From Alphaproteobacteria bacterium (GTDB taxonomy: Bacteria > Pseudomonadota > Alphaproteobacteria > Rhodospirillales > WMHbin7), in the NCBI GenBank assembly GCA_015231795.1, contig JADGAX010000001.1, forward strand, positions 496,001 to 560,000: 64,000 bases of DNA. The letters are read 5' to 3'. The notes under the pieces were generated by a model. It was not told where the DNA came from and ran no database searches. It saw only the letters and a list, made by a program, of their open reading frames with translations. Position numbers and translations under genes: made by a program. Positions 1 to 64,000 of this stretch are shown here, piece after piece (positions within the stretch are counted from its first letter, which is position 1; every line of letters starts with the position of its first letter).

Positions 1-1074
1 TATACCAAATCGCTGTCCAGTTCGGCGCCGGTCGATTGGTGCCGCAAGGCGGGCGCCAAGGGCAAGGCTCGCGCCCTGGTGGTCAATTCCGGCAACGCCA
101 ACGCCTTTACCGGCCGGGCGGGCATGGTTTCTGTTGCCGCCACGGTCAAGGCCATGGCCCAACTAGCCGCCTGCAAGGAAACCGAGGTGTTCGTCTCCTC
201 GACCGGCACCATCGGCGTTCCGCTGCCCCATGAAAAAATCGTCGCTGCCCTGCCCAAGGCCATGCATGCCCTGAAGGCCGATGCCTGGATGGATGCCGCC
301 CGGGCCATCATGACCACCGACACCTATCCGAAACTGGCCACCCGCCATGTCCGCATCGGCGACGATTTGGTCACCATCAACGGCATCGCCAAGGGATCGG
401 GCATGATCGCGCCCGACATGGCCACCATGCTGGCCTATGTCTTCACCGATGCCGCCCTGCCCGCCAAGCTGCTGCAGGAATTGCTGACCAAAGGTGCGGA
501 TAAAAGTTTCAACGCGATCACGGTGGACAGCGACACATCGACCAGCGACACGCTGATCCTGTTCGCCACCGGCCAGACCAAACATCCGCGCATCAGCCAA
601 ACGAACGATCCGCGCTTGAAGGAATTCAAGGCCGGTCTCAATGCCGTGTTGCTGGAACTGGCGCATCTGGTGGTCAAGGACGGCGAAGGGGCCACCAAAT
701 TCGTGGAAATCCGCGTTGCGGGCGCCGCTTCGGCCAAGGCCGCCAAGCGCATCGGCATGGCGGTCGCCAACTCGCCGCTGATCAAAACGGCCATCGCGGG
801 CGAAGACGCCAATTGGGGACGCATCGTCATGGCCGTCGGCAAGGCGGGCGAAAAGGCCGACCGCGACCGGTTGACGATCCGCATCGGCGGTTTCGACGTG
901 GCCTGCAATGGCGGCGCGGTGCCGGACTATGACGAAGCGCCTGTAGCCGCCCATATGAAGGGCAGCAATATTCTGATCGAAATCGATGTCGGCGTCGGCA
1001 AGGGCAAAGCCACGGTCTGGACTTGCGACCTGACTCACGGCTATATCGACATCAACGGGTCGTACAGAACCTGA
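1..1074 (+). CDS. argJ: Bifunctional glutamate N-acetyltransferase/amino-acid acetyltransferase ArgJ, 5' end outside window
   Basis: ArgJ moves the acetyl group from N-acetylornithine to glutamate in arginine biosynthesis and can also make N-acetylglutamate from acetyl-CoA. The frame is open from base 1 (reads YTKSLSSSAPVDWCRK), so the start lies upstream and 357 residues are visible. Conserved blocks include ALVVNSGNANAFTG and KGSGMIAPDMATMLAY. In the ArgJ family the precursor cuts itself between the Ala and Thr of MATML (codons 421-426), and that Thr becomes the nucleophile. The end is intact at a TGA. argC, another step of the pathway, lies about 20 kb away, so the arginine genes are scattered. 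Identity is secure. Confidence 0.96.
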   Translation, partial: YTKSLSSSAPVDWCRKAGAKGKARALVVNSGNANAFTGRAGMVSVAATVKAMAQLAACKETEVFVSSTGTIGVPLPHEKIVAALPKAMHALKADAWMDAARAIMTTDTYPKLATRHVRIGDDLVTINGIAKGSGMIAPDMATMLAYVFTDAALPAKLLQELLTKGADKSFNAITVDSDTSTSDTLILFATGQTKHPRISQTNDPRLKEFKAGLNAVLLELAHLVVKDGEGATKFVEIRVAGAASAKAAKRIGMAVANSPLIKTAIAGEDANWGRIVMAVGKAGEKADRDRLTIRIGGFDVACNGGAVPDYDEAPVAAHMKGSNILIEIDVGVGKGKATVWTCDLTHGYIDINGSYRT

Positions 1075-1100
1075 TTCGCCCTTAACCGACGGGGCCGCGC

Positions 1101-2084
1101 ATGACTTCAAAAACTGGTTGCATGTCGGCAGGAAGAAGTTGGCGGGGCGAGCATCTGCTGACTGCTGACTTGCGCTTGCGCCCCCCCGTCGAAGCCGACA
1201 TTCCCGCCCTGGTCGAGATCGCCAACGACCCGGAAATCGCCCGCTGGACGGCGCAATTGCCCAATCCCTACGATGCGGGCCACGCCATGGAGTTCATCGC
1301 CCAGGCGAACAGCGACCGTCTGCAAAACAAGGATGTCGTCCTGCTCATCGAGCGGCTGGCCGACGGGAAGCTGGCGGGCGTCATCCATCTGTCTTTCGAA
1401 GACGGCACCGGCAGACTGGGTTATTGGATCGCCAGACGCCAATGGAAATTGGGTTACGCCACCCAAGCCGTGCGCCGCATAGCCAGGCTGGCTTTCCGGC
1501 AACTAGGCCTTGCCCGGCTGGTCGCCGATGTCATGGCGGACAACAGGCCATCGTGCCGTGTCTTGGAAAAAGCGGGCTTCACAGCCAGCCAAGTGGAATC
1601 CCGCCAGCTTCAAGGCCGCTGCCGGGATGTTCCTGTCACGCGCTTCCGCCTTGATCTTGACGGATGGAACAAGTTGCAAGCGGACAAGCCCCTGCTGCTG
1701 GTCAGCGCCGCCGCCTTGATCGACGTCGACAACAGGGTGCTGCTGGCATGCCGCCCCGAAGGCAAGGCGATGGCGGGCTTATGGGAATTTCCCGGCGGAA
1801 AGATCCATGCCGGCGAAAGCCCCGAAGCGGCCCTGATCCGCGAATTGAAGGAAGAACTGGGAATCGACGCCAGCGAAAGCTGTCTGGCGCCGCTGGCCTT
1901 CGCATCGCACGATTACGACAGTTTCCATCTATTGATGCCGCTGTTCGTGCTGCGCCAATGGCAAGGCGAGCCGCACCCTCATGAAGGCCAGAAACTGGCC
2001 TGGGTGCGCAAAGACCGGCTGGACGCCTATCCGATGCCGCCCGCAGACCTGCCCCTGACGCCGATCTTAAAGGACTGGCTGTAG
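1101..2084 (+). CDS. GNAT acetyltransferase - Nudix (MutT-like) fusion protein
   Basis: A 327-residue two-domain protein. Residues about 22-185 form a RimJ/RimL-like GNAT domain (LRLRPPVEADIPALVEIAND, then LGYATQAVRRIARLAF in the acetyl-CoA loop and NRPSCRVLEKAGF). Residues about 196-327 form a MutT-like Nudix domain with a complete Nudix box, G233 x5 E239 x7 R247-E248-L-x-E251-E252-x-G254-I. The second half probably hydrolyses oxidised nucleotides such as 8-oxo-dGTP. The acetylation target of the first half is unknown. The ATG at 1101 follows GGGG at 6 nt spacing; an internal ATG 7 codons on is possible. It lies 26 bp after argJ and is probably co-transcribed with it. Stops of this gene and the convergent chemoreceptor are only 2 bp apart. 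Confidence 0.88.
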   Translation: MTSKTGCMSAGRSWRGEHLLTADLRLRPPVEADIPALVEIANDPEIARWTAQLPNPYDAGHAMEFIAQANSDRLQNKDVVLLIERLADGKLAGVIHLSFEDGTGRLGYWIARRQWKLGYATQAVRRIARLAFRQLGLARLVADVMADNRPSCRVLEKAGFTASQVESRQLQGRCRDVPVTRFRLDLDGWNKLQADKPLLLVSAAALIDVDNRVLLACRPEGKAMAGLWEFPGGKIHAGESPEAALIRELKEELGIDASESCLAPLAFASHDYDSFHLLMPLFVLRQWQGEPHPHEGQKLAWVRKDRLDAYPMPPADLPLTPILKDWL

Positions 2085-2086
2085 CG

Positions 2087-4606
2087 TCACACCGCCTTCA
2101 CTTCGGCCAGGAAGGTCTTGACCTCGGTGCGGATGTTGCTGGCCTGCCTGCTCATCTGTTCGGATTCGGAACGCACCAGTTCGGATGCCTGCCCGGTTTC
2201 AGCCGCCGCCGCGCTGACGCGACCGATCGAGTTGGACACTTCCGCCGCCGCCATCGCCGTATCATGGACATTGCGGCTGATTTCCTCGGTGGCGCTGCTT
2301 TGCTCCTCGATCGCCGCCGCCACCGAAGCCGACACCTGATCGATCTCGGAAATGCTGTTTGAAATCTGGCGCAGGGCCGCCACTGTTTCATCCGTCGCCA
2401 ATTGCATCGCCTTGATCTGGCCGCCGATTTCCTCGGTGGCCTTGGCGGTCTGGTTGGCCAGGCTTTTCACTTCGCCCGCCACGACGGCAAATCCCTTGCC
2501 CGCCTCGCCCGCCCTGGCCGCTTCGATAGTAGCGTTCAAGGCCAGCAGATTGGTCTGTGACGCGATGTCGTTGATCAGATGCACCACCTCGCCGATGCGC
2601 TGGGCTGCCGTCAGCAACGATTCCACCTTGGCGTCCGTGGCCTTGGCCTGCTGAGAGGCGTCGCGGGTCGCCCTGGCCGCGCCATCGACCTGACGACCGA
2701 TTTCCGCAATCGAAGCCCGCAATTCCTCGGCCGCCGCTGCCGCCGCCTCCACCCGCTCGCTGGCCTGATGCGATGCGGCGCTCACCACCTCGCTTTCGCT
2801 GGCGGTATTGTGGGCGTTTTCGCTCATGCGGACCGCCGTGCTCGACAAACCATCGGCCCCGGCCGCCATCTGTTCAAGGAACTGCGACACCTTGACCTCG
2901 AAGGTTTCGATCATGCGCTGCTTATGCGCCAGCTTTTCGATCTGGGCCGTATTCTCAACCCAGTTCTCGGAAGACACGACCGAGGCGCGGATCAAGGATT
3001 CCTTGAAATGCTGAAGGCTTCTGGCCATGTCGCCGATCTCGTCCTTGCGGAACTGACCATAGACATCAACGCCCAAATCTCCCTGGGCCATCATCTGCAT
3101 GGTGCCGGTCAGCGAGATCAAGGGCGGCGTGATGCTGGCCACGATGGCGAAGGCGAACAAGCCGATCAGCGACAGCAAGACCAAGGAAACTACGATCAGG
3201 AAGACGAAATTGGCGTTGGCCGCCTCCATGGTTTCGCGGGCCAAGGTTCCCAAACGATTGGCGATCTCGTCCTCGACCTTCTTCATCATGTCGATGCGCG
3301 CCGTCGAGGCGGCAAACCATTTCGGCGCTTCGACGCCGCCGGTATCGCCAGTTTCGATGCTGTCATGGGCGATCTTGCGCAGGCGCGTCACCTCGTCGAC
3401 CGCTTCGCCCGCCACCGTCTTTTTCGCCAACTCCTTCAACTCTGAAGTGGCGAAGGCGTTGAAGACGTTTTCATAGGCGCTTTGCTGGCCGAAATTGCCC
3501 ACCACCCGGCGATAGGCTTCGGGCGCGAATTTTCCCGCCGCGAAACCGCCCGAGATCATGGCGCGCTCAAGACCGGCCTGTTCCTTCATCTTGATCCAGC
3601 CGGAATAGGCGCCGATCAGACGGGCCACCGCGCTGTCGCTGGTTTTCAAGGCCATGGCGTCGATCATGCCGATCAATTGGCCGATGTTGCGGGTGTAGAA
3701 GCCTTGCATCTCGGGAATCGGCACATCCAGCGCGTCGGCCTTGGCGCGCACGCCTGCCAAGCCGTCCAGACCGGTCAGCGCCGCCTTGCCCATGTCGCCA
3801 TATTCGGGCATGTCGGCCATGATCCGTTGCAGGCTGGTTTTGAAGGGTGCTAGGCGGCCATCGCTGTCCTTGCGGATGGCGTCCACCTGATCCTTGAATT
3901 TCGTTCCCTTGCTGCCCATGAACAGCGAGGTCGAACCGCGTTCCTTTTGCAACTCGTGAATCAGGGCGCTGGCCGATTGCGAGAAACCTGTCAACACGCC
4001 CAGCTTTTCCATTTCGGCGGCGGTGGTGCGCTTTTCCTCGACCGCCACCCCGGCATAGATCAACAAGGCCAAGGTCGGCAACAAACCTAGCATGATGATG
4101 CGTTGCTTGACCTTGAAGGCGTCAAACACCCCCATCACCGCGCCAAGGAAACCATGACGCTGGGAACCTCGCTGCTGCGATTCGGGCAATGGAACGTCCG
4201 AGACGCCCTTCTCGCGGAAATATTCGCGCATGCGCAAATCTTCCGAGGTGACATGCCCGATGAAGAAATTTTTCATGAAATCGATCAGCAGCTTCTGATC
4301 GATGGTTTCGCCGTATGTTTTGCGCCGCTCGGTCAATTCGTTCAACTTGGCCAGCGTCAGATCGTGCGACGCCTTGTGCTTGGTGAAGCCGGGATATCCC
4401 GACTTGTTCATCAATGCTTCTTCGCGTCCGAAATGCTCTTTCGTATGAGCCAGCAGGGCGTCGATATTCGCCTCGATGACCTGGGCGGCGTCGCCGCGCT
4501 CCTGCGCATCGTGGAACTTGTTGATCAGCTCGACCCAATGACGATGATCATCATCAAGGGCGCGCACGCCGATGCTGTAGGAATCGTGCCAAGGAAGCAA
4601 GGCCAT
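2087..4606 (-). CDS. Methyl-accepting chemotaxis protein with N-terminal hemerythrin and NIT sensor domains
   Basis: An 839-residue chemoreceptor. The start is the ATG at 4606, preceded by AGGAG at 7 nt; a GTG 9 nt upstream is less likely. Residues 1-130 are a complete bacteriohemerythrin with all di-iron ligands: H21, H58, E62, H77, H81, H118 and D123. A membrane segment ([17 protein letters not shown]) follows, then a nitrate/nitrite-sensing NIT-type domain with the marker [18 protein letters not shown], a second membrane helix ([23 protein letters not shown]), HAMP and a long coiled-coil signalling domain with the conserved tip [22 protein letters not shown]. Two sensory inputs, oxygen or redox (cytoplasmic) and nitrogen oxides (periplasmic), would feed one output to CheA. 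No C-terminal CheR-docking pentapeptide is seen. Confidence 0.93.
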
Positions 4607-4652
4607 GCTCGTCACTCCTAACGGGCAGAAGGGAAGATCAGGCTATCCGATT

Positions 4653-4672
4653 ATCAAGAAGGCAAACTTGAT
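4653..4672. promoter_or_regulatory. Inverted repeat upstream of the chemoreceptor gene
   Basis: ATCAAG and CTTGAT arms, 8 nt apart, lie about 50 bp upstream of the chemoreceptor start in an AT-rich 160 bp gap. This is either a protein-binding site or a 5' UTR hairpin. The arms have the opposite order to an FNR box (TTGAT-N4-ATCAA), so FNR is not claimed. A weak TTGATA / 17 bp / TAAACA promoter can be read further upstream on the minus strand. Confidence 0.3.
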
Positions 4673-4768
4673 GAATGTTAAGTCTTGGAAAAAGAGTTAA
4701 ACAACATCAGGCACATGTTTAATTTGGCAAGACCCTGTTATCAAATGACATATTTCTTAGGGCATTGA

Positions 4769-6487
4769 TTATTGGCGACTGACTTCGGCCAAGGCGCCGG
4801 CCAAGGCCGCCAAGGCCCGTGAACGGCTCCAAGCATCTGTGATCACTTCGGCCACCGAGACTCCCCTGAACAGATGGCCGAGCGCGCTGGCGCGGTCGCC
4901 CTTGCGGCTGTTCTCACGCGCCAACTCGGCATACATCCAGACGCGCCCGAAAGGATCGGCATAGGCCTGTGTGGCGGCTTCGGCCTCTGCCGACAACGAA
5001 CTTCTGAACTGGCCGCTGCTTTGATCGGCCAGTCGCCACAGCGTTTGCGCCTTGATCGCCTCGTCATCGATGATCATCGCTTGCGATTGGGCGGTTTGCG
5101 TGTCGTTCAGCATCTGCCAACCCATCGCGATCTGGCTTTCGCCGTATGACCTGGCGAAAGGCAAATCGATGGCCTGCACCAGAACGGCGGCGGTTCTAAG
5201 CTGACGTCTGGCTTCATCGGGCTTATTCAAGAAGAAGGCGGCATCGGCCAAACGCACATGAGCCAGAACGCGGTAGCGCGGCAATTCGATCCGCTGGGCC
5301 AGCACTTCCGCCTCGACGCCCCGCCCGTCTCTGGCCATGGCCTCGATCAGCTTCAGTTCGGCGGGAACGCGCAGCAAACCGTCATTGACCTGAACCAGCC
5401 ATTGGCGGCTGGCTTCGAAACGCTTCAGCGTCGTTTCGATCATCGACAGATTGGCGATGGCGCTTTGGCGGGCTTCGAAGGGCAGCGTCAACAAGCGCTT
5501 TTCCGCATCGATCCGCCAGCGCATCGCCGCCCCCTCCTCACCCAAGCGCAAGGCGATTTCCGCCAACTTCAGGCGGGCCGACAAGGTTTCCTCGGGCTGT
5601 TTCAGGCTGTCCAGAAGGCGCTCGGCCACCGCCCTGGCCGCCCGCGCCGATTCGACATGCCCCATCTCGGCTTGGCGCAAGGACAAAAGCAGGGCCGCCT
5701 CGCAACGGCGCGCCGCGTCGGGAATGACGTCCAACGCCTCAAGCGCCGCCTGAAAATATCCGCCCGCCGCCAAGGAGCGGGCTACGGATTCCAGGGCCGA
5801 GATCAGGGTGCGCGGATCGTCGATGCGCGACGCCACTTCCCAGGCCATCTGGTGAACCCCCGCCTCGGCTGCCTCGCTGGCGACTTCGGACAGCGCCCAA
5901 TCGCGCATCGACCCGGCAGGGGCGGCCAGCGCCGCCTGACGGGCCAGAACGGACAAACATTCCGGTTGCGGGTTTCTAAAGCAGTCCTTGGGATCGCCGA
6001 CCAAAGGCAGAGGGCGCGCCGAAGCCTCGATCAGCAGACGGCGGGTGGCTGGCGATTCCTCGATCAGGCGCTTGGCCCCCGTAATCTGTTCGGCCCGCGT
6101 TTGCTTCAAGCGCCTCTCGATCCGGCGCATGCCGGCCACCATTTCCAGATGCTGCAACAAATCCTCGCCGGGCTGGCCAGTCTGTTTCAGCCCCCAAGCC
6201 TTTTGATGCAGTCGGATGGCCTCGACGGTGGCGGGCGACAAGCGCCCGTCCAATTCCCCATGATAAAGCCCCATTTCCCCGAGAAGGCTTTGAATGGCCA
6301 GCAGCAAAGCGTCGGTTTGCAGGGGCGCTTGCTGCTTTGACGACGGAATGACCGGGTCTTTCAGGGCGGCGGGCGAAGAGGCGCTCCAGGGCATGACCAG
6401 CAATAGCGTCGCCCCCAGCAACAAGACCCATTGGCCCCAGCCGGGCCGAATGCTAATCTGTCTTGTTTTTCCAGCGGATACGCGCAT
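4769..6487 (-). CDS. Membrane-anchored or exported peptidoglycan-binding, helical-repeat protein
   Basis: A 572-residue protein. An N-terminal hydrophobic stretch (WVLLLGATLLLVMPWSASSPA, about residues 20-40) is a signal peptide or anchor. Residues about 59-117 resemble a PG_binding_1 domain (LLLAIQSLLGEMGLYHGELDG, then LSPATVEAIRLHQKAWGL). The rest is rich in Ala, Leu, Arg and Glu and looks like TPR-type alpha-helical repeats (for example LKLAEIALRLGEEGAAMRW). A periplasmic cell-wall scaffold is the best guess, with no enzyme motif. Its ATG at 6487 overlaps the divergent start at 6486 in one CATG, so there is no separate promoter space unless one start call is wrong. Confidence 0.7.
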   Translation of the reverse strand: MRVSAGKTRQISIRPGWGQWVLLLGATLLLVMPWSASSPAALKDPVIPSSKQQAPLQTDALLLAIQSLLGEMGLYHGELDGRLSPATVEAIRLHQKAWGLKQTGQPGEDLLQHLEMVAGMRRIERRLKQTRAEQITGAKRLIEESPATRRLLIEASARPLPLVGDPKDCFRNPQPECLSVLARQAALAAPAGSMRDWALSEVASEAAEAGVHQMAWEVASRIDDPRTLISALESVARSLAAGGYFQAALEALDVIPDAARRCEAALLLSLRQAEMGHVESARAARAVAERLLDSLKQPEETLSARLKLAEIALRLGEEGAAMRWRIDAEKRLLTLPFEARQSAIANLSMIETTLKRFEASRQWLVQVNDGLLRVPAELKLIEAMARDGRGVEAEVLAQRIELPRYRVLAHVRLADAAFFLNKPDEARRQLRTAAVLVQAIDLPFARSYGESQIAMGWQMLNDTQTAQSQAMIIDDEAIKAQTLWRLADQSSGQFRSSLSAEAEAATQAYADPFGRVWMYAELARENSRKGDRASALGHLFRGVSVAEVITDAWSRSRALAALAGALAEVSRQ

Positions 6488-7259
6488 GTCTCAAATGGTC
6501 CCCAGCGCCGCGGTCCTGATCATCGGCAATGAAATCCTATCTGGCCGCACGCGCGATGCCAATCTTGGCTTCTTGTCCAGCGCCTTGGCCCTGCTTGGCA
6601 TTCAGGTCAGGCACGCGCGCGTGATTCCCGACGAGTTGTCCGTCATAGCCGATAACGTAAACGCTCTGCGGCACAATTACGATAGCCTCTTCACCACCGG
6701 AGGCATCGGCCCGACGCATGACGACATCACGGCCGAGGCGGTCGCCCTGGCTTTCGGCCTTCCCCTGACCCGCCATCCCGAGGCGCTGCGCCGCCTGGAA
6801 AGCCATTACGGCCCCGACAATTTGAACGATATGCGAAAACGCATGGCCGACATGCCCGAAGGAGCGCTTCTCATCGACAATCCGATCAGTTCTGCTCCTG
6901 GCTTCAGTATTGGCAACGTCCATGTGCTGGCCGGGGTGCCCATGATCGCAAGCGCCATGTTCGAACAGATGAAACATCGCCTGATCCAGGGGCCGCCCCT
7001 GCTGGCCCGCACGGTGCGGGCCTTCGTGGCGGAAGGCCTGCTGGCCAAGGGGCTGAAGGCCATCCAAGACGCCAACCCGGATGTCAGCCTGGGCAGCTAC
7101 CCCTTCATGGCGGACCAAAGGCTGGGCGCCAGCATCGTGGCGCGGGGGCGCGACGCCCGTCGGCTGGACGAAGTTGCCGGTCTGGTTGCCACCCTTATGA
7201 GATCCCTGAATGGAGACCCCCATGTTGAAACCGGCGAAGGCAACGCTAAAGCCCCATGA
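6486..7259 (+). CDS. CinA/MoaB-type molybdopterin-binding domain protein
   Basis: A 257-residue protein with the MoCF_biosynth fold of CinA N-termini: AAVLIIGNEILSGRTRDAN, LFTTGGIGPTHDDITAEAVA and the later NPISSAPGFSIGNVHVLAGVP. Homologues bind molybdopterin or act as CinA-like pyrophosphatases. The C-terminal deamidase domain of full CinA is absent, so this is the short form common in alphaproteobacteria. The start chosen is the ATG at 6486; another ATG lies 9 nt downstream. Upstream the frame stays open inside the divergent gene but has no family similarity. Its 3' end overlaps the next small membrane protein gene by 50 bp, which suggests translational coupling. Confidence 0.85.
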   Translation: MSQMVPSAAVLIIGNEILSGRTRDANLGFLSSALALLGIQVRHARVIPDELSVIADNVNALRHNYDSLFTTGGIGPTHDDITAEAVALAFGLPLTRHPEALRRLESHYGPDNLNDMRKRMADMPEGALLIDNPISSAPGFSIGNVHVLAGVPMIASAMFEQMKHRLIQGPPLLARTVRAFVAEGLLAKGLKAIQDANPDVSLGSYPFMADQRLGASIVARGRDARRLDEVAGLVATLMRSLNGDPHVETGEGNAKAP

Positions 7260-7488
7260 GCGGCACGCCGTGCTTTTCATGCTGCGGCACATGTTTTTCG
7301 GCGTGGTGGGCGGCTTCTTTTTCGGCATCATGCTGCTTGTTCTGGACGTAGGCGGGCTGCGGACCCTGATCTTTGCGTCCAACGACATGGGGATCGCCCT
7401 TTTTCTATTGTTCTTTGGCCTGTTCATTACTTTTGGTAGTGTCGGCATGGGGGTCGGCATCATGACCATAAACAGCCAGGATCATTAA
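7210..7488 (+). CDS. Small two-helix membrane protein of unknown function
   Basis: A 92-residue protein whose first 17 codons overlap the end of the CinA-like gene in another frame. Two hydrophobic helices are clear: HMFFGVVGGFFFGIMLLVLDV (about 27-47) and IALFLLFFGLFITFGSVGMGVGI (about 62-84). The N-terminus carries basic residues and the C-terminus is polar, consistent with both ends in the cytoplasm. A second ATG four codons in is an alternative start. The family is not recognised. Hydrophobicity and codon use favour a real gene. The 75 bp downstream, before the kinase gene, hold nothing recognisable. Confidence 0.65.
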   Translation: METPMLKPAKATLKPHERHAVLFMLRHMFFGVVGGFFFGIMLLVLDVGGLRTLIFASNDMGIALFLLFFGLFITFGSVGMGVGIMTINSQDH

Positions 7489-7563
7489 CTTCTTCTCGCC
7501 ATCTTGCTTGGCCCATGTCAGTATCGGGATAGTTCTATGGGGACCTGCGCGCAGGACTAAAAA

Positions 7564-9282
7564 GTGTCAACCGATCTCAGGCGCCATCTTCGCGGCCCAC
7601 GCGGCTTCTTGTTCGCCATGATGGGTTTCTATGCCCTTGTCGTCGGGGGATATGGCGCGTTTGCCACCATGGCGGACTATTCCGAGACCATCAATTCTTC
7701 CGAAAAAGTCACCCGCGACTATGTGCGCCTGCTGGAAGAACATTCCAAACGCACCATCGATTCCACCGATCTTCTGATCCTGCGCCTGATCGACCGCATC
7801 GTTTCCAAGGGCCAACTGCCCCAGCCTGGCGACTATGACACCGAGCGGCGCCTGATGGCCGCCATGGCCAATGGCTCGCCGCAAACCGAAACCATGTATC
7901 TGGTCGACCCCTCGGGCAGGCTGTTTCTGGCCTCGCGCCCCATTCCGCAACATGCGGTCGATGTGACCGGCATGGACTATTTCAACATCTTGAAAAACGG
8001 TCGCGAGAACCTGTTCATCGGCAAGGTGACCCGCGATCCCTTCACCACCAATTTCACCTTCCCGGTGGCAAGACGCATCACCGACGCCCAGGGCCGCTTC
8101 ATGGGCATTGCCGTCGCCACCATTCCCAACCTGTATTTCAAAGAATTTTACCACAATCTGGCCGTCGGCTCGTCGCCCGCCATGGGCGTCTTCAAGTTGG
8201 ACGGGGCGATCCTGGTCCGAGAGCCGATCACCCGCGACGACGACGTCATCAATCGCAACATGGCGAACAGCCCGATCTATACGCAGCAGCTTCCGCTGTC
8301 GTCGATCGGCACCTATCACGGCAAGTTCGACTATGACAATGTGCAGCGGGTGATTTCCTACCGCAAAATTGAAAATCCTCCGCTTCTGGTTTGGATGAGC
8401 ATCGGCGAATCCGACGCGCTTTCCGATTGGTACTGGCGCGCATGGCGCAATGCGGGGATCGCCTTTTTCACCCTTCTGGTCATGGGCGGCCTTTCTTGGC
8501 TGGTCTTGCGGGCCGTTGGGCATGAGGAAATCGCTCGCGGGGACCTGGAGCGCGCCAACGACAGCCTAAGACGCTCGAACGCCGATCTTGAGCAATTCGC
8601 CTATATCGCCTCGCACGACCTGCAAGAACCGCTGCGCCAGATCGGCAGCTACGTGCAATTGCTGGAACGGCGCTACAAGGACAAGCTGGACAGCGACGCC
8701 GTCACCTTCATCGATTACACGGTCGAAGGGGTCAAGCGCCTGCAAAGCCTGATCCACGAATTGCTGGCATATTCCAGCGTCGGCACCCGCCGCTCGCCCT
8801 TTGCCCAAACCAACCTGACCGATTTGGCGCGCCGCGCGGTGCTGCATCTTTCCGGAGACGTCAAGGCTTCGGGCGCCGAAGTCCTGGTCGAAACGCTGCC
8901 CACGCTGTCCGTCGACGCGCCGCAGATCGAGGCCGTCTTTCAGCAACTGGTCTCGAACGGACTGCGCTTCCAGGCGAAGGGCGCTGTGCCGCGCCTTCGC
9001 ATCTGGGCCGAGGAACATAAGGACGAGTGGGTGATCTCGGTCAAGGACAACGGCATCGGCATCGACGCCCAGTATTTCGACCGCATTTTCCTGATCTTCA
9101 AGCGCCTGCACTCGCGCACCGACTATCCCGGCGACGGCATCGGCCTGGCGCTATGCCAGCGCGTGATCGAACGCCATGGCGGACGCATCTGGGTGGAAAG
9201 TGAACCCGGCCAAGGTGCGGTCTTCCGGTTCATGCTGCCCAAGGTCATTCATCAGATCAGTCTGCCGTCAGGCAGCCCTTGA
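7564..9282 (+). CDS. Membrane sensor histidine kinase with periplasmic PDC/Cache-like domain
   Basis: A 572-residue kinase with a GTG start at 7564; AGGAC lies 7 nt upstream. Helix 1 is at about 13-36 and helix 2 at about 297-317, bracketing a PDC/Cache-like extracytoplasmic sensor (MYLVDPSGRLFLASRPIPQ, DYFNILKNG, FPVARRITDAQGRFMGIAVATI). A short coiled coil leads to HisKA with phospho-acceptor H351 in ASHDLQEPLRQIGSY, then an HATPase domain with VKDNGIGID and GDGIGLALCQRVIERHGG. The HisKA type resembles bacteriophytochrome-like kinases. No response regulator is adjacent, so it is an orphan here. Its last 26 bp overlap the convergent znuA tail. Confidence 0.9.
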   Translation: MSTDLRRHLRGPRGFLFAMMGFYALVVGGYGAFATMADYSETINSSEKVTRDYVRLLEEHSKRTIDSTDLLILRLIDRIVSKGQLPQPGDYDTERRLMAAMANGSPQTETMYLVDPSGRLFLASRPIPQHAVDVTGMDYFNILKNGRENLFIGKVTRDPFTTNFTFPVARRITDAQGRFMGIAVATIPNLYFKEFYHNLAVGSSPAMGVFKLDGAILVREPITRDDDVINRNMANSPIYTQQLPLSSIGTYHGKFDYDNVQRVISYRKIENPPLLVWMSIGESDALSDWYWRAWRNAGIAFFTLLVMGGLSWLVLRAVGHEEIARGDLERANDSLRRSNADLEQFAYIASHDLQEPLRQIGSYVQLLERRYKDKLDSDAVTFIDYTVEGVKRLQSLIHELLAYSSVGTRRSPFAQTNLTDLARRAVLHLSGDVKASGAEVLVETLPTLSVDAPQIEAVFQQLVSNGLRFQAKGAVPRLRIWAEEHKDEWVISVKDNGIGIDAQYFDRIFLIFKRLHSRTDYPGDGIGLALCQRVIERHGGRIWVESEPGQGAVFRFMLPKVIHQISLPSGSP

Positions 9283-10165
9283 AGCTGGCGGCCAAACCTT
9301 TCAGAAGTCTTTCATACAGTTCGGCTCCTGGCGCCAGCCCGGCCCCCAGATCGTCAAGCACGCCCAGTCGCAGATGCATCTCGCCCGCCAGCGCCTCGGT
9401 CAGACGGGCTTGTGATTGCGGTTCCTTGAATAGGCATCGCACTTTCAAATCCGAGATCTTGCGGCGCAGGGCGGCAACCGATTTCGCCGAAGGTTGTTTC
9501 TCGTTCAACGTGACCGAACCGGCGCCATTCAGGCCATAGCGGCGCTCGAAATACTGGGTAGCGTCGTGATGAACCATGAAGGGCTTGCCAGCCAGCGGAG
9601 CCAGATCGCGCTTCAAATCCGCGTCCAATTGGTCCAGCCTGACGGACAGCGCCGCCGCATTTTCAAGATACAGCGTCGCCCTGGCCGGATCGATGGTGGC
9701 CAGCTTGACGGCCAAAGCCTCACCCAATTTCTTGGCGTTGCCGATATCCAGCCATAAATGGCCGTCCATCTCGTCATGCGCGTCATGCCCATGATCATGT
9801 CCGCCCCATGGGCCGCCTTCGCGCAGTTGATGGCGGGTCATGCCCTCGATGCCGGACATTCGCAAAACCTTCTCCTTGGCGGCAAGTCCGACCAGCGGTT
9901 TGACCAGGAAGCCTTCCAACTCCGGCCCCACCCACAGCACAAGATCGGCCTGCCCCAGGCGCTTGGCGTCCGACGGTTTCAGGCTGAAATCATGGGGCGA
10001 GGCAAAAGCGGGCATCAGCAATTCGGGGCTTCCCGCCCCCGCCATCACTTGGGCCGCCAGGGAATGCAGGGGTGGTATCGAGGCCAGGACCTTGGGTGCA
10101 TCGCTCGCCGCCATGGCTTGAAATGGGCAAAGTAGCAGCCAAAAGACCGCCATGGACAAACGCAT
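9257..10165 (-). CDS. znuA: Periplasmic zinc-binding protein of the ZnuABC transporter
   Basis: A 302-residue solute-binding protein for high-affinity zinc uptake. The ATG at 10165 follows GGGGAGGAATTG, a strong ribosome site; a TTG one codon upstream is not needed. A signal peptide (FWLLLCPFQAMA) ends near residue 20. Family Zn ligands are in SPHDFSLKPSD, DGHLWLDIGN and MVHHDATQYFERRYG. A His/Asp-rich loop, GGHDHGHDAHDEMDGH, is typical of zinc rather than manganese binders. It is divergent from zur-znuCB with a Zur palindrome between, so it should be repressed when zinc is plentiful. Confidence 0.96.
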   Translation of the reverse strand: MRLSMAVFWLLLCPFQAMAASDAPKVLASIPPLHSLAAQVMAGAGSPELLMPAFASPHDFSLKPSDAKRLGQADLVLWVGPELEGFLVKPLVGLAAKEKVLRMSGIEGMTRHQLREGGPWGGHDHGHDAHDEMDGHLWLDIGNAKKLGEALAVKLATIDPARATLYLENAAALSVRLDQLDADLKRDLAPLAGKPFMVHHDATQYFERRYGLNGAGSVTLNEKQPSAKSVAALRRKISDLKVRCLFKEPQSQARLTEALAGEMHLRLGVLDDLGAGLAPGAELYERLLKGLAASFKGCLTAD

Positions 10166-10219
10166 CAATTCCTCCCCGATTGGCTGGACTTGGCTGGCGC
10201 ATGTGATATCATGCCGGGA

Positions 10220-10236
10220 ATGTTATAATATAACAT
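10220..10236. promoter_or_regulatory. Zur operator between znuA and zur
   Basis: ATGTTATAATATAACAT is a perfect 8-1-8 palindrome placed 55 bp from the znuA start and 13 bp from the zur start. It fits the known alphaproteobacterial Zur box (TGTTATA-N-TATAACA core). A TATAAT hexamer lies within it, so bound repressor would mask the promoter. One site probably controls both directions, including autoregulation of zur. Confidence 0.93.
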
Positions 10237-10249
10237 AGCGATTTCGTCC

Positions 10250-10750
10250 ATGCCCCATCGCCAAGCCTTTCCAAAGCCTCGCCACGATCATGACCGCTGC
10301 ATCGCCAAGGCGATGGAGGCCGCGCGCCAAGTCTGCGCCATCCACGGCGCGCAATTCACCGAATTGCGCCGCCAGGTGCTTGAAATCGTATGGGGCAGCC
10401 ATGCGCCCATCGGCGCTTATGAAATTCTTTCTGCCCTGACCAAAAACGGACGGCGCCCGGCCCCGCCCACCGTTTACCGCGCCCTTGAATTTCTGCTGGC
10501 CCATGGCTTGGCGCATCGCATCGAAAGCAAGAACGCCTATGTCGGTTGCTCGCACCTGCATGACGATGATCGCCACAGCCAATTCCTGATCTGCCGCGCC
10601 TGCGGCCAAGCCGTGGAAGCCTGCGACCCCAACCTGTCCCAGGCCATTCAGCGCTTGGCCGAGGAGAGCGGCTTCACGCTGGAAGGCCAAACGGTGGAGT
10701 TGGCGGGTCTGTGCCCGGCCTGCAAGGACAAGGACACCCATGCCAGCTAG
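10250..10750 (+). CDS. zur: Zinc uptake regulator Zur (Fur family)
   Basis: A 166-residue Fur-family repressor: winged-helix DNA-binding half ([42 protein letters not shown]) and a metal-binding dimer half with [16 protein letters not shown]. The structural zinc site is made by CRAC and the C-terminal CPAC. Identification as Zur rather than Fur rests on its operon with znuCB and on the adjacent Zur box. Its 3' end overlaps znuC by 11 bp, implying translational coupling. Expected action: bind Zn(II) and repress znuA and zur-znuC-znuB. Confidence 0.94.
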
Positions 10751-11462
10751 CCCCACCTTGATCGAGGGACGCGACCTTGTCCTAACCTATGGCGCGCAGC
10801 TTATCTTGGACCGGGTTTCGCTGAAAGTGTCGCCCGGCGAAATCGTGACAGTGGTGGGGCCGAATGGTGCGGGCAAAACCACCTTGCTGAAGATTCTGCT
10901 GGGTCTGGCATTGCCCGATAGCGGGCATGTTCACAGCAGACCGGGGCTTCGCATCGGCTATGTGCCGCAAAAACTCGACATCGCGCCGACCTTGCCGCTT
11001 TCCGCCAAGCGCTTTCTTCAAATGGCGGCACCGCAAGGCATCGGCGCCATCGAAGCCGCGCTGGAGCGCGTGGGCGCCCCCAAGATTTTGGAAACGCCGC
11101 TGCTTGGCCTTTCCGGCGGCGAATTGCAGCGGGTTCTATTGGCCCGCGCCTTGTTGCGAAACCCCGAATTGCTGGTGTTGGACGAACCGGTGCGCGGCGT
11201 CGATCTGGCGGGCCAAGCCGATCTGTACGATCTGATCGCGCAACTTCGCACGCAAATGGGGCTTGGCGTGATTCTGGTTTCACACGATCTGCATTTGGTC
11301 ATGCGGGCCACCGACGAGGTGCTGTGCCTGAACGGGCATGTTTGTTGCCACGGCCATCCGGAAGCGGTCAGCCGTCATCCCGAATTCGTGGCCCTGTTCG
11401 GACCCCGGGTGGCCGAGACCATGGCGCTCTATCCCCACCATCACGATCACGTTCACAAATGA
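10740..11462 (+). CDS. znuC: Zinc ABC transporter ATP-binding protein
   Basis: A 240-residue cytoplasmic ATPase that drives zinc import. Walker A is GPNGAGKTT, the signature is [15 protein letters not shown], Walker B is [12 protein letters not shown] and the switch His is in VSHDLHLV. The C-terminus ends in a His-rich tail (PHHHDHVH) that may bind metal. The gene overlaps zur at its start and znuB at its end (ATGA), giving one polycistronic unit. Confidence 0.96.
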
Positions 11463-12250
11463 CCGGCGAACTCGACTTTCTTTGGCGCGCTGCATTGGCC
11501 GCCCTGGCCGTGGCCCTGATCGCAGGCCCGCTGGGTTGTTTCGTGGTCTGGCGGCGCATGGCCTATTTCGGCGACGCCTTGGCCCATGCCTCGATCCTGG
11601 GCCTCGCCCTGGGATTCATGCTGAAGATCGACTTGATGGCGGGCGTTCTGGCGGGCGGCATTCTGTTTGCCGTTCTGCTGTTTGCCTTGGAAAAACAAAA
11701 GCGCCTGCAAAGCGACACGCTGCTGGGCATTCTGGCCCATGGCTCGCTGGCTTTCGGCCTGTGCGCGCTGGCCTTGGCGCCTGCCCTGAACGTGGATCTG
11801 CAAAGCCTTCTGTTCGGCGACGTGCTGGCGGTGACGACCGGAGACATTCTGTGGGCATGGGGCGGCGGCGTGGTCGTTCTGGCGGGCTTGGCCATTCTGT
11901 GGCGGCCCTTGCTGTCGATGACGACGCATGCGGAACTGGCCCGGGTCGAAGGCATTGCCGTCGAACGCACGCGCCTTTTGTTCCTGATCTTGATGGCGTT
12001 GACGGTGGCGGTGGCGATGAAAGTGCTGGGCGTGCTGCTGATCACCGCCCTGCTGGTGATCCCACCCGCCAGCGCGCGGCCCTTCGCCCGTTCGCCCGAA
12101 CAGATGGCCGTGATCGCTTCGGCCATTGGAAGCGCTTCGGTGCTGGCCGGTCTTTACGCCTCGCTGATGATCGACCTGCCGGCCGGCCCCGCCATCGTCG
12201 CTGCCGCTACTCTATTCTTCGCGGCGTCGATGGCTTTCAAGCGGTCGTAA
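11459..12250 (+). CDS. znuB: Zinc ABC transporter permease
   Basis: A 263-residue inner-membrane permease of the ABC-3 family with about seven or eight hydrophobic helices. Typical blocks are [23 protein letters not shown] near the N-terminus and [20 protein letters not shown] in the second half. The ATG at 11459 overlaps the znuC stop (ATGA); the open frame upstream of it lies within znuC and is not real. It completes the ZnuABC importer. Confidence 0.95.
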
Positions 12251-12284
12251 CACTCCGCACATCTGGCCTTTTCTCTCCTTCGTC

Positions 12285-12307
12285 ATGGCCGGGCTTGACC
12301 CGGCCAT
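12285..12307. repeat. GGCCGGG palindrome, copy 1
   Basis: ATGGCCGGG and CCCGGCCAT arms around CTTGA. It is the first of seven copies in this window; the others are at 12839, 13204, 13246, 15367, 26091 and 26154. Copies 1, 2 and 6 share the frame TCATGGCCGGGCTTGACC. This one lies just after znuB, and it creates the spurious residues MAGSSPAMT upstream of the next minus-strand gene. Confidence 0.9.
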
Positions 12308-12327
12308 CCAAATGGATTTTGTGGATG

Positions 12328-12819
12328 CTACCCATCAAGTTTCGCTGCCAGTAAATCCCAACGATTTCGATATTGCTCTATGCTCCAACCACTAAAGTTT
12401 GAGTGCGGCGGCAAATGAACAGTCCGCACTGTATTTTCCTTGTGCTTTTGATTCATTTTTCCAGGCGTCTTCAACCAAAGTTCGTTAGCCTCTACGACAT
12501 TCTCGGCCATGACTTTGCTTGGAATAACGTAGAATTCAAAATTATCATTTGAATCGGTGTGGGGGATGCCTGCAAGAACCCAGAAGAAATTTGGACCGAA
12601 GTCGCGCTCGGCTTTGACGCCGACACTACAGGTTCGATTGCCTGGAACGAATGTCTTGACCTGGATATGTACAAACCTCGTACCCTCACGGTTGCTACAT
12701 AATATGTCCGTATTGGGCGTATTCCCAAGCGTCACAACGGCATAGAAACCACGCCTACATAGTTCACCTGCGACGAAGAACTGGCTGGCGTTCCCCCGAG
12801 CAACTTTATCTTTGCTCAT
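12328..12819 (-). CDS. Hypothetical protein with PD-(D/E)XK nuclease-like core
   Basis: A 163-residue protein starting at MSKDKVARGN. Codons further upstream read only the palindromic repeat. The arrangement FFVAGELCRRG ... NTPNTDIL ... RFVHIQVKTF matches the E - D - QxK order of the PD-(D/E)XK nuclease fold, with the Gln variant of the third motif. This is a motif reading, not a family match. GC content is clearly lower than in neighbouring genes, and it is bracketed by two direct copies of the palindrome, which suggests acquisition. A nuclease, or an inactive nucleic-acid-binding relative, is the best guess. Confidence 0.55.
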   Translation of the reverse strand: MSKDKVARGNASQFFVAGELCRRGFYAVVTLGNTPNTDILCSNREGTRFVHIQVKTFVPGNRTCSVGVKAERDFGPNFFWVLAGIPHTDSNDNFEFYVIPSKVMAENVVEANELWLKTPGKMNQKHKENTVRTVHLPPHSNFSGWSIEQYRNRWDLLAAKLDG

Positions 12820-12838
12820 GCATCCCCCTATTTTTGTC

Positions 12839-12861
12839 ATGGCCGGGCTTGACCCGGCCAT
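12839..12861. repeat. GGCCGGG palindrome, copy 2
   Basis: ATGGCCGGG and CCCGGCCAT arms around CTTGA, same orientation as copy 1, sitting 46 bp before the GIY-YIG gene. Together with the oppositely oriented copy 3 at 13204 it brackets that gene as an inverted pair. Confidence 0.9.
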
Positions 12862-12907
12862 CCACGCAACAGTAGCGAACCCAGAGGCTTCAGGCTACGC
12901 TCTCGGA

Positions 12908-13195
12908 ATGGCAGGCGGCTGGATTTACATCATGACGAACAAGCCGAACGGAACGCTCTATGTCGGAGTTACGAACAATCTTGCTCGTAGAGCTTGGGAA
13001 CACAGGGAAGGCGTAGCTGACAGCTTTACGAAACGCTACAGCCTAAGAAGGCTTGTCTATGCCGAAAGGCATGACGATATCCGCACGGCCTTGCAGCGAG
13101 AAAAGAATATCAAGCACTGGCCGCGAGCATGGAAAGTCAAATTGATTCTGGATGTCAATCCTGATTGGAAAGATCTGCACGACGAACTAGCTTGA
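12908..13195 (+). CDS. GIY-YIG nuclease superfamily protein
   Basis: A 95-residue single-domain protein of the UvrC N-terminal/YhbQ-like group. The start used is MAGGWIYIMTN at 12908; earlier codons read palindrome sequence. Motifs: WIYIM and LYVGVTNN for the GIY-YIG strands, ARRAWEHR with the catalytic-type Arg, and LQREKNIKHWPRAWKVKLI with the metal-binding-type Glu. Enzymes of this fold make single-strand nicks or double-strand cuts. The gene is bracketed by inverted GGCCGGG palindromes (12839 and 13204), with little other flanking sequence. Confidence 0.85.
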   Translation: MAGGWIYIMTNKPNGTLYVGVTNNLARRAWEHREGVADSFTKRYSLRRLVYAERHDDIRTALQREKNIKHWPRAWKVKLILDVNPDWKDLHDELA

Positions 13196-13203
13196 TGGCG
13201 TGG

Positions 13204-13268
13204 ATGGCCGGGTCAAGCCCGGCCATGACTTGGGGACAGAGGAAGATGGCCGGGATATTTCCGGCCAT
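13204..13268. repeat. GGCCGGG palindromes, copies 3 and 4
   Basis: Copy 3 (13204-13226) has the ATGGCCGGG/CCCGGCCAT arms with loop TCAAG, so it is reversed relative to copies 1 and 2. Copy 4 (13246-13268) has arms ATGGCCGG/CCGGCCAT with an AT-rich loop. They lie between the GIY-YIG gene and the metC-like stop codon and could also act as a bidirectional transcription stop. Confidence 0.88.
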
Positions 13269-13278
13269 GACGTTGTGA

Positions 13279-14457
13279 TCAAATCCTTCCGAACGCCTGT
13301 TCCAGATCGGCGATCAAGTCGTCGGCGTCTTCCAGTCCGGCATGCAGGCGAATGGTCAGCCCGCCCGGATCCCAACCGGTGACCGTGCGCTTGATGCCCG
13401 GATCGGCGGGAATGGCCAGACTTTCGAAACCGCCCCAGGAATAGCCAAGCCCGAACAGTTGAAGCGCGTCCAGAAAGGCGTCGACGTCTTTTTTGTCCTT
13501 CGTCTTCATCACGAAAGCGAACAGGCCGCAACTGCCTGAAAAATCGCGCCGCCACAATTTGTGGCCGGGATCGTCCTGCAGGGCGGGATGCAGCACGCGC
13601 AGAACCTCGGGCCTGCGCTTCAGCCAGGTCGCCAACAAGATCGCCGTTTCCTGATGGCGTTCAAGGCGCACGGGCAAGGTGCGCAGGCCGCGCAGGGCCA
13701 GATAAGCCTCTTCCGCCCCTACGCCCAACCCAAGTGCTGCGGCGCGCATCTTGATGATCTGCCACAAATCGGCATTGGCGCAGGTGACCATTCCCATCAT
13801 GGCGTCGGCATGACCCACGATATATTTCGTCGCCGCCTGCACCGACAAATCGACGCCCTTCTCGAAGGGCTTGAAGAACAATGGCGTGGCCCAGGTATTG
13901 TCCATTGCCACCACGACGCCCCTTTTGTGGGCGGCCGCCGAGATGGCCGGAATGTCCTGGATTTCGAAGGTGAGCGAACCCGGCGCCTCCACGAACACCA
14001 GTTTGGTGTTGGGACGGATGAGATCGGCGATGCCCGCCCCGATCAGGGGATCGTAATAAGTGGTCTCGATGCCGTTCGCCTTTAAATGCCCGTCGCAATA
14101 GCGCCGCGTCGGATGGTAAATGGAATCGGTCACCAACACATGGTCGCCATGTTTCAGGAAACTTTCCAACACCAGCGTGATGGCGGCCAGACCTGAAGGC
14201 GCTGCGACAGAACGATAGCCGCCTTCCAAGGCGCAAACAGCCTCTTCCAGGGCGAAGGTGGTGGGGGTACCGAAACGCCCGTAGGTCATGCCTTCGAAGG
14301 GACGGGTTCCCCGTTCCTCCATGGTGGCGACATCGGGATAGAGAATGGTCGAGACGTGATAGACCGGCGGATTGACGGCCCCCTGATGCGCTTCGACCGC
14401 GCGACCGGCGTGAACGGCAATGGTCGCTGGCTTTTTCTTTCTCACAAGATCGCTCAT
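13279..14457 (-). CDS. metC: Cystathionine beta-lyase (Cys/Met metabolism PLP enzyme)
   Basis: A 392-residue PLP enzyme. Conserved features: YHVSTILYPDVATME, TYGRFGTPTTFALE, VFVEAPGSLTFEIQDIP, AMDNTWATPLFFKP and the PLP lysine K211 in QAATKYIVGHADAMMG. Family members split cystathionine to homocysteine, pyruvate and ammonia. MetC is the closest subtype by motif, but related lyases cannot be excluded. The ATG at 14457 overlaps the sseA stop (ATGA), so the two are translationally coupled. Open codons upstream belong to sseA in another frame. Confidence 0.88.
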   Translation of the reverse strand: MSDLVRKKKPATIAVHAGRAVEAHQGAVNPPVYHVSTILYPDVATMEERGTRPFEGMTYGRFGTPTTFALEEAVCALEGGYRSVAAPSGLAAITLVLESFLKHGDHVLVTDSIYHPTRRYCDGHLKANGIETTYYDPLIGAGIADLIRPNTKLVFVEAPGSLTFEIQDIPAISAAAHKRGVVVAMDNTWATPLFFKPFEKGVDLSVQAATKYIVGHADAMMGMVTCANADLWQIIKMRAAALGLGVGAEEAYLALRGLRTLPVRLERHQETAILLATWLKRRPEVLRVLHPALQDDPGHKLWRRDFSGSCGLFAFVMKTKDKKDVDAFLDALQLFGLGYSWGGFESLAIPADPGIKRTVTGWDPGGLTIRLHAGLEDADDLIADLEQAFGRI

Positions 14458-15335
14458 CAGCCCAGCTCCGCCGGCGCGTCCGCCAGATTGCCCCATTCGG
14501 CCCACGAGCCGTCATAGACGGAAACCTGATCATAGCCCAACAGGAAGGCGGCCAACGCTGGCAGGCAGGCGGTCACGCCCGAGCCGCAGGTGGAAATGAC
14601 TGGCCTGGACAGATCGATCCCGGCTTCGGCGAAAATCTGCTTCAAGCCGTCGGCGGGAAGCATGGTCATCGTTTTCTTGTCAAAGAAGATCGAAAACGGC
14701 ATGGGCTTGCTGCCCGGAATATGGCCTTGCTTCAATACCGGACGCGGCTCGGGCGTTTCGCCCTTGAAGCGGGCCAGCGGCCTGGCATCCACCATCTGCT
14801 CTTCCTTGCTTTGCAGATTGGCCTTCATCTCCTGAAGCCCCTTCACCAGATGGGGGCGAAAGAACGGCTTGAACGAGCGGCGTTCATGGGCGGGCGGCGG
14901 CGCCTCTTCCTCGACCGAGCGGCCTTCGCGCAGCCATTTGGGAAATCCGCCGTCCAACACCGACACTTTGTCGTGGCCGAAGACGCGAAACATCCACCAG
15001 ACGCGAGCGGCGGCGCTGGTCATGCCGGTGGCGTCATAAACCACCACATGGCAATCATTGCCGATTCCCATCTTGCCCACGATATCGGCGAAGCGCTCGG
15101 GGCTGGGCAGCATATGGGGAAGCGAACTGTCAGGATCGCACACGTCATCGATCTCGAACAATTGCGCGCCGGTGATGTGGCAATCGTGATATTCCTCCTT
15201 GGCGTTGCGCTTCTGGATGGCCAGGAAGAAGGTGGCGTCGATCACGCGCAGATTGGGATCGGCCAGATGGGCTTCCAGCCAAGCGGTGGAAACCAGGGCT
15301 TCGGGATGCGAATAACCGTGCTGCGCGTGATCCAT
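14457..15335 (-). CDS. sseA: 3-mercaptopyruvate/thiosulfate sulfurtransferase
   Basis: A 292-residue two-domain rhodanese. The start is the ATG at 15335 with AGGA 8 nt upstream; earlier in-frame codons read a palindromic repeat. The N-terminal domain has VIDATFFL and SAAARVWWMFRVFGHDKVSVLDGG. The C-terminal domain holds active-site C250 in CGSGVTAC, the loop typical of mercaptopyruvate sulfurtransferases. It would move sulfur from 3-mercaptopyruvate to an acceptor. Its place between a cystathionine lyase gene and cysK fits cysteine metabolism. Confidence 0.93.
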   Translation of the reverse strand: MDHAQHGYSHPEALVSTAWLEAHLADPNLRVIDATFFLAIQKRNAKEEYHDCHITGAQLFEIDDVCDPDSSLPHMLPSPERFADIVGKMGIGNDCHVVVYDATGMTSAAARVWWMFRVFGHDKVSVLDGGFPKWLREGRSVEEEAPPPAHERRSFKPFFRPHLVKGLQEMKANLQSKEEQMVDARPLARFKGETPEPRPVLKQGHIPGSKPMPFSIFFDKKTMTMLPADGLKQIFAEAGIDLSRPVISTCGSGVTACLPALAAFLLGYDQVSVYDGSWAEWGNLADAPAELG

Positions 15336-15366
15336 GATTAATTCCTTGCAAGATACAAACATGAGC

Positions 15367-15389
15367 ATGGCCGGGCATGACCCGGCCAT
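15367..15389. repeat. GGCCGGG palindrome, copy 5
   Basis: ATGGCCGGG and CCCGGCCAT arms around CATGA, between cysK and sseA on the minus-strand path. It lies upstream of the sseA ribosome site and gives spurious in-frame codons (MAGSCPAM) ahead of sseA. Confidence 0.9.
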
Positions 15390-15458
15390 CCACGTCATCG
15401 ACGCGCCATCATAGCAGCGCCGGGACGCATGGCTCAAGGAGGGCGTGACGAATTAATC

Positions 15459-16439
15459 TCACAGCCATCCGGGAACCGGCAATCCGCGCTCTTTCAAGAA
15501 AACGGGATTGTATAGCTTGCTTTGATAGCGCTGGCCGCCGTCGCACAGAACAGTCACGACCCGATGTCCTGGCCCCAGCTTTTTCGCCACCCGAATGGCG
15601 CCCGCCACGTTGATGGCCGTCGAGCCGCCCAGCAGCAGCCCTTCGTCGGTCACCAGATCGAACAGAACCGGCAGCGCTTCCGCGTCTTGTATTTGCACCC
15701 AATCGTCGATCGGAGCGCCTTCCAGATTTTTGGTGATGCGGCCCTGGCCGATTCCCTCGGTGATCGAACCGCCCTCGGCCTTCATCTCGCCCTTGGCATA
15801 CCAGTTATACAGGGCGGCCCCCATCGGATCGGCCAGCACGATGCGAATTTTCGGATTGCGCTCCTTAAGGGCCAAACCGACGCCCGCCAGCGTGCCGCCG
15901 GTGCCGACAGCCGCCACGAAAGCGTCCAACTTTCCTTCTGTCTGTTCCCATATCTCAGGCCCGGTGGTCAGCCGATGGCCTTCCCGGTTGGCGACATTGT
16001 CGAATTGATTGGCCCAGAAACCGCCAAGCTCCTGGGCCAGACGGCCCGAGACATGGACGTAATTTTCAGGGTTGCTGTAGGGCACCGCCGGAACCAAACG
16101 CAAATCGGCGCCGCACAGGCGCAGCATGTCCTTTTTCTCCTGGCTTTGCGTTTCCGGCATCACGATCACGGTGCGATATCCCAAGGCGTTGCCGACCAGA
16201 GCCAGACCGATGCCGGTATTGCCCGCCGTTCCTTCCACGATGGTTCCGCCGGGCTTCAACAGTCCCTTGGCCTCGGCATCGCGCACCAGCGCCAGAGCCG
16301 CCCGATCCTTGACCGAACCGCCGGGATTCAGAAATTCCGCCTTGCCCAAAATGTCGCAGCCGGTGGCTTCGCTGATCTTCCGAAGGCGGATGAGCGGCGT
16401 ATTGCCAATGGCCGCAATCAGACCGTCTCTAATTTCCAT
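15459..16439 (-). CDS. cysK: Cysteine synthase (O-acetylserine sulfhydrylase family)
   Basis: A 326-residue PLP beta-synthase. PLP lysine K44 lies in NPGGSVKDRAA; the phosphate loop is VGTGGTLAG and the substrate loop EGTAGNTGIGLA. Family enzymes join O-acetylserine and sulfide to give cysteine. The EGTAGNTG loop and the C-terminal extension (QSKLYNPVFLKERGLP) are also seen in CysK2-like and cystathionine-beta-synthase-like members, so the exact substrate is less sure than the fold. It is the first gene leftward from the DnaA-box region. Confidence 0.9.
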   Translation of the reverse strand: MEIRDGLIAAIGNTPLIRLRKISEATGCDILGKAEFLNPGGSVKDRAALALVRDAEAKGLLKPGGTIVEGTAGNTGIGLALVGNALGYRTVIVMPETQSQEKKDMLRLCGADLRLVPAVPYSNPENYVHVSGRLAQELGGFWANQFDNVANREGHRLTTGPEIWEQTEGKLDAFVAAVGTGGTLAGVGLALKERNPKIRIVLADPMGAALYNWYAKGEMKAEGGSITEGIGQGRITKNLEGAPIDDWVQIQDAEALPVLFDLVTDEGLLLGGSTAINVAGAIRVAKKLGPGHRVVTVLCDGGQRYQSKLYNPVFLKERGLPVPGWL

Positions 16440-16740
16440 ACCACACCTGTTGTTTCATTCATTTTAACATCGTTCAGTGTAGTTACCTTTGGGCAGGCTT
16501 TCAACCCCACATCTAAGACCAAACAAAAGCACGACAAAGCAAAGGGTGTTAACCAATTGCTAACCACTTTTCGTTCAAGATATGTCGATTCATTCCTAGC
16601 CATCTGTGGACAAAAAATCCGTCTTTTTTGCCGTACAGAGAGTTAGGAGGCGGAATTATCCACATGCGATCTTGCGTAATGTGGATAAGTTGGGGCAGAG
16701 TAGGAATAATCCTTAATCCTAAGAGTGATGTCAGGGGAAT
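16440..16740. promoter_or_regulatory. Gene-free 301 bp region with DnaA-box and CtrA-like motifs
   Basis: An AT-rich gap between divergent genes. It holds two exact DnaA boxes in inverted orientation, TTATCCACA at 16656-16664 and TGTGGATAA at 16680-16688, 15 bp apart. A third 9-mer, TGTGGACAA at 16605-16613, differs by one base. TTAA-N7-CTAA at 16549-16563 is one base off the CtrA consensus TTAA-N7-TTAA. One GANTC (CcrM-type) site is at 16588. This suggests a replication origin or a cell-cycle-controlled promoter. No convincing ORF lies inside it. Confidence 0.5.
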
Positions 16741-17580
16741 ATGGCTTCGGTCAGCATCACGCTCTTTAGAGAGAAAACAGTCATAGTTGCGCGTTCGCAG
16801 GGGCACGAAGAAGTCCTGGCAACGGTCAAGAGCAACCGCATCCTGCTGCCCTTGGGAAACAAGCTGCGCCGCGAAACCATGATCGTTCGCGGTCGAAATC
16901 TTTCCGATACGCTGCGTTACGCCAGCTTGGTCATCGCCGAAGCCAGACGCAGCTCAAGCCTGTTGGATCGCGATCATCCCGTCGATTGGAGACGCCTGTG
17001 GCACAGTTCCACCCTTTTGCAGGGCGCCAAGCCGGAAGCTGACAGCTGGGGCGCCGTGTTCGGCAATGGCAGCGCCCTGTTTCTGCCCTCGCCCTGCCCG
17101 CATATTGAGATTCTGGAACGCCACGCCGCCGCCAATGACGGCTATATCGACGAGCTTGTCTTGAAATCGGCGGCAGCCGAATTGGGCGGCCATGAGTGCG
17201 ACGTGAAGATTCTGCACGCCAGCAAGGCCGCCGTGGTCACCACGCTGGATGACACCGGCTTTCGCTGCGCCGTTCAAATTCGCACCAAGGGGGCGGAAAG
17301 CGCCTTCAGCTTCTCGGTTCCCGCCAAGGAAAAGGGCGTGCATTTCGGCACCGTCTTGGAACTGGCGGCCCATTACGTCGAAGGCCACAACACGTCGGTC
17401 TTCTTGGAAAAGGTGCGCGGCATGGTCGAGGCCAAACAAGTGGTCGGATCGAACATCACCGCCCGCGACATCGAGAGCGCCATCGAAAGACGCCGCGCCT
17501 TGAAGCGGCTGATCGTCAATTTCGAACAAGACACGTCAATCCGCTATCGCCCGGACCGGCCCAAGTTTCTTGTGGCTTGA
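16741..17580 (+). CDS. Conserved-looking hypothetical protein next to DnaA boxes
   Basis: A 279-residue protein of unrecognised family. The ATG at 16741 has AGGGG close upstream. There is no signal peptide or membrane helix. The N-terminus reads SVSITLFREKTVIVARSQGHEEVLATV. The middle has alternating helix and strand character, and the C-terminus is rich in charged helices (AIERRRALKRLIVNFEQ). Codon use matches neighbouring housekeeping genes, so it does not look newly acquired. It is transcribed away from the DnaA/CtrA-type motif region, raising the chance of cell-cycle control, but no function can be assigned. Confidence 0.6.
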   Translation: MASVSITLFREKTVIVARSQGHEEVLATVKSNRILLPLGNKLRRETMIVRGRNLSDTLRYASLVIAEARRSSSLLDRDHPVDWRRLWHSSTLLQGAKPEADSWGAVFGNGSALFLPSPCPHIEILERHAAANDGYIDELVLKSAAAELGGHECDVKILHASKAAVVTTLDDTGFRCAVQIRTKGAESAFSFSVPAKEKGVHFGTVLELAAHYVEGHNTSVFLEKVRGMVEAKQVVGSNITARDIESAIERRRALKRLIVNFEQDTSIRYRPDRPKFLVA

Positions 17581-17603
17581 TATATGCCCCTCAAGCGCCG
17601 GGC

Positions 17604-17658
17604 GGCGCACTCCGTGCGCCTTGGCTTTCGCGCCATCAGGCGCGCGGCCCTTTGGGCC
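17604..17658 (+). repeat. Three-hairpin structured repeat, copy A
   Basis: Three adjacent perfect hairpins: GGCGCAC-TCC-GTGCGCC (17604-17620), GCGCC-ATCA-GGCGC (17630-17643) and GGCCC-TTT-GGGCC (17646-17658). They are joined by TTGGCTTTC and GC. Copy B at 21293-21353 has the same loop 1 and near-identical linkers but different stems. It sits between the convergent ends of the 16741 gene and nudF, flanked by two near repeats of ATAT-(CT)GCCCCTCAA. Confidence 0.75.
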
Positions 17659-17710
17659 TAGTCGCTTCGCTCCAATATATCTGCCCCTCAAACGCCTTTT
17701 CCACGAAAGG

Positions 17711-18328
17711 TTAGCAACCGCAACTAAGCCAACGCCTGCGCAGTTCGGGACGTTTCAAGGCCAGCCATTGCAGGCCGATGACGGCGGCGGCATTGACGAC
17801 CTGCCCGCCTTCCAGTTTTGCGATCGCCTCGTCGGCGCTCATCACCACCACGCGGATGTCCTCATGCTCGGCGCCGACGCCGTGAATGCCCGCCGCATGT
17901 TCTGAATTGACGCGTCCGCAATAAAGCGCGCAGGTTTCGGTGGCGCCGCCGGGACTGACCAGATAGTGATGAACCGGCACCAGATCGCTCACATCGATCC
18001 CCGCCTCTTCCTTGGTTTCCCGCCTTGCGACGTCGGCATGGCTTTCGCCTTCCTCGATGATTCCGGCAACGATCTCGAGCAGCCAGGGATTCCAGCCATG
18101 CGCATAGGCGCCAATGCGAAATTGTTCGATCAGCACCACGGCGTCTTTGACCGGATCATAGGGCAACAGCCCCACCGCATGGCCGCGCTCGAACAATTCG
18201 CGGGTCATGACGCCGCTAAGCCCGCCCGCAAACAGACTGTGGCGCAACTTGTAGCGATCAATCCTGAAATACCCCTGATAAGCCGTAACCTTCTCGACCA
18301 GTTCGACCTTGCGTTCCTGCCCGTCCAT
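17711..18328 (-). CDS. nudF: ADP-ribose pyrophosphatase, Nudix family
   Basis: A 205-residue Nudix hydrolase. The Nudix box is complete (G-x5-E-x7-RETKEEAGI within GIIEEGESHADVARRETKEEAGI, split here by position), preceded by LLEIVAG and an N-terminal beta domain (VTAYQGYFRIDRYKLRH) typical of the NudF/ADPRase group. SPGGATETCALYCGRV supports the ADP-ribose subtype. It would hydrolyse ADP-ribose to AMP and ribose 5-phosphate. It is last in a leftward run, 6 bp after the CopD-like gene. Confidence 0.88.
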   Translation of the reverse strand: MDGQERKVELVEKVTAYQGYFRIDRYKLRHSLFAGGLSGVMTRELFERGHAVGLLPYDPVKDAVVLIEQFRIGAYAHGWNPWLLEIVAGIIEEGESHADVARRETKEEAGIDVSDLVPVHHYLVSPGGATETCALYCGRVNSEHAAGIHGVGAEHEDIRVVVMSADEAIAKLEGGQVVNAAAVIGLQWLALKRPELRRRWLSCGC

Positions 18329-18334
18329 CCGTTC

Positions 18335-18793
18335 CTATCCCCAAAAATTGCCCGTAGCGCCCAAGACCGAAACGATCATCCCCAGAACCAGATTGACCAT
18401 CACCACCCGGCGGATGCGGTCGAATTCGCCCAAAGCCGTCTTCTGATCGGCCTGTTTCAGCGCCTGCATGAAAAGTTTGAAGGGGCGAAAATACATCCAA
18501 CCGAACAACAGCATCATGACCAGCCCAAGCCCCTCCATCAAGCGGACATGCAGCCCGGCCCCGGACAGTCCGTCATAGCCGAAATACAGCACGCCGTAGC
18601 CGGTGACGAACAAGGCGATGATGGATATCCACACCCATTTGAAAAAGAGGGGCAGCAGACGGCCCCTCAGCGCCATGCGTTCGCCAGGCTCCATCGGCCC
18701 CATGGCGGGGCGCAAGATGACATGGGCGAAAAACATGCCGCCCACCCAGACGATGGCGGCCATTGTGTGGATGCCGATAGCAAGAACGAGCAT
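18335..18793 (-). CDS. CopD/DUF4149-like four-helix membrane protein
   Basis: A 152-residue polytopic protein. The start is the ATG at 18793 with AGG 6 nt upstream; a TTG two codons earlier is less likely. Four helices: IGIHTMAAIVWVGGMFFAHVIL, WVWISIIALFVTGYGVLYF, GLGLVMMLLFGWMYF and VVMVNLVLGMIVSVLGATG. A His in helix 1 (GIHTMAAIVWVGG) matches the CopD-like family, which includes putative copper or heme-linked membrane proteins. The function is not established. Probably co-transcribed with nudF. Confidence 0.72.
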   Translation of the reverse strand: MLVLAIGIHTMAAIVWVGGMFFAHVILRPAMGPMEPGERMALRGRLLPLFFKWVWISIIALFVTGYGVLYFGYDGLSGAGLHVRLMEGLGLVMMLLFGWMYFRPFKLFMQALKQADQKTALGEFDRIRRVVMVNLVLGMIVSVLGATGNFWG

Positions 18794-18809
18794 GATCAAC
18801 CTGCTTGGG

Positions 18810-19835
18810 TTATATCGATGTCAGTTTAAGCCCTGATGCGCAGGGGGCTACGTTGAAACGCACCTGAAAACTGTTTTGCTGAACGATGTCCGATACGCTG
18901 CCAAGCGCTTTCGCGATCCGCTGGCGCATCATATGGCCTTCCGTCGCATACCGATGCCTTGCCATCAAGCCCTCCTCGCCCATTGCGCCGAACAGGGCAA
19001 GGGCCTCGGCATGGCCCTGTTTCACTGACGTAAGGCTTGTCCCATCCACTTGCAAGACGCCCAACCGCTTTCTTTCCGCTGGCGGCATCACGGCGTCAAG
19101 GTCTGGAAAGTCGCCCGCCAGCAAGGGAATCTGCCCGGCATAGAGGGCGTCGAAGAAGCGGGTGGACAGGTCGCGATCGACCGGCAGAACCAACGACACC
19201 TTATAGCCCAGCCATTCTTGCAAGCGCTGCTCGGGCGTCTGGCCGAAATAGCCCTGCTTGTTTTCCGGCGACAGGCGGCGCACATCCGCCCAAGCCCCCT
19301 GCCCCGCCAACTCGCCCAGCAATTTCGTGCGCCCGGCCCAGGGATAATCGACGTAATGGGCCATCAACCGATCCGAACGCGGCCCAGACGGGGGCGGCAG
19401 TTCGCCTTGCCACTGAGCGCAGCAGGCAGGCAAATGCGGTCCCAGAATGGACATCGGATTCATCAAATGTGCGCTGGCATAGGCATGGCTGGGAAAGACG
19501 ATATCGGCGGAAAGCGCACTGTGCAGATTGTGCAACAGGCCCAAGTGATTGTCCCAGGCCCACAGCAACGCCAAGCGACCGGGATGGTCCATTCGCCATG
19601 ACCAAATGGCGGGAGCGACGTCAAGCCCATGATGGGTGAACAGGGCCAGATCGGCGGGCGACTTGGCGTCTTCGACCAGTTCGACGCCCTCAGGCAGATC
19701 GATGGGACGCGCGACATAGCCCAGCCGCTCCACCTCGGGTTCGATGCGCAAGAACAAACGCAGCGGCCTTGCCGCCTGGGACACGTAAAGCGCCGCATCT
19801 TGAATTTCTTGTATGCGCCGCTGAAGGGAGTCCAT
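18810..19835 (-). CDS. Putative GT-B-type glycosyltransferase
   Basis: A 341-residue soluble protein. There is no confident family match, but DLSTRFFDALYAGQIPLLAGDFPDLD resembles the donor-binding segment of GT-B enzymes such as fucosyltransferase or exostosin-like families (T-x-K/R-x-F-DAL-x-AG-x-IP). The N-terminal half has alternating strand and helix with WAWDNHLGLLHNLHSALSADIVFPSH. The gene overlaps the parA stop by one base and follows in the same operon. The sugar and acceptor are unknown. Confidence 0.5.
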   Translation of the reverse strand: MDSLQRRIQEIQDAALYVSQAARPLRLFLRIEPEVERLGYVARPIDLPEGVELVEDAKSPADLALFTHHGLDVAPAIWSWRMDHPGRLALLWAWDNHLGLLHNLHSALSADIVFPSHAYASAHLMNPMSILGPHLPACCAQWQGELPPPSGPRSDRLMAHYVDYPWAGRTKLLGELAGQGAWADVRRLSPENKQGYFGQTPEQRLQEWLGYKVSLVLPVDRDLSTRFFDALYAGQIPLLAGDFPDLDAVMPPAERKRLGVLQVDGTSLTSVKQGHAEALALFGAMGEEGLMARHRYATEGHMMRQRIAKALGSVSDIVQQNSFQVRFNVAPCASGLKLTSI

Positions 19836-20485
19836 CAGAATTTCAGCCCCAAGTTTTTGGCGATTTCCTTGGCCAAAGCCTCGATCTCGGCCATGGCCGA
19901 AGGCGAGCGCGGCGTCTGTTCCATAACCCCCAGCCCATCCATCATGCTGGAGGCAAAGGCCATCCGGTTGCCCAGCATGGTTTTGGCCATCGGCAGATTG
20001 GCTTCATGCAAACGGGCCAGCACCGCCTGGGGCAATCGGCCCTTGGGCGGAATGCGGTTGATGACGATCAGGGCTTGGCTTTTTTCCTTGCTCACCAGTT
20101 CCAGCGTGGGCTTGGTGGCCCATAAATCCATCGGGCTGGGCTGCACCGGCACCAGCACCAGCCGGGCTGCGCGCACCGAAACGCGGGCGTCGGTTTCGGC
20201 ATGCGGGGGACTGTCGATGACGATCAGGTCGAGATCTTTCTTCATGCGCTCGATTTCGTTGCCCAGCTTCCAGCCCGAAACCCGCGACAGCACGATGCCG
20301 CCCGCCTCTGGCCCCAGACGTTCCACGCGCGCTTCAAACCATGCCGACAGACTGCCTTGCGGATCGACATCGATCAGACCCACCTTGTGGCCTCGCTGGG
20401 CATAGGTGACGGCCAGTTGCGCCGCCAGGGTCGATTTCCCAGCGCCGCCCTTTTGTTGCGCGATGGTCAGAATGGAAGCCGTCAT
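19835..20485 (-). CDS. ParA/MinD-family ATPase
   Basis: A 216-residue ATPase with a deviant Walker A, QKGGAGKST (signature Lys12, Lys17), the switch DVDPQGSLSAWF and the Walker B-like LIVIDSPPHAE. ParA proteins dimerise on DNA and position cargo. At 216 residues it lacks a DNA-binding N-terminal domain, and no parB is near, so a role in plasmid or chromosome partition is not implied. Small ParAs often position protein complexes. It lies 2 bp from an upstream 82-residue protein gene. Confidence 0.85.
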   Translation of the reverse strand: MTASILTIAQQKGGAGKSTLAAQLAVTYAQRGHKVGLIDVDPQGSLSAWFEARVERLGPEAGGIVLSRVSGWKLGNEIERMKKDLDLIVIDSPPHAETDARVSVRAARLVLVPVQPSPMDLWATKPTLELVSKEKSQALIVINRIPPKGRLPQAVLARLHEANLPMAKTMLGNRMAFASSMMDGLGVMEQTPRSPSAMAEIEALAKEIAKNLGLKF

Positions 20486-20487
20486 GT

Positions 20488-20736
20488 TCAGTCCTCCGCC
20501 AACTTCAACCGCCTTGCTATGCCCTTGACCTTGCCGGTGGCCTGCGCCTTGGTCTGGCCCAGATAGGCTTCATCCGAATGAAGACTGACGGTCACCATGA
20601 ATTCGACGCCGTCGGGACCCAGCGACCCCGCCAAGCGCTTGGCCTCGGCCTGATCCGCCGCCTCGATGAAGCGCGTGGTCGAGCGCATGCCGCCGTCTTC
20701 GGTGGCGATCATGTAGCTGGCGATCCAACGCGCCAT
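20488..20736 (-). CDS. Small hypothetical protein between parA and carbonic anhydrase genes
   Basis: An 82-residue soluble protein: an Arg-rich start (MARWIASYMIATEDGG), a helix with many Ala and charged residues (FIEAADQAEAKRLAGSLGPDG), a strand (VEFMVTVSLHSDEAYLG) and a basic C-terminus (KVKGIARRLKLAED). The family is not recognised. It sits 3 bp after the carbonic anhydrase gene and 2 bp before parA, and tight spacing supports it as real. It could be a small partner of the ParA protein, which is inference from position only. Confidence 0.6.
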   Translation of the reverse strand: MARWIASYMIATEDGGMRSTTRFIEAADQAEAKRLAGSLGPDGVEFMVTVSLHSDEAYLGQTKAQATGKVKGIARRLKLAED

Positions 20737-20739
20737 CGG

Positions 20740-21270
20740 CTACCTCGTCTTCGCTTCGGCCAGATAGTCGCCCGCCAGTTCGACATAATGCGGCGCCGAC
20801 CAAGCGAAAGCGGCGATCTCCTCTTCCGATATGGCGCGCATCAGCTTGGCCGGGCTGCCCGCCCACATCTCGCCCCGTTTCACGCGCTTGCCGGGCGTGA
20901 CGACGGCGCCCGCAGCCACCATCGATCCGCCCTCGACCACCGCCCCATCCAGAATGATCGCCCCCATGCCGACGAAAGCGCCGTCTTCCAAAGTGCAGGC
21001 ATGGATGATGGCGTTGTGGCCGATGGTGACGTTGGAGCCGATATATGTGCCGAATTTGGCCCCGGTGACATGCACCACCGATCCATCCTGGATGTTGGTG
21101 TTGGCGCCGATGCGCACCTCATGCACGTCGCCGCGCACGGTCACGCCAAACCAAATGCTGGAATTGGCCCCGATCTCGACATCGCCGATCACGGACGCGG
21201 TGGGAGCGATGAAAACATTGTCGCCCAATTTCGGCATGCGCCCCTTGAAGGGCATGATTAAACCCTGCAT
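20740..21270 (-). CDS. Gamma carbonic anhydrase family protein
   Basis: A 176-residue left-handed beta-helix protein with hexapeptide repeats (VEIGANSSIWFGVTVRGD, VRIGANTNIQDGSVVHV). Candidate zinc ligands are H67, H85 and H90 (VVHVTG and IGHNAIIHACTL), the family's trimer-interface triad. It would hydrate CO2 or act as the related acyltransferase-like YrdA/CaiE group; carbonic anhydrase activity in this subgroup is variable. The start could also be the ATG five codons in. Confidence 0.85.
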   Translation of the reverse strand: MQGLIMPFKGRMPKLGDNVFIAPTASVIGDVEIGANSSIWFGVTVRGDVHEVRIGANTNIQDGSVVHVTGAKFGTYIGSNVTIGHNAIIHACTLEDGAFVGMGAIILDGAVVEGGSMVAAGAVVTPGKRVKRGEMWAGSPAKLMRAISEEEIAAFAWSAPHYVELAGDYLAEAKTR

Positions 21271-21292
21271 TCACTTTGCCCCTTTTGAACAC

Positions 21293-21353
21293 GCCGCCAA
21301 GGGCGGCGCGCCGGGTTCCACCCCGGCGGAAGCCAAGCACACCGGAGGTGTGC
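21293..21353 (-). repeat. Three-hairpin structured repeat, copy B
   Basis: On the minus strand: GCACACC-TCC-GGTGTGC, linker TTGGCTTCC, GCCGGG...CCCGGC, linker GC, and GCCGCC-CTT-GGCGGC. Loop 1 and the linkers match copy A at 17604, but every stem differs while still pairing. It lies between argC and the carbonic anhydrase gene and is read on the same strand as both. Confidence 0.75.
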
Positions 21354-21376
21354 GCACGGCACCTGAGCGCAATATA

Positions 21377-22417
21377 TTATGGGAACATCGGCACCAGATC
21401 GAGTCCCATGGTCTCGGGCAGGCCGAACATCAAATTCATGTTCTGCAAAGCCTGCCCCGAGGCCCCTTTGACCAGATTGTCGATGACCGAGAAGATCATC
21501 ACGCGCCCCGGCACGCGGTCGCCCGCCACGCCGACGACGCACAAATTCGATCCCCGCACATGGCGCGTTTGCGGAATGCCGCCTTTGGGCAGGATTTTCA
21601 CGAAGGCTTCGCCCGCATAGCGTTTTTCCAGCAGGTCGCGAATGTCGGCGGCCGTCACGCCATCCTTGGTCCGCACATAGATCGAAGCCAGCATGCCCCG
21701 GCTCATCGGCATCAGATGCGGCGTGAAGCTGGCCGTTACAGAATGGCCCGCCGCCTTCGAGAGCTCCTGATCGATCTCGGCCACATGCCGGTGCGACGCG
21801 ACGCCGTAAGGATGGATGCCCTCGGTCACCTCGCAGAACAGAGACCCTTCCTTGGCCGCCCGCCCCGCTCCCGAAACGCCCGACTTGGCGTCGATCACGA
21901 TATCGTCCTCCTCGATCAGCCCCGCTTCGGCCAGAGGGATCAGGGGCAACAGCGAACAGGTGGGATAGCAGCCCGGATTGGCGACCAGTCTGGCCGCCTG
22001 AATTTCGGCGCGCTTGATCTCGGTCAGGCCGTAAACCGCTTCCTTCTGAAGCGCCAGCGCGAGATGTTCATGGCCATACCATTTGGCGTAGGCCTGCGGG
22101 TCCTCAAGCCTGAAATCGGCCGACAGATCGACGATGCGCACATGGGCGGGCACCTTGGCCAGCACTTCTTGCGTGGTGGCGTGCGGCAGGCAGCAAAAGA
22201 CGGCGGCGATCTCGTCCCAATTCACCTGCTCGATGGTGACCAGTTCGGGCAAAGACAGTTGCGCCAATTGCGGATAGACGGCGGACATCGAATGGCCCGC
22301 CTTGCGGTCGGCGGTCAGGGCCTGGATGTTGAAACGGGGATGGTTGGCCAGAAAACGCACCAGTTCGGCACCCGTATAGCCGCTGGCCCCAAGAATGGCG
22401 ACATCGATGGCGTTCAT
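21377..22417 (-). CDS. argC: N-acetyl-gamma-glutamyl-phosphate reductase
   Basis: A 346-residue NADPH-dependent dehydrogenase of arginine biosynthesis, making N-acetylglutamate semialdehyde. The nucleotide loop is GASGYTGAELVRFL near the N-terminus and the catalytic Cys is in NPGCYPTCSLLPL. HPYGVASHRHVAEI and FTPHLMPMSRGML are typical. The start chosen is the ATG at 22417 (MNAIDVAI) because GGGAG lies 6 nt upstream; an adjacent ATG at 22420 is an alternative. It follows rpsI after a terminator, a gene order common in alphaproteobacteria. Confidence 0.94.
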   Translation of the reverse strand: MNAIDVAILGASGYTGAELVRFLANHPRFNIQALTADRKAGHSMSAVYPQLAQLSLPELVTIEQVNWDEIAAVFCCLPHATTQEVLAKVPAHVRIVDLSADFRLEDPQAYAKWYGHEHLALALQKEAVYGLTEIKRAEIQAARLVANPGCYPTCSLLPLIPLAEAGLIEEDDIVIDAKSGVSGAGRAAKEGSLFCEVTEGIHPYGVASHRHVAEIDQELSKAAGHSVTASFTPHLMPMSRGMLASIYVRTKDGVTAADIRDLLEKRYAGEAFVKILPKGGIPQTRHVRGSNLCVVGVAGDRVPGRVMIFSVIDNLVKGASGQALQNMNLMFGLPETMGLDLVPMFP

Positions 22418-22436
22418 CATCTTCTCCCACAAACGA

Positions 22437-22467
22437 AAGGGGCGTTCCTTGCCGGAACGCCCCCTTG
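22437..22467 (-). terminator. Rho-independent terminator after rpsI
   Basis: AAGGGGCGTTCC and GGAACGCCCCCTT pair around TTGCC with one bulged C. On the minus strand the stem is followed by TTTCGTTT. It ends the rplM-rpsI transcript just before the argC start, so argC may partly depend on read-through or its own promoter. Confidence 0.8.
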
Positions 22468-22492
22468 TAACAAATAAGGACTTGATCCGACG

Positions 22493-22972
22493 TTAACGTT
22501 TCGAGAACTGATAGCTGCGTCGCGCTTTGGCGCGGCCGAACTTCTTGCGCTCGACGACGCGAGAGTCGCGGGTCAGGAAGCCACCCGACTTCAGGGCCGG
22601 ACGCAAAGCCGGTTCATAGCCGGTCAGGGCCTTCGAAATGCCGTGACGGACAGCGCCCGCCTGACCCGACAGACCGCCGCCGACCACCGTGCAAACCACG
22701 TCATACTGATTGACGCGGTTGGTGATCAGGAAGGGCTGATTGATCAGCATGCGCAGCACCGGACGAGCGAAGTAAACCTCGATCGCGCGGTCGTTGACCA
22801 GAACCTTGCCGGAACCCGGCTTGATCCACACGCGGGCAACGGCGTTCTTGCGCTTGCCGGTGGCATAGGCGCGACCTTCTTTGTCCAGCTTCTGCTCGTA
22901 GACCGGCTTGGCGGCGGCGACGGCAGGCTTGGCGGCCATCATCTCGGACAGCTTTTCAAGGGATTCGGCCAT
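22493..22972 (-). CDS. rpsI: 30S ribosomal protein S9
   Basis: A 159-residue S9. The core is [26 protein letters not shown] and [19 protein letters not shown], ending in the universal [14 protein letters not shown] tail that reaches the P-site tRNA. An N-terminal extension of about 30 residues rich in Ala and Lys is common in alphaproteobacteria. It lies 3 bp after rplM. Confidence 0.98.
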
Positions 22973-22975
22973 TGG

Positions 22976-23440
22976 TTAGGCGCTCCTCTTGTTCTTCGGG
23001 TTCATGGCGGCGATATCCACCGTCTGCGGCTGCTGCGCCTCATGCGGATGGGCGCTGCCGGGATAGACGCGCAGATTCTTCATCAACTGGCGACCCAGAT
23101 TGTTGCGGGTCAACATGCGCTCGACCGCCTTCTCGATCACCCGCTCGGGGTGCTTGCCGGAAAGGATCTGGCCCATGGTGCGGTCCTTGATGCCGCCCGG
23201 ATGGCCGGTGTGCCAGTAGAAGCGCTTCTGAGCCAGCTTGCGGCCAGTCAGCTTCACCTTATCGGCATTGATGATGACGACATTGTCGCCGCAATCGACG
23301 TGCGGCGTGAAGATCGGCTTGTGCTTGCCGCGCAGACGAAGGGCGACCAGGCTGGCCAAACGGCCCAGCACGACGCCGTCGGCGTCGATCAGTATCCACT
23401 TCTTCTCCACCTCGGCGGGCTTGGCGGAATAGGTTTTCAT
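22976..23440 (-). CDS. rplM: 50S ribosomal protein L13
   Basis: A 154-residue L13 with typical segments: [57 protein letters not shown] and [22 protein letters not shown]. It is the first gene of the rplM-rpsI unit. The 230 bp upstream carry a palindrome with a TATAAT-like core on this strand, probably part of the promoter. Confidence 0.98.
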
Positions 23441-23551
23441 CTTAAGGACCCGTTCTAATCAAAGCCCCCGATGGGGCGAAGGAGCGGCAGTATGGCGATT
23501 TAGCGCCGCATGTCAACGGCCCAGGCCGGAAAATGCTGAAAAATTCTTATG

Positions 23552-23567
23552 CGGTATTATTATACCG
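23552..23567. promoter_or_regulatory. CGGTAT-TATT-ATACCG palindrome between rplM and a small gene
   Basis: A 16 bp inverted repeat with 6 bp arms in an AT-rich patch, 112 bp upstream of the rplM start and 105 bp upstream of the 23672 gene. On the minus strand it contains TATAAT (CGGTATAATAATACCG), so it could be an operator over the rplM promoter or a two-way regulator site. No regulator can be named. The rest of the 23441-23671 gap shows nothing clear. Confidence 0.4.
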
Positions 23568-23671
23568 TATGCTGAAATCCAACAGTTCTAAAGGCCATTG
23601 ACGGGCCAGCCCCCTGCGCCACATGATTTCTGGAAAGCCTTTAACACCCCAGACAACAGGATGAATTCCCC

Positions 23672-23887
23672 ATGGCCGACACCGTCGCCTCGATCTCCTT
23701 CAACAATAATCACAGCATCAGCATGGATATCGAGGACGTCACCGCCATCGAAATCACCGATGCGATGGAACTGTCGCCGGGAAACTGGGCCTGCTCGCTG
23801 ATCGTGCGCTCGGCCAAGGGCGCGGTGGCGCTGCAATTGCTGGCCGACAGCCGCGAGAAATTGGGCATCGTTCACAGCGAAGGCTAA
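23672..23887 (+). CDS. Small hypothetical protein
   Basis: A 71-residue acidic soluble protein of unrecognised family: SISFNNNHSISMDIEDVTAIEITDAM, then NWACSLIVRSAKGAVALQLLAD. The pattern suggests a small beta-rich fold with one C-terminal helix. The ATG at 23672 has AGGA about 10 nt upstream. Its coding region looks normal for this genome. Function unknown. Confidence 0.55.
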   Translation: MADTVASISFNNNHSISMDIEDVTAIEITDAMELSPGNWACSLIVRSAKGAVALQLLADSREKLGIVHSEG

Positions 23888-23991
23888 CTTTGACATTTAA
23901 ATGCGCATCGCGTATTTTTCTTGGGTCCGGTGATTCACTTTCTCCTGGGCACGGCCTATCCCTCTGATCTTTCAGCTATTCTAATTCAATC

Positions 23992-24543
23992 ATGCCAGAC
24001 GATCTGCCCCACAGCTTGTTCGATGCGCCGTCTGCGTCCACCAGGAAGGCTAAAAACGTAAAGCGCACTTTCGAAGAGACGCTGGTGACGCTCAACCAAT
24101 TGGCCAAGCTGGTTGGGGCCAAGCCCAGATCGCTTCAGCTTTGGACCGATGGCGGGGCGCTTAAGCCCTTGGAAGGCACCGATCGCAAGGGCAGCGGGGC
24201 CTGGCGGCTGTACAGCCAAGCGGAATGCGAATTGGCCGCCATCTTGACCGAAGCGCACAAGACCTTCCATCTGCCGGTGGGCATGCTGGCCGAATTGGCC
24301 GCCACCCTGCGCCGCCAAGAGGGCATGGCCGGGCAGGAAGAGGCCTTCGAACGCGCTAGGCGCGGCACTCATGCGGTCTGGCTGATCGTCGCCCCTCAGG
24401 GCGATGGCTATGGGCTTGGCTTTGCCACCGGCGCCGTGCTGGCCCTAAGCAATGCGCCCGGTCAGGCAGGGCTTAATCTGCGCGAATGCGGCGCCATTCT
24501 GGTGGTGAATCTCACGGCGGCGCTGGGACGGCTGAAGGGCTGA
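23992..24543 (+). CDS. Hypothetical protein with MerR-like helix-turn-helix
   Basis: A 183-residue protein. Residues about 25-70 (TFEETLVTLNQLAKLVGAKPRSLQLWTDGGALKPLEG) look like a MerR/excisionase-type winged helix, with the RSLQLWTDGGAL recognition segment and a following wing (KGSGAWRLYSQAECELAAIL). The C-terminal half (HAVWLIVAPQGDGYGLGFATGAVLAL) is a small alpha/beta part with no known ligand motif. No classic ribosome site is seen before the ATG. It may be a transcription regulator with unknown targets. Confidence 0.55.
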   Translation: MPDDLPHSLFDAPSASTRKAKNVKRTFEETLVTLNQLAKLVGAKPRSLQLWTDGGALKPLEGTDRKGSGAWRLYSQAECELAAILTEAHKTFHLPVGMLAELAATLRRQEGMAGQEEAFERARRGTHAVWLIVAPQGDGYGLGFATGAVLALSNAPGQAGLNLRECGAILVVNLTAALGRLKG

Positions 24544-24552
24544 GACTTATAA

Positions 24553-25347
24553 TTAAGCCTTTAACTTATATCCCAGCTTGAACATCCGCCAGCTTAGGAA
24601 CAGCAGCAGCAAATCGACCAAGCCGATATACAGAGCACCTGCCAGCAGACTGCCGTCGGCATGACCGATCATGCCATAGCGAAAGCCGTCGATCATGTAG
24701 AAGAAGGGATTGATCAGGGCCAGGGTGTGAAAGACCTCGGGCAGGCGGTCGATAGTGTAGAAGGTGCCCGACAGGAACGACAAGGGCGTGACGATGAAGT
24801 TGGTGACGGCGGCCATATGGTCGAATTTGTCGGCCCAGATGCCGCCCATCATGCCCAGAAGCGACAGCATCAGCGACGCCGCCACCGCGTGATAGACGAT
24901 GAAGAAGGGGTGCGGTGCGGCCATCGGCACGAAGAAGGCCATGGTGGCGGCCACCACCATCCCCACCAGCAGGCCCCGGATCATGCCGCCGCCGGCGAAT
25001 CCCACCACCAACTCGCCGGCGCTTAGGGGCGGCATCAGCACGTCGATGATGTTGCCCTGCACTTTGGCCATGATCAGCGACGAGGAGGAATTGGCGAAAG
25101 CGTTCTGCACCATGGTCATCATGATCAGGCCAGGGGCCAGGAATTCCAGCAGATGCACGCCCGCCACCATCTCGACCTTGCGGCCCAAAGCCAGCGCGAA
25201 CACGGCCAGAAACAAAAGCGTGGTGACCACGGGCGCGAAGATGGTCTGGAAATAGACTTTGAGAAACCGGCGCACTTCCTTGGACAGCAAGGTCCACAGG
25301 CCCAGCCAGTTCACAAGACCCATCGCGGGGTAGATGTTGGGAGTCAT
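24553..25347 (-). CDS. ABC-2 type transporter permease
   Basis: A 264-residue inner-membrane protein with six predicted helices and the ABC-2 signature around PLSFLSGTFYTIDRLPEVFHTLALINPFFYMIDGFRYGMIG. It resembles YadH-like permeases for export of lipids, polysaccharide or drugs. The usual ATPase partner (YadG-like) is not adjacent on either side, so it must pair with a subunit encoded elsewhere or the operon was split. AAGG lies 9 nt before the start. Confidence 0.85.
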   Translation of the reverse strand: MTPNIYPAMGLVNWLGLWTLLSKEVRRFLKVYFQTIFAPVVTTLLFLAVFALALGRKVEMVAGVHLLEFLAPGLIMMTMVQNAFANSSSSLIMAKVQGNIIDVLMPPLSAGELVVGFAGGGMIRGLLVGMVVAATMAFFVPMAAPHPFFIVYHAVAASLMLSLLGMMGGIWADKFDHMAAVTNFIVTPLSFLSGTFYTIDRLPEVFHTLALINPFFYMIDGFRYGMIGHADGSLLAGALYIGLVDLLLLFLSWRMFKLGYKLKA

Positions 25348-25446
25348 GGTTCGAAGCCTTCAGCAGTCAGCCATCAGCTATCAGCTTTTCCGCCCCGTTT
25401 CAATGTTCTAAGCTGGACGCCGACTGCTGAAAGCTGACCGCTTGCC

Positions 25447-25980
25447 ATGAAACAACCTCGCAAAGCGACCCCGAAAAGCCTGGAAAACGCCGCCATCCAT
25501 TATCTGGAGCGCTTTTCCACCTCGCGCGCCAACTTAAAACGCGTGCTGATGAACCGTGTCGCCCGCTCGGCCAAGGCCCACGACACCGACCCTCATGAGG
25601 GTCTGGCCTGGATCGAGGCCTTGCTGGATAAGCTGGAGGGGCTGGGCTACCTGAACGACGCCGCCTATGCCGAGATCAAGGCCGAAAGCATGAACCGTAG
25701 GGGCAAACCCAGCAATCAGGTGCGCTGGGCGCTGCGCATGAAGGGGGTGGACCAGGACACGGCCGAGGCGGCGATGACCAAATTGTCCGACGAGTTGGAG
25801 GGGAATGCCGACCGCGCCGCCGCCCTTGCCTTCGCCCGCAAGAAACGCCTGGGGCCTTATCGACCCGACGACCTGCGCGAAGCCCACAAGACCAAGGATA
25901 TCCAAGCCCTGGCGCGGGCCGGTTTCGGCTGGGACTTGGCCCGGGAGATTATCGAGGGGGATGGGGAGATTGGTGACTGA
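25447..25980 (+). CDS. recX: RecX-family protein (RecA regulator)
   Basis: A 177-residue alpha-helical protein. RecX-type three-helix repeats are visible: AAIHYLERFSTSRANLKRVLMNRVAR, LEGLGYLNDAAYAEIKAESMNRRGKPSNQVRWALRMKGVD and an Arg/Lys-rich third unit. RecX binds RecA filaments and modulates recombination. recA is not adjacent. The 99 bp upstream contain an inverted repeat of TTCAGCAGTC. The gene ends 9 bp before a remnant of a small ORF. Confidence 0.8.
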   Translation: MKQPRKATPKSLENAAIHYLERFSTSRANLKRVLMNRVARSAKAHDTDPHEGLAWIEALLDKLEGLGYLNDAAYAEIKAESMNRRGKPSNQVRWALRMKGVDQDTAEAAMTKLSDELEGNADRAAALAFARKKRLGPYRPDDLREAHKTKDIQALARAGFGWDLAREIIEGDGEIGD

Positions 25981-25988
25981 AAGGGCTA

Positions 25989-26254
25989 TGCTTAACGACG
26001 ACATCCAAATCGGGGTAGCGCCCAAGCGCCATATCCACCAGTTGGCTCCTCGACGCTGGAAATGGATTTTGTCGGATGTATTAATCCGTCATGGCCGGGC
26101 TTGACCCGGCCATCCACAATTTTATTGCAAGGCCACCAGAAGACAAGGCGTGGATGCCCGGCTCAAGGCCGGGCATGACGATGCGTTGAAAGGTTGGCAA
26201 CTCCACATGAAACGTCGAAGAGTCCACAAGTTGTTCACGGCTGAACAGGCTCAT
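25989..26254 (-). pseudogene. Small-ORF copy split by a palindrome-bearing insert
   Basis: The intact 59-residue ORF at 26704-26883 starts MSLFSREQLVDMALERYPDLD. Here its first 11 codons (MSLFSREQLVD) are at 26254-26222, and the next part (QLVDMALGRYPDLDVVVK) reappears at 26044-25989. About 176 bp lies between, carrying palindrome copies 6 and 7. The QLVD codons occur on both sides, like an imperfect target duplication. The C-terminal part of the ORF is lost. This is a disrupted gene copy. Confidence 0.7.
26045..26220. mobile_element. Insert with two internal GGCCGGG-family palindromes (copies 6 and 7)
   Basis: This segment interrupts a small ORF. Copy 6 (26091-26113) is ATGGCCGGG/CCCGGCCAT. 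Copy 7 (26154-26176) is ATGCCCGGC/GCCGGGCAT, reversed in orientation and with a compensated stem. The segment ends show CTCCTCGACGCT at the left and, reversed, CTCTTCGACGTT at the right, a 10 of 12 imperfect terminal inverted repeat. Paired palindromes resemble the rhizobial intergenic mosaic elements (RIME) in layout. No transposase is encoded. Confidence 0.6.
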
Positions 26255-26255
26255 C

Positions 26256-26711
26256 TCACTTCCCCCCTGTCTTAATGCTTGCGGCAATCTGATCAGATTC
26301 GAAAATTACTTTCCCATCTGGAAACAGTTCAGGATACTTGCCGTTAAAGGTGGCGCTTCTGGTAATTCCCTCAACAACCAACAATTTGAACCTTGCGATG
26401 TCGTAATCGCTCGGCTCGCGACCCTTCGCTTTAGTAAATTTTTCAACAAAATCTTTTTCTTCAATTTTCGGAATAACGAAAAGAACAGGAACATGCCGCT
26501 CATAGGGTTCGCCAGTAATTGTGTTTTCGAATAGTTTTTTTTCTTTGAGCATATTTACCTCAAATTTATATTCGAAATCTCCAAGGCAGTACCTAAAGAT
26601 AATGCCATTAACTGTATCTGGAGAACCCCGCACACTGCGGAGACTTGCCCCAGCTTCTTTGTCGTACGACATATGGGCTTTTTCATCATACTCGATCATG
26701 TCGTCACTCAT
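26256..26711 (-). CDS. Hypothetical protein, intact copy of a duplicated AT-rich family
   Basis: A 151-residue protein. The ATG at 26711 has AGGAG 6 nt upstream (an adjacent ATG at 26714 is possible). Features: an acidic start (SDDMIEYDEKAHMSYDKE), a beta-rich middle (FEYKFEVNMLKEKKLFENTITGEP), then RHVPVLFVIPKIEEKDFVEKFTKAKGREPSDYDIARFKLLVVEG. No known domain was recognised. GC is well below neighbours. A second copy lies 0.6 kb upstream with a frameshift. It overlaps the preceding 59-residue ORF by 8 bp, so the two look co-translated. Confidence 0.65.
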   Translation of the reverse strand: MSDDMIEYDEKAHMSYDKEAGASLRSVRGSPDTVNGIIFRYCLGDFEYKFEVNMLKEKKLFENTITGEPYERHVPVLFVIPKIEEKDFVEKFTKAKGREPSDYDIARFKLLVVEGITRSATFNGKYPELFPDGKVIFESDQIAASIKTGGK

Positions 26712-26883
26712 CATGCTCTCCTGCAGCGGAACGCGCGTCGATTCCATCAAGAACTCTGCCAAGCGCGTTGGGGCTTGATGTATCGAGATACGAATCCCTG
26801 ATGGCCTGCTTAACGACTGCATCCAGGTCGGGGTAGCGCTCAAGCGCCATATCCACAAGTTGTTCGCGGCTGAACAGACTCAT
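26704..26883 (-). CDS. Small ORF upstream of the duplicated-family gene
   Basis: A 59-residue protein from the ATG at 26883, with GGGGGG 7 nt upstream. It reads MSLFSREQLVDMALERYPDLD and continues as a mainly helical, acidic protein ending SAAGEHDE. It overlaps the start of the 26256-26711 gene by 8 bp. A second copy, split by an insert, lies at 25989-26254. Preservation of this ORF in two places and the overlap argue that it is translated. Function unknown; a small partner of the larger protein is possible. Confidence 0.55.
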   Translation of the reverse strand: MSLFSREQLVDMALERYPDLDAVVKQAIRDSYLDTSSPNALGRVLDGIDARSAAGEHDE

Positions 26884-26884
26884 G

Positions 26885-27339
26885 TCACTTCCCCCCTGTC
26901 TTAATGCTTGCGGCAATCTGATCAGATTCGAAAATTACTTTCCCGTTTGGGAACAGCTGCGGATGCTTGCCGTTATAGGTGGCGCTTCTTGTAATTCCCT
27001 CAACAACCAGCAATTTGAACCTCGCGATGTCGTAATCGCTCGGCTCGCGACCCATCGCTTTAGTAAATTTTTCAACAAACCTCTTTTCTTCTCTTTTCGG
27101 AATGACGAAGAGAACTGGAACATGCCGCTCATAGGGTTCTCCTGTAATTCTATTCTTGAATATTTTTTTTCATCTAAGAAATTAATTTCAAAGTTAAACG
27201 TAAGCCCTTCACGTTGATACGTGTAAATTCTTGCGTTCACGCTATCTGGAGAGCCTCGCTGTCCGCAGAATCCCGCGCCAATTTCCCTGTCATACGACAT
27301 ATGGGTCTTTTCATCATACTCAATCTTGTCGTCACTCAT
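26885..27339 (-). pseudogene. Frameshifted copy of the duplicated AT-rich family gene
   Basis: It starts SDDKIEYDEKTHMSYDREIGAG like the intact copy at 26256-26711, then loses frame at an eight-A run (T run 27163-27170 on the plus strand). The intact copy has one extra base after its run. Restoring one base gives RITGEPYERHVPVLFVIPKRE and then GREPSDYDIARFKLLVVEG up to the same stop context. Identity is highest in the 3' half. It may be dead, or expressed at low level by slippage on the A run. Confidence 0.75.
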
Positions 27340-27362
27340 CATGCTCTCCTGCGAGTGAAAAC

Positions 27363-27449
27363 GGGGGCAAGTCTTGATCGTTTCCTATTCTTGCGACTTC
27401 GCCGATTCTGTCCATGCGGGAAATTAGGAATCAATCAAGACCCGCCCCC
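27363..27449. mobile_element. 87 bp miniature element or large hairpin with 28 bp imperfect inverted repeats
   Basis: The left arm begins GGGGGCAAGTCTTGATCG and includes TTCCTA. The right arm, read in reverse, is GGGGGCGGGTCTTGATTG with TTCCTA. About 23 of 28 positions pair across a 31 bp centre. It lies just upstream of the frameshifted gene copy. It could be a solo MITE, an insertion-sequence remnant or a terminator-like hairpin. No target-site duplication is evident. Confidence 0.5.
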
Positions 27450-27475
27450 CGAATCTTCCAGCAATCACGCAAGCC

Positions 27476-27910
27476 TCACTTCTTCGTGAATACCCGCTTT
27501 TCCACCTTGGCCGATGGGTTGTCGGGGTCGGTGGCGAAATAGCCGTCATTCAACCGGTAAAAGAAACGGCAATCGCCCCAGCGCGTTCCGTTGCTCTCGC
27601 GAATCATGTCGCGGCAGAACTTGCCCGCCGCATCGACCGTCCACTTGCCCTTGCTTCTAAATTCCCGCCCGTCCGCTGTTCGGGAGAACCCCGCAACGCT
27701 GCCGTCGCCCTCATATTCAAAATGGATGATTGCGCTCGCATTGTTGAGGCTTTCGCCCGTCATCACCAAACCGGAAAGCAGCTCGACCAACTCTTCCCGT
27801 TCGATCTTCTTGCCGCCTTGACTGACCAATTCCCCAAGATTCTCCTGGGCTTGCGCCAAGTTTGGAACAAGGAACGCCACCAACAACAAACACCAATTCA
27901 GCGTTTTCAT
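27476..27910 (-). CDS. Secreted DUF995-like protein
   Basis: A 144-residue protein with a signal peptide (MKTLNWCLLLVAFLVPNLAQAQ, cleavage after AQA). The mature part has a helix (LVELLSGLVMTGESL) and a beta-rich region with two Cys (KFCRDMIRESNGTRWGDCRFFYRLNDGYFA) that may form a disulfide. This resembles the alphaproteobacterial DUF995 group, whose role is unknown. It overlaps the start of the neighbouring small membrane protein by 4 bp. Confidence 0.65.
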   Translation of the reverse strand: MKTLNWCLLLVAFLVPNLAQAQENLGELVSQGGKKIEREELVELLSGLVMTGESLNNASAIIHFEYEGDGSVAGFSRTADGREFRSKGKWTVDAAGKFCRDMIRESNGTRWGDCRFFYRLNDGYFATDPDNPSAKVEKRVFTKK

Positions 27911-28149
27911 TTTGCCTCCCCTTGCTTTGCCGCCGCCTTGCGCTCGAGACGCTTGGCGACGAACAGGACGATCACGCCGATCAGCAGGTAAAAGCCGCCT
28001 TCGATCAGCACCAAGAACGCATAGGCGCGCACGGATGCGTCGGAAGAAATATCGTAATAGGCGTAGCCGTAACGCAAAACGGCATAGATCACGATCGCCC
28101 AGCCGACGAAGCCTACAATCTTCGCGTCGCTGATTTTCCGCTTGGCCAT
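27907..28149 (-). CDS. Small two-helix membrane protein
   Basis: An 80-residue protein with helices IVGFVGWAIVIYAVLRYGYAYY and AYAFLVLIEGGFYLLIGVIVLFVA and basic ends (MAKRKISD, AKRLERKAAAKQGEAK). The family is not recognised. ATGA overlap with the DUF995-like gene shows the two are translated from one message, so the membrane protein may support the secreted one. Confidence 0.6.
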   Translation of the reverse strand: MAKRKISDAKIVGFVGWAIVIYAVLRYGYAYYDISSDASVRAYAFLVLIEGGFYLLIGVIVLFVAKRLERKAAAKQGEAK

Positions 28150-28174
28150 GTCATACTCCTTGCTGTTTTTCCTG

Positions 28175-29512
28175 CTAGCCCTTCTTCCCCTCGCCCATCC
28201 AAACCATGATCTGCGGGAAGGGGATTTCGATGCCCAGTTCGTCGAACTTCGCCTTCATGCGCCGGTTGAATTCGCGCATCACCACCCACTGCTTGCCGGG
28301 TTCGGTTTTCATGCGCGCCTTCAAGATCACCGCCGAGTCCGTGAACTTGTCCAACCCCAGAACTTCCAACGGCTCTTGGATCAACTGGCCGAACTGTTCG
28401 TCCTCGGCCATCTGGCCGCCCAGATCGGCCAGCACCTTCATCACCTCGTCCACATTGACGCGGTAAGAAACGCCCACCTCGAACATGGCATAGGAGAAAT
28501 CCACCGTCATGTTGACGAAGGATTCGATCTTGCTGAAGGGAATGACGTGCAGATAGCCCGCCTGATCGCGCAATTGAATATCCACCAGGGTCATCTTTTC
28601 GATAACCCCCGCATGCTCGCCGATGCGCACCACGTCGCCCACCGCCAGCGTGTCTTCCAGCAGCATCGAGATGCTGCCCAGCAGATCTTGCACCAGCTTT
28701 TGAGCGCCCAGGCCAAAGGCCAGGCCGACCATGCCCGCACCGGCCAACAGCGGGGCGATGTTGACGCCCAGTTCCGACAGCATGATCAAGACAGACATGG
28801 CGATCAGGACGATGGCGACCAAGGTTCGCAGCAAGGGGGCCAAGGTTTTCAGCCGCCCATGGCGACGCCCCCCCTGCCCGTCCAGGCGGCGCAAGGCCCC
28901 TTCCAGCGCCGCCGCCGCCAGTTCCCACAAGATCAGGGCCACCATCGCCACCAGCAGAACGGTCACGACCCGCCAAGCCAGCCAGCGGCCCTTTGTCCCC
29001 TCGAACCAAGCCAGCGCATCCAGATCGAAGGCCTGCAGCACCCCGACCACCGCCGCCATGACGGCCAGCAGACGGATGACGCCTTTCAGAAAGGGACGGT
29101 AGCGCCCGGCCCGCATGGCCAAGCCCGGCATCCTCTCTTCATGGCGCTTCAACTGCGCCACGCCGCGCTCCAGCCCCGACTGCAACAGCCCCGCCGCCGC
29201 CCAGGCCAGCAGCAGAGCGGCCAGCGACAGACCAATGCTTTGGGCAATGTCCTCGGGCGACATCTTCTTTAGCTTGACGCCTATCCTTTTGAAAAACCCT
29301 GGCAATTTCTCGGTAAGCGGGCTTACGGGCTGGACGGCGGGAATGGTTTGCGTCTCCTTGATCCTGGCGATCAGCTTGGCGCGGGCGGCATCGTCCTCAA
29401 GGACTTTGAGCAGCGTCTTGACCTCGTCGGGCGGCGGGGCATCCTGGGCCGCCGCCTGCATCGGCAGGGCAAAGGCCAGCCATAGCGCAATGATCGATGA
29501 AACAAGCCGCAT
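28175..29512 (-). CDS. Mechanosensitive ion channel, MscS family, with signal peptide and extra helices
   Basis: A 445-residue channel. The start is the ATG at 29512 with GGAGA 8 nt upstream; the signal peptide is MRLVSSIIALWLAFALPMQAAA. A periplasmic segment and two or three extra helices precede the MscS core: VNIAPLLAGAGMVGLAFGLGAQKLVQDLLGS (pore helix TM3), then the beta domain LAVGDVVRIGEHAGVIEKMTLVDIQLRDQAGYLHVIPFSKI. It releases solutes when membrane tension rises. Longer upstream frames read intergenic sequence and are rejected. Confidence 0.9.
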   Translation of the reverse strand: MRLVSSIIALWLAFALPMQAAAQDAPPPDEVKTLLKVLEDDAARAKLIARIKETQTIPAVQPVSPLTEKLPGFFKRIGVKLKKMSPEDIAQSIGLSLAALLLAWAAAGLLQSGLERGVAQLKRHEERMPGLAMRAGRYRPFLKGVIRLLAVMAAVVGVLQAFDLDALAWFEGTKGRWLAWRVVTVLLVAMVALILWELAAAALEGALRRLDGQGGRRHGRLKTLAPLLRTLVAIVLIAMSVLIMLSELGVNIAPLLAGAGMVGLAFGLGAQKLVQDLLGSISMLLEDTLAVGDVVRIGEHAGVIEKMTLVDIQLRDQAGYLHVIPFSKIESFVNMTVDFSYAMFEVGVSYRVNVDEVMKVLADLGGQMAEDEQFGQLIQEPLEVLGLDKFTDSAVILKARMKTEPGKQWVVMREFNRRMKAKFDELGIEIPFPQIMVWMGEGKKG

Positions 29513-29637
29513 GAGTACATCTCCGGATGAAAATCCGCTCCCCAACATCTCCCTCTTGTGGCACAATTTCACATCAAGGGGAATTGCCATGCAGGCCGAT
29601 CCGGGGGCCATGCCTGGCTTGAGGTCATAGGCAGGAC

Positions 29638-29979
29638 ATGAAAGTCACCATCTATCACAATCCCCGTTGCTCGAAATCTCGCCAAGCCCTTGACATACTT
29701 ATATCAAAGGGCATCGAGCCGGAGATCGTCGAATATCTCAAAACGCCTCCCTCGGCCACCGAGATCCGCCGCTTGCTCAAGCAGTTGCATGTCGGCCCGC
29801 GTGAAATCCTGCGCAACAAGGAAGCCGCCGAATTCGGACTGGCCGACCCCGCCTTGTCCGACGAGGCCCTGATCGCTGGCCTGTCGCGCCATCCCCAGGC
29901 CTTGGAACGCCCCATCGTGGTGGCGGGAAACAAGGCCGTTCTGGGCCGTCCGCCCGAAGCCGTGCTGTCGATTCTCTAG
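29638..29979 (+). CDS. arsC: Glutaredoxin-dependent arsenate reductase, ArsC family
   Basis: A 113-residue thioredoxin-fold protein with catalytic Cys in YHNPRCSKSRQALDIL and RPIVVAGNKAVLGRPPEAV at the C-terminus, both diagnostic of the plasmid R773-type ArsC. It would reduce arsenate to arsenite with glutathione and glutaredoxin. No arsB or arsR is nearby, so a housekeeping YfgD-like role is also possible. Confidence 0.85.
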   Translation: MKVTIYHNPRCSKSRQALDILISKGIEPEIVEYLKTPPSATEIRRLLKQLHVGPREILRNKEAAEFGLADPALSDEALIAGLSRHPQALERPIVVAGNKAVLGRPPEAVLSIL

Positions 29980-30114
29980 CCGGTATTTTTGCAAGAATCA
30001 CAAGGAAATCCGTTGACAAACGGGCACCTTCGGACGACTTTAGACGCCAGCGCGCGCATGACGCGTCGCGCTCAAGCGTTCGTGTTTTTTTGCCACGAGA
30101 AACTGAAGGCCCGG

Positions 30115-30231
30115 ATGGACCCGCAGGACAACGGAATCAGGCAGACGAAAACAGTGCCTTGCAAGGCGCTGGCTGGTCGTGCCGTGCTGTGTCGTCCGCA
30201 GGCCCTTCTGCTTCGACTTAGGTACCCCTGA
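30115..30231 (+). CDS. Candidate leuA leader peptide
   Basis: A 38-codon ORF with ATG at 30115 and AAGG 5 nt upstream. It ends Q-A-L-L-L-R-L-R-Y-P-stop, with Leu codons CTT, CTG, CTT and CTT within five codons just before the stop. Clustered codons of the pathway's end product ahead of RNA hairpins are the hallmark of ribosome-mediated attenuation, which is known for leucine genes in proteobacteria. The ORF is otherwise unremarkable, and the peptide sequence itself probably does not matter. Confidence 0.45.
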   Translation: MDPQDNGIRQTKTVPCKALAGRAVLCRPQALLLRLRYP

Positions 30232-30301
30232 GCGCTCCGTTTTGCCGGACCGCTTGGGGCGAGAGCGCGCCCAAGGGCGCTTGCAGTACCGACAAGTCGA
30301 A
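30212..30301 (+). promoter_or_regulatory. Long-range RNA pairing overlapping the leucine codons
   Basis: TTCGACTT (30212-30219) pairs perfectly with AAGTCGAA (30294-30301), and GGTAC (30221-30225) with GTACC (30286-30290), 13 bp in all. The left arm covers the last Leu codons of the leader ORF, so a stalled ribosome would block it. Inside the loop are a GCGCTC/GAGCGC pairing and the GCGCCC-AA-GGGCGC hairpin. TTTTT follows at 30309. Confidence 0.5.
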
Positions 30302-30330
30302 TTCAAGTTTTTCGTGAAAGGGTCCATCCC

Positions 30331-31896
30331 ATGAATAGTTCCAAGTCACCGGCGTCCGGCTCGAACCGCGTCATCATCTTCGACACAACCCTGCGCGATG
30401 GCGAGCAGTCGCCGGGTGCGTCGATGAATCTGGACGAAAAGCTGAAGATCGCCACCACGCTGGAGGAAATGGGCGTCGACGTCATCGAGGCCGGTTTCCC
30501 CATTTCATCGCCGGGCGATTTCGAAGCCGTGAAGCGCATCGCCGAAACCGTGAAGAAATCCACGGTCTGCGGTCTGGCCAGGGCCACCAAGGGCGATATC
30601 GAACGCTGCGCCGAGGCCATCAAGCCAGCCGCTTCTGGGCGCATCCACACTTTCATCTCCACCTCGCCCCTGCACATGAAGTTCAAGCTGCAGATGGAAC
30701 CCGAGAAGGTCTATCAGGCGGTGATCGATTCCGTTTCGTACGCCCGCAAATTCACCGACGACGTGGAATGGTCGGCCGAGGACGGCTCGCGCACCGAGCA
30801 TGATTTCCTGTGCCGCTGCGTGGAAGCCGCCATCGCCTCGGGGGCCAGAACCATCAACATCCCCGATACCGTGGGCTATTCGGTGCCCGACGAATACGCG
30901 GCCCTGATCGCCATGCTGTTCAACCGCGTGCCCAATATCGACAAGGCTATCATCTCGGTCCATTGCCACAACGATCTGGGCTTGGCGGTGGCCAATTCGC
31001 TGGCCGCCGTGAATGCGGGCGCTCGTCAGATCGAATGCACCATCAACGGCCTGGGCGAGCGCGCGGGCAACGCCGCGATGGAAGAGATCGTCATGGCGCT
31101 GCGCACGCGCCACGACCGCCTGCCCTACGCCACCGGCGTCAAGACCGAAAACATCATGAAGGCCTCGCATCTGGTTTCCAACATCACCGGGTTCGTGGTG
31201 CAGCCCAACAAGGCCATCGTCGGCGCCAACGCTTTTGCGCATGAATCGGGCATCCATCAGGACGGCGTTTTGAAAAACGCCCAGACCTACGAAATCATGA
31301 CGCCGGAATCGGTGGGACTGAACCGCTCGAAACTGGTTCTCGGCAAGCTGTCGGGCAGCGCCGCCTTCAAGGCCAAGCTGAAGGAGCTGGGCTATGAGAT
31401 GGGCGACAATGCGCTGAAGGAAGCCTTCAAGCGCTTCAAGGATCTGGCCGACCGCAAGCGCGAAATCTTCGACGAGGATATCGCCACGCTGGTCGACGAC
31501 GAATTGCTGCGCGCTTCCGACGCCGTGCGTTTCGTCAGCCTGGATTTGCATTGTGGATCGAAGGCGCCGCCCAAGGCGGTGCTGGAATTGGAAATGGACG
31601 GCCAGTTGCTGTCGGCGACGGCATCCGGAGACGGGCCGGTGGACGCCGCATTCAACGCCATCAAGTCGCTGTTCCCGCACGAAGCCAAGCTGTTGCTCTA
31701 TCAGGTCAGCGCGGTGACCGAGGGCACCGACGCGCAAGCCGAAGTATCGGTCAGGCTGGAGGAACACGGCAAATCGGTCAATGGCCAGGGGGCTGACACC
31801 GACACCATCGTCGCCTCGGTCAAGGCCTATGTGAACGCCATCAACAAGCTGGTCGTGAAACGCACGCGGTCGGCGCCCGAAGCCTTGTCGGCCTAG
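30331..31896 (+). CDS. leuA: 2-isopropylmalate synthase
   Basis: A 521-residue enzyme making 2-isopropylmalate from 2-oxoisovalerate and acetyl-CoA, the first step to leucine. The catalytic domain shows DTTLRDGEQSPGASM, ISVHCHNDLGLAVANSLAAVNAGA and GLGERAGNAAMEEIV. A C-terminal LeuA allosteric domain (about 390-510) includes DGPVDAAFNAIKSLFP and binds leucine for feedback inhibition. AAGGG lies 8 nt upstream. The unusual leader suggests transcriptional control by leucine supply as well. Confidence 0.97.
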   Translation: MNSSKSPASGSNRVIIFDTTLRDGEQSPGASMNLDEKLKIATTLEEMGVDVIEAGFPISSPGDFEAVKRIAETVKKSTVCGLARATKGDIERCAEAIKPAASGRIHTFISTSPLHMKFKLQMEPEKVYQAVIDSVSYARKFTDDVEWSAEDGSRTEHDFLCRCVEAAIASGARTINIPDTVGYSVPDEYAALIAMLFNRVPNIDKAIISVHCHNDLGLAVANSLAAVNAGARQIECTINGLGERAGNAAMEEIVMALRTRHDRLPYATGVKTENIMKASHLVSNITGFVVQPNKAIVGANAFAHESGIHQDGVLKNAQTYEIMTPESVGLNRSKLVLGKLSGSAAFKAKLKELGYEMGDNALKEAFKRFKDLADRKREIFDEDIATLVDDELLRASDAVRFVSLDLHCGSKAPPKAVLELEMDGQLLSATASGDGPVDAAFNAIKSLFPHEAKLLLYQVSAVTEGTDAQAEVSVRLEEHGKSVNGQGADTDTIVASVKAYVNAINKLVVKRTRSAPEALSA

Positions 31897-31922
31897 GGAA
31901 TAAGCACGAGAGGTTTGGAAAT

Positions 31923-31953
31923 CCGAAACGCAAGAAAGGCGTTTCGGGTTTTC
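31923..31953 (+). terminator. Terminator after leuA
   Basis: CCGAAACGC and GCGTTTCGG form a perfect 9 bp stem with loop AAGAAAG, followed by GTTTTCC. It separates leuA from mreB, which then needs its own promoter within about 40 bp or read-through. Confidence 0.8.
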
Positions 31954-31964
31954 CGAAAAGTTAA

Positions 31965-33032
<1,068 letters not shown>

Positions 33033-33037
33033 TCACA

Positions 33038-33059
33038 CCGGCCTAAAATAGGTCGGTTT
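33038..33059 (+). terminator. Weak hairpin between mreB and mreC
   Basis: CCGGCCT and AGGTCGG pair (one G-U) around AAAAT, followed by TTTA. It probably lets only part of the mreB transcripts continue into mreCD-mrdA-rodA, giving more MreB than downstream proteins. Confidence 0.45.
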
Positions 33060-33079
33060 ATATGGCGCAGGGAGGGTGA

Positions 33080-33955
33080 GTGAAGCCTTCAGGTTCGACC
33101 GCAAGATTGGCTATCGTCAGGCAACTGGCCCAGCGCTTCGCCTTCGCCACCATGGCGGTGGCGGCTTTCGCGCTGATGCTGGTCGGCAAGGCCGATACCG
33201 TGCTGGTCGAACGCCTGCGCGCCACGGCGGTCGATACGGTCACCCCCATCCTGGAAATGCTTTCAAGGCCTGCCGCCACCATGGCCGAGATGGTGGACAA
33301 TGTGCGCCAGCTAGGCCATATCCGCACGGAAAACACGGCCCTGCGCGATGAAAACCAGAAGCTGTTGCGCTGGCAGGAAGCCGCCCGGCGCCTGGAAAGC
33401 GAAAACGCCCAATTGAAGGAATTGCTGAATTTCGTGCCCGGCCCCGACGCCGGTTTCGTGGCCGCCCGCGTGGTGGCGGATTCGGGTGGCGCTTTCGCGC
33501 ACAGCGTGCTGATCAACGCAGGCTCGCGCGATGGCGTTCGCAAGGGCCAAGCCGTGGTCAGCGGCGAAGGATTGATCGGGCGCGTGCATCAGGTGGGGCA
33601 ACATTCGTCGCGCGTCTTGCTGCTGACCGATCTCAACTCGCATCTGCCGGTCATGCTGGAAACCAGCCGCACGCGGGCCATCATGACTGGCGACAACGGC
33701 GAGCGTCCGAAGCTGAATTATCTGTCCGACACGCTGCGCCTGCTTCCCGGCGACCGTGTCGTCACCTCGGGCCATGGCGGCGTGCTGCCGCCCGGCCTGC
33801 CGGTTGGCCTGATGTTGCAAGGCCCCGACGGCGTCGTGCGCGTCGAGCCGTTCGTCAATCGCCACAAGCTGGAATATGTGCGCATTGTCGATTACGGCCT
33901 GGGCGGCGCCATCACGCCTCCGGAGGAGGGGGTAAGCGCCGGAGCCAAGCGTTGA
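33080..33955 (+). CDS. mreC: Rod-shape-determining protein MreC
   Basis: A 291-residue bitopic protein: an N-terminal membrane helix (FAFATMAVAAFALMLVG), a coiled coil (NTALRDENQKLLRWQEAARRLESENAQLKELL) and a periplasmic beta domain (VLINAGSRDGVRKGQAVVSGEGLIGRV, VVTSGHGGVLPPGLPVG). It scaffolds the elongasome. The GTG start at 33080 is preceded by GGAGG at 4 nt. Confidence 0.95.
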   Translation: MKPSGSTARLAIVRQLAQRFAFATMAVAAFALMLVGKADTVLVERLRATAVDTVTPILEMLSRPAATMAEMVDNVRQLGHIRTENTALRDENQKLLRWQEAARRLESENAQLKELLNFVPGPDAGFVAARVVADSGGAFAHSVLINAGSRDGVRKGQAVVSGEGLIGRVHQVGQHSSRVLLLTDLNSHLPVMLETSRTRAIMTGDNGERPKLNYLSDTLRLLPGDRVVTSGHGGVLPPGLPVGLMLQGPDGVVRVEPFVNRHKLEYVRIVDYGLGGAITPPEEGVSAGAKR

Positions 33956-34470
33956 GACCGGCGGGCCTGACCCAGCGCCTGGACATGGCGGCCCGGCATG
34001 TATTGCCGGTACTCCTCACCTTGCTGCTTTTGCTGATTTCCCTGCTGCCGCTGAAACTGCCGGGACTGGCCAGCATCATGCCGCCGCTGGCCTTGATGGG
34101 CGTTTTCTATTGGGGCGTCTATCGCCCCGATCTTTTGAACGGCCCGTCCGCCTTCGTCATCGGCATAGCGCAGGATCTTCTGTTCGGCCTGCCGATCGGC
34201 GTCAGCGCGCTGGTCATGCTGCTGGTTCACGGCTTTGCGCAAACCAGACGCCGCTCGTTTCTGTCGCACGGTTTTCTTGTCGTCTGGGTTGGTTTCGCGC
34301 TGGCCGGTGCGGGCGCCTCGCTCCTGACCTGGATTCTGGTTTCGGTTCTGGCCGGAACCCCCACCAACCCTAATCCCGCCTTTACCCAGTTCGTGTTGAC
34401 GGTGCTGACCTATCCGTTGTTCGCCCGCCTCATGGGCCTGGCTCATCAAACGCTTCTGAAGGAAGAATGA
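33952..34470 (+). CDS. mreD: Rod-shape-determining protein MreD
   Basis: A 172-residue inner-membrane protein with about five helices (VLPVLLTLLLLLISLLPL, LIGVFYWG-like FYWGVYRPDLL, DLLFGLPIGVSALVMLLVHGFA). The TTG start at 33952 overlaps the mreC stop (TTGA) and has GGAG 7 nt upstream; an ATG 11 codons on is the alternative. It bridges MreC and the PBP2-RodA pair. Confidence 0.92.
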   Translation: MRPAGLTQRLDMAARHVLPVLLTLLLLLISLLPLKLPGLASIMPPLALMGVFYWGVYRPDLLNGPSAFVIGIAQDLLFGLPIGVSALVMLLVHGFAQTRRRSFLSHGFLVVWVGFALAGAGASLLTWILVSVLAGTPTNPNPAFTQFVLTVLTYPLFARLMGLAHQTLLKEE

Positions 34471-34471
34471 G

Positions 34472-36355
34472 ATGAGCCGCCAAGCTGATCGCAACAAAGT
34501 CTTCTCGCGCCGCGCCACCTTGCTGGCGGGAGGCAAGCTGCTGTTGTTCACGGCGCTGGCGGGGCGCATGTATTACCTTCAGGTGATCGAGCGCGAGAAA
34601 TTCGCCACCTTGGCCGAGGAAAACCGGATCAGCCTGCGCCTGCTGGCCCCGCCTCGCGGACGTATCCTCGACCGTTTCGGCGTGCCGCTGGCCATCAATC
34701 AGGAAAATTACCGCATGCTGCTGGTGCCTGAACAGGCAACGGACATCGAAGCCACGCTGGAAGCGGCCAGCGAGATCATCCCCTTGTCCGACCACGAGAA
34801 GACCAAGATTTTGCGCGAGGCCAAGCGGCGCAGAAGTTTCATGCCCGTCACGGTGCGCGAGAACCTGACCTGGAACGACGTGGCCCGCGTTGAGCTGAAC
34901 GCCGCCGATCTGCCGGGCTGCATGATCGATGTCGGACAAAGCCGCTTCTATCCCAAAGCGGATCGTTTCTCGCATGTGCTGGGCTATGTTTCGGTGGTGT
35001 CGGAGCAAGACCTGACCGGCGACCCGCTGCTGGAACTGCCAGGATTCCGCATCGGCAAGGCGGGGGTCGAGCGCGTGCACGATCTGGCCCTGCGCGGCAA
35101 GGGCGGCAACACGCAGCTTGAGGTGAATGCGCTGGGACGCGTGATTCGCGAATTGGCCAGGAACGAGGGTCAGCCCGGCGCGGAAGTGCGCTTGACCATC
35201 GATGCCGCCCTGCAAGACTTCGCTTATCAGCGCCTGGGCGAGCAAAGCGCTTCTTGCGTGGTGATGGACGTTCATTCCGGTCAGGTTCTGGTCATGGCGT
35301 CGGCCCCCGGCTACGATCCCAACGCCTTCGCCCAGGGGCTGAACGCCGAACAATGGAAAGACCTGATCCAGCATCCCAGAACGCCGCTGCTCAACAAATG
35401 CATTGCCGGGCAATACGCGCCCGGCTCGACCTTCAAGATGATGGTGGCGCTGGCAGCGCTTGAACACAATGTCGTCAGCCCCGATTTCAACGTCCACTGT
35501 TCGGGCCATGTCGAACTTGGCAACTCGGTCTTCCACTGCTGGAAGAAGGAAGGCCACGGCTATGTCGACATGCTGCGCGGCATCATGCACAGCTGCGACG
35601 TCTACTTCTATGAAATCGCCAAACGCGTCGGCATTGACCGCATCGCCGACATGGCCAAAAGATTCGGTCTGGGCAACACGTTGGATATCGATCTGGCCGG
35701 CGAAAAGCCGGGGTTGGTGCCCAATCGCGAATGGAAGCTGCGCAATCTGCGTTCGGCCTGGTCGCAGGGCGAAACCCTGGTGGCGGGCATCGGTCAGGGA
35801 TACATGCTGACCACGCCGCTGCAACTGGCCGCCATGACGGCCAGGATCGCCAATGGCGGCATCGCTGTGCGGCCCCGCCTGACCTACGAAGTGGCGACCG
35901 GCCATGAATCGGCCCCCCTGCCCACCCCCACTTATCCCAGCATCCAGATCAACAAGGCCAATCTGGCCATCGTGCGCAAGGGAATGCGCATGGTCGTCAA
36001 CGAGCCGGGCGGCACGGCGCTGGGTTCCCGCCTGCCCAATCCCAATTGGATCATGTGCGGAAAGACGGGAACGGCCCAGGTGCGCCGCATCACCATGCGC
36101 GAGCGCGACACCGGGGTTAAGAAGAATGACGAACTGCCCTGGAAGGAACGCGACCACGCGCTGTTCGTGGCCTATGCCCCCGACGACGACCCGAAATACG
36201 CGATCGCCGTCATCGTCGAACATGGCGGCGGCGGCTCTGCCGTGGCCGCCCCCATCGCGCGCGACGTCATGATGGAAACCTTGCGGCGCGATCCTGTCTC
36301 CGAAGGCGCTCGCGACCGCTTTGCCTATTCTGCCGAGAAGGACCGCGCCGGATGA
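34472..36355 (+). CDS. mrdA: Penicillin-binding protein 2 (elongasome transpeptidase)
   Basis: A 627-residue class B PBP. An N-terminal membrane anchor (ATLLAGGKLLLFTALAGRMYYLQV) and dimerisation domain (PPRGRILDRFGVPLA) precede the transpeptidase with SxxK (S319-T-F-K322), SCD in MHSCDVYFYEIAKRVG and KTGTAQV. It cross-links peptidoglycan in the lateral wall. One base separates it from mreD; it overlaps rodA by 4 bp. Confidence 0.97.
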   Translation: MSRQADRNKVFSRRATLLAGGKLLLFTALAGRMYYLQVIEREKFATLAEENRISLRLLAPPRGRILDRFGVPLAINQENYRMLLVPEQATDIEATLEAASEIIPLSDHEKTKILREAKRRRSFMPVTVRENLTWNDVARVELNAADLPGCMIDVGQSRFYPKADRFSHVLGYVSVVSEQDLTGDPLLELPGFRIGKAGVERVHDLALRGKGGNTQLEVNALGRVIRELARNEGQPGAEVRLTIDAALQDFAYQRLGEQSASCVVMDVHSGQVLVMASAPGYDPNAFAQGLNAEQWKDLIQHPRTPLLNKCIAGQYAPGSTFKMMVALAALEHNVVSPDFNVHCSGHVELGNSVFHCWKKEGHGYVDMLRGIMHSCDVYFYEIAKRVGIDRIADMAKRFGLGNTLDIDLAGEKPGLVPNREWKLRNLRSAWSQGETLVAGIGQGYMLTTPLQLAAMTARIANGGIAVRPRLTYEVATGHESAPLPTPTYPSIQINKANLAIVRKGMRMVVNEPGGTALGSRLPNPNWIMCGKTGTAQVRRITMRERDTGVKKNDELPWKERDHALFVAYAPDDDPKYAIAVIVEHGGGGSAVAAPIARDVMMETLRRDPVSEGARDRFAYSAEKDRAG

Positions 36356-37512
36356 TCCTGGAACCCAGGGGAAATATGCGCCGCGACGGCAATATGGGGA
36401 TCGGCGAGAAGCTGTGGCATGTCAGCTGGTCGCTGGTGGCTTTGATCTCCCTGGTCGCTGGGGTCGGTTTCTTCATGCTCTACTCGGCCGCCGACGGCAG
36501 CATGTCGCCCTGGGCCAACAAGCAGATCGTGCGTTTCGCCTTCGGCGTCGGGCTGATGATTGCCGTCGCCCTGGTCGATGTGCGTTTTTGGATGCGTCAG
36601 GCATACCTGATCTATGGCGTGGCCCTGTTCCTGCTGATTCTGGTGGATCTGTTCGGCACCATCGGCATGGGCGCTCAGCGCTGGATCAACCTGGGATTCG
36701 TGCAGATTCAGCCTTCGGAGATCATGAAGATCGCCCTAGTGCTGGCGCTGGCCCGCTATTTTCACGGCGCCAGCCATGAAGATGTCGGGCGCCCCCTTTT
36801 CCTGCTGCCCGCTCTGGGCTTGGTGATGCTGCCCGCCGCCCTGGTGGTGGTGCAACCTGACCTGGGCACCGCCATCCTGCTGATTCTGGGTTCCGGCGCC
36901 ACCTTCTTTTTGGCGGGCGTTCGCTTGTGGAAATTCGGAATCCTGATCGCCCTTGGCGTCGGCGCCATTCCCATCGGCTGGCAGTTCCTGCGCGAATACC
37001 AGAAGAACCGCGTTCTGACCTTCCTCAATCCCGAACGCGACCCGCTGGGTGCTGGCTATCACATCACCCAATCGAAAATAGCGCTCGGCTCGGGCGGATT
37101 GTTCGGCAAGGGGTATATGGAAGGCACGCAAAGCCAATTGAATTATTTGCCGGAAAAGCATACCGACTTCATCTTCACCATGTTCTCGGAAGAATTCGGC
37201 ATGGTCGGTGGGCTGCTGCTGCTGGTGCTGTACGCCTGCCTGATCGCCTATGGCTACGCCATCGCGCTTAGGTCGCGCAGCCAGTTCGGGCGATTGGTCG
37301 CCATGGGCATCACCAATATTTTCTTTCTTTACGTCTTCATCAACATCGCCATGGTGATGGGCCTGTTGCCGGTGGTCGGCGTGCCCTTGCCGCTGATTTC
37401 CTATGGCGGAACGGCGATGCTGACGCTTCTGTTCGGCTTTGGCTTGATGATCGGCGTCTATGTGCATCGCGACGTCAATATGGGTCGGCGCGGCGCTTCG
37501 GACGATGTGTAG
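36352..37512 (+). CDS. rodA: SEDS glycosyltransferase RodA
   Basis: A 386-residue polytopic peptidoglycan polymerase with about ten helices. SEDS marks: GAQRWINLGFVQIQPSEIMKIALVLALARYF, VVVQPDLGTAILLILGSG, LPEKHTDFIFTMFSEEFGMVGG and GVPLPLISYGGTAML. It works with PBP2 in wall elongation. The ATG at 36352 overlaps the mrdA stop. Its own stop abuts the convergent 37513 gene directly. Confidence 0.97.
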   Translation: MILEPRGNMRRDGNMGIGEKLWHVSWSLVALISLVAGVGFFMLYSAADGSMSPWANKQIVRFAFGVGLMIAVALVDVRFWMRQAYLIYGVALFLLILVDLFGTIGMGAQRWINLGFVQIQPSEIMKIALVLALARYFHGASHEDVGRPLFLLPALGLVMLPAALVVVQPDLGTAILLILGSGATFFLAGVRLWKFGILIALGVGAIPIGWQFLREYQKNRVLTFLNPERDPLGAGYHITQSKIALGSGGLFGKGYMEGTQSQLNYLPEKHTDFIFTMFSEEFGMVGGLLLLVLYACLIAYGYAIALRSRSQFGRLVAMGITNIFFLYVFINIAMVMGLLPVVGVPLPLISYGGTAMLTLLFGFGLMIGVYVHRDVNMGRRGASDDV

Positions 37513-39240
37513 CTATTCCAGCGCCACCCGATAGATCCTGAATGTTCCCTTGGATGTCGGCAAGGCTGCCTCCGCTTTCAGCCATGCGGGCGCATCGCCT
37601 TGCGCCAGTCTGGCATGAAATCCGAGACCTCCCCGTTTGGCGTCGAAGCCCAGCCCTTCCGATTCCTGATCACAGACCGCCACCCAGCCGATATGGCGAC
37701 GTTGCGCCACCTCGCGGGCGGGCGCGTCGTCCATGGCGCCCAGCGCGTTGACGATGTCCAGAATGCCGTCGGTGCTGCGGTGATATGGACCCGCCACCAC
37801 CGGATGGCGGCTGAGATAGGCAAGCTCGGGGCCGGGAAAGATGTAGGTCAGGATCGGCTTGCGATCATCGGGCCATTCTGTCTTGAAATGATGGGCCAGC
37901 CTGTCCCACGAACAAATGTCGGGAGCGCCTGGGTCTGCGTGGCCCAGCCCCATTTTAGCGACGAAGGCTGCCGCGGCAAGCGGCCCCACCAAGACCAGCG
38001 GCACCGCCAGCACGCGAAGCCTGCCCATGCGCAGCGCGGCCAGGGCCAGCAGGGTCCAGGGCAATACGTCGGCGGCGGCGGCAAAGACCGCGATGCGCAC
38101 CTGATAAAACATGGCGGGCACATAGACCAGCAGCGCGCACAGGCTGATCAGGATGAATCCGCCCGGTTCCCGCCAGAAGCGCCAGGCGGCATAGATCAGG
38201 CCCATCAGAGGCGGGGCCAGCAGCAGAACCGCCTTGGGGCCAAGGGATAGTGGCTGGGCCTCCTTGACCAGCGAGAACCAGATGGGCACCAGCCGGGGAT
38301 CGAGATTGCCATAGGGGCCGCGAAAGAATTGGGGAAAGGTCAAGGCCATCAGCCCGCCAGCCATGGCGGCCATGCCTAGGCCCAGCAACAGCCGCCGACC
38401 TTTCGTGTCGGCCCAGTCGTTCCCAATAATGGTCCAACCTGCACTGAGCGTCAGGAAACAACACAGCCCGAATTGCACCAGCGAGAGGCGGTCATATTCC
38501 TGATCCATCCAACTGGCTGGCGGGCGTTCAAGAACCAGCGCGCAAGCTGCGACAAGGCACAATGTCAGCAAATAGGCGAGCAGCCGTTTGCGTTCGCTTG
38601 CGCCATTCAGAATCCACAGCAGCCCCAGACACAGACCGGCGGCAAGAATCAGCAACAGGGCCTCGGCGCTGACCCACAAGGCCAATCCAGACGCCAAACC
38701 GGCCCAGACGGCGGACCTTGTCCCTTGGCGCATCAAACCCGCCAGCGCCCAAATCTCAAGGGTGATCTGCAACCCGTGATGATCAGGTCTGGCAGGCAGA
38801 AAAACGCCCACAATGCCGGGCTGCAAGACGAACAACGCCACCGCCAACAGAATGGCCGGAGACGAAAGATGCGGGCGCAAGCCCCAAACCAGCGCACCCA
38901 CGGCGGCCAATTCCAGAAGCGGGCTGATCCACAGCCCTGCCTGCCAGACCGACTGTTCCACGCTCAGCCAGGGCAGCAACGGCAACGCCGCCAGGGCGAT
39001 CAGAAGATCGAACAGTCGCGTCCAGTGCAGGGCTTCGCCGTAAGGGGCGTTCAATAAGACGGTGGTGGCGTCGTACCAGCCCTGCCCGCCCAGCAAAGCC
39101 TCGACGCGGGCAAGGCGGATATAGCAATCACCATCGACCAATCGGTCGGAAAGAAGGGGGGTGACGCCGGAAAGAATCGCCCCGGCCTGGGTTGCCGCAG
39201 CCAGCAGAAAAGAGCCTGACAGCAGCCAGCGCAAAGACAC
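37513..39240 (-). CDS. Polytopic GT-C-like putative glycosyltransferase at the end of the tad operon
   Basis: A 575-residue protein with about 12 hydrophobic helices and a soluble C-terminal domain. After helix 1 it has DRLVDGDCYIRLARVEALLG, then APYGEALHWTRLFDLLIALAA and a conserved-looking FLPARPDHHGLQITLEIWAL. An acidic motif in the first loop and many helices fit the GT-C fold (STT3/PMT-like), but WWDxG is not seen, so an oligosaccharyltransferase is not proven. The GTG start lies 3 bp after the tadC stop, placing it in the pilus operon. Pilin or surface glycosylation is possible. Confidence 0.55.
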   Translation of the reverse strand: MSLRWLLSGSFLLAAATQAGAILSGVTPLLSDRLVDGDCYIRLARVEALLGGQGWYDATTVLLNAPYGEALHWTRLFDLLIALAALPLLPWLSVEQSVWQAGLWISPLLELAAVGALVWGLRPHLSSPAILLAVALFVLQPGIVGVFLPARPDHHGLQITLEIWALAGLMRQGTRSAVWAGLASGLALWVSAEALLLILAAGLCLGLLWILNGASERKRLLAYLLTLCLVAACALVLERPPASWMDQEYDRLSLVQFGLCCFLTLSAGWTIIGNDWADTKGRRLLLGLGMAAMAGGLMALTFPQFFRGPYGNLDPRLVPIWFSLVKEAQPLSLGPKAVLLLAPPLMGLIYAAWRFWREPGGFILISLCALLVYVPAMFYQVRIAVFAAAADVLPWTLLALAALRMGRLRVLAVPLVLVGPLAAAAFVAKMGLGHADPGAPDICSWDRLAHHFKTEWPDDRKPILTYIFPGPELAYLSRHPVVAGPYHRSTDGILDIVNALGAMDDAPAREVAQRRHIGWVAVCDQESEGLGFDAKRGGLGFHARLAQGDAPAWLKAEAALPTSKGTFRIYRVALE

Positions 39241-39243
39241 CCG

Positions 39244-40206
39244 TCAGCCTTTGAATTGTTGCATGGCCTGAATGACCGCCGGGCCGATGATGACGATGAA
39301 CAACACGGGCAGGAAAAATAAGATCATGGGAACGGTCAACTGGGCGGGCAAGGCGCCCGCCTTCTTCTCGGCCGTCGCCATGCGCGCATCCCTGTTTTCC
39401 TGCGACAGCACGCGCAGGGCCAGGGCCACGGGCGTGCCGTATTTCTCGGCTTGGATCAGCGACGTGGCCAAGGATTTCGTCGAACCAAGCCCCGTGCGGT
39501 CGGACAGATTTTCGAAGGCTTGACGCCGGTCGCCAAGAAAGGCCAGCTCGGCCGTGGTCAGGCCCAATTCCTCGGCCAGCGGCGGGCAGGATTCCGCGAT
39601 TTCATCGGCCACCCGGCCAAAGGCCGCTTCGACGGAAAGCCCGGCCTCGACGCAGATCACCAGCAGATCGAGCGCATCCGGAAAAAATCGCGTCAGCAAG
39701 TGCTGGCGTTTCTGAATGGCGTTTGAAACGATCAGGCTTGGCAGGTAAAAGCCGATGGCTGCCGTCATGACCAGCACCAGCACCAACGTTGGAAACGAGA
39801 ATTCCAGCTTCTTGACGCCAGAGGTCAGCAGCAGCACGGCGATGAACAGAATCACCGGCGTCGCCACGCGCATGAAGGCGAAGGTGACCGGAGCGCTTGG
39901 GCTGCGCCATCCGGCCTGAGCCATGCGGTTGCGCGTTTCCTTCGAGCCGATCAGATTCTCGAGCTTGATCTTTTCAAGGAATGAACGCATGGCGCCCACA
40001 TGCGCCTTGGGCTGCAAACGCATGCTTTGCTGGAACTTGGCCTTCTGCTGGCGCGACAATTCCTCGCGCCTGGCGGCAACCGCTTTCATGCGGCTGGCCA
40101 ACTGGTCGCGACTGACCAGGGAAATGCCAATGCCCAGAATGGTGACGAAGCTGCCCAGCGCCGCCAGCACCACCACGATATTTTCAAGCGTCACGATCTC
40201 GTTCAT
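39244..40206 (-). CDS. tadC: Tad pilus inner-membrane platform protein TadC
   Basis: A 320-residue type II secretion F-domain protein: N-terminal helix, central F domain (RFFPDALDLLVICVEAGLSVEAAFGRVADEI) and C-terminal helices (LTVPMILFFLPVLFIVIIGPAVIQAM). The start is the ATG at 40206 with GAGG 7 nt upstream; a longer frame reads through tadB in another frame. It pairs with TadB as the platform for Flp pilus assembly. Confidence 0.94.
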   Translation of the reverse strand: MNEIVTLENIVVVLAALGSFVTILGIGISLVSRDQLASRMKAVAARREELSRQQKAKFQQSMRLQPKAHVGAMRSFLEKIKLENLIGSKETRNRMAQAGWRSPSAPVTFAFMRVATPVILFIAVLLLTSGVKKLEFSFPTLVLVLVMTAAIGFYLPSLIVSNAIQKRQHLLTRFFPDALDLLVICVEAGLSVEAAFGRVADEIAESCPPLAEELGLTTAELAFLGDRRQAFENLSDRTGLGSTKSLATSLIQAEKYGTPVALALRVLSQENRDARMATAEKKAGALPAQLTVPMILFFLPVLFIVIIGPAVIQAMQQFKG

Positions 40207-40214
40207 CTTGGGCC

Positions 40215-41222
40215 TCAGTAGTCGAAGGCGATCATGCGCGACATGACGAAAATGCCGATGCCCATCCAAGTCAGGCCGCCCGCGATCAGGATATGGCCGG
40301 TGGGATCGATGAACAGAATCCTCAGATACTCCGGATTGACCAGATACAGAAGGCCGCAAACGAAGAACGGCAGCGAACCGATGATGCCAGCCGACGACTT
40401 GGCCTCGCTGGAGAGCGACTGAATCTTGTCCTTCAGCTTTTTGCGCCCGCGCAGCACGTCGGACAGCTTGGAAAGCGTATCGGCCAGATTGCCGCCCGTC
40501 TGCTGCTGGATGGACAAGACGATGGCGAAGAATTTCAATTCCGGCGTCGGCATGCGCGCCAGCGAACGCGTCATCACTTCATCCATGGTCAGTCCCAACT
40601 TCTGCCCTTCGACGATCAGGCGGAATTCAAGGCCGATGGGTTCGGGCAATTCCCGGGCGATGATATTCAGGCACTCGCCAACCGGCAGGCCGGAACGGAT
40701 GCCGCGCACGATCACGTCGACGGCGTCGGCGAATTTGAAGGTAAAGGCCTTCTGGCGCTTGGTGGCCATGCGCCTGACCACCCAGCGCGGCAAGCCCCAG
40801 CCCAATGTCAGCGCCACCATCGGCGACACCAAGGGCGGAAACCCCTTCAGCAGATACAGCGCCGTCCCCACAACGGCGACGATGGCGGACACGGTATAGA
40901 ATCTGGCGGGCGTCCAATCAAGATTGGCCTGCATCAGCATCTCGCGCAGCGTATTGCCCGCCGTTTTCTTGGCCTTGGCCTTATCCTCGATTTCCTTGAG
41001 CTTGGCCGCCACCATGCGCTTGCGTTGTCCGCCGCCCCTAGACCCGCCAAAGGATTTCGAGGTCGGCAGGGTGCCAGCCACCTGGGCGATGCGCTTGCGC
41101 ATCTTGGCCCGCTCGGCCTGGGTAATGGACAAAGTGGTCAGCGTGCCGACGACAACGCCGACCATCAGCGCCACCAGCATGACGTTGACGAAATCCGGCA
41201 GACCTGGAATCAGCTCGATCAT
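40215..41222 (-). CDS. tadB: Tad pilus inner-membrane platform protein TadB
   Basis: A 335-residue F-domain protein with an N-terminal helix (VNVMLVALMVGVVVGTLTTL), a basic linker and the F domain FADAVDVIVRGIRSGLPVGECLNIIARELPEPIG. The ATG at 41222 overlaps the tadA stop (ATGA). It is the partner of TadC. Confidence 0.94.
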   Translation of the reverse strand: MIELIPGLPDFVNVMLVALMVGVVVGTLTTLSITQAERAKMRKRIAQVAGTLPTSKSFGGSRGGGQRKRMVAAKLKEIEDKAKAKKTAGNTLREMLMQANLDWTPARFYTVSAIVAVVGTALYLLKGFPPLVSPMVALTLGWGLPRWVVRRMATKRQKAFTFKFADAVDVIVRGIRSGLPVGECLNIIARELPEPIGLEFRLIVEGQKLGLTMDEVMTRSLARMPTPELKFFAIVLSIQQQTGGNLADTLSKLSDVLRGRKKLKDKIQSLSSEAKSSAGIIGSLPFFVCGLLYLVNPEYLRILFIDPTGHILIAGGLTWMGIGIFVMSRMIAFDY

Positions 41223-42676
41223 GACAGGGACTCGTCCAATGAATCCGCCAACTCGCGCTCCATGCCGAAATATCTGGCCCTGTCCCAGAATTTGGGGCGC
41301 AGGCCGGTCATCTTATGGCGCCCCACGATCTTGCCGTTGGCGTCCTCGCCCAGAATTTCGTAGACCATCAAGTCTTGCAGCGTCACCACTTCGCCTTCCA
41401 TGCCCACGATTTCCGTGACATGGGTGATGCGCCTGGAGCCGTCGCGCAAGCGCGCGGCCTGCACGATCACTTGAACGGCGCCAGCAATCTGCTCGCGCAC
41501 GGTTTTGGCGGGCAGCGTGAAGCCGCCCATGGCGATCATGTTCTCGATGCGCGAAATCGCCTCACGCGGGTTGTTGGCGTGAATGGTGCCCATCGATCCA
41601 TCATGGCCGGTGTTCATGGCCTGCAGCAGATCGAAGGCTTCCGGCCCGCGCACCTCGCCCACGATGATGCGTTCCGGGCGCATGCGCAGGCAGTTCTTGA
41701 CCAGATCGCGCATGGTGATCTCGCCCGCCCCTTCCAGGTTGGGCGGCCTGGTTTCCAGGCGCACGACATGGGGCTGCTGCAATTGCAATTCCGCCGAATC
41801 CTCGCAGGTAATCACGCGCTCGCCGGTATCGATGAAATTGGTCAAGCAGTTGAGCAGCGTGGTCTTGCCCGATCCGGTGCCGCCCGAGACCACCACATTG
41901 ATCCGGCAATGCCCGATCACTTTCAGCAGGTTGGCGCCCTTGGGCGTGATGGTGCCGAACGAGACCAGCTTGTCCAGCGTCAGCTTGTCCTTCTTAAACT
42001 TACGAATGGTCAGGGAAGGACCATCGATCGACAAAGGCGGCGCGATCACGTTGACGCGAGAGCCGTCGAGCAAGCGCGCGTCGCAGATCGGGCTGGCTTC
42101 GTCCACGCGGCGCCCAACCGCCGAGACGATGCGCTGGCAGATGTTCATCAACTGCGCATTGTCGCGAAATTTGATGTCGGTCAGGATGATCTTGCCGCTG
42201 GTTTCGATGTAAACCTTGTCATAGCCGTTGACCATGATGTCGGCGATGTCGTCCCTGGCGATCAGGGGTTCCAGCGGCCCCAGGCCCAGCACGTCGTTGC
42301 AGATGTCGGCGATCACGGTCTGGGTTTCGGCTTGCGAAAGCACCAGATTGCGCATGCTGATGATCTCGGCCACGATGTCGGTAATCTCTTCTCGCACCTG
42401 GGCGGGCGACAATTTCGAGATTTCCGTCAGATCGACAGAATTGATCAGATCGTTGAAGATGCCGATCTTCACGTCTTGCAGGCGCGTCGATTCGCTGGCT
42501 CCGGTGTCGCCAAGACCCTTGCCCGGCTTGGCGGGCGGATGCGAGGGCTGTCGCTGCGGGGCGGCGGCTGCCGCGATGGCTGGCGGTGGTTCCGAAGCCG
42601 GGAGGCGGGGCACCGAAACCTCTGCCGGTTTCGGCTGTGGCGGAGCTTCCAAGGGGCCGCTGCGCTTGCCGAACAT
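41219..42676 (-). CDS. cpaF: Tad/Cpa pilus assembly ATPase TadA/CpaF
   Basis: A 485-residue secretion ATPase. A Pro/Ala-rich N-terminus (1-60) precedes the N1 domain and the RecA-like core with Walker A GGTGSGKT (265-272), the Asp box TCEDSAELQLQQPHVVRLETR and LRMRPERIIVGEVRGPEAFDLLQAMNTGHDGSMGTIHANN. It powers both extension and retraction in Tad pili. Order cpaB-C-D-E-F-tadB-tadC is the standard locus. Confidence 0.96.
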   Translation of the reverse strand: MFGKRSGPLEAPPQPKPAEVSVPRLPASEPPPAIAAAAAPQRQPSHPPAKPGKGLGDTGASESTRLQDVKIGIFNDLINSVDLTEISKLSPAQVREEITDIVAEIISMRNLVLSQAETQTVIADICNDVLGLGPLEPLIARDDIADIMVNGYDKVYIETSGKIILTDIKFRDNAQLMNICQRIVSAVGRRVDEASPICDARLLDGSRVNVIAPPLSIDGPSLTIRKFKKDKLTLDKLVSFGTITPKGANLLKVIGHCRINVVVSGGTGSGKTTLLNCLTNFIDTGERVITCEDSAELQLQQPHVVRLETRPPNLEGAGEITMRDLVKNCLRMRPERIIVGEVRGPEAFDLLQAMNTGHDGSMGTIHANNPREAISRIENMIAMGGFTLPAKTVREQIAGAVQVIVQAARLRDGSRRITHVTEIVGMEGEVVTLQDLMVYEILGEDANGKIVGRHKMTGLRPKFWDRARYFGMERELADSLDESLS

Positions 42677-42679
42677 CGG

Positions 42680-43912
42680 CTACCCTTTCTTGATCAGGGC
42701 TTGCCAGATGCGGTTGACGCTTTCGGGCAAAGCCAGACCGCCGACCACAACCGGCGCGCTGCGCGCTTTGCCTTGCGCCGCATGGGCGCCCAAAGCCGTC
42801 GCCAGCGCCTTCAAGGATTCGACCGCCTTGTGCGTCGCATTCACGTCGCCAGCCATCTGGCCGTTGTTGGCCGCCGTTTCGAACAAAACGCGGTCGTTGG
42901 CGATCAGTTGCAACGGCTCGATGCCCGTGGCTTCCTGGAAATCTTTGGCCGTCAATTGGGTCTTGCGCGACGGATCGACGCGGTTCAGCACCAGCTTGGG
43001 CTTCGACCCCTCGCCGCGCTGCTCGCTCAAATACTCGCTCAGATTCTTGGCTTCGCGCAGATTGGCCAGATCGGGATAGGCGACCAGAATCGCCTCGTCC
43101 GCCTGCACCAGCACATCCTTCACCCAGGGAAGCCACATGTGCGGCAAATCGAGAATGACGAAATTGGCCTGGCCACGCACCAACTCGATGACCTTCTCCA
43201 TGGCTTCGGGTTCGATGGGCGTAAAGCCCCGCACGGCGGCAGGAGCCGCCAGCACGCCCAGACGATCATCGACGCGGCTGATAAAGCGCTCGATCAAGGA
43301 GGCGTCCAAACGTTCCGGGTTGGAAAGCGCGTCGCCCAAGGTCTGCTTGGGATCTTGATTGAAGGACAAGGCCGCCGTGCCGAACGCCATATCGGCATCG
43401 ACCACCACCACATCGTCATTGCCCAGGCGCGAGATCGCCCAGGCGGCGTTGTAGGCCACCGTGCTGGAACCAACGCCGCCGCGCACGCCGAAAAAGGCCA
43501 GAACCTTGCCGCGCTGCTTGGCGCCTGGGTCGCTGTAGATCGAATCGATGGTTTCCAGAATCTGCCGCGACGTGACCGGGGTGATCAGATATTCGCTGAC
43601 GCCCGCCGAGATCAAGGTGCGGTACAGGCGAATGTCGTTGACCTGACCGATCACCACAACTTTGGTGGTAGGGTCGCACACTTCGGCCAAACTTTCCAAC
43701 TGGTCCATCATGGCGCTGTCGGCGCTGCCTTCCTCGACCAGAATCAGGTTGGGCGTATGATTGCTTTTGTAATAGGTCAGTGCGGCGGGAAGGCCGCCAT
43801 CCAGAATATTCACGATGGAACGAGACAGGCGACGATCGCGGCAAGCCTCTTCCACGGCGGCCTTGGTCGCCGCAGAAAGAGTGAAGGCCTCGAACGTGAT
43901 TTTATAGCTCAT
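42680..43912 (-). CDS. cpaE: Pilus localisation protein CpaE/TadZ
   Basis: A 410-residue protein: N-terminal receiver-like domain (PNLILVEEGSADSAMMDQLESLAEVCDPTTKVVVIG) followed by a MinD/ParA-like ATPase with atypical Walker A RGGVGSSTVAYN, where the usual Lys is replaced, as known for TadZ/CpaE. It positions the pilus machine at a pole. The ATG at 43912 has AGGG 5 nt upstream; the longer frame overlaps cpaD in another frame. Confidence 0.93.
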   Translation of the reverse strand: MSYKITFEAFTLSAATKAAVEEACRDRRLSRSIVNILDGGLPAALTYYKSNHTPNLILVEEGSADSAMMDQLESLAEVCDPTTKVVVIGQVNDIRLYRTLISAGVSEYLITPVTSRQILETIDSIYSDPGAKQRGKVLAFFGVRGGVGSSTVAYNAAWAISRLGNDDVVVVDADMAFGTAALSFNQDPKQTLGDALSNPERLDASLIERFISRVDDRLGVLAAPAAVRGFTPIEPEAMEKVIELVRGQANFVILDLPHMWLPWVKDVLVQADEAILVAYPDLANLREAKNLSEYLSEQRGEGSKPKLVLNRVDPSRKTQLTAKDFQEATGIEPLQLIANDRVLFETAANNGQMAGDVNATHKAVESLKALATALGAHAAQGKARSAPVVVGGLALPESVNRIWQALIKKG

Positions 43913-43919
43913 GCGCGCC

Positions 43920-44597
43920 CTATTGCGTTCCCACGGTGCTGATCGTGCTGGTGACGGAGCCTTTCGAAATCGTTTCCTCGCCGGCGCGGTATTTGCCGAT
44001 GATGGTGGCTCCGCGCGTGGCGTCCCGCCCGTCCAGGGCATGCGGACGGATCAGATCGCGCGGATTGTCGACCATCAAGCCAATATTGCGCGCAACCGAA
44101 CAACCGAAACTGGGCAGGGGGTCGTTGCGAAACGGCGTAAAGGACGAATTCTCGTTCCAGTCGCCGCATTGCGGCACCCGCACAGCGTAAACGTCATAGC
44201 CAAGGCGTGCCATGCCCTCGGGCGATACGTCGCTGGCGGGGGCCGTGCGCACGCGAAGTCCGGCCTGATCGACCCCCATCGCCGTCAAAAGATCAGCCAT
44301 CAAGGAAGCGCGGCGCTTGGCCACCAGTTCCGCCTCGTCGCCTTCGCCCTTGGAGACCGTGATGGCGAAGGGCGCTTCGCCCCGCTGCAAGAAAACATCG
44401 ACGAAGGATTGCAGGCGCGACATGTCTTCAGGCTTGATCACGCTGTCATCTTGCACAGGCAAGGCCAAGGCAACCGGCCGTTTCTCGACCACCAGACGCT
44501 GATGGACGCGCCAATCGCCTTCCTCGGCGCAGGCTGACAGGATGGGCGCCAACAGCAGCAGGGCAAAACCGAACAAACGGCGGCGGATCGATGTCAT
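43920..44597 (-). CDS. cpaD: Pilus assembly lipoprotein CpaD
   Basis: A 225-residue lipoprotein. AGGAGG lies 6 nt before the ATG at 44597. The signal peptide ends in the lipobox LLLAPILSAC. The body has SVARNIGLMVDNPRDLIRPHALDGRDATRGATIIGKYRAGE, the CpaD signature. It sits at the outer membrane and supports the CpaC secretin. Confidence 0.93.
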   Translation of the reverse strand: MTSIRRRLFGFALLLLAPILSACAEEGDWRVHQRLVVEKRPVALALPVQDDSVIKPEDMSRLQSFVDVFLQRGEAPFAITVSKGEGDEAELVAKRRASLMADLLTAMGVDQAGLRVRTAPASDVSPEGMARLGYDVYAVRVPQCGDWNENSSFTPFRNDPLPSFGCSVARNIGLMVDNPRDLIRPHALDGRDATRGATIIGKYRAGEETISKGSVTSTISTVGTQ

Positions 44598-44607
44598 ATC
44601 CGTCCTC

Positions 44608-46116
44608 CTATTCCATGATGTAGCCGAAGGGGCCTTCGATGGCCATGGCCGGAGGCGGACCTTTGCCGCCCTTGTAGACATGGTGCAAGCGTCCAAACAA
44701 ATACTGATCGAGATCGCTGGAATGTTCCAGTCCGTCGGTCGGCAAGGCGAACTGGCTGTCGCCGCCCGGCCGCACCACATAGGCCGTGACATTGACCACC
44801 AATTCCGATTCCGAACGCTGGAACGAGGTCGAGCGGAACAAGGCGCCCAGAATGGGTAAGTCCTTGGCGCCGGGCAGGCCGCGAATGTCGTTGGTGATAT
44901 CGTTTTGCAGCAAGCCCGCAATCATCAGGCTGCCGCCTGAAGGCAGTTCAACGGTCGATTCAGCGCGGCGCACTTTCAAGCCCGGCACCGACGTAGTCGA
45001 AGACACGGCTACGGTCAGATTCGAATCAATGGAACTGACTTCGCTGGACAGTTTCAAGCTGATCCGCCCGTTCGACAACACCACCGGCGTGAAGGCCAGC
45101 CCCACGCCGAAGGGCTTGAACTGCACGGAAATCTGTCCGTTCTGATCGGACACCGGAATGGGATACTCGCCGCCCGCCAGCAGCTTGGCGGTTTCGCCCG
45201 ACACCGCCGTCAGATTCGGTTCGGCCAAACTTTTGATCAGGCCGCGCTTTTCCAACGCCTTGATGACGAACTGCAGCGGATTGACGCCGCCCCCGGCATG
45301 ATCGATCTTGGTAAGCGTGTTGCTGTACAGGGACGAACTGCCGGTCAAGGCGCCGGTGGCTGGCGAGGTCAGCGTGCCGCCCAGCCCGGCGAAAACGAAG
45401 GAGCCGATCGAGGTCTGGATGCCCAGCTCCTTCAGGGCCGATTTCTGCACCTCAGCCACGCGTACTTTCAGCAACACCTGCTGCTCGGCTTGCACCTTCA
45501 ACAGATTGATCAGCTTGGCATCGTCGGTGACGAAGGGACGCGCCACCGCCCTGGCGCTGGCGGCGGCGGAATCGGAACGCACCGAACCGGACAGGAACAG
45601 ATTGTCGCCCACTGCGTAAGCCGAGATGTTTTCGCCCGGCAGAATCTGCACCAAGGTGGCGCGCAGGGAATCGATATCGACCTGGACATGCAATTCCAGC
45701 TTCAGAACGACATTGCCGAAGCGATCCAGGAACATGATGTTGGTGTCGCCCACCGATTTGGCGATCAGGAAAGCCTGCCTGGGCGTTTTGATCTGCACGT
45801 CGGCGATATCCGAACTGGAAACCAGCACGTCGCGCACGTCTTCGGGCAATTCGATGATGCGCGCCTTGTTGAGCGCCAGACGCATGACATCGGACACTGC
45901 CGCCTTGGCGGCCAAGGGAGGCGGCAATTGCGGGGCGGGCTTGGCTGCAACCTTGGCGGCGGCGGGCCTGGCGTTCAAGCCGCCCTTCGTCACCTGCGCT
46001 TGCGGCGCCGGTGTCGGCATGGGCGGTTCCGGCGCCTGCGCGAATGACGGCAGAACGGTGCCCAGGCAGAAGGCAAGCAGAATGGCCAGTTTGGAAAGGG
46101 AGCGCGGGCGCATCAT
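44608..46116 (-). CDS. cpaC: Outer-membrane secretin CpaC (RcpA)
   Basis: A 502-residue secretin. Signal peptide SKLAILLAFCLGTVLPSFAQA; Pro/Ala-rich linker to about 75; BON/N-domain (DVRDVLVSSSDIADVQIKTPRQAFLIAKSVGDTNIMFLD); secretin core with VAEVQKSALKELGIQTSIG, LLAGGEYPIPV and VELPSGGSLMIAGLLQND. It forms the outer-membrane pore for the Flp pilus. The ATG overlaps the cpaB stop. Confidence 0.95.
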   Translation of the reverse strand: MMRPRSLSKLAILLAFCLGTVLPSFAQAPEPPMPTPAPQAQVTKGGLNARPAAAKVAAKPAPQLPPPLAAKAAVSDVMRLALNKARIIELPEDVRDVLVSSSDIADVQIKTPRQAFLIAKSVGDTNIMFLDRFGNVVLKLELHVQVDIDSLRATLVQILPGENISAYAVGDNLFLSGSVRSDSAAASARAVARPFVTDDAKLINLLKVQAEQQVLLKVRVAEVQKSALKELGIQTSIGSFVFAGLGGTLTSPATGALTGSSSLYSNTLTKIDHAGGGVNPLQFVIKALEKRGLIKSLAEPNLTAVSGETAKLLAGGEYPIPVSDQNGQISVQFKPFGVGLAFTPVVLSNGRISLKLSSEVSSIDSNLTVAVSSTTSVPGLKVRRAESTVELPSGGSLMIAGLLQNDITNDIRGLPGAKDLPILGALFRSTSFQRSESELVVNVTAYVVRPGGDSQFALPTDGLEHSSDLDQYLFGRLHHVYKGGKGPPPAMAIEGPFGYIME

Positions 46117-46994
46117 CGCACCTGCTCCATGGTTGGCGCGGCGCCCCGATAAACCTTGACCTGTCCACCCGTGAAATCGCCATCCGTCTGGCGCGGCGCC
46201 GTGCGCCTGGGCGGCGGAGCTTCCACCGGTTCGGACGCCATGGAGGCCGCCGCCAATGGTCCGCCCTCGTCGCCGGGTCCGGGCGTCAGGCTGCGCAGAA
46301 CCAACGTGATCTCGCCCGACTTTTCGGATTGCAGCAGCGTCTCGGCATCCTTGGGCGAAACTTCCAGCGTGACCGTTTTGCCAACCTGCGCCATCGACTG
46401 AACGTCATCCACTTTCTGATCGACAGCCAAGACGCGCAAATCGCGCACCACCGTTTCCGACTTGGCCTTTTTCGTCACATCTTCCGAGGAGCCGGTGCTT
46501 TGACGCAAATCGGCGGTCATGATCACATCGACGCGATCTCCCGGCAGAATGAAACCGCCCGCCGACGACTGCGGCGACACTTGCAGGCCGATGGCGCGCA
46601 TGCCAGGCGACAAGATGCCCGACATCATCCCGGCCCCTTCCTGGCGGAACACTCGATTGGCCATCATCGGCTCGCCGGACAGAAATGCTTGGCGAACCGC
46701 AGCGCCGACGAAAGCGTTTCTGGCTTCTTCGCCCGACCCCAGCTTGACGATATAGCGACGATCAACGGCCTCGTTGGGCCAGGATTGCCATTTCAGGTCG
46801 CCTTCCTTCAGCACGGTTCCAGTCGCCAGATCGCGCCCCGCGACCAACACTTGCGACATGGGTGCGGGCTTGGCCGCCAGTTCGGCCACGGCCTGCGGCG
46901 TCGGCGGACGATTAAGCGCCCGCTTGGCTAAAAACGCCGTTACCCCGGCGATACCCAAGGCCGCTACCAGAAGAATGATGGTGATCGGTCGCAT
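46113..46994 (-). CDS. cpaB: Pilus assembly protein CpaB (RcpC)
   Basis: A 293-residue periplasmic protein with one N-terminal helix (PITIILLVAALGIAGVTAFLA), a SAF domain (VLVAGRDLATGTVLKEGDLKWQSWP) and the RcpC/CpaB domain (MRAIGLQVSPQSSAGGFILPGDRVDVIMTADL). It stabilises the secretin. It is the first gene after the CtrA-type site, 69 bp away. Confidence 0.93.
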   Translation of the reverse strand: MRPITIILLVAALGIAGVTAFLAKRALNRPPTPQAVAELAAKPAPMSQVLVAGRDLATGTVLKEGDLKWQSWPNEAVDRRYIVKLGSGEEARNAFVGAAVRQAFLSGEPMMANRVFRQEGAGMMSGILSPGMRAIGLQVSPQSSAGGFILPGDRVDVIMTADLRQSTGSSEDVTKKAKSETVVRDLRVLAVDQKVDDVQSMAQVGKTVTLEVSPKDAETLLQSEKSGEITLVLRSLTPGPGDEGGPLAAASMASEPVEAPPPRRTAPRQTDGDFTGGQVKVYRGAAPTMEQVR

Positions 46995-47062
46995 CCGCCC
47001 GTACTAATCCGTTCCTAAAACTACCCCGTCGCCGCTTGGCCGATGAGCCAGCGGGCTTTTGG

Positions 47063-47077
47063 TTAACCAAAGGTTAA
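47063..47077. promoter_or_regulatory. CtrA-type binding site upstream of cpaB
   Basis: TTAACCAAAGGTTAA is an exact TTAA-N7-TTAA match to the CtrA consensus and is also a palindrome extending to GGTTAACC on each side. It lies 69 bp upstream of cpaB and 78 bp downstream of the pilin stop. CtrA controls pilus genes in Caulobacter. The rest of the 46995-47154 gap shows nothing else clear. Confidence 0.65.
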
Positions 47078-47154
47078 CCTACCAGAATTCCAGAAAAACA
47101 GAAGCATTAAGAAGGGTCTGCGACGGCCATCACAGCGACTCGGAAAATCAACGC

Positions 47155-47322
47155 CTAGGGCCTTCCCTGAAGCAGGTCGCGGACATCGGTGAAGGTGTCC
47201 ACCAACTCCGTTCCTAAAGCAAAGGTTGCGGCTATGATGGCCACTCCAACCCCCATGGCGATCAAAGCATATTCGATGGCTGTAGCGCCCCGCTCGCAGG
47301 AGAATTTGCTTTGATCTGGCAT
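47155..47322 (-). CDS. flp: Flp/Fap-type pilin
   Basis: A 55-residue prepilin: a short leader MPDQSKFSCERG, then the processed N-terminus ATAIEYALIAMGVGVAIIAATFALG with the conserved Glu at position 5. The prepilin peptidase cuts after Gly. No peptidase gene (cpaA) is in the window. The longer open frame upstream is ignored because the Flp leader fits the ATG at 47322. It is the major pilin of the adjacent cpa/tad machine. Confidence 0.93.
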   Translation of the reverse strand: MPDQSKFSCERGATAIEYALIAMGVGVAIIAATFALGTELVDTFTDVRDLLQGRP

Positions 47323-47541
47323 GGCGCTCGTCTCGTCCGCCTGTTCTTGTCCGGAAAGCCTAACCCCCGGCAAGCCGAACGGCAAGCAGACCAAGGCGCA
47401 TATTTTTATAGCTTGACCGGTACGCCTGCCTAGTTTTTAGTCGCTATAATGTTCAAGCCCGCATAATTCAAAGGGTTATGGCTGGCATGCGGCGTGCTAT
47501 GAGTGATCGGACAAGCCGCTTTGGCAAATGGCAAGGGATGC

Positions 47542-48957
47542 ATGGACGCTTTTGACGAAATGCGGGGACCCAAGGGCATGGTTGCCGCCGCCTATCAGGC
47601 CATTGCCGAATGGCTGTACGCGACTCCTCCCGAATTGCTGGACGACAAGCGGCGCGAAGCCGAAATCCTGTTTCGCAGAATCGGCATCACTTTCAACGTC
47701 TATGGCGAGGACGCGGGCGCCGAGCGCCTGATCCCCTTCGACATCATTCCCAGGGCCCTGGGTCCCGGCGAATGGACCAAACTGTCCAAGGGCCTGGAAC
47801 AAAGGGTACGCGCGCTGGATGCCTTTCTGTCCGACATCTATCACGAACAGGAAATCTTGAAGGCGGGCAAAATTCCCGTCGCCAAGGTGCTGAACAACGA
47901 CCTGTACCGGCCGGAAATGCAGGGCATCGAAGTGCCGGGCGGCGTTTACGTGCAGGTGGCGGGCATCGACGTCGTGCGCACCGACCCCGATCATTTCTTC
48001 GTTCTGGAAGACAATCTCAGAACGCCGTCCGGCGTCTCTTACATGCTGGAAGACCGCGCCGTGATGATGCGCCTGTTCCCCGATCTGTTCGCCAAGGCAA
48101 AAGTGGCGCCGATCGATCATTATCCGCACGAATTGCTGCGCACACTGCGCTCGGTCGCCCCCTCGCATGCCGGCGCCGACCCGGTGGTGGCGCTGCTGAC
48201 CCCCGGCCCCTACAACAGCGCCTATTTCGAACATGCCTTCCTGGCCGAGGAAATGGGCATCGAACTGGTCGAGGGCCAGGACCTGTTCGTGCAAGACGAC
48301 GCCGTTTTCATGCGCACCACCATGGGGCCGAAGCGCGTCGACGTGATCTATCGCCGCCTGGACGACGAGTTCATCGACCCCTTGGCCTTCCATCCAGATT
48401 CGATGTTGGGCGTGCCGGGCTTGCTGTCGGTCTATCGCAAGGGGGGCGTCACGCTGGCCAATGCGCTGGGCACCGGCGTCGCCGACGACAAGTCGGTTTA
48501 TCCCTACGTGCCCGAAATGGTGCGCTTCTATCTGGGCGAGGAACCGATCTTGCAAAACGTGCCGACCTGGCTTTTGGAGCGCCCCGACGATCTGTCTTAC
48601 GCCCTGGATCATCTGTCCGAACTGGTGGTCAAGGAAACGCAAGGCTCGGGCGGCTATGGCATGCTGGTGGGGCCGAAGGCCAGCAAGCAGGAGATCGAGG
48701 ATTTCAGGGCCAAGATCAAGGCCAATCCCCAGGGCTATATCGCCCAGCCCACGCTGGCCCTGTCCACATGCCCCACCTTCACCGACGAAGGAATAGCGCC
48801 CCGCCATGTCGATCTGCGCCCCTTCATCCTGCACGGCAAGCACAGCATTTCAATCGTGCCCGGCGGCTTGACCCGCGTCGCCTTGCGCAAGGGATCATTG
48901 GTGGTCAATTCGTCGCAGGGCGGCGGCACCAAAGACACCTGGATACTGGAGGAATAG
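47542..48957 (+). CDS. Circularly permuted ATP-grasp protein (COG2308 type)
   Basis: A 471-residue protein. The ATG at 47542 with AAGGG 4 nt upstream is preferred to a GTG 39 nt earlier that lacks a ribosome site. Motifs: RIGITFNVYGEDAGAERLIPFDIIPRAL, DPDHFFVLEDNLRTPSGVSYMLEDRAVM, LTPGPYNSAYFEHAFLAEEMG, VVKETQGSGGYGMLVG and ARHVDLRPF-like APRHVDLRPFILHG. Family members are predicted to form amide bonds with ATP. It is the first gene of the Anbu-associated cluster. A TATAAT at 47445-47450 could be its promoter. Confidence 0.92.
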   Translation: MDAFDEMRGPKGMVAAAYQAIAEWLYATPPELLDDKRREAEILFRRIGITFNVYGEDAGAERLIPFDIIPRALGPGEWTKLSKGLEQRVRALDAFLSDIYHEQEILKAGKIPVAKVLNNDLYRPEMQGIEVPGGVYVQVAGIDVVRTDPDHFFVLEDNLRTPSGVSYMLEDRAVMMRLFPDLFAKAKVAPIDHYPHELLRTLRSVAPSHAGADPVVALLTPGPYNSAYFEHAFLAEEMGIELVEGQDLFVQDDAVFMRTTMGPKRVDVIYRRLDDEFIDPLAFHPDSMLGVPGLLSVYRKGGVTLANALGTGVADDKSVYPYVPEMVRFYLGEEPILQNVPTWLLERPDDLSYALDHLSELVVKETQGSGGYGMLVGPKASKQEIEDFRAKIKANPQGYIAQPTLALSTCPTFTDEGIAPRHVDLRPFILHGKHSISIVPGGLTRVALRKGSLVVNSSQGGGTKDTWILEE

Positions 48958-48959
48958 GC

Positions 48960-49895
48960 ATGCTGAGCCGCACCGCCGAAAACCTCTACTGGACCGGACG
49001 CTACATGGAGCGGGCCGAGAACCTGTCCCGCCTGCTCGACGTCAGCTTCAGGGCCGCCTTGCTGCCCGCCGCAGACGCCAATCCCGCCGCCGACTGGCAA
49101 TCCGCCCTCGACATTCTGGGCATCACCGACGCCTACAAGGCCAAGCATGGCGGCATCAATCAAGACAGCGTAATCGTGTTCCTGACGCTGGACACCAGCC
49201 ATCCCTATTCGATCAAGTCGTGCATCGACCAGTCCAGGGAAAACGCCAGAACGCTGCGCGCCACGCTATCGGTCGAATTGTGGGAAAGCCTGAACACCAC
49301 CTGGCTTGAGATGAAGAACATCTCGCGCCAAAGCCTTTTGGAACGCGGCCCCCGCACTGTCTTTGATTGGGTGAAAGAACGCTCGCACCTGTTCAGGGGC
49401 GTCGCCTATTCGACGCTTCTGCACAACGACGCCTTCCATTTCCTAAGGCTAGGCACCCATCTGGAACGAGCCGACAACACGTCTCGCCTGCTGCAGGCCA
49501 AGGATCGCAGCCTGGGTGCGCTGCCGCCCGAAGGCGGCACCGCTTATTATCAGTGGGGAGCGGTTCTGCGCTCGGTCAGCGCCTTTCGCGCCTATACCCA
49601 GATCTATCGCGACGTCATCGAACCCGTGCGGGTGGCCGAACTTCTGATCCTGAAGGCCGAAATGCCGCGCTCTTTGCGCTTTTGCTTCGATCAGATCACG
49701 AACGCGCTGGACGCGCTTGGCCAGGGACGCGATCTGGAATGTCGGCGTCTGGCCGGAGAAACGCAGGCGAAATTGCGCTATTCGCGCATCGAACACCTGG
49801 AAAGCCAGGGCGTTGGCGACTTCCTCAGCGTCATTCTCAACCGCCTGAATGGACTTGGCGTCCAGATCGGGCGCGATTTCCTGATGACCGTGTAA
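48960..49895 (+). CDS. Alpha-E domain protein (COG2307 type)
   Basis: A 311-residue, nearly all-alpha protein starting MLSRTAENLYWTGRYMERAENLSRLLD, the family hallmark, with NARTLRATLSVELWESLN and HFLRLGTHLERADNTSRLL. GGAGGA precedes the ATG by 6 nt, and it lies 2 bp after the ATP-grasp gene. Alpha-E proteins are often fused or adjacent to COG2308 ATP-grasp proteins and may be a partner or carrier. Confidence 0.92.
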   Translation: MLSRTAENLYWTGRYMERAENLSRLLDVSFRAALLPAADANPAADWQSALDILGITDAYKAKHGGINQDSVIVFLTLDTSHPYSIKSCIDQSRENARTLRATLSVELWESLNTTWLEMKNISRQSLLERGPRTVFDWVKERSHLFRGVAYSTLLHNDAFHFLRLGTHLERADNTSRLLQAKDRSLGALPPEGGTAYYQWGAVLRSVSAFRAYTQIYRDVIEPVRVAELLILKAEMPRSLRFCFDQITNALDALGQGRDLECRRLAGETQAKLRYSRIEHLESQGVGDFLSVILNRLNGLGVQIGRDFLMTV

Positions 49896-49909
49896 GGAGC
49901 GGCAGCGAC

Positions 49910-50791
49910 ATGCGCCTCAACATCCATCATGAAACGGTCTATCACTACGCGGCTCCTGCCAGCTACAGCATCCAATATCTGCGCCTGACGCCGCCCACCG
50001 TTCCCGGCCAACGCGTCCTGTCTTGGAAACTGTCGGCCCCCGCCCCCCTGCGGCCCTGGACCGACGCTTTCGGCAATCAGGCCCATGTCCTGGTGATCGA
50101 CCAGCCGCACGAGGAAATCCGCCTCATGGCCACCGGCGAGGTGGAAAGCGACGACGTTCTGCACCTGTTGCCCGGCGAGGGCGAGTTGCACCCGCCATCG
50201 CTTTACCTGCGCGGCTCGCGCCTGACCGAAGCCGACAACGCCCTAACCGATTTTGCACGCTCCTTGAACATCCCGCTTCAAGGCGGGCGTCGCCAAGGGC
50301 TGGACGGGTTGATGCACGCCATCAGGGACCTTGTGGATTATCAACCGGGCATCACCGACGCCGCCACCAAAGCGTCCGAAGCCTTCGGCCACAAGGCGGG
50401 CGTCTGCCAGGATCATGCGCACATCTTCATCGCCTGCTGCCGCACGCTGGGCATTCCGGCCCGCTATGTCAGCGGCTATCTATGCACCGCCAAACTGGGC
50501 GAGGAAGGCATGGCCAGCCACGCCTGGGCCGAAGCCTGGATCGACGATGAAAGCGCGTCGGGCTGGGCCACCTTCGACGTCGCCAACCGCACCCAGGCGG
50601 GCGAGGCGCATGTGCGGCTTGCCCACGGACTTGACTATCTCGACGCCTGCCCGGTGCGCGGCATGCGCAAGGGAGGGCGCGGCGAAGCGCTTGACGTTCT
50701 GGTGCATGTCGGCGAGGCTTCGCACGAACCCAAGCGCCAGACGGCCAGGGAAACGGCGCGCCGCAGGCAATCCGAACAGAGCCAACAGTAA
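49910..50791 (+). CDS. Transglutaminase-like cysteine protease (COG1305 type)
   Basis: A 293-residue protein. An N-terminal beta domain (MRLNIHHETVYHYAAPASYSI, then LRLTPPTVPGQRVLSW) is followed by the core with catalytic C166 (HKAGVCQDHAHIFIACCR), H204 (ASHAWAEAW) and D223 (FDVANR). GGAG lies 9 nt upstream. It would cut or transfer amide bonds and may oppose or complete the reaction of the ATP-grasp enzyme in the same cluster. Confidence 0.93.
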   Translation: MRLNIHHETVYHYAAPASYSIQYLRLTPPTVPGQRVLSWKLSAPAPLRPWTDAFGNQAHVLVIDQPHEEIRLMATGEVESDDVLHLLPGEGELHPPSLYLRGSRLTEADNALTDFARSLNIPLQGGRRQGLDGLMHAIRDLVDYQPGITDAATKASEAFGHKAGVCQDHAHIFIACCRTLGIPARYVSGYLCTAKLGEEGMASHAWAEAWIDDESASGWATFDVANRTQAGEAHVRLAHGLDYLDACPVRGMRKGGRGEALDVLVHVGEASHEPKRQTARETARRRQSEQSQQ

Positions 50792-50818
50792 TTCGTTCAA
50801 TCCAATCAAAGGCATGAC

Positions 50819-51553
50819 ATGACATATTGCGTCGGCGTTCTTCTCGATCAAGGGCTGGTCATGGCCAGCGACACGCGCACCAATGCGGGCGTCGACAATG
50901 TCGCCAGTTTTCGCAAAATGACCATCTTCAACGTGCCGGGAAAGCGCAATATCGTGCTTCTGTCGGCTGGAAATCTGGCCATCACTCAGACCGCCGTCGC
51001 CGTGATCGACGAATGGCGCCACGGCAAGAACGCCAAGCTGAATATCGACAAGGCGCCCAGCATGTTCAGGGTGGCGGGAATCATCGGCAAGGCGCTGCGC
51101 GAGGTTTATCACCAGGACGCCGATTATCTGAAGAAGCACAATGCCGAATTCAACGCCACCTTCCTTCTGGGCGGCCAGATCAAGGGTGAAAGGCCGCGCC
51201 TGTTTCAGATATACGGCGCTGGCAACTTCATCGAGGCGCAGGCGGAAACCCCCTTCTTGCAAATCGGCGAAATCAAATATGGAAAGCCGGTCTTCGACCG
51301 TCTTCTGACCATGGCCATGCCGATGGACGAAGCTGGCAAACTGATTCTGATCTCGTTCGATTCCACCATGCGGTCGAACATTTCTGTGGGACTGCCGATC
51401 GATCTTCTCATCTTGCGCAAGGACAATTTCAAAAAGCCGGAAATCCGGCGCATCGGCGAGAAGGACCCTTATTTCGCCGATCTGCGCGCCCGCTGGGGCA
51501 GCGCGCTGCGCAAAACCTTCGAAAGCCTGCCGCCGCTTCCATTAGAAAGCTGA
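50819..51553 (+). CDS. Anbu/BPH proteasome-like peptidase
   Basis: A 244-residue N-terminal nucleophile hydrolase of the bacterial proteasome homologue family. After removal of Met1, Thr2 becomes the N-terminal nucleophile (MTYCVGVLLDQGLVMASDTRTNAG). Further marks are FNVPGKRNIVLLSAGNLAITQTAV and GQIKGERPRLFQIYGAGNF. Anbu assembles into an open helical ring and typically occurs with ATP-grasp, alpha-E and transglutaminase-like genes, as here. Confidence 0.92.
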   Translation: MTYCVGVLLDQGLVMASDTRTNAGVDNVASFRKMTIFNVPGKRNIVLLSAGNLAITQTAVAVIDEWRHGKNAKLNIDKAPSMFRVAGIIGKALREVYHQDADYLKKHNAEFNATFLLGGQIKGERPRLFQIYGAGNFIEAQAETPFLQIGEIKYGKPVFDRLLTMAMPMDEAGKLILISFDSTMRSNISVGLPIDLLILRKDNFKKPEIRRIGEKDPYFADLRARWGSALRKTFESLPPLPLES

Positions 51554-51625
51554 AATTTACCGCCTTGCCCCGCCTTTCCTTTTGCGCAATGCTTGCTCCA
51601 ACAATAAAACCATGGGAGGAGCGGC

Positions 51626-52030
51626 ATGGCCATCGAATGGAACGAACGCGCATTTCGGCTAGGCGTCGACGATATCGACGCCGACCATCACAGGAAAATC
51701 GAAGCCCTCAACAAGGTCGAGTTCCTGATCGAGAACGAGGCCGAGCAGGCCGTGATCGCCAAGGCGCTTGACGACCTGATCAAAGGAACGGCCGAACATT
51801 TCGCCCGCGAGGAGGAACTGATGCGCCGCACCAGATATCCGGCCTTGGCCAAGCACATCGAATTGCACAAGGAATTCCTGGAGCGCCTAAGCGGCCTGCA
51901 TGCCAACAGCTTTTCCGCCGAAACGCAGACCGACGCCAGGGCAGAATTGGATTTCTTTTCCGACTGGATGACCGTGCATATCCAGAACGCCGACCGCAAT
52001 TACGTTCATTGGCTTCACCCGGAAAGATGA
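51626..52030 (+). CDS. Bacteriohemerythrin
   Basis: A 134-residue single-domain hemerythrin with all di-iron ligands: H21, H58, E62, H77, H81, H118 and D123. These are the same positions as in the hemerythrin domain of the chemoreceptor at 2087-4606. GGAG is 5 nt before the ATG. It probably binds or senses oxygen. It is followed by a second hemerythrin-like gene with ATGA overlap. Confidence 0.93.
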   Translation: MAIEWNERAFRLGVDDIDADHHRKIEALNKVEFLIENEAEQAVIAKALDDLIKGTAEHFAREEELMRRTRYPALAKHIELHKEFLERLSGLHANSFSAETQTDARAELDFFSDWMTVHIQNADRNYVHWLHPER

Positions 52031-52416
52031 TGATCGAGATCGGCTTTCCTCCTTTGGACAGCGACCATCGCTATCTGATGGCGATGCTGGATGAATTGGC
52101 CAGGGCGGCCCGAGACGGCGCCGACGCTTTATTGCTGGAAGACCAGTCGCTGGAAGTGGCGGCCAGCCTTGAATCCCATTTCGCCAAGGAAGAACGCATG
52201 CTTGAGGAATGTTTGGATGCGAAGCGCAGCCAACATATGGCAAGACACGCCGACTTGCTGGACCGCATGAACGGCATGAACGGCCAAGTTTTGTCAGCCC
52301 TGGGACCCGAGGGCGCTTACGAGCGAATCCTGTCCTTCGCGAATGAACTGGCCGAAGAAGTGGAAGCCTTCGATCTGGACGCCGTGCCCGGTATCATCGC
52401 CCTGCAGAAAAGCTAG
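52027..52416 (+). CDS. Divergent hemerythrin-like protein lacking the last ligand pair
   Basis: A 129-residue protein starting at 52027 by ATGA overlap with the previous gene. It keeps H14 (DSDHRYL), H51 and E55 (ESHFAKEERML), and H70 and H74 (QHMARHADLL). The fourth helix reads ANELAEEVEAFDLDAV with no HxxxxD. The di-iron site would lack a His and probably an Asp, so oxygen binding may be changed or lost. It may pair with the complete hemerythrin upstream. Confidence 0.8.
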   Translation: MMIEIGFPPLDSDHRYLMAMLDELARAARDGADALLLEDQSLEVAASLESHFAKEERMLEECLDAKRSQHMARHADLLDRMNGMNGQVLSALGPEGAYERILSFANELAEEVEAFDLDAVPGIIALQKS

Positions 52417-52420
52417 GCGC

Positions 52421-53464
52421 ATGCCCCTTCCCGCCTGGAACCCGCAATCCTTCGCCAGACGCCGCCCGTTTCTTCAAGCGAGAGGCAAGATTCTGAAGGC
52501 CGTGCGCGACTGGTTCGAAAGCCAGGATTTCGCCGAGGTGGAAACGCCCTGCCTTCAAACGTCGCCCGGCTTGGAAGTGCATTTGAAGGCCTTTTCGACC
52601 GAGTTGAATGAGCCGTTCGAAACTTCGCCCGGGCGCCTGTATCTGCACACCTCGCCCGAATTCGCCATGAAGAAGCTGCTGGCGGCGGGCGTGCCGCGCC
52701 TCTATCAGTTGGCTCATTGCTTTCGCAACGAAGAGCGCAGCCCAACGCATCACCCCGAATTCGCCATGCTGGAATGGTACCGGGCCAATGAAACAGTCGA
52801 TAGCTTGATGGCCGACTGCGAGGCGCTGCTGAAACTGTCGTTGCAGGCGGCGGGGCGCGACCATTTTTCCTGGCAGGGCAAGAAGTGCGACGCCAGCCTT
52901 CCTTGCCAGCGGATCAGCGTGGGCGATGCCTTCCATGAATTCGCGGCCATCGATCTTCTGTCCACGATAACCGATCCCGACGATCCCGATCCGCGACCTT
53001 TGGCCGAAGCGGCCAAGACCATCGGCATCCACGCGCAACCGGCGGATCGCTGGGAAGATGTATATTTCCGTATTTTTCTGGAACATATTGAACCGCATCT
53101 GGGCATCGGCGCGCCGACCTTCCTGACCGGTTACCCATTATGCATGGCGGCGCTGGCAAGGACCGATTTGAAAGATTCTCGACTGGCGCAACGTTTCGAG
53201 CTGTATATCTCCGGTCTTGAACTGGCAAACGCCTTTGGAGAATTGACAGATTCCAAGGAACAGCGCAGGCGCTTCGAGCGAGATCAGCGGCTTAAGCGTC
53301 AATTATATGGCGATAGCTACCCAATCGACGAAGATTTTCTTTCTGCTTTGTCTTTCATGCCGGAAAGTGCTGGAATAGCGCTTGGCTTTGATCGTCTTGT
53401 TATGTTGTCCGTCCATGCCGAGAAGATTGACGACGTGATTTGGCTGCCAGTTATAAGACCTTAG
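52421..53464 (+). CDS. epmA: Elongation factor P--(R)-beta-lysine ligase
   Basis: A 347-residue paralogue of class II lysyl-tRNA synthetase without the anticodon domain. Motif 1-like FAEVETPCLQTSPGLEVHLKAF, motif 2 YQLAHCFRNEERSPTHHPEFAMLEWY and motif 3 PESAGIALGFDRLVMLS are clear, with GLELANAFGELTD. It attaches beta-lysine to EF-P. efp and epmB are not in the window. It starts 4 bp after the divergent hemerythrin gene, so it is in that operon. Confidence 0.92.
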   Translation: MPLPAWNPQSFARRRPFLQARGKILKAVRDWFESQDFAEVETPCLQTSPGLEVHLKAFSTELNEPFETSPGRLYLHTSPEFAMKKLLAAGVPRLYQLAHCFRNEERSPTHHPEFAMLEWYRANETVDSLMADCEALLKLSLQAAGRDHFSWQGKKCDASLPCQRISVGDAFHEFAAIDLLSTITDPDDPDPRPLAEAAKTIGIHAQPADRWEDVYFRIFLEHIEPHLGIGAPTFLTGYPLCMAALARTDLKDSRLAQRFELYISGLELANAFGELTDSKEQRRRFERDQRLKRQLYGDSYPIDEDFLSALSFMPESAGIALGFDRLVMLSVHAEKIDDVIWLPVIRP

Positions 53465-53558
53465 CGCCGACGCTTGCAAAAGACGCCGCTTTTTTCTAAA
53501 GAGAAGGCGGTCGCGGGGGCGGCGGAAAAAAAGAAACAATTATTTTGCGGGTTATCTT

Positions 53559-54683
53559 ATGAGCGCCTCACAGGCAACGGCTACCGTTCTGCCGCCGGTT
53601 GACATCACGCCAGAAACGCGCAACGCCATCGTGGATGGGTTGAAGCAGTGTCTTGGCGTTTTTCAGGCCGCCAAGAAAGTGAAGAATGAGATCAGCTATC
53701 AGAACCTGATCGAGAATCCGGCGGCTCTGTACCAATTCATCCAGATCTACCGCGCCAATCGCGAAATGGTCGATAGCATCGTCAAGGCGAAATCGGGCCA
53801 ACCGGTGCGCGACGACGATACGGAATTGGCTTGCGGTGTTTCCCTATCCCAAGTGCAGCGCCTGCTGATTCTGACCGCCGCCAAGCGGCATTTCGGCGTG
53901 TCCGGCGCCATCCAGAAACCGGCCGAGGAAAAGAAGGGCGGCATCGGATCGCTGTTTCGCAAATCGGAAGCCAAGGCGGAAGCCCCCTCGCGCACCAACG
54001 AGGAGCGCAAGCTGTCGGAACTGGCGAAATATCTGGCCTATGACTGGCAGATTCCGCTTTTGCAGGTCTACCGCGATTCCCTTACCTACCAGCACGTCAT
54101 GGAATTGGGGCCGGAACTGACCCTATTGAAGGACGCCAAGGCCATCGCCCAGGCCGGAAGGCTTGATCCGGCGCAGGTGCGCAAGGCCCGCCAGGTGGTG
54201 GGCGGCGACTTCGTGAACCTGATCTCGGACAATCCCAAGGCCATCGAAGGCGTGATCTACTGGAACGCCGACATGTACAAATTCTTCCGCTCGTTGCTGG
54301 GAGACAAGGCCTGGATTTTCTTTGGCCGCGACCAACAGTATTTCAACGCCCTCGCCTCGTTCGAAAAAGCCAAACTCAGACTGTTCGGCGACGCGTTGGC
54401 CTATATGGCCCCCGAATGCTTGATCGAGTTCGAACGCCTCAACATCGACAAGATCAACGCCATGATGGAGGCCTTCAGGGGCAATTTCGGCGACGATCTG
54501 GAAATGATTCTGTCGCAGAAAAGTTTCGCCTTCGACGTCATGCACCGGCTGGTCGAAAGCTTCGTGCATTTGAAGAAAGAACCCGACCAGTTGAAGGTTT
54601 ATGCCGACATGACCTGCAAGGCGATCCTGCCCAGCATGCAAGAATGGCTGGCGAAGACGAAAGCTAGCTCGACGCCTTCCTGA
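53559..54683 (+). CDS. Conserved-looking hypothetical alpha-helical protein
   Basis: A 374-residue soluble protein, almost all helix, of unrecognised family. Features: [30 protein letters not shown], a basic linker ([23 protein letters not shown], split here by position 126-148), [24 protein letters not shown] and [29 protein letters not shown]. There is no membrane helix or signal peptide. Codon use is typical of the genome. It overlaps the convergent thiE tail by 20 bp. Function unknown. Confidence 0.6.
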
Positions 54684-55308
54684 TCGCCTCGTTCATCGCT
54701 TGCACCCCAGCCCCAGCTCCGTCTGGATGCGCCCACACGCCCGACGAGACGGCCAGAAAATCGGCGCCCGCCTGCACCAAAGGCGCCGCGTTTTCAGCCG
54801 TTATGCCGCCGATGGCGACCGACGGCACCACCGTCACATCGCGCCACCATTGCAAAATTTCAGGCAAAGCCCTGCTTTTCGCTTCTTTGGTCGAGGTGGG
54901 GTAGAAAGCGCCGAAAGCCACGTAGTCTGCCCCGGCATCGCCCGCCTCCATGGCCAGATGACGGGAATCGTGGCAGGTGACGCCAACGATGGCCTTGGGT
55001 CCCAGAATGCGTCTGGCTTCGGCGTAGGACGCGTCCTCTTGGCCGACATGCACGCCGTCGGCATTGCAAGCCTTGGCCAGATCAGGCAGATCATTCACCA
55101 GAAACGCCGCTCCATGCGATTGCGCAAGCGGACCCAGCCTTTGCGCCGCCTGCAAGATGGCGGCATCCGGGCAATCTTTCAGGCGCAATTGCACCACAGC
55201 CACGTCGCCCGCCCCCAGCGCCTCGGCCATGGTTGCGGCAAAGCGATCCAGATCGGGGATGGCGGGCGGGGTGATCAGATACAAGCGGCAGGCCGGTTGT
55301 TTGGTCAT
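54664..55308 (-). CDS. thiE: Thiamine phosphate synthase
   Basis: A 214-residue TIM-barrel enzyme joining HMP-PP and thiazole phosphate. Motifs: [81 protein letters not shown] and [29 protein letters not shown]. No other thi genes are nearby. Its ATG overlaps the stop of the next gene. Confidence 0.92.
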
Positions 55309-55664
55309 CGTTTTGGCTTCCTTTTTATCTCGATCCTGGCCCCTTGGGCTTTCGCAATGTCCATCAACCTTGCTGCGCTTTTCATTCCGGCATCGATGCG
55401 CACCACATCGGCCCCGCGCGCCAAGGCGTCCATCGCCAGTGCAGATGCAGGTCCTGCATCGACCAGGGTCTGAACGGCAACGCCGGAAACAACTGCCTTG
55501 GCCTGCCCCACCAGGGCCAGAAACCAGGCCGCCCCCTGTATCTCCGCCACCCGAGGGGGGCTTTCAAGAATCAACAAGCAGTCCTGTTCGCGCGCCGCCT
55601 CGAGCGCCAAAATGGCCCCTGGCAAATCGTGAATGCAAACCGTCATTGATCTTTGTTTAGCCAT
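55305..55664 (-). CDS. Hypothetical protein co-translated with thiE
   Basis: A 119-residue protein from ATG 55664 (an ATG at 55646 is an alternative). It reads [48 protein letters not shown] and [32 protein letters not shown]. The alternating strand-helix pattern suggests a small alpha/beta, TIM-barrel-fragment-like fold. ATGA overlap with thiE implies linked function, but no domain is recognised. Confidence 0.6.
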
Positions 55665-55729
55665 TAGCTGCTTGTATTTCCTAATATTGAGGCTCAGTCT
55701 TAGCCAGTCTAACCCGATGGAGAGTTCCG

Positions 55730-56740
55730 TTGAAGCCCCGCTTACGCCAGATCGCGTCCGCCCTTGCCCTTCTGCTGGCAATCTTTGCAGCTTGGACCTT
55801 CTTGAGAGCGCCAACGGTCGAGGTAGCGCCGGTTTCGCGCGGCCTTGCCGTCGAGGCGATTTACGCCACCGGTACCGTCGAACCCCTACGTTGGGCCAGA
55901 ATATCCCCCACGGTAACGGCCAGACTGGTCGAAGTCATGGTCAAGGAAGGCGATCAAGTGCAGGAGGGCGACCTGCTGGCCCGCCTCGACGATGGCGAGG
56001 CCAAGGCGCGCGTGGGCGAACTGACCGCCCGCGAAACATTCCTGAAACAGGACCTGGATCGCGTCGCCCGCCTGGAAAAAAGCGAATTCGCCAGCCGCCA
56101 ATCCAGCGAGCGGGCCAGAAGCGAGTTGGGACAAGCCGCCAACGCCAGGGTCGCCGCCCAGAAGCGATTGAATGAATACGAACTGGCCTCGCCGGTATCG
56201 GGCACCGTGCTGCGCCGCGACGGCGAACCCGGCGAAGTGATGCAACCGGGTTCCGTGCTGTTCTGGGTCGGCGAACCCAAGCCCTTGCGGGTGACCGCCG
56301 AGATCGACGAGGAAGACATCGTCCGGATCAATCTGGGGCAGAAGGCGCTGTTGAAGGCCGACGCCTTTCCGGGCCAAGCGCTGGAATCCAGCGTGGCGGA
56401 AATCACGCCCAAGGGAGACCCGGTCAACAAAACCTATCGCGTGCGCCTTCATCTGCCCGACGAATCCAGGCTTCTGATCGGCATGACGGTCGAGGTGAAT
56501 GTGATCGTGCGGGAATCGCCAGACGCCCTGCTGGTTCCCGCCACCGCCATCGAGACCGGTCATTTATGGGTGGTACGAGATGGGAGAGCTGAACGGCGCA
56601 GCGTGAAGGTTGGCGCCCTTGGCGTCGCCAAAAGCGAAATCCTGGAAGGCGTCAACGAGGGCGATCTGGTGATCGTGTCGCCCGACAAGGCCCTGAAGGA
56701 GGGCCAGCGGGTGTCTGGCAAAACCGTGGAACAGCCGTGA
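55730..56740 (+). CDS. HlyD/MFP-type periplasmic adaptor of an ABC efflux system
   Basis: A 336-residue membrane-fusion protein: an N-terminal anchor helix (IASALALLLAIFAAWTFLRA), biotinyl-lipoyl half (ARLVEVMVKEGDQVQEGDLLARLDDGEAKARV), a helical hairpin (ETFLKQDLDRVARLEKSEFASRQ), the second half (ELASPVSGTVLRRDGEPGEVM) and beta barrel (GMTVEVNVIV). The TTG start at 55730 has GGAGA 6 nt upstream. It overlaps the permease gene by 4 bp. Confidence 0.9.
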   Translation: MKPRLRQIASALALLLAIFAAWTFLRAPTVEVAPVSRGLAVEAIYATGTVEPLRWARISPTVTARLVEVMVKEGDQVQEGDLLARLDDGEAKARVGELTARETFLKQDLDRVARLEKSEFASRQSSERARSELGQAANARVAAQKRLNEYELASPVSGTVLRRDGEPGEVMQPGSVLFWVGEPKPLRVTAEIDEEDIVRINLGQKALLKADAFPGQALESSVAEITPKGDPVNKTYRVRLHLPDESRLLIGMTVEVNVIVRESPDALLVPATAIETGHLWVVRDGRAERRSVKVGALGVAKSEILEGVNEGDLVIVSPDKALKEGQRVSGKTVEQP

Positions 56741-57984
56741 AACTACTTTTGCACATAGCCCTTGGGCATCTGTTGGCCCGCAAACGGCAAACGCTGGTCT
56801 CGATGATGGGCGTCGCCATGGGGGTGGGTTTCACCATCGCCATGTCGTCGCTGATGGAAGGTTCGCAGCGCGATTTCATCTCGCGCATCGTCGACAACAT
56901 GCCGCACGTCACTTTGAAGGACGAATTTCGCGCCAATCCCGCCCAGCCGGTCGATCTTGTCTATCCCAAGGGGGCCGTGGCCTTGAAAGGCGTCAAGCCC
57001 AAGGACGAGATCAGAGGCATCAAAGCGCCCTGGAACAAGATCGCCGCCCTTGAAACCATGCCTGGCGTTCGCGTCGCCCCCTCCTTGCACGCCCAGATTT
57101 TTCTTAGTTTCAGCGGCAAGGATGTGGCGGTCAACCTGCTGGGCATCGACATCGAGCGCGAGCGCAGGGCGTCGCGCATCGAAGAAGACATCAGCACCGA
57201 AGGCGGCCTGACCGCGCTTGAAAGCGCCGCCAACGGCATCATCATCGGCAAGGGCTTGGCGTCGAAACTGGGCGTGCAGATGAACGACACGCTGACGGCC
57301 GCCTCGGCGTCGGGCGTCGTGATGAAGATGAAGGTGGTGGGGCTGTTCCATACCGGCATCATCTCGACCGACAATGGCCAAGCCTTCGCGCTGATCAAGA
57401 AGGCGCAGATTCTGGCCGACCGGCCCAATGTGATCAACCAGATGCGCATCAAGCTGGCCGATCCCATGCAAGCCATCGAGATCGCCGCCAAGCTGGAGCA
57501 ACGCTGGGGCTACAGGGCGGAATCCTGGCAAGAATCGAACGAAGGGCTTTTGGGCGCCTTCGTCATCCGAAACACGGTGATGTACATTACCGTCTCGGCC
57601 ATTCTGATCGTCGCCAGCTTCGGCATCTTCAACGTCGTCTCGACCGTCGTCTTCGAGAAAACGCGAGACATCGCCATCCTGCGCTCGATGGGGTTCGAAC
57701 CCGCCGACATTCGGGGCATCTTCCTGCTTGAAGGTTTCCTGGTCGGTCTATTGGGCGCTTTGCTGGGCTGGGCGCTGGGTTTTGGCCTGTGCCAGATTCT
57801 GGGCATGGTGCGCTTCAACATCAAGATGATGACCGAGGTGCAGGGTTTCATCCTGCATTCAAGCTGGATTCACTACACCATGTCGGGCGGCGTCGCCGCG
57901 GCATCGGCCACCCTGGCCGCTTGGCTGCCCGCCAACAAGGCTTCGCGCTTGAAGCCGGTTGAAATCATCAGGGGCGCCGCATGA
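56737..57984 (+). CDS. ABC transporter permease, FtsX/MacB/LolC type
   Basis: A 415-residue permease: N-terminal helix, a large periplasmic domain (about 45-270) and three C-terminal helices ([64 protein letters not shown]). [27 protein letters not shown] is the coupling segment typical of FtsX-like permeases. GTG start, overlapping the adaptor stop. Confidence 0.9.
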
Positions 57985-58661
57985 CGACAGGGGCAGCGAT
58001 AGAAGCCAGGAAGCTGGCGCGCATTCTGCCGGGCCTGATTCCCGTCACCCTGGTCGATGGCGTCGATTTCATGGCGAAGCCCGGCGAGCTGGTGGCGATT
58101 ACCGGGGCGTCTGGCTCCGGCAAGTCGTCGTTGCTTTATCTGCTGGGACTGTTGGACGAACCCACATCTGGCTCGGTGATCATCGACGGCATCGACAGCG
58201 CCAGCCTGACCGATGCCCAGCGCACGCATCTGCGCCTGGAACGTCTGGGTTTCGTTTTCCAGTTCCATTTCCTGCTGCCCGAATTTTCGGTGCTGGACAA
58301 TGTTTGCATGCCCATGAAAAAGCTGAACGCCTTGCCAGAACAGGCCCAGGCCGAACGCGGGCGCATGCTGCTGAAAGACCTGGGGCTTGAAGGGTCCGAG
58401 AAAAAATTGCCGGAGCAGCTTTCGGGCGGCGAGCGACAAAGGGTGGCCGTCGCCAGGGCGCTGGCCAACGCCCCCAGCATTCTGTTGGCCGACGAGCCGA
58501 CCGGCAACCTGGACAGCAAGAACAGCCACGCCGTTTTCGACATCTTCCGCCGCCTGACCCGTCAGGACGGCAAGACGATCATCGCCGTCACCCATGACCA
58601 GGAACTAGCCAGCGCTTGCGACCGCCAGGTCCATCTGGCCGATGGACAGGTGGTGGAATGA
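57981..58661 (+). CDS. ABC transporter ATP-binding protein, LolD/MacB type
   Basis: A 226-residue ATPase: Walker [20 protein letters not shown]-loop [18 protein letters not shown], signature [19 protein letters not shown], Walker [16 protein letters not shown] and His switch VTHDQELA. It forms a tripartite mechanotransmission-type export system with the two upstream genes. ATGA overlap with the permease. Substrate unknown. Confidence 0.93.
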
Positions 58662-58774
58662 CTTGCGTCGACAGGGAATGAGGCAGACAACATTGACCAC
58701 ATTATCATTCCTCCAGGATTGACGCCCCGTTCGCCTGGGCCTATCCTCGCCGCGAATTTAAGAAAGTCAGGCTC

Positions 58775-59005
58775 TTGAGCAGCAACAACGCCAGCAAAGC
58801 GCCCCCGAAGTGCAACCAGGCAATCGCGCGCCTGGAGCGCGCCATTGCGCGTCTGGAACGGGCCGCTCAGCACGGCAGTTCCAAGGCCGATCCCAACGCG
58901 GCCCGCCTGGAAGCCGAACTGGCCGAGATGCGCCAACTGACGGAACTGGTGGCCGGGCGACTGGATGGCGCCATCGGGCGCATCCGCCTCGCGCTGGAGA
59001 ATTAG
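58775..59005 (+). CDS. Small coiled-coil protein (DUF4164-like) upstream of zapA
   Basis: A 76-residue helical protein: KCNQAIARLERAIARLERAAQHG then RLEAELAEMRQLTELVAGRLDGAIGRI. TTG start at 58775 with AGG close upstream. Two heptad-rich stretches predict a coiled coil. A protein of this kind commonly precedes zapA in alphaproteobacteria, which suggests a division-linked role. Confidence 0.75.
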   Translation: MSSNNASKAPPKCNQAIARLERAIARLERAAQHGSSKADPNAARLEAELAEMRQLTELVAGRLDGAIGRIRLALEN

Positions 59006-59007
59006 CC

Positions 59008-59328
59008 ATGGGTCAGATTACCGTTACGGTCAATCAACGCCCCTATGTCATCGCCTGCGACGATGGCCAGGAAGCGCATCTGACCAGACTGGCCCGCTAT
59101 GTCGATGACAGAATCAAACAGTTGGTGGCCGCTGTCGGACAGGCGGGCGAAGCCAGATTGTTGTTGATGGTCAGCCTGCTGCTGGCCGACGAGCTTTCCG
59201 AAGCCTATGAGCAAAGCAAGCGTCTGGGGGCCGGGCTGGAACCCAGTTCCGACGAAACCTTGGCCCGATCGCTCGACAAATTGGCAAGTCGAATCGAAAC
59301 CATTGCCGAACGCCTGGAACAGGCATAG
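59008..59328 (+). CDS. zapA: Cell division protein ZapA
   Basis: A 106-residue FtsZ-bundling protein: MGQITVTVNQRPYVIACDDGQEAHLTRLARYVDDRIKQL, here quoted in parts, with the ARLLLMVSLLLADELSEAYE helix and a C-terminal coiled coil (LDKLASRIETIAERLEQA). It lies 2 bp after the DUF4164-like gene and directly upstream of the 6S RNA gene, the usual order. Confidence 0.92.
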   Translation: MGQITVTVNQRPYVIACDDGQEAHLTRLARYVDDRIKQLVAAVGQAGEARLLLMVSLLLADELSEAYEQSKRLGAGLEPSSDETLARSLDKLASRIETIAERLEQA

Positions 59329-59338
59329 AGTCGTCAAT

Positions 59339-59500
59339 GGACGGTTGCTGCACGACCCGTCAGGTCGGAACGTCCCTGGGGCCAATACAATACCTCTTGG
59401 GAGCTGTCCCTACCAGGACCGTGGTCCTGGCATATGGCGCCCACCTGCACTTGCAGGCCACAGAGGTGACGCTGGGCCAACGATCGCGGCGGCACCGTCC
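59339..59500 (+). ncRNA. ssrS: 6S RNA
   Basis: A 162 nt stretch between zapA and the 5-formyl-THF cyclo-ligase gene, the standard place for 6S RNA. A closing stem pairs GGACGGT (59339-59345) with ACCGTCC (59494-59500). Inside, GC-rich stems alternate with a less paired middle (CCAATACAATACCTCTTGGGAG region), fitting the open-promoter mimic that binds RNA polymerase. A T-rich run follows. Ends are estimated from pairing only. Confidence 0.75.
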
Positions 59501-59527
59501 ACTTTCTTTCCCTTCCATGTTTTCCTC

Positions 59528-60094
59528 ATGATGGATGGCAAGCGAGATTTGCGCCGCGCCTTGCGAGCGGCACGCCGGGATGCGCGCCCCCTTCTGGGCG
59601 GACGAGCCGCCCTTCGTTTGGCGACCCACGCCCTTCCCCATCTGCCTTGCCAGCCGGGCAACGTCGCCACCGGCTACTGGCCGGTCGGTTCCGAAATGGA
59701 CCCTCGCCCCTTGATGCTGGCCCTGCAAGACAAAGGCATGCGCCTAGCCCTGCCGGTGGTGGTGGGACGAGACGAGCCGCTGGCCTTCTGCGCCTTCGAT
59801 TTCGACGACGCGCTGACGCCCGGCATCATGGGCACACCGGAACCAGCCGCCGACAAGGAACGGCTTGACCCCGACATCCTTCTGGTGCCCTTGCTGGGCT
59901 TCGACAAAAGCGGGCTGCGCCTGGGCCAAGGAGGCGGCTTTTACGACCGCACGCTGGAATCGCTTCGCAGGCGGCGGCGCATCTTCGCCCTGGGCATCGC
60001 CTATGCCGCGCAAGAGGTGGTCAGCCTGCCCTTTCTGGCCCATGATCAGAAACTGGACGCCATCGCCACCGAACAAGGCTTCATCAAAATATGA
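59528..60094 (+). CDS. fau: 5-formyltetrahydrofolate cyclo-ligase
   Basis: A 188-residue enzyme converting 5-formyl-THF to methenyl-THF with ATP. Motifs: KRDLRRALRAARRDARP, GYWPVGSEMDPRPLM and the substrate loop LLGFDKSGLRLGQGGGFYDRTLE. Start at one of two adjacent ATGs (59528 or 59531). It overlaps the next gene by 4 bp. Confidence 0.92.
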   Translation: MMDGKRDLRRALRAARRDARPLLGGRAALRLATHALPHLPCQPGNVATGYWPVGSEMDPRPLMLALQDKGMRLALPVVVGRDEPLAFCAFDFDDALTPGIMGTPEPAADKERLDPDILLVPLLGFDKSGLRLGQGGGFYDRTLESLRRRRRIFALGIAYAAQEVVSLPFLAHDQKLDAIATEQGFIKI

Positions 60095-60906
60095 AACTGC
60101 TTTTTCTTGGAGACATCGTAGGCCGCAGCGGACGCGACGCCGTCGTGGCGCTGCTGCCCGGCCTGAAGCGCGACATGGCTCTTGACGCCATCGTGATCAA
60201 TGGCGAGAACGCGGCGCACGGCTTCGGCATTACGCCAAAGCTGTGCCAGGAATTTTACGCCGCCGGGGTCGACGCCATCACGCTTGGCAATCATTCATGG
60301 GATCAGAAGGAATTGATGGCCTATGCCGATTCCGATCCCCGGCTGATCCGCCCCTTGAACACAGTGCGGGGAACGCCGGGGCGCGGATTCGCCATTCTTG
60401 AACTGCCCAGAGGCAAGAAACTTCTGGCCGCCCAGGTGATCGGGCGACTGTTCATGGACGCCGCCGACGATCCCTTTGGCGCCATCGACGACCTGCTGGC
60501 CCGCTATCCCTTGAAGGGCGCCGTTTCGGCCATTCTGGTCGATGTGCATGCCGAAGCGACCAGCGAGAAAATGGGCATGGGGCATTATCTGGATGGCCGG
60601 GTCTCGGCGGTCATCGGCACGCATTCGCACATCCCCACCGCCGACGCCCAGGTGCTGCCAAAGGGCACGGCTTACCAAACCGACGCGGGCATGTGCGGCG
60701 ACTACGATTCCGTCATCGGCATGGGCAAGGAAACCGCCGTCTTCAAGTTGTCGCGCAAACTGCCCACCGACCGCTTGGCCCCCGCCGACGGCCAAGCCAC
60801 CGTTTGCGGCGTGCTGGTCGAAATCGACAACGCCACCGGACTGGCCAGTTCCATCGCCCCCTTGCGCCTGGGCGGCCGATTGATCCAGGCGAGCGCATCA
60901 TGGTGA
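60091..60906 (+). CDS. YmdB-family metallophosphoesterase
   Basis: A 271-residue enzyme of the TIGR00282 group. Metal ligands are in FLGDIVG, VINGENAAHG, TLGNHSWDQKE, LVDVHAEATSEK and GTHSHIPTADAQVLP. Homologues hydrolyse cyclic nucleotides and affect biofilm or nanotube formation in Bacillus. ATGA overlap with fau; overlaps the rhomboid gene by 7 bp. Confidence 0.9.
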   Translation: MKLLFLGDIVGRSGRDAVVALLPGLKRDMALDAIVINGENAAHGFGITPKLCQEFYAAGVDAITLGNHSWDQKELMAYADSDPRLIRPLNTVRGTPGRGFAILELPRGKKLLAAQVIGRLFMDAADDPFGAIDDLLARYPLKGAVSAILVDVHAEATSEKMGMGHYLDGRVSAVIGTHSHIPTADAQVLPKGTAYQTDAGMCGDYDSVIGMGKETAVFKLSRKLPTDRLAPADGQATVCGVLVEIDNATGLASSIAPLRLGGRLIQASASW

Positions 60907-61652
60907 TCCTGCCGGTCTATGACGACAATCCGGCCACTAGGCCCGCCTTGGTCACCTGGGGCATGATGGCGGCTTGCGTCCTGGCTTTTCTGTGGCAGAT
61001 GGGTTTGGGTCCGGATGCGGGACAAGAGGCCGTGCTCAGCCTGGGCATGATTCCCGCCGTGGTTTCCGGCCAGGCAGAGCTTGCGCCCGAACTTTACCTG
61101 ATTCCCGGCTGGGCCACCTTGCTCAGTTCGATGTTCCTGCATGGCGACATCATGCATCTGGCGGGCAATATGTTGTTCCTATGGATCTTTGGCAACAATG
61201 TCGAGGATGCCATGGGACATTGGCGCTACTTTGTTTTCTATCTGCTGTGCGGCGTTGCCGCCGCCATGGCGCAGATGTTGCCGAATCTTGCATCGGAAAT
61301 TCCGATGATCGGCGCGTCGGGCGCCATCAGCGGCGTGCTGGGAGCTTATCTTCTGCTTCATCCCAAGGCCAATGTGCGCGTCTTCATGTGGATCGTGGTG
61401 ATCGTACGCATCTTGAACGTGCCCGCCGTGATCGTGCTGGGACTGTGGTTCGCCATGCAGATATTCAGCGGCATGAGCGCGCCTGCGGGCGAAGCAGGCA
61501 TCGCCTTCTGGGCGCATGCGGGCGGTTTCGTAGCCGGGATGGCCTTGATCCCCCTTTTCAAATACGCAAACGTGCCCTTGCTTCAAGGCGCCCAAAGCCA
61601 GGCATTTTCCGTGACGCGCCAATTGCCGCCCAGGAAGGGACCCTGGGGGTAG
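60900..61652 (+). CDS. Rhomboid-family intramembrane serine protease
   Basis: A 250-residue polytopic protein with about six helices. Catalytic S140 is in GASGAISGVLGAYLL and H206 in WAHAGGFVAG; HGDIMHLAGNMLFLWIFG supplies the H/N oxyanion motif. It cuts membrane proteins within the bilayer. The stop TAG at 61650-61652 lies at the left edge of the 271 bp inverted-repeat element, so that element may have set the present C-terminus. Confidence 0.92.
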   Translation: MVILPVYDDNPATRPALVTWGMMAACVLAFLWQMGLGPDAGQEAVLSLGMIPAVVSGQAELAPELYLIPGWATLLSSMFLHGDIMHLAGNMLFLWIFGNNVEDAMGHWRYFVFYLLCGVAAAMAQMLPNLASEIPMIGASGAISGVLGAYLLLHPKANVRVFMWIVVIVRILNVPAVIVLGLWFAMQIFSGMSAPAGEAGIAFWAHAGGFVAGMALIPLFKYANVPLLQGAQSQAFSVTRQLPPRKGPWG

Positions 61653-61921
61653 AGCCTCTTGCGATAAATCTGAAGCATTTCGCCGGGGCGATTTTCCGTC
61701 GCAGGCAGGAGAAGGGCGAAAAGCGTAGCAGGGACTACGGTTGAGACCTTCGACGAACCTGCGCCGAAAAAGCGCCCGGCCCATTTGGGTCGCGTTGGGT
61801 CGGACGCCTCTAAGCGAAATGCCACTCGTGCGATGCGCCGCATCGCCCTTCGCGTCCTTCCACTTCAGGCGCACGCGCCCGAACGCGACGAAACTGCGTC
61901 AGATTTATCGCAAGAGGCTCT
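61651..61921. mobile_element. 271 bp MITE-like element with perfect 23 bp terminal inverted repeats
   Basis: The ends are AGAGCCTCTTGCGATAAATC (continuing TGA) at 61651-61673 and its exact reverse complement at 61899-61921. The inside is GC-rich with several short inverted segments and no ORF with coding character. No clear target-site duplication is seen. It exactly fills the gap between the convergent rhomboid and 61924 genes and could act as a two-way terminator. Confidence 0.75.
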
Positions 61922-61923
61922 GA

Positions 61924-62661
61924 TCACTTATCCTTTGAAATCGGCGACCAATCGGGTTCCGCCTTTTTCTTGCGATCAGTCGCCATCTGTCCAATGGGCA
62001 ACATCTCGACCGGCCTGCTTTGGCGTTCATGGGCGACCATGGTCCATTGGTCCTTGGCGGCTGGCTTCTGTCCCTCGACCAGACGGCCCTTCGGCCCGCC
62101 CATCCCTTCGATCTTCTTGACCGAAACGGCTGTCTCGGCCGCCGCCAACACCGCCCCCACATCGACCCGCCCATCGGCATTCACCATGTCGGCCAAGGCG
62201 ATATTGGCCAAGCGCACGTCGGGCACCACGCCATCCACTTTGCCGGTGCTGAACTTTTCGCCCACCAACTTCTGCCCCAACTGCACCGCCGCGTCATAAC
62301 CGCGCTTGGCACTTTCCTTTTCGTCGGCCCCCGGCATCAACATCAGAAACACGTCTTCGCCCTGGCTAAGACAAGACTCGCCCTGGCCCAGATGGCGGCG
62401 AAGGGTGCTTTCGGACAGCATGCGGATGGTGTTGGCCCTGGTCGCCCAGGCTTCGCCGATGGCAATCCGGTAATCTTTCAGCGAAATCACCTGCAGCCTG
62501 GCCCTGGGGTGCTTTTTCAGCAGATCGTCCAGCGCCAGGGCCACCCAGGTCTCCTCCTCTCTGCTTTTCGAGGCAGCCGCCATTTCGGACACGGCCTCTT
62601 CCGGCTTTTCCTTGAACAAGGCCTTGCGAATTTTGCCAAAAAGGGACTTTCCCTCGGCCAT
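61924..62661 (-). CDS. Protein with degenerate GGDEF-like domain
   Basis: A 245-residue protein. The ATG at 62661 has GGGG 6 nt upstream. Residues about 40-180 follow the GGDEF fold pattern (ARLQVISLKDYRIAIGEAWATRANTIRMLSESTLRRHLGQGESCLSQGEDVFLMLMP, quoted only as a pattern of positions 56-111) but the GGDEF signature itself is absent, so it is probably not a cyclase. The N-terminus is basic and the C-terminus low-complexity and basic. Confidence 0.5.
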   Translation of the reverse strand: MAEGKSLFGKIRKALFKEKPEEAVSEMAAASKSREEETWVALALDDLLKKHPRARLQVISLKDYRIAIGEAWATRANTIRMLSESTLRRHLGQGESCLSQGEDVFLMLMPGADEKESAKRGYDAAVQLGQKLVGEKFSTGKVDGVVPDVRLANIALADMVNADGRVDVGAVLAAAETAVSVKKIEGMGGPKGRLVEGQKPAAKDQWTMVAHERQSRPVEMLPIGQMATDRKKKAEPDWSPISKDK

Positions 62662-62845
62662 ATTCAACCCCCAGCAGGAAGCAGCGAACGGTGCGATAAA
62701 TTAGCGCCTGAATTTAGTGGCGGCCAACTACCTAGGCAAGCCCGGCAAAGAGGTTGTCGCCTGAAAGCGATTAAGCTAAGGTATCGCGCCTGAAATTATC
62801 ATGATTCCAGGCCGATGATTTTCTGCTCTGGGAGACTTTGCATTC

Positions 62846-63805
62846 ATGGCCAGAATTCGCCCGCTTCTCGATGCCAAGCCCCCAGCGCTGGGAGTGGCCC
62901 TGACCGCCCTGTTGCTGTCGGCCACCCCCGTCATGGCCCAGCAGGTCATCACCGACAACAGTTCGATTTATTCCAACAACCCAAACGTTTACATTGATCT
63001 TGGGGTTTTGGACCAACTGGGCCAGCCGGCCAGTCTGCAATCATTGCTGTCGGGCCGTCAGGCGACCGAAGCCGGCTATCCCCAACTGGCTGTGCCCTCA
63101 CAGCAAAAACTGAAGCTGAAGGCCCCGGCCAAGCCGGTCGTTGCCTCCAAGCCCAAGCCCAAGCCGGTCGAGACCGTGCTGGCCGAACCCGCCGCCACGC
63201 TTAAAGTCCCCAGCTACGAACCCGTGTCGGCCACGCCAGCCCCCAAAACGGCTGTCGAGACGGCGCCCGCCGCCCCCATGCCCCCGGCGCCGCCCAAGAT
63301 CGCCGAGGCGCCCAGCGCCCCAACCCCAATCGCCAAAGCGCCCGAAGCGCCCAAGCCGCCCTCCGTGCCCGCGCCGCCCTCGATCGAGGCCAAGCAGGTG
63401 ACGCCGGTGCCGCCCAGCGTCCCCGAAATCAGCCGCCCCACTGAAACCGCCTCCCTGCCCGACGCAGCGGCTCCGTCCGTGATGGAAAGCGGCGAAACCC
63501 TGATGCAGGTCGTTTTCGCCGATGGCGCCACCCGCATTCCCGACAACAAACTGACCGACCTGAAAGCCCTGGCCGGTCGCATGAGCAAGGACGAGGATAT
63601 CCGCCTTCAACTGCTGGCTTATGCCGAGGGCACCGACGCCAACGCCAGCAAGGCGCGTCGCCTGTCCTTGTCCAGGGCCTTGGCCGTTCGCTCTTACCTG
63701 ATCGATCAAGGCGTGCGCTCGACCCGCATCGATGTGCGAGCGCTGGGCAACAAGGCGGGTAGCGGCCCGGCCGAGCGCGTCGATGTCGTGATGATGAAGA
63801 AGTAG
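62846..63805 (+). CDS. OmpA-like C-terminal domain protein with Pro-rich linker
   Basis: A 319-residue exported protein. Signal peptide LGVALTALLLSATPVMAQQ; a Pro/Ala/Lys-rich spacer (about 90-205) able to span the periplasm; and a C-terminal OmpA-like domain (about 215-319) with DIRLQLLAYAEGTDANASKARRLSLSRALAVRSYLIDQGVRSTRIDVRALG in outline. The last domain should bind peptidoglycan. GGGAG lies 11 nt upstream of the ATG. Confidence 0.82.
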   Translation: MARIRPLLDAKPPALGVALTALLLSATPVMAQQVITDNSSIYSNNPNVYIDLGVLDQLGQPASLQSLLSGRQATEAGYPQLAVPSQQKLKLKAPAKPVVASKPKPKPVETVLAEPAATLKVPSYEPVSATPAPKTAVETAPAAPMPPAPPKIAEAPSAPTPIAKAPEAPKPPSVPAPPSIEAKQVTPVPPSVPEISRPTETASLPDAAAPSVMESGETLMQVVFADGATRIPDNKLTDLKALAGRMSKDEDIRLQLLAYAEGTDANASKARRLSLSRALAVRSYLIDQGVRSTRIDVRALGNKAGSGPAERVDVVMMKK

Positions 63806-63825
63806 CCCTTTAAAGCAACTTGCGA

Positions 63826-64000
63826 TCAAAAGGCCACGGCGTCGCCCGTGGCCTTTTTGATGTCGGCGGCCAGCGTTTCCAGAAGTTCGCCGCCGCCACG
63901 AGTCGAATGCCAGGAATCGCCGCCGTCTTGCGATGCATAATGCGAAGCCCCGCTGATCGGCGAAGCCAGCCAGATTTGCTTCATCGGCGCATTGCCGTTC
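63826..64000 (-). CDS. cyaY: Frataxin-like iron donor CyaY, N-terminal part outside window
   Basis: The open minus-strand frame at the window edge reads NGNAPMKQIWLASPISGASH and continues YASQDGGDSWHSTRGGGELLETLAADIKK to the end. KQIWLASPISGAxHY and the Trp in DSWHSTRGG are the frataxin/CyaY beta-sheet signature. It delivers iron or tunes cysteine desulfurase in Fe-S assembly. 57 C-terminal residues are visible. The final codons are formed by a terminator hairpin. Confidence 0.9.
   Translation of the reverse strand, partial: NGNAPMKQIWLASPISGASHYASQDGGDSWHSTRGGGELLETLAADIKKATGDAVAF
63828..63858. terminator. Bidirectional terminator inside the end of cyaY
   Basis: AAAAGGCCACGG and CCGTGGCC pair around CGTCGC, followed by TTTTT on the plus strand; the minus strand reads a matching hairpin ending in CCTTTTGATC. 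It stops the OmpA-like gene and is also the coding sequence for the last residues of CyaY. Confidence 0.88.

Follow-up and report, generated by a model that had tools for sequence, protein, structure and literature searches.

Does the inverted pair of palindromes that encloses a small GIY-YIG nuclease gene mark a self-moving unit, and could the nuclease be a dedicated partner of these palindromes, for which no enzyme has been reported? The palindromes are CGTC-type REPs, and the survey that defined them states that they "apparently lack a dedicated transposase" (Di Nocera et al. 2013; PMC3733652). The original prediction, made from the sequence of a 64,000-nucleotide stretch of an alphaproteobacterial genome (hereafter, the window), was that the GIY-YIG unit could be a full mobile element, by analogy to RAYT transposases and the REPs they mobilize and to GIY-YIG enzymes that drive intron homing, and that a second, short inverted pair in the window could be its non-autonomous form. 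The observation underlying this prediction is confirmed, and the arrangement is more general than a single window could show, recurring across many bacteria. Its interpretation is only partly supported: the palindromes belong to this GIY-YIG clade and blocks are present or absent at orthologous sites, whereas movement by the nuclease is inferred and the role proposed for the short pair is not supported. The features of the window that bear on these questions are as follows.

12281..12310 (+), CGTC-type REP, outer left, near the left edge of the block missing in relatives
12328..12861 (-), accessory ORF of 177 aa with its start codon inside a REP and no Pfam or PADLOC hit, lying between two REPs in direct orientation
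12835..12864 (+), CGTC-type REP, left partner of the GIY-YIG unit, tag outward
12908..13195 (+), GIY-YIG nuclease gene, 95 aa
13201..13230 (-), CGTC-type REP, right partner of the GIY-YIG unit, tag outward
13243..13272 (-), imperfect REP, outer right, near the right edge of the block missing in relatives
12253..13280 (no strand), segment absent in a congener (genome G242), which has 8 bp in its place
26087..26116 (+), REP type A of the short pair, core of a separate repeat and not shown to belong to the GIY-YIG unit
26151..26180 (-), REP type B of the short pair
26044..26225 (no strand), repeat of about 182 bp with terminal inverted repeats around the short REP pair, limits read by eye

The 95-residue protein has GIY-YIG as its only Pfam match (PF01541, E 2.4e-14; 53.8 bits against a cut-off of 22.6). 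The flanking palindromes fit the description of CGTC REPs in having a CGTC tag, a 9-bp stem starting with AT, a 5-base loop and a CCA tail (8–9-bp stems and 4–5-base loops define the type), and both fold as single-stranded DNA into a hairpin with a 9-bp stem (z -4.4 and -4.5). A general CGTC-REP finder detected six REPs in the window against 0.33 per shuffled window (three shuffles). The exact palindrome TGGCCGGGN5CCCGGCCA occurs at 27 places in the 3.63-Mb genome and the reversed control pattern at 0. The genome has three PF01541 hits, which are this gene, a 629-codon frame that is UvrC by its size, and a frameshifted relative on contig C5 that also lies in an inverted REP pair with the same 365-bp spacing.

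To determine whether this arrangement exceeds chance, we took the best 80 of 394 relatives from the genome collection, chosen by protein only. The longest exact inverted repeat between the 150-bp flanks is 14 bp or more at 50 of these 80 loci, while 0 of 800 same-size intervals in the same loci reach 14. With mismatches allowed, 52 of 80 loci exceed the best of the 800 controls, and 37 of these 52 measure 353–408 bp from outer edge to outer edge. Twelve of the 80 loci are one orthologous locus, eleven of them named Bradyrhizobium. REP density is 8.2 per kb within 100 bp of the gene and about 0.1 per kb beyond 1 kb. Over the related set and a class sample together, 80 of 144 genes with flanks long enough have a REP pair with tags outward within 200 bp, compared with 1 of 823 other ORFs and 0 of 214 other small ORFs of the same loci (Fisher p 1e-75, rows not independent). 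In this control, the ORFs are non-overlapping frames picked by script, and REPs within 400 bp of a GIY-YIG gene were left out so that neighbors are not credited with its REPs. Eleven of the 144 genes have the reverse tag orientation on both sides. Absence of enrichment had been named beforehand as the outcome that would refute the prediction, and enrichment was found.

Of 240 genomes drawn evenly from the class, 69 have the family. We examined 69 of the 120 matches outside this genome, from 46 genomes, comprising the 29 best matches plus hand-picked ones with multi-copy genomes among them. Of these 69 genes, 49 have a REP within 200 bp, 25 have the pair, and 30 have a flank inverted-repeat score of 20 or more, against 1 of 460 control intervals; 32 of 46 genomes have the pair or such a repeat by at least one copy, and 42 of 46 have that or any REP. 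The remaining 20 of 69 genes have no CGTC REP within 200 bp by the finder, although several of these show other flank palindromes. In a phylum sample, 76 of 299 genomes are positive, and of the 27 newly fetched loci 22 have a REP and 12 have the pair; of the 16 loci outside the class, 15 have a REP. Among relatives from the order, 13 of 18 rows have a REP and 7 of 18 have the pair, with six weaker rows left out and two genes included twice.

The association is specific to this clade. In class genomes, 0 of 20 UvrC-sized hits and 0 of 20 other lone PF01541 genes have a CGTC REP within 200 bp. One of the latter 20 was flanked by another palindrome, and its clade, a sister GIY-YIG clade (alignment A5; 25 of 240 class genomes at E 1e-15), shows a CATCCTGAG-type motif on at least one side at 19 of 30 loci, a raw count without a chance level, and a flank inverted-repeat score of 20 or more at 10 of 30 loci, against 0 of 83 controls; 2 of 32 loci had flanks too short. 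Five of the 30 are the seeds, some chosen for their flanks, and without them the counts are 14 of 25 and 7 of 25; one of the 30 (locus L376) is also a member of the first family. At loci L166, L172, L352, L358 and L368, the palindrome flanking the sister clade is of the CCTCATCCTGAG...CGAAGGATGAGG type.

REP variants match both within loci and to the protein. Stem and loop of the left and right REP agree at 0.89 within a locus (40 of 96 identical) and at 0.61 between loci (3.3% identical); within one genome, pairs are few (5 within, mean 0.86; 8 between, mean 0.81). On a tree of the proteins, loop type (5-base CTTGW-like against 4-base) needs 14 changes for 131 genes, while 300 shuffles need 32.6 on average and never under 27; in a subset of 37, it needs 7 against 11.5, minimum 8. 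Shared ancestry of genome and gene can add to this match. Genomes with the alphaproteobacterial REP pattern carry the family in 19 of 24 cases and those without it in 50 of 216 (Fisher p 9e-8), and thus 5 of 24 genomes with the pattern lack the family. Conversely, the genome G123 has ten family members but only 8 REPs, of 8 sequences, in the 298.5 kb sampled, and no large REP population for each member was found there.

In the plasmid collection, which holds some records of chromosome size, 34 records have a relative. Of 16 fetched, flanking CGTC-type repeats are seen in N. gonorrhoeae (nine within 600 bp; the relative lies in a dense array of CGTC-1, dRS3-like REPs), Sphingobium (3 records), Aeromonas, Azospirillum, Shinella, S. 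meliloti and, by eye, Novosphingobium. Other GTCAT-type palindromes are seen, by eye, in Spirosoma (Bacteroidota) and Planktothrix (Cyanobacteria), and the Planktothrix GIY-YIG gene, with GTCATTCTGAG-type repeats, lies between an MmeI-type restriction gene and DISARM drmA. Photobacterium has REPs on one side only, from about 180 bp downstream, Sinorhizobium C101 has other repeats, and two Rhizobium records (one locus) and Subdoligranulum show none. Locus L063 has an array of alternating REPs upstream of the gene, and locus L049 apparently has two GIY-YIG units in opposite orientation about 850 bp apart. A search of phages gave 0 of 50,697 records, while 19 viral contigs, which may be viral or host pieces, carry relatives, 15 of 19 with a REP within 250 bp.

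Does the unit move? Relatives lack it at the same site in three cases. At the window site, congener G242 has the two neighbor genes (by eye a ZnuB-like permease and a MetC-like lyase) with 8 bp where the window has 1028 bp; of the other genomes compared, G240 and family member G243 have 55 and 159 bp between the aligned parts, and in G241 the two sides are on different contigs. The missing stretch holds the block from the outer REP at 12281 to the outer REP at 13272, plus 28 and 8 bp, so the block, a nested set of REPs with a second ORF, was probably gained in this lineage. This second ORF is not standard cargo of the unit, as homologs are found in 2 of 240 class genomes, its own included, and two loci with relatives have no REP in 3.5 and 3.0 kb. 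At the C5 site, G242 has REP-GIY-REP alone while the window genome has about 768 bp more, with a pYEATS-domain membrane protein gene (L003:662-1444) between directly repeated REPs beside the decayed GIY-YIG copy. Azospirillum lipoferum 4B has the unit between sufB and sufC, whereas A. ramasamyi, A. oryzae and B510 do not; eight more Azospirillum records match both sides but not the middle, by search matches without alignment. Seven Sphingobium plasmid records have the 383-bp unit between fnrL and a regulator gene and four do not (eight of the eleven were aligned). Two of the four have a lone double-tagged palindrome, exact in TYG64 (L303:884-912) and with two changes in TYG74 (L302), equal to the left half of one REP joined to the right half of the other and most simply explained by a deletion between the two 5' stem arms of the unit. 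Such double-tagged forms are rare, since among the 382 palindromes with tag or tail on both sides in the loci examined, 377 are tag-tail, 3 tag-tag and 2 tail-tail (overlapping loci not removed).

These gains or losses are not base-precise, because the bases at the junctions are diverged. Four syntenic 50-kb Sphingobium stretches and seven groups of orthologous or related loci gave no clean recent gain. Over 61 GIY-YIG units and 93 REP dimers, there is no direct flank repeat above chance for 1–10 bases, and hence no target duplication was found; bases before CGTC are rich in pyrimidines. In Bradyrhizobium, the unit is one vertically kept locus.

In an alignment of the protein, eighteen columns are invariant in 33 rows, among them Y18, R28, H32, E65 and N84, while Y7 is nearly so; the Tyr, Arg, Glu and Asn positions match catalytic residues of GIY-YIG enzymes. 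dN/dS is 0.01–0.09 in the 25 of 28 Bradyrhizobium pairs for which it could be computed, a rough estimate because many have dS over 1. The nearest solved relatives by sequence are UPF0213/lone GIY-YIG proteins (PDB 1zg2, 1ywl), which were solved as hypothetical proteins. An AlphaFold2 model (pLDDT 88.6) is closest to the UPF0213 protein 1zg2 (E 7e-4), followed by Slx1 chains (E 0.017 and weaker). Slx1 cuts branched DNA, which, we infer, would suit a REP cruciform.

Is the short pair a non-autonomous form of this unit? The pair noted at 26091 and 26154 is real, with a 34-bp spacer, and of 20 further REP sites of this genome, 19 hold an opposite pair. However, of 16 pairs with a 20–40-bp spacer that were aligned, ten, the window pair included, lie, as judged by eye, inside a longer repeat with ends like GGCTCTTCGACG, which in the window has terminal inverted repeats (GGCTCTTCGACGYTGGAAGTGG...) and, by eye only, a possible imperfect 8–9-bp duplication beside it. 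Similar nesting is reported for CGTC-1 dimers of H. neapolitanus (PMC3733652). Moreover, the short pair joins two different REP types, whereas the GIY-YIG unit uses one. The pair at 26087 has therefore moved, if at all, as part of that repeat, and calling it the non-autonomous form is not supported. The pair lies in a stretch of the window (25949-27475) that does not align to G242, so that G242 provides no empty site.

Altogether, we favor a model, to which we assign a probability of about 0.6, in which the REP-GIY-YIG-REP block is a compact unit whose single-domain nuclease is the dedicated partner of CGTC-type REPs, as RAYT transposases are of GTAG REPs. What our analyses establish is the specific, oriented and clade-restricted flanking, the agreement of left and right REP variants, presence or absence at orthologous sites, and purifying selection on the protein in one genus. 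We infer, rather than demonstrate, that the nuclease recognizes the REP hairpin or cruciform next to the CGTC tag and nicks or cuts there, and that repair or replication then copies the REP, a REP pair, the whole unit or a REP-bounded neighbor gene elsewhere without target duplication; recognition of the REP is inferred from the matching of REP variants, and mobilization by the nuclease is plausible but only inferred. Some copies are kept vertically, as is said of RAYTs.

Comparison with known systems places the unit closest to RAYT (TnpA-REP) transposases with their GTAG REPs, REPINs and REPtrons, with which it shares one small nuclease gene between inverted REPs of the genome's own type, an asymmetric tag on a GC-rich hairpin, and REP pairs elsewhere in the genome. 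It differs in that the enclosed gene encodes a GIY-YIG protein, with GIY-YIG proteins as best fold matches, instead of an HUH (Y1) tyrosine transposase, and in that the tag is CGTC or a variant and not GTAG; REP binding and transposition are, for this unit, inferred. The REPs themselves belong with the CGTC REPs (CGTC-1 to CGTC-4; dRS3 of Neisseria, RPE-4 and RPE-6 of Rickettsia), which also occur mostly as opposite pairs. GIY-YIG homing endonucleases likewise reside in small selfish-looking units, but here only the GIY-YIG domain is present in 95 residues, the ends are palindromic, and no Rfam family matches 12000-13600 at E 0.1. MITEs mobilized by DDE transposases share short inverted ends, as in the pairs of REPs, but the gene inside this unit is a GIY-YIG nuclease and direct flank matches are at chance. 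In an open-licence library without preprints and with most subscription papers missing, searches linking GIY-YIG to palindromic or REP sequences or RAYTs, CGTC REPs to transposases since 2014, palindromic repeats to mobility, and inverted repeats to Alphaproteobacteria yielded no listing showing this link (papers encountered include PMC10928387, PMC12306157, PMC6006769 and PMC7318869), searches on repetitive extragenic palindromic sequences, dRS3, UPF0213 and Rickettsia palindromic elements returned nothing, and REPIN returned only papers that by title concern restriction enzymes.

Among alternatives, the one that survives best, although we consider it unlikely, is that the protein is a host-kept, structure-specific nuclease that trims or resolves REP cruciforms without spreading them, the flanking REPs serving autoregulation or being substrates left beside it. 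Vertical inheritance and purifying selection in Bradyrhizobium, the Slx1 fold matches, and the proximity of REPs to start and stop agree with such a guardian, but presence or absence of the block between relatives, up to ten family members in one genome, and decayed copies look like an element and not a housekeeping gene. Less likely still is homing, in which the nuclease cuts REPs or REP-like palindromes at other places and the unit, or a neighbor gene between direct REPs, is copied in by recombination with REP homology. In line with this, both GIY-YIG loci of this genome have an extra gene between two directly repeated REPs, which the congener lacks at the C5 site, and the lone Sphingobium palindromes occupy the place of the unit; however, these palindromes are very rare in form and as easily a loss scar, and no Rfam family, hence no known intron, is at the locus. 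Passive hitch-hiking, in which an unknown, unrelated transposase spreads CGTC REPs and the gene was caught between a pair, is very unlikely: REPs do occur in genomes without the family and REP pairs sit inside a repeat with other terminal repeats, but clade specificity and the match of loop type to phylogeny do not follow from capture. That the REPs act only as transcription terminators or mRNA-stabilizing hairpins, although REPs are described as lying mainly downstream of genes (PMC3733652), is disfavored by the absence of such pairs at the other small ORFs of the same loci (0 of 214) and because terminators need not match each other or the protein's clade.

We speculate, as a possibility slightly less likely than not, that these units represent a whole class of bacterial mobile elements in which a lone, single-domain GIY-YIG nuclease mobilizes hairpin-forming palindromes, one clade with CGTC REPs (Pseudomonadota, with possible Bacteroidota and cyanobacterial relatives) and a sister clade with CATCCTGAG-type palindromes, each co-evolving with its repeat and sometimes carrying neighbor genes between REPs. 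CGTC REPs are widespread, occurring in five phyla, yet the survey that described them found no enzyme for them and left open whether RAYTs or other transposases move them (PMC3733652), and a specific candidate makes this question testable. If the model is correct, two unrelated nuclease folds, HUH and GIY-YIG, would have become partners of REP hairpins, and this would suggest a role for many genes now annotated only as "GIY-YIG nuclease family protein".
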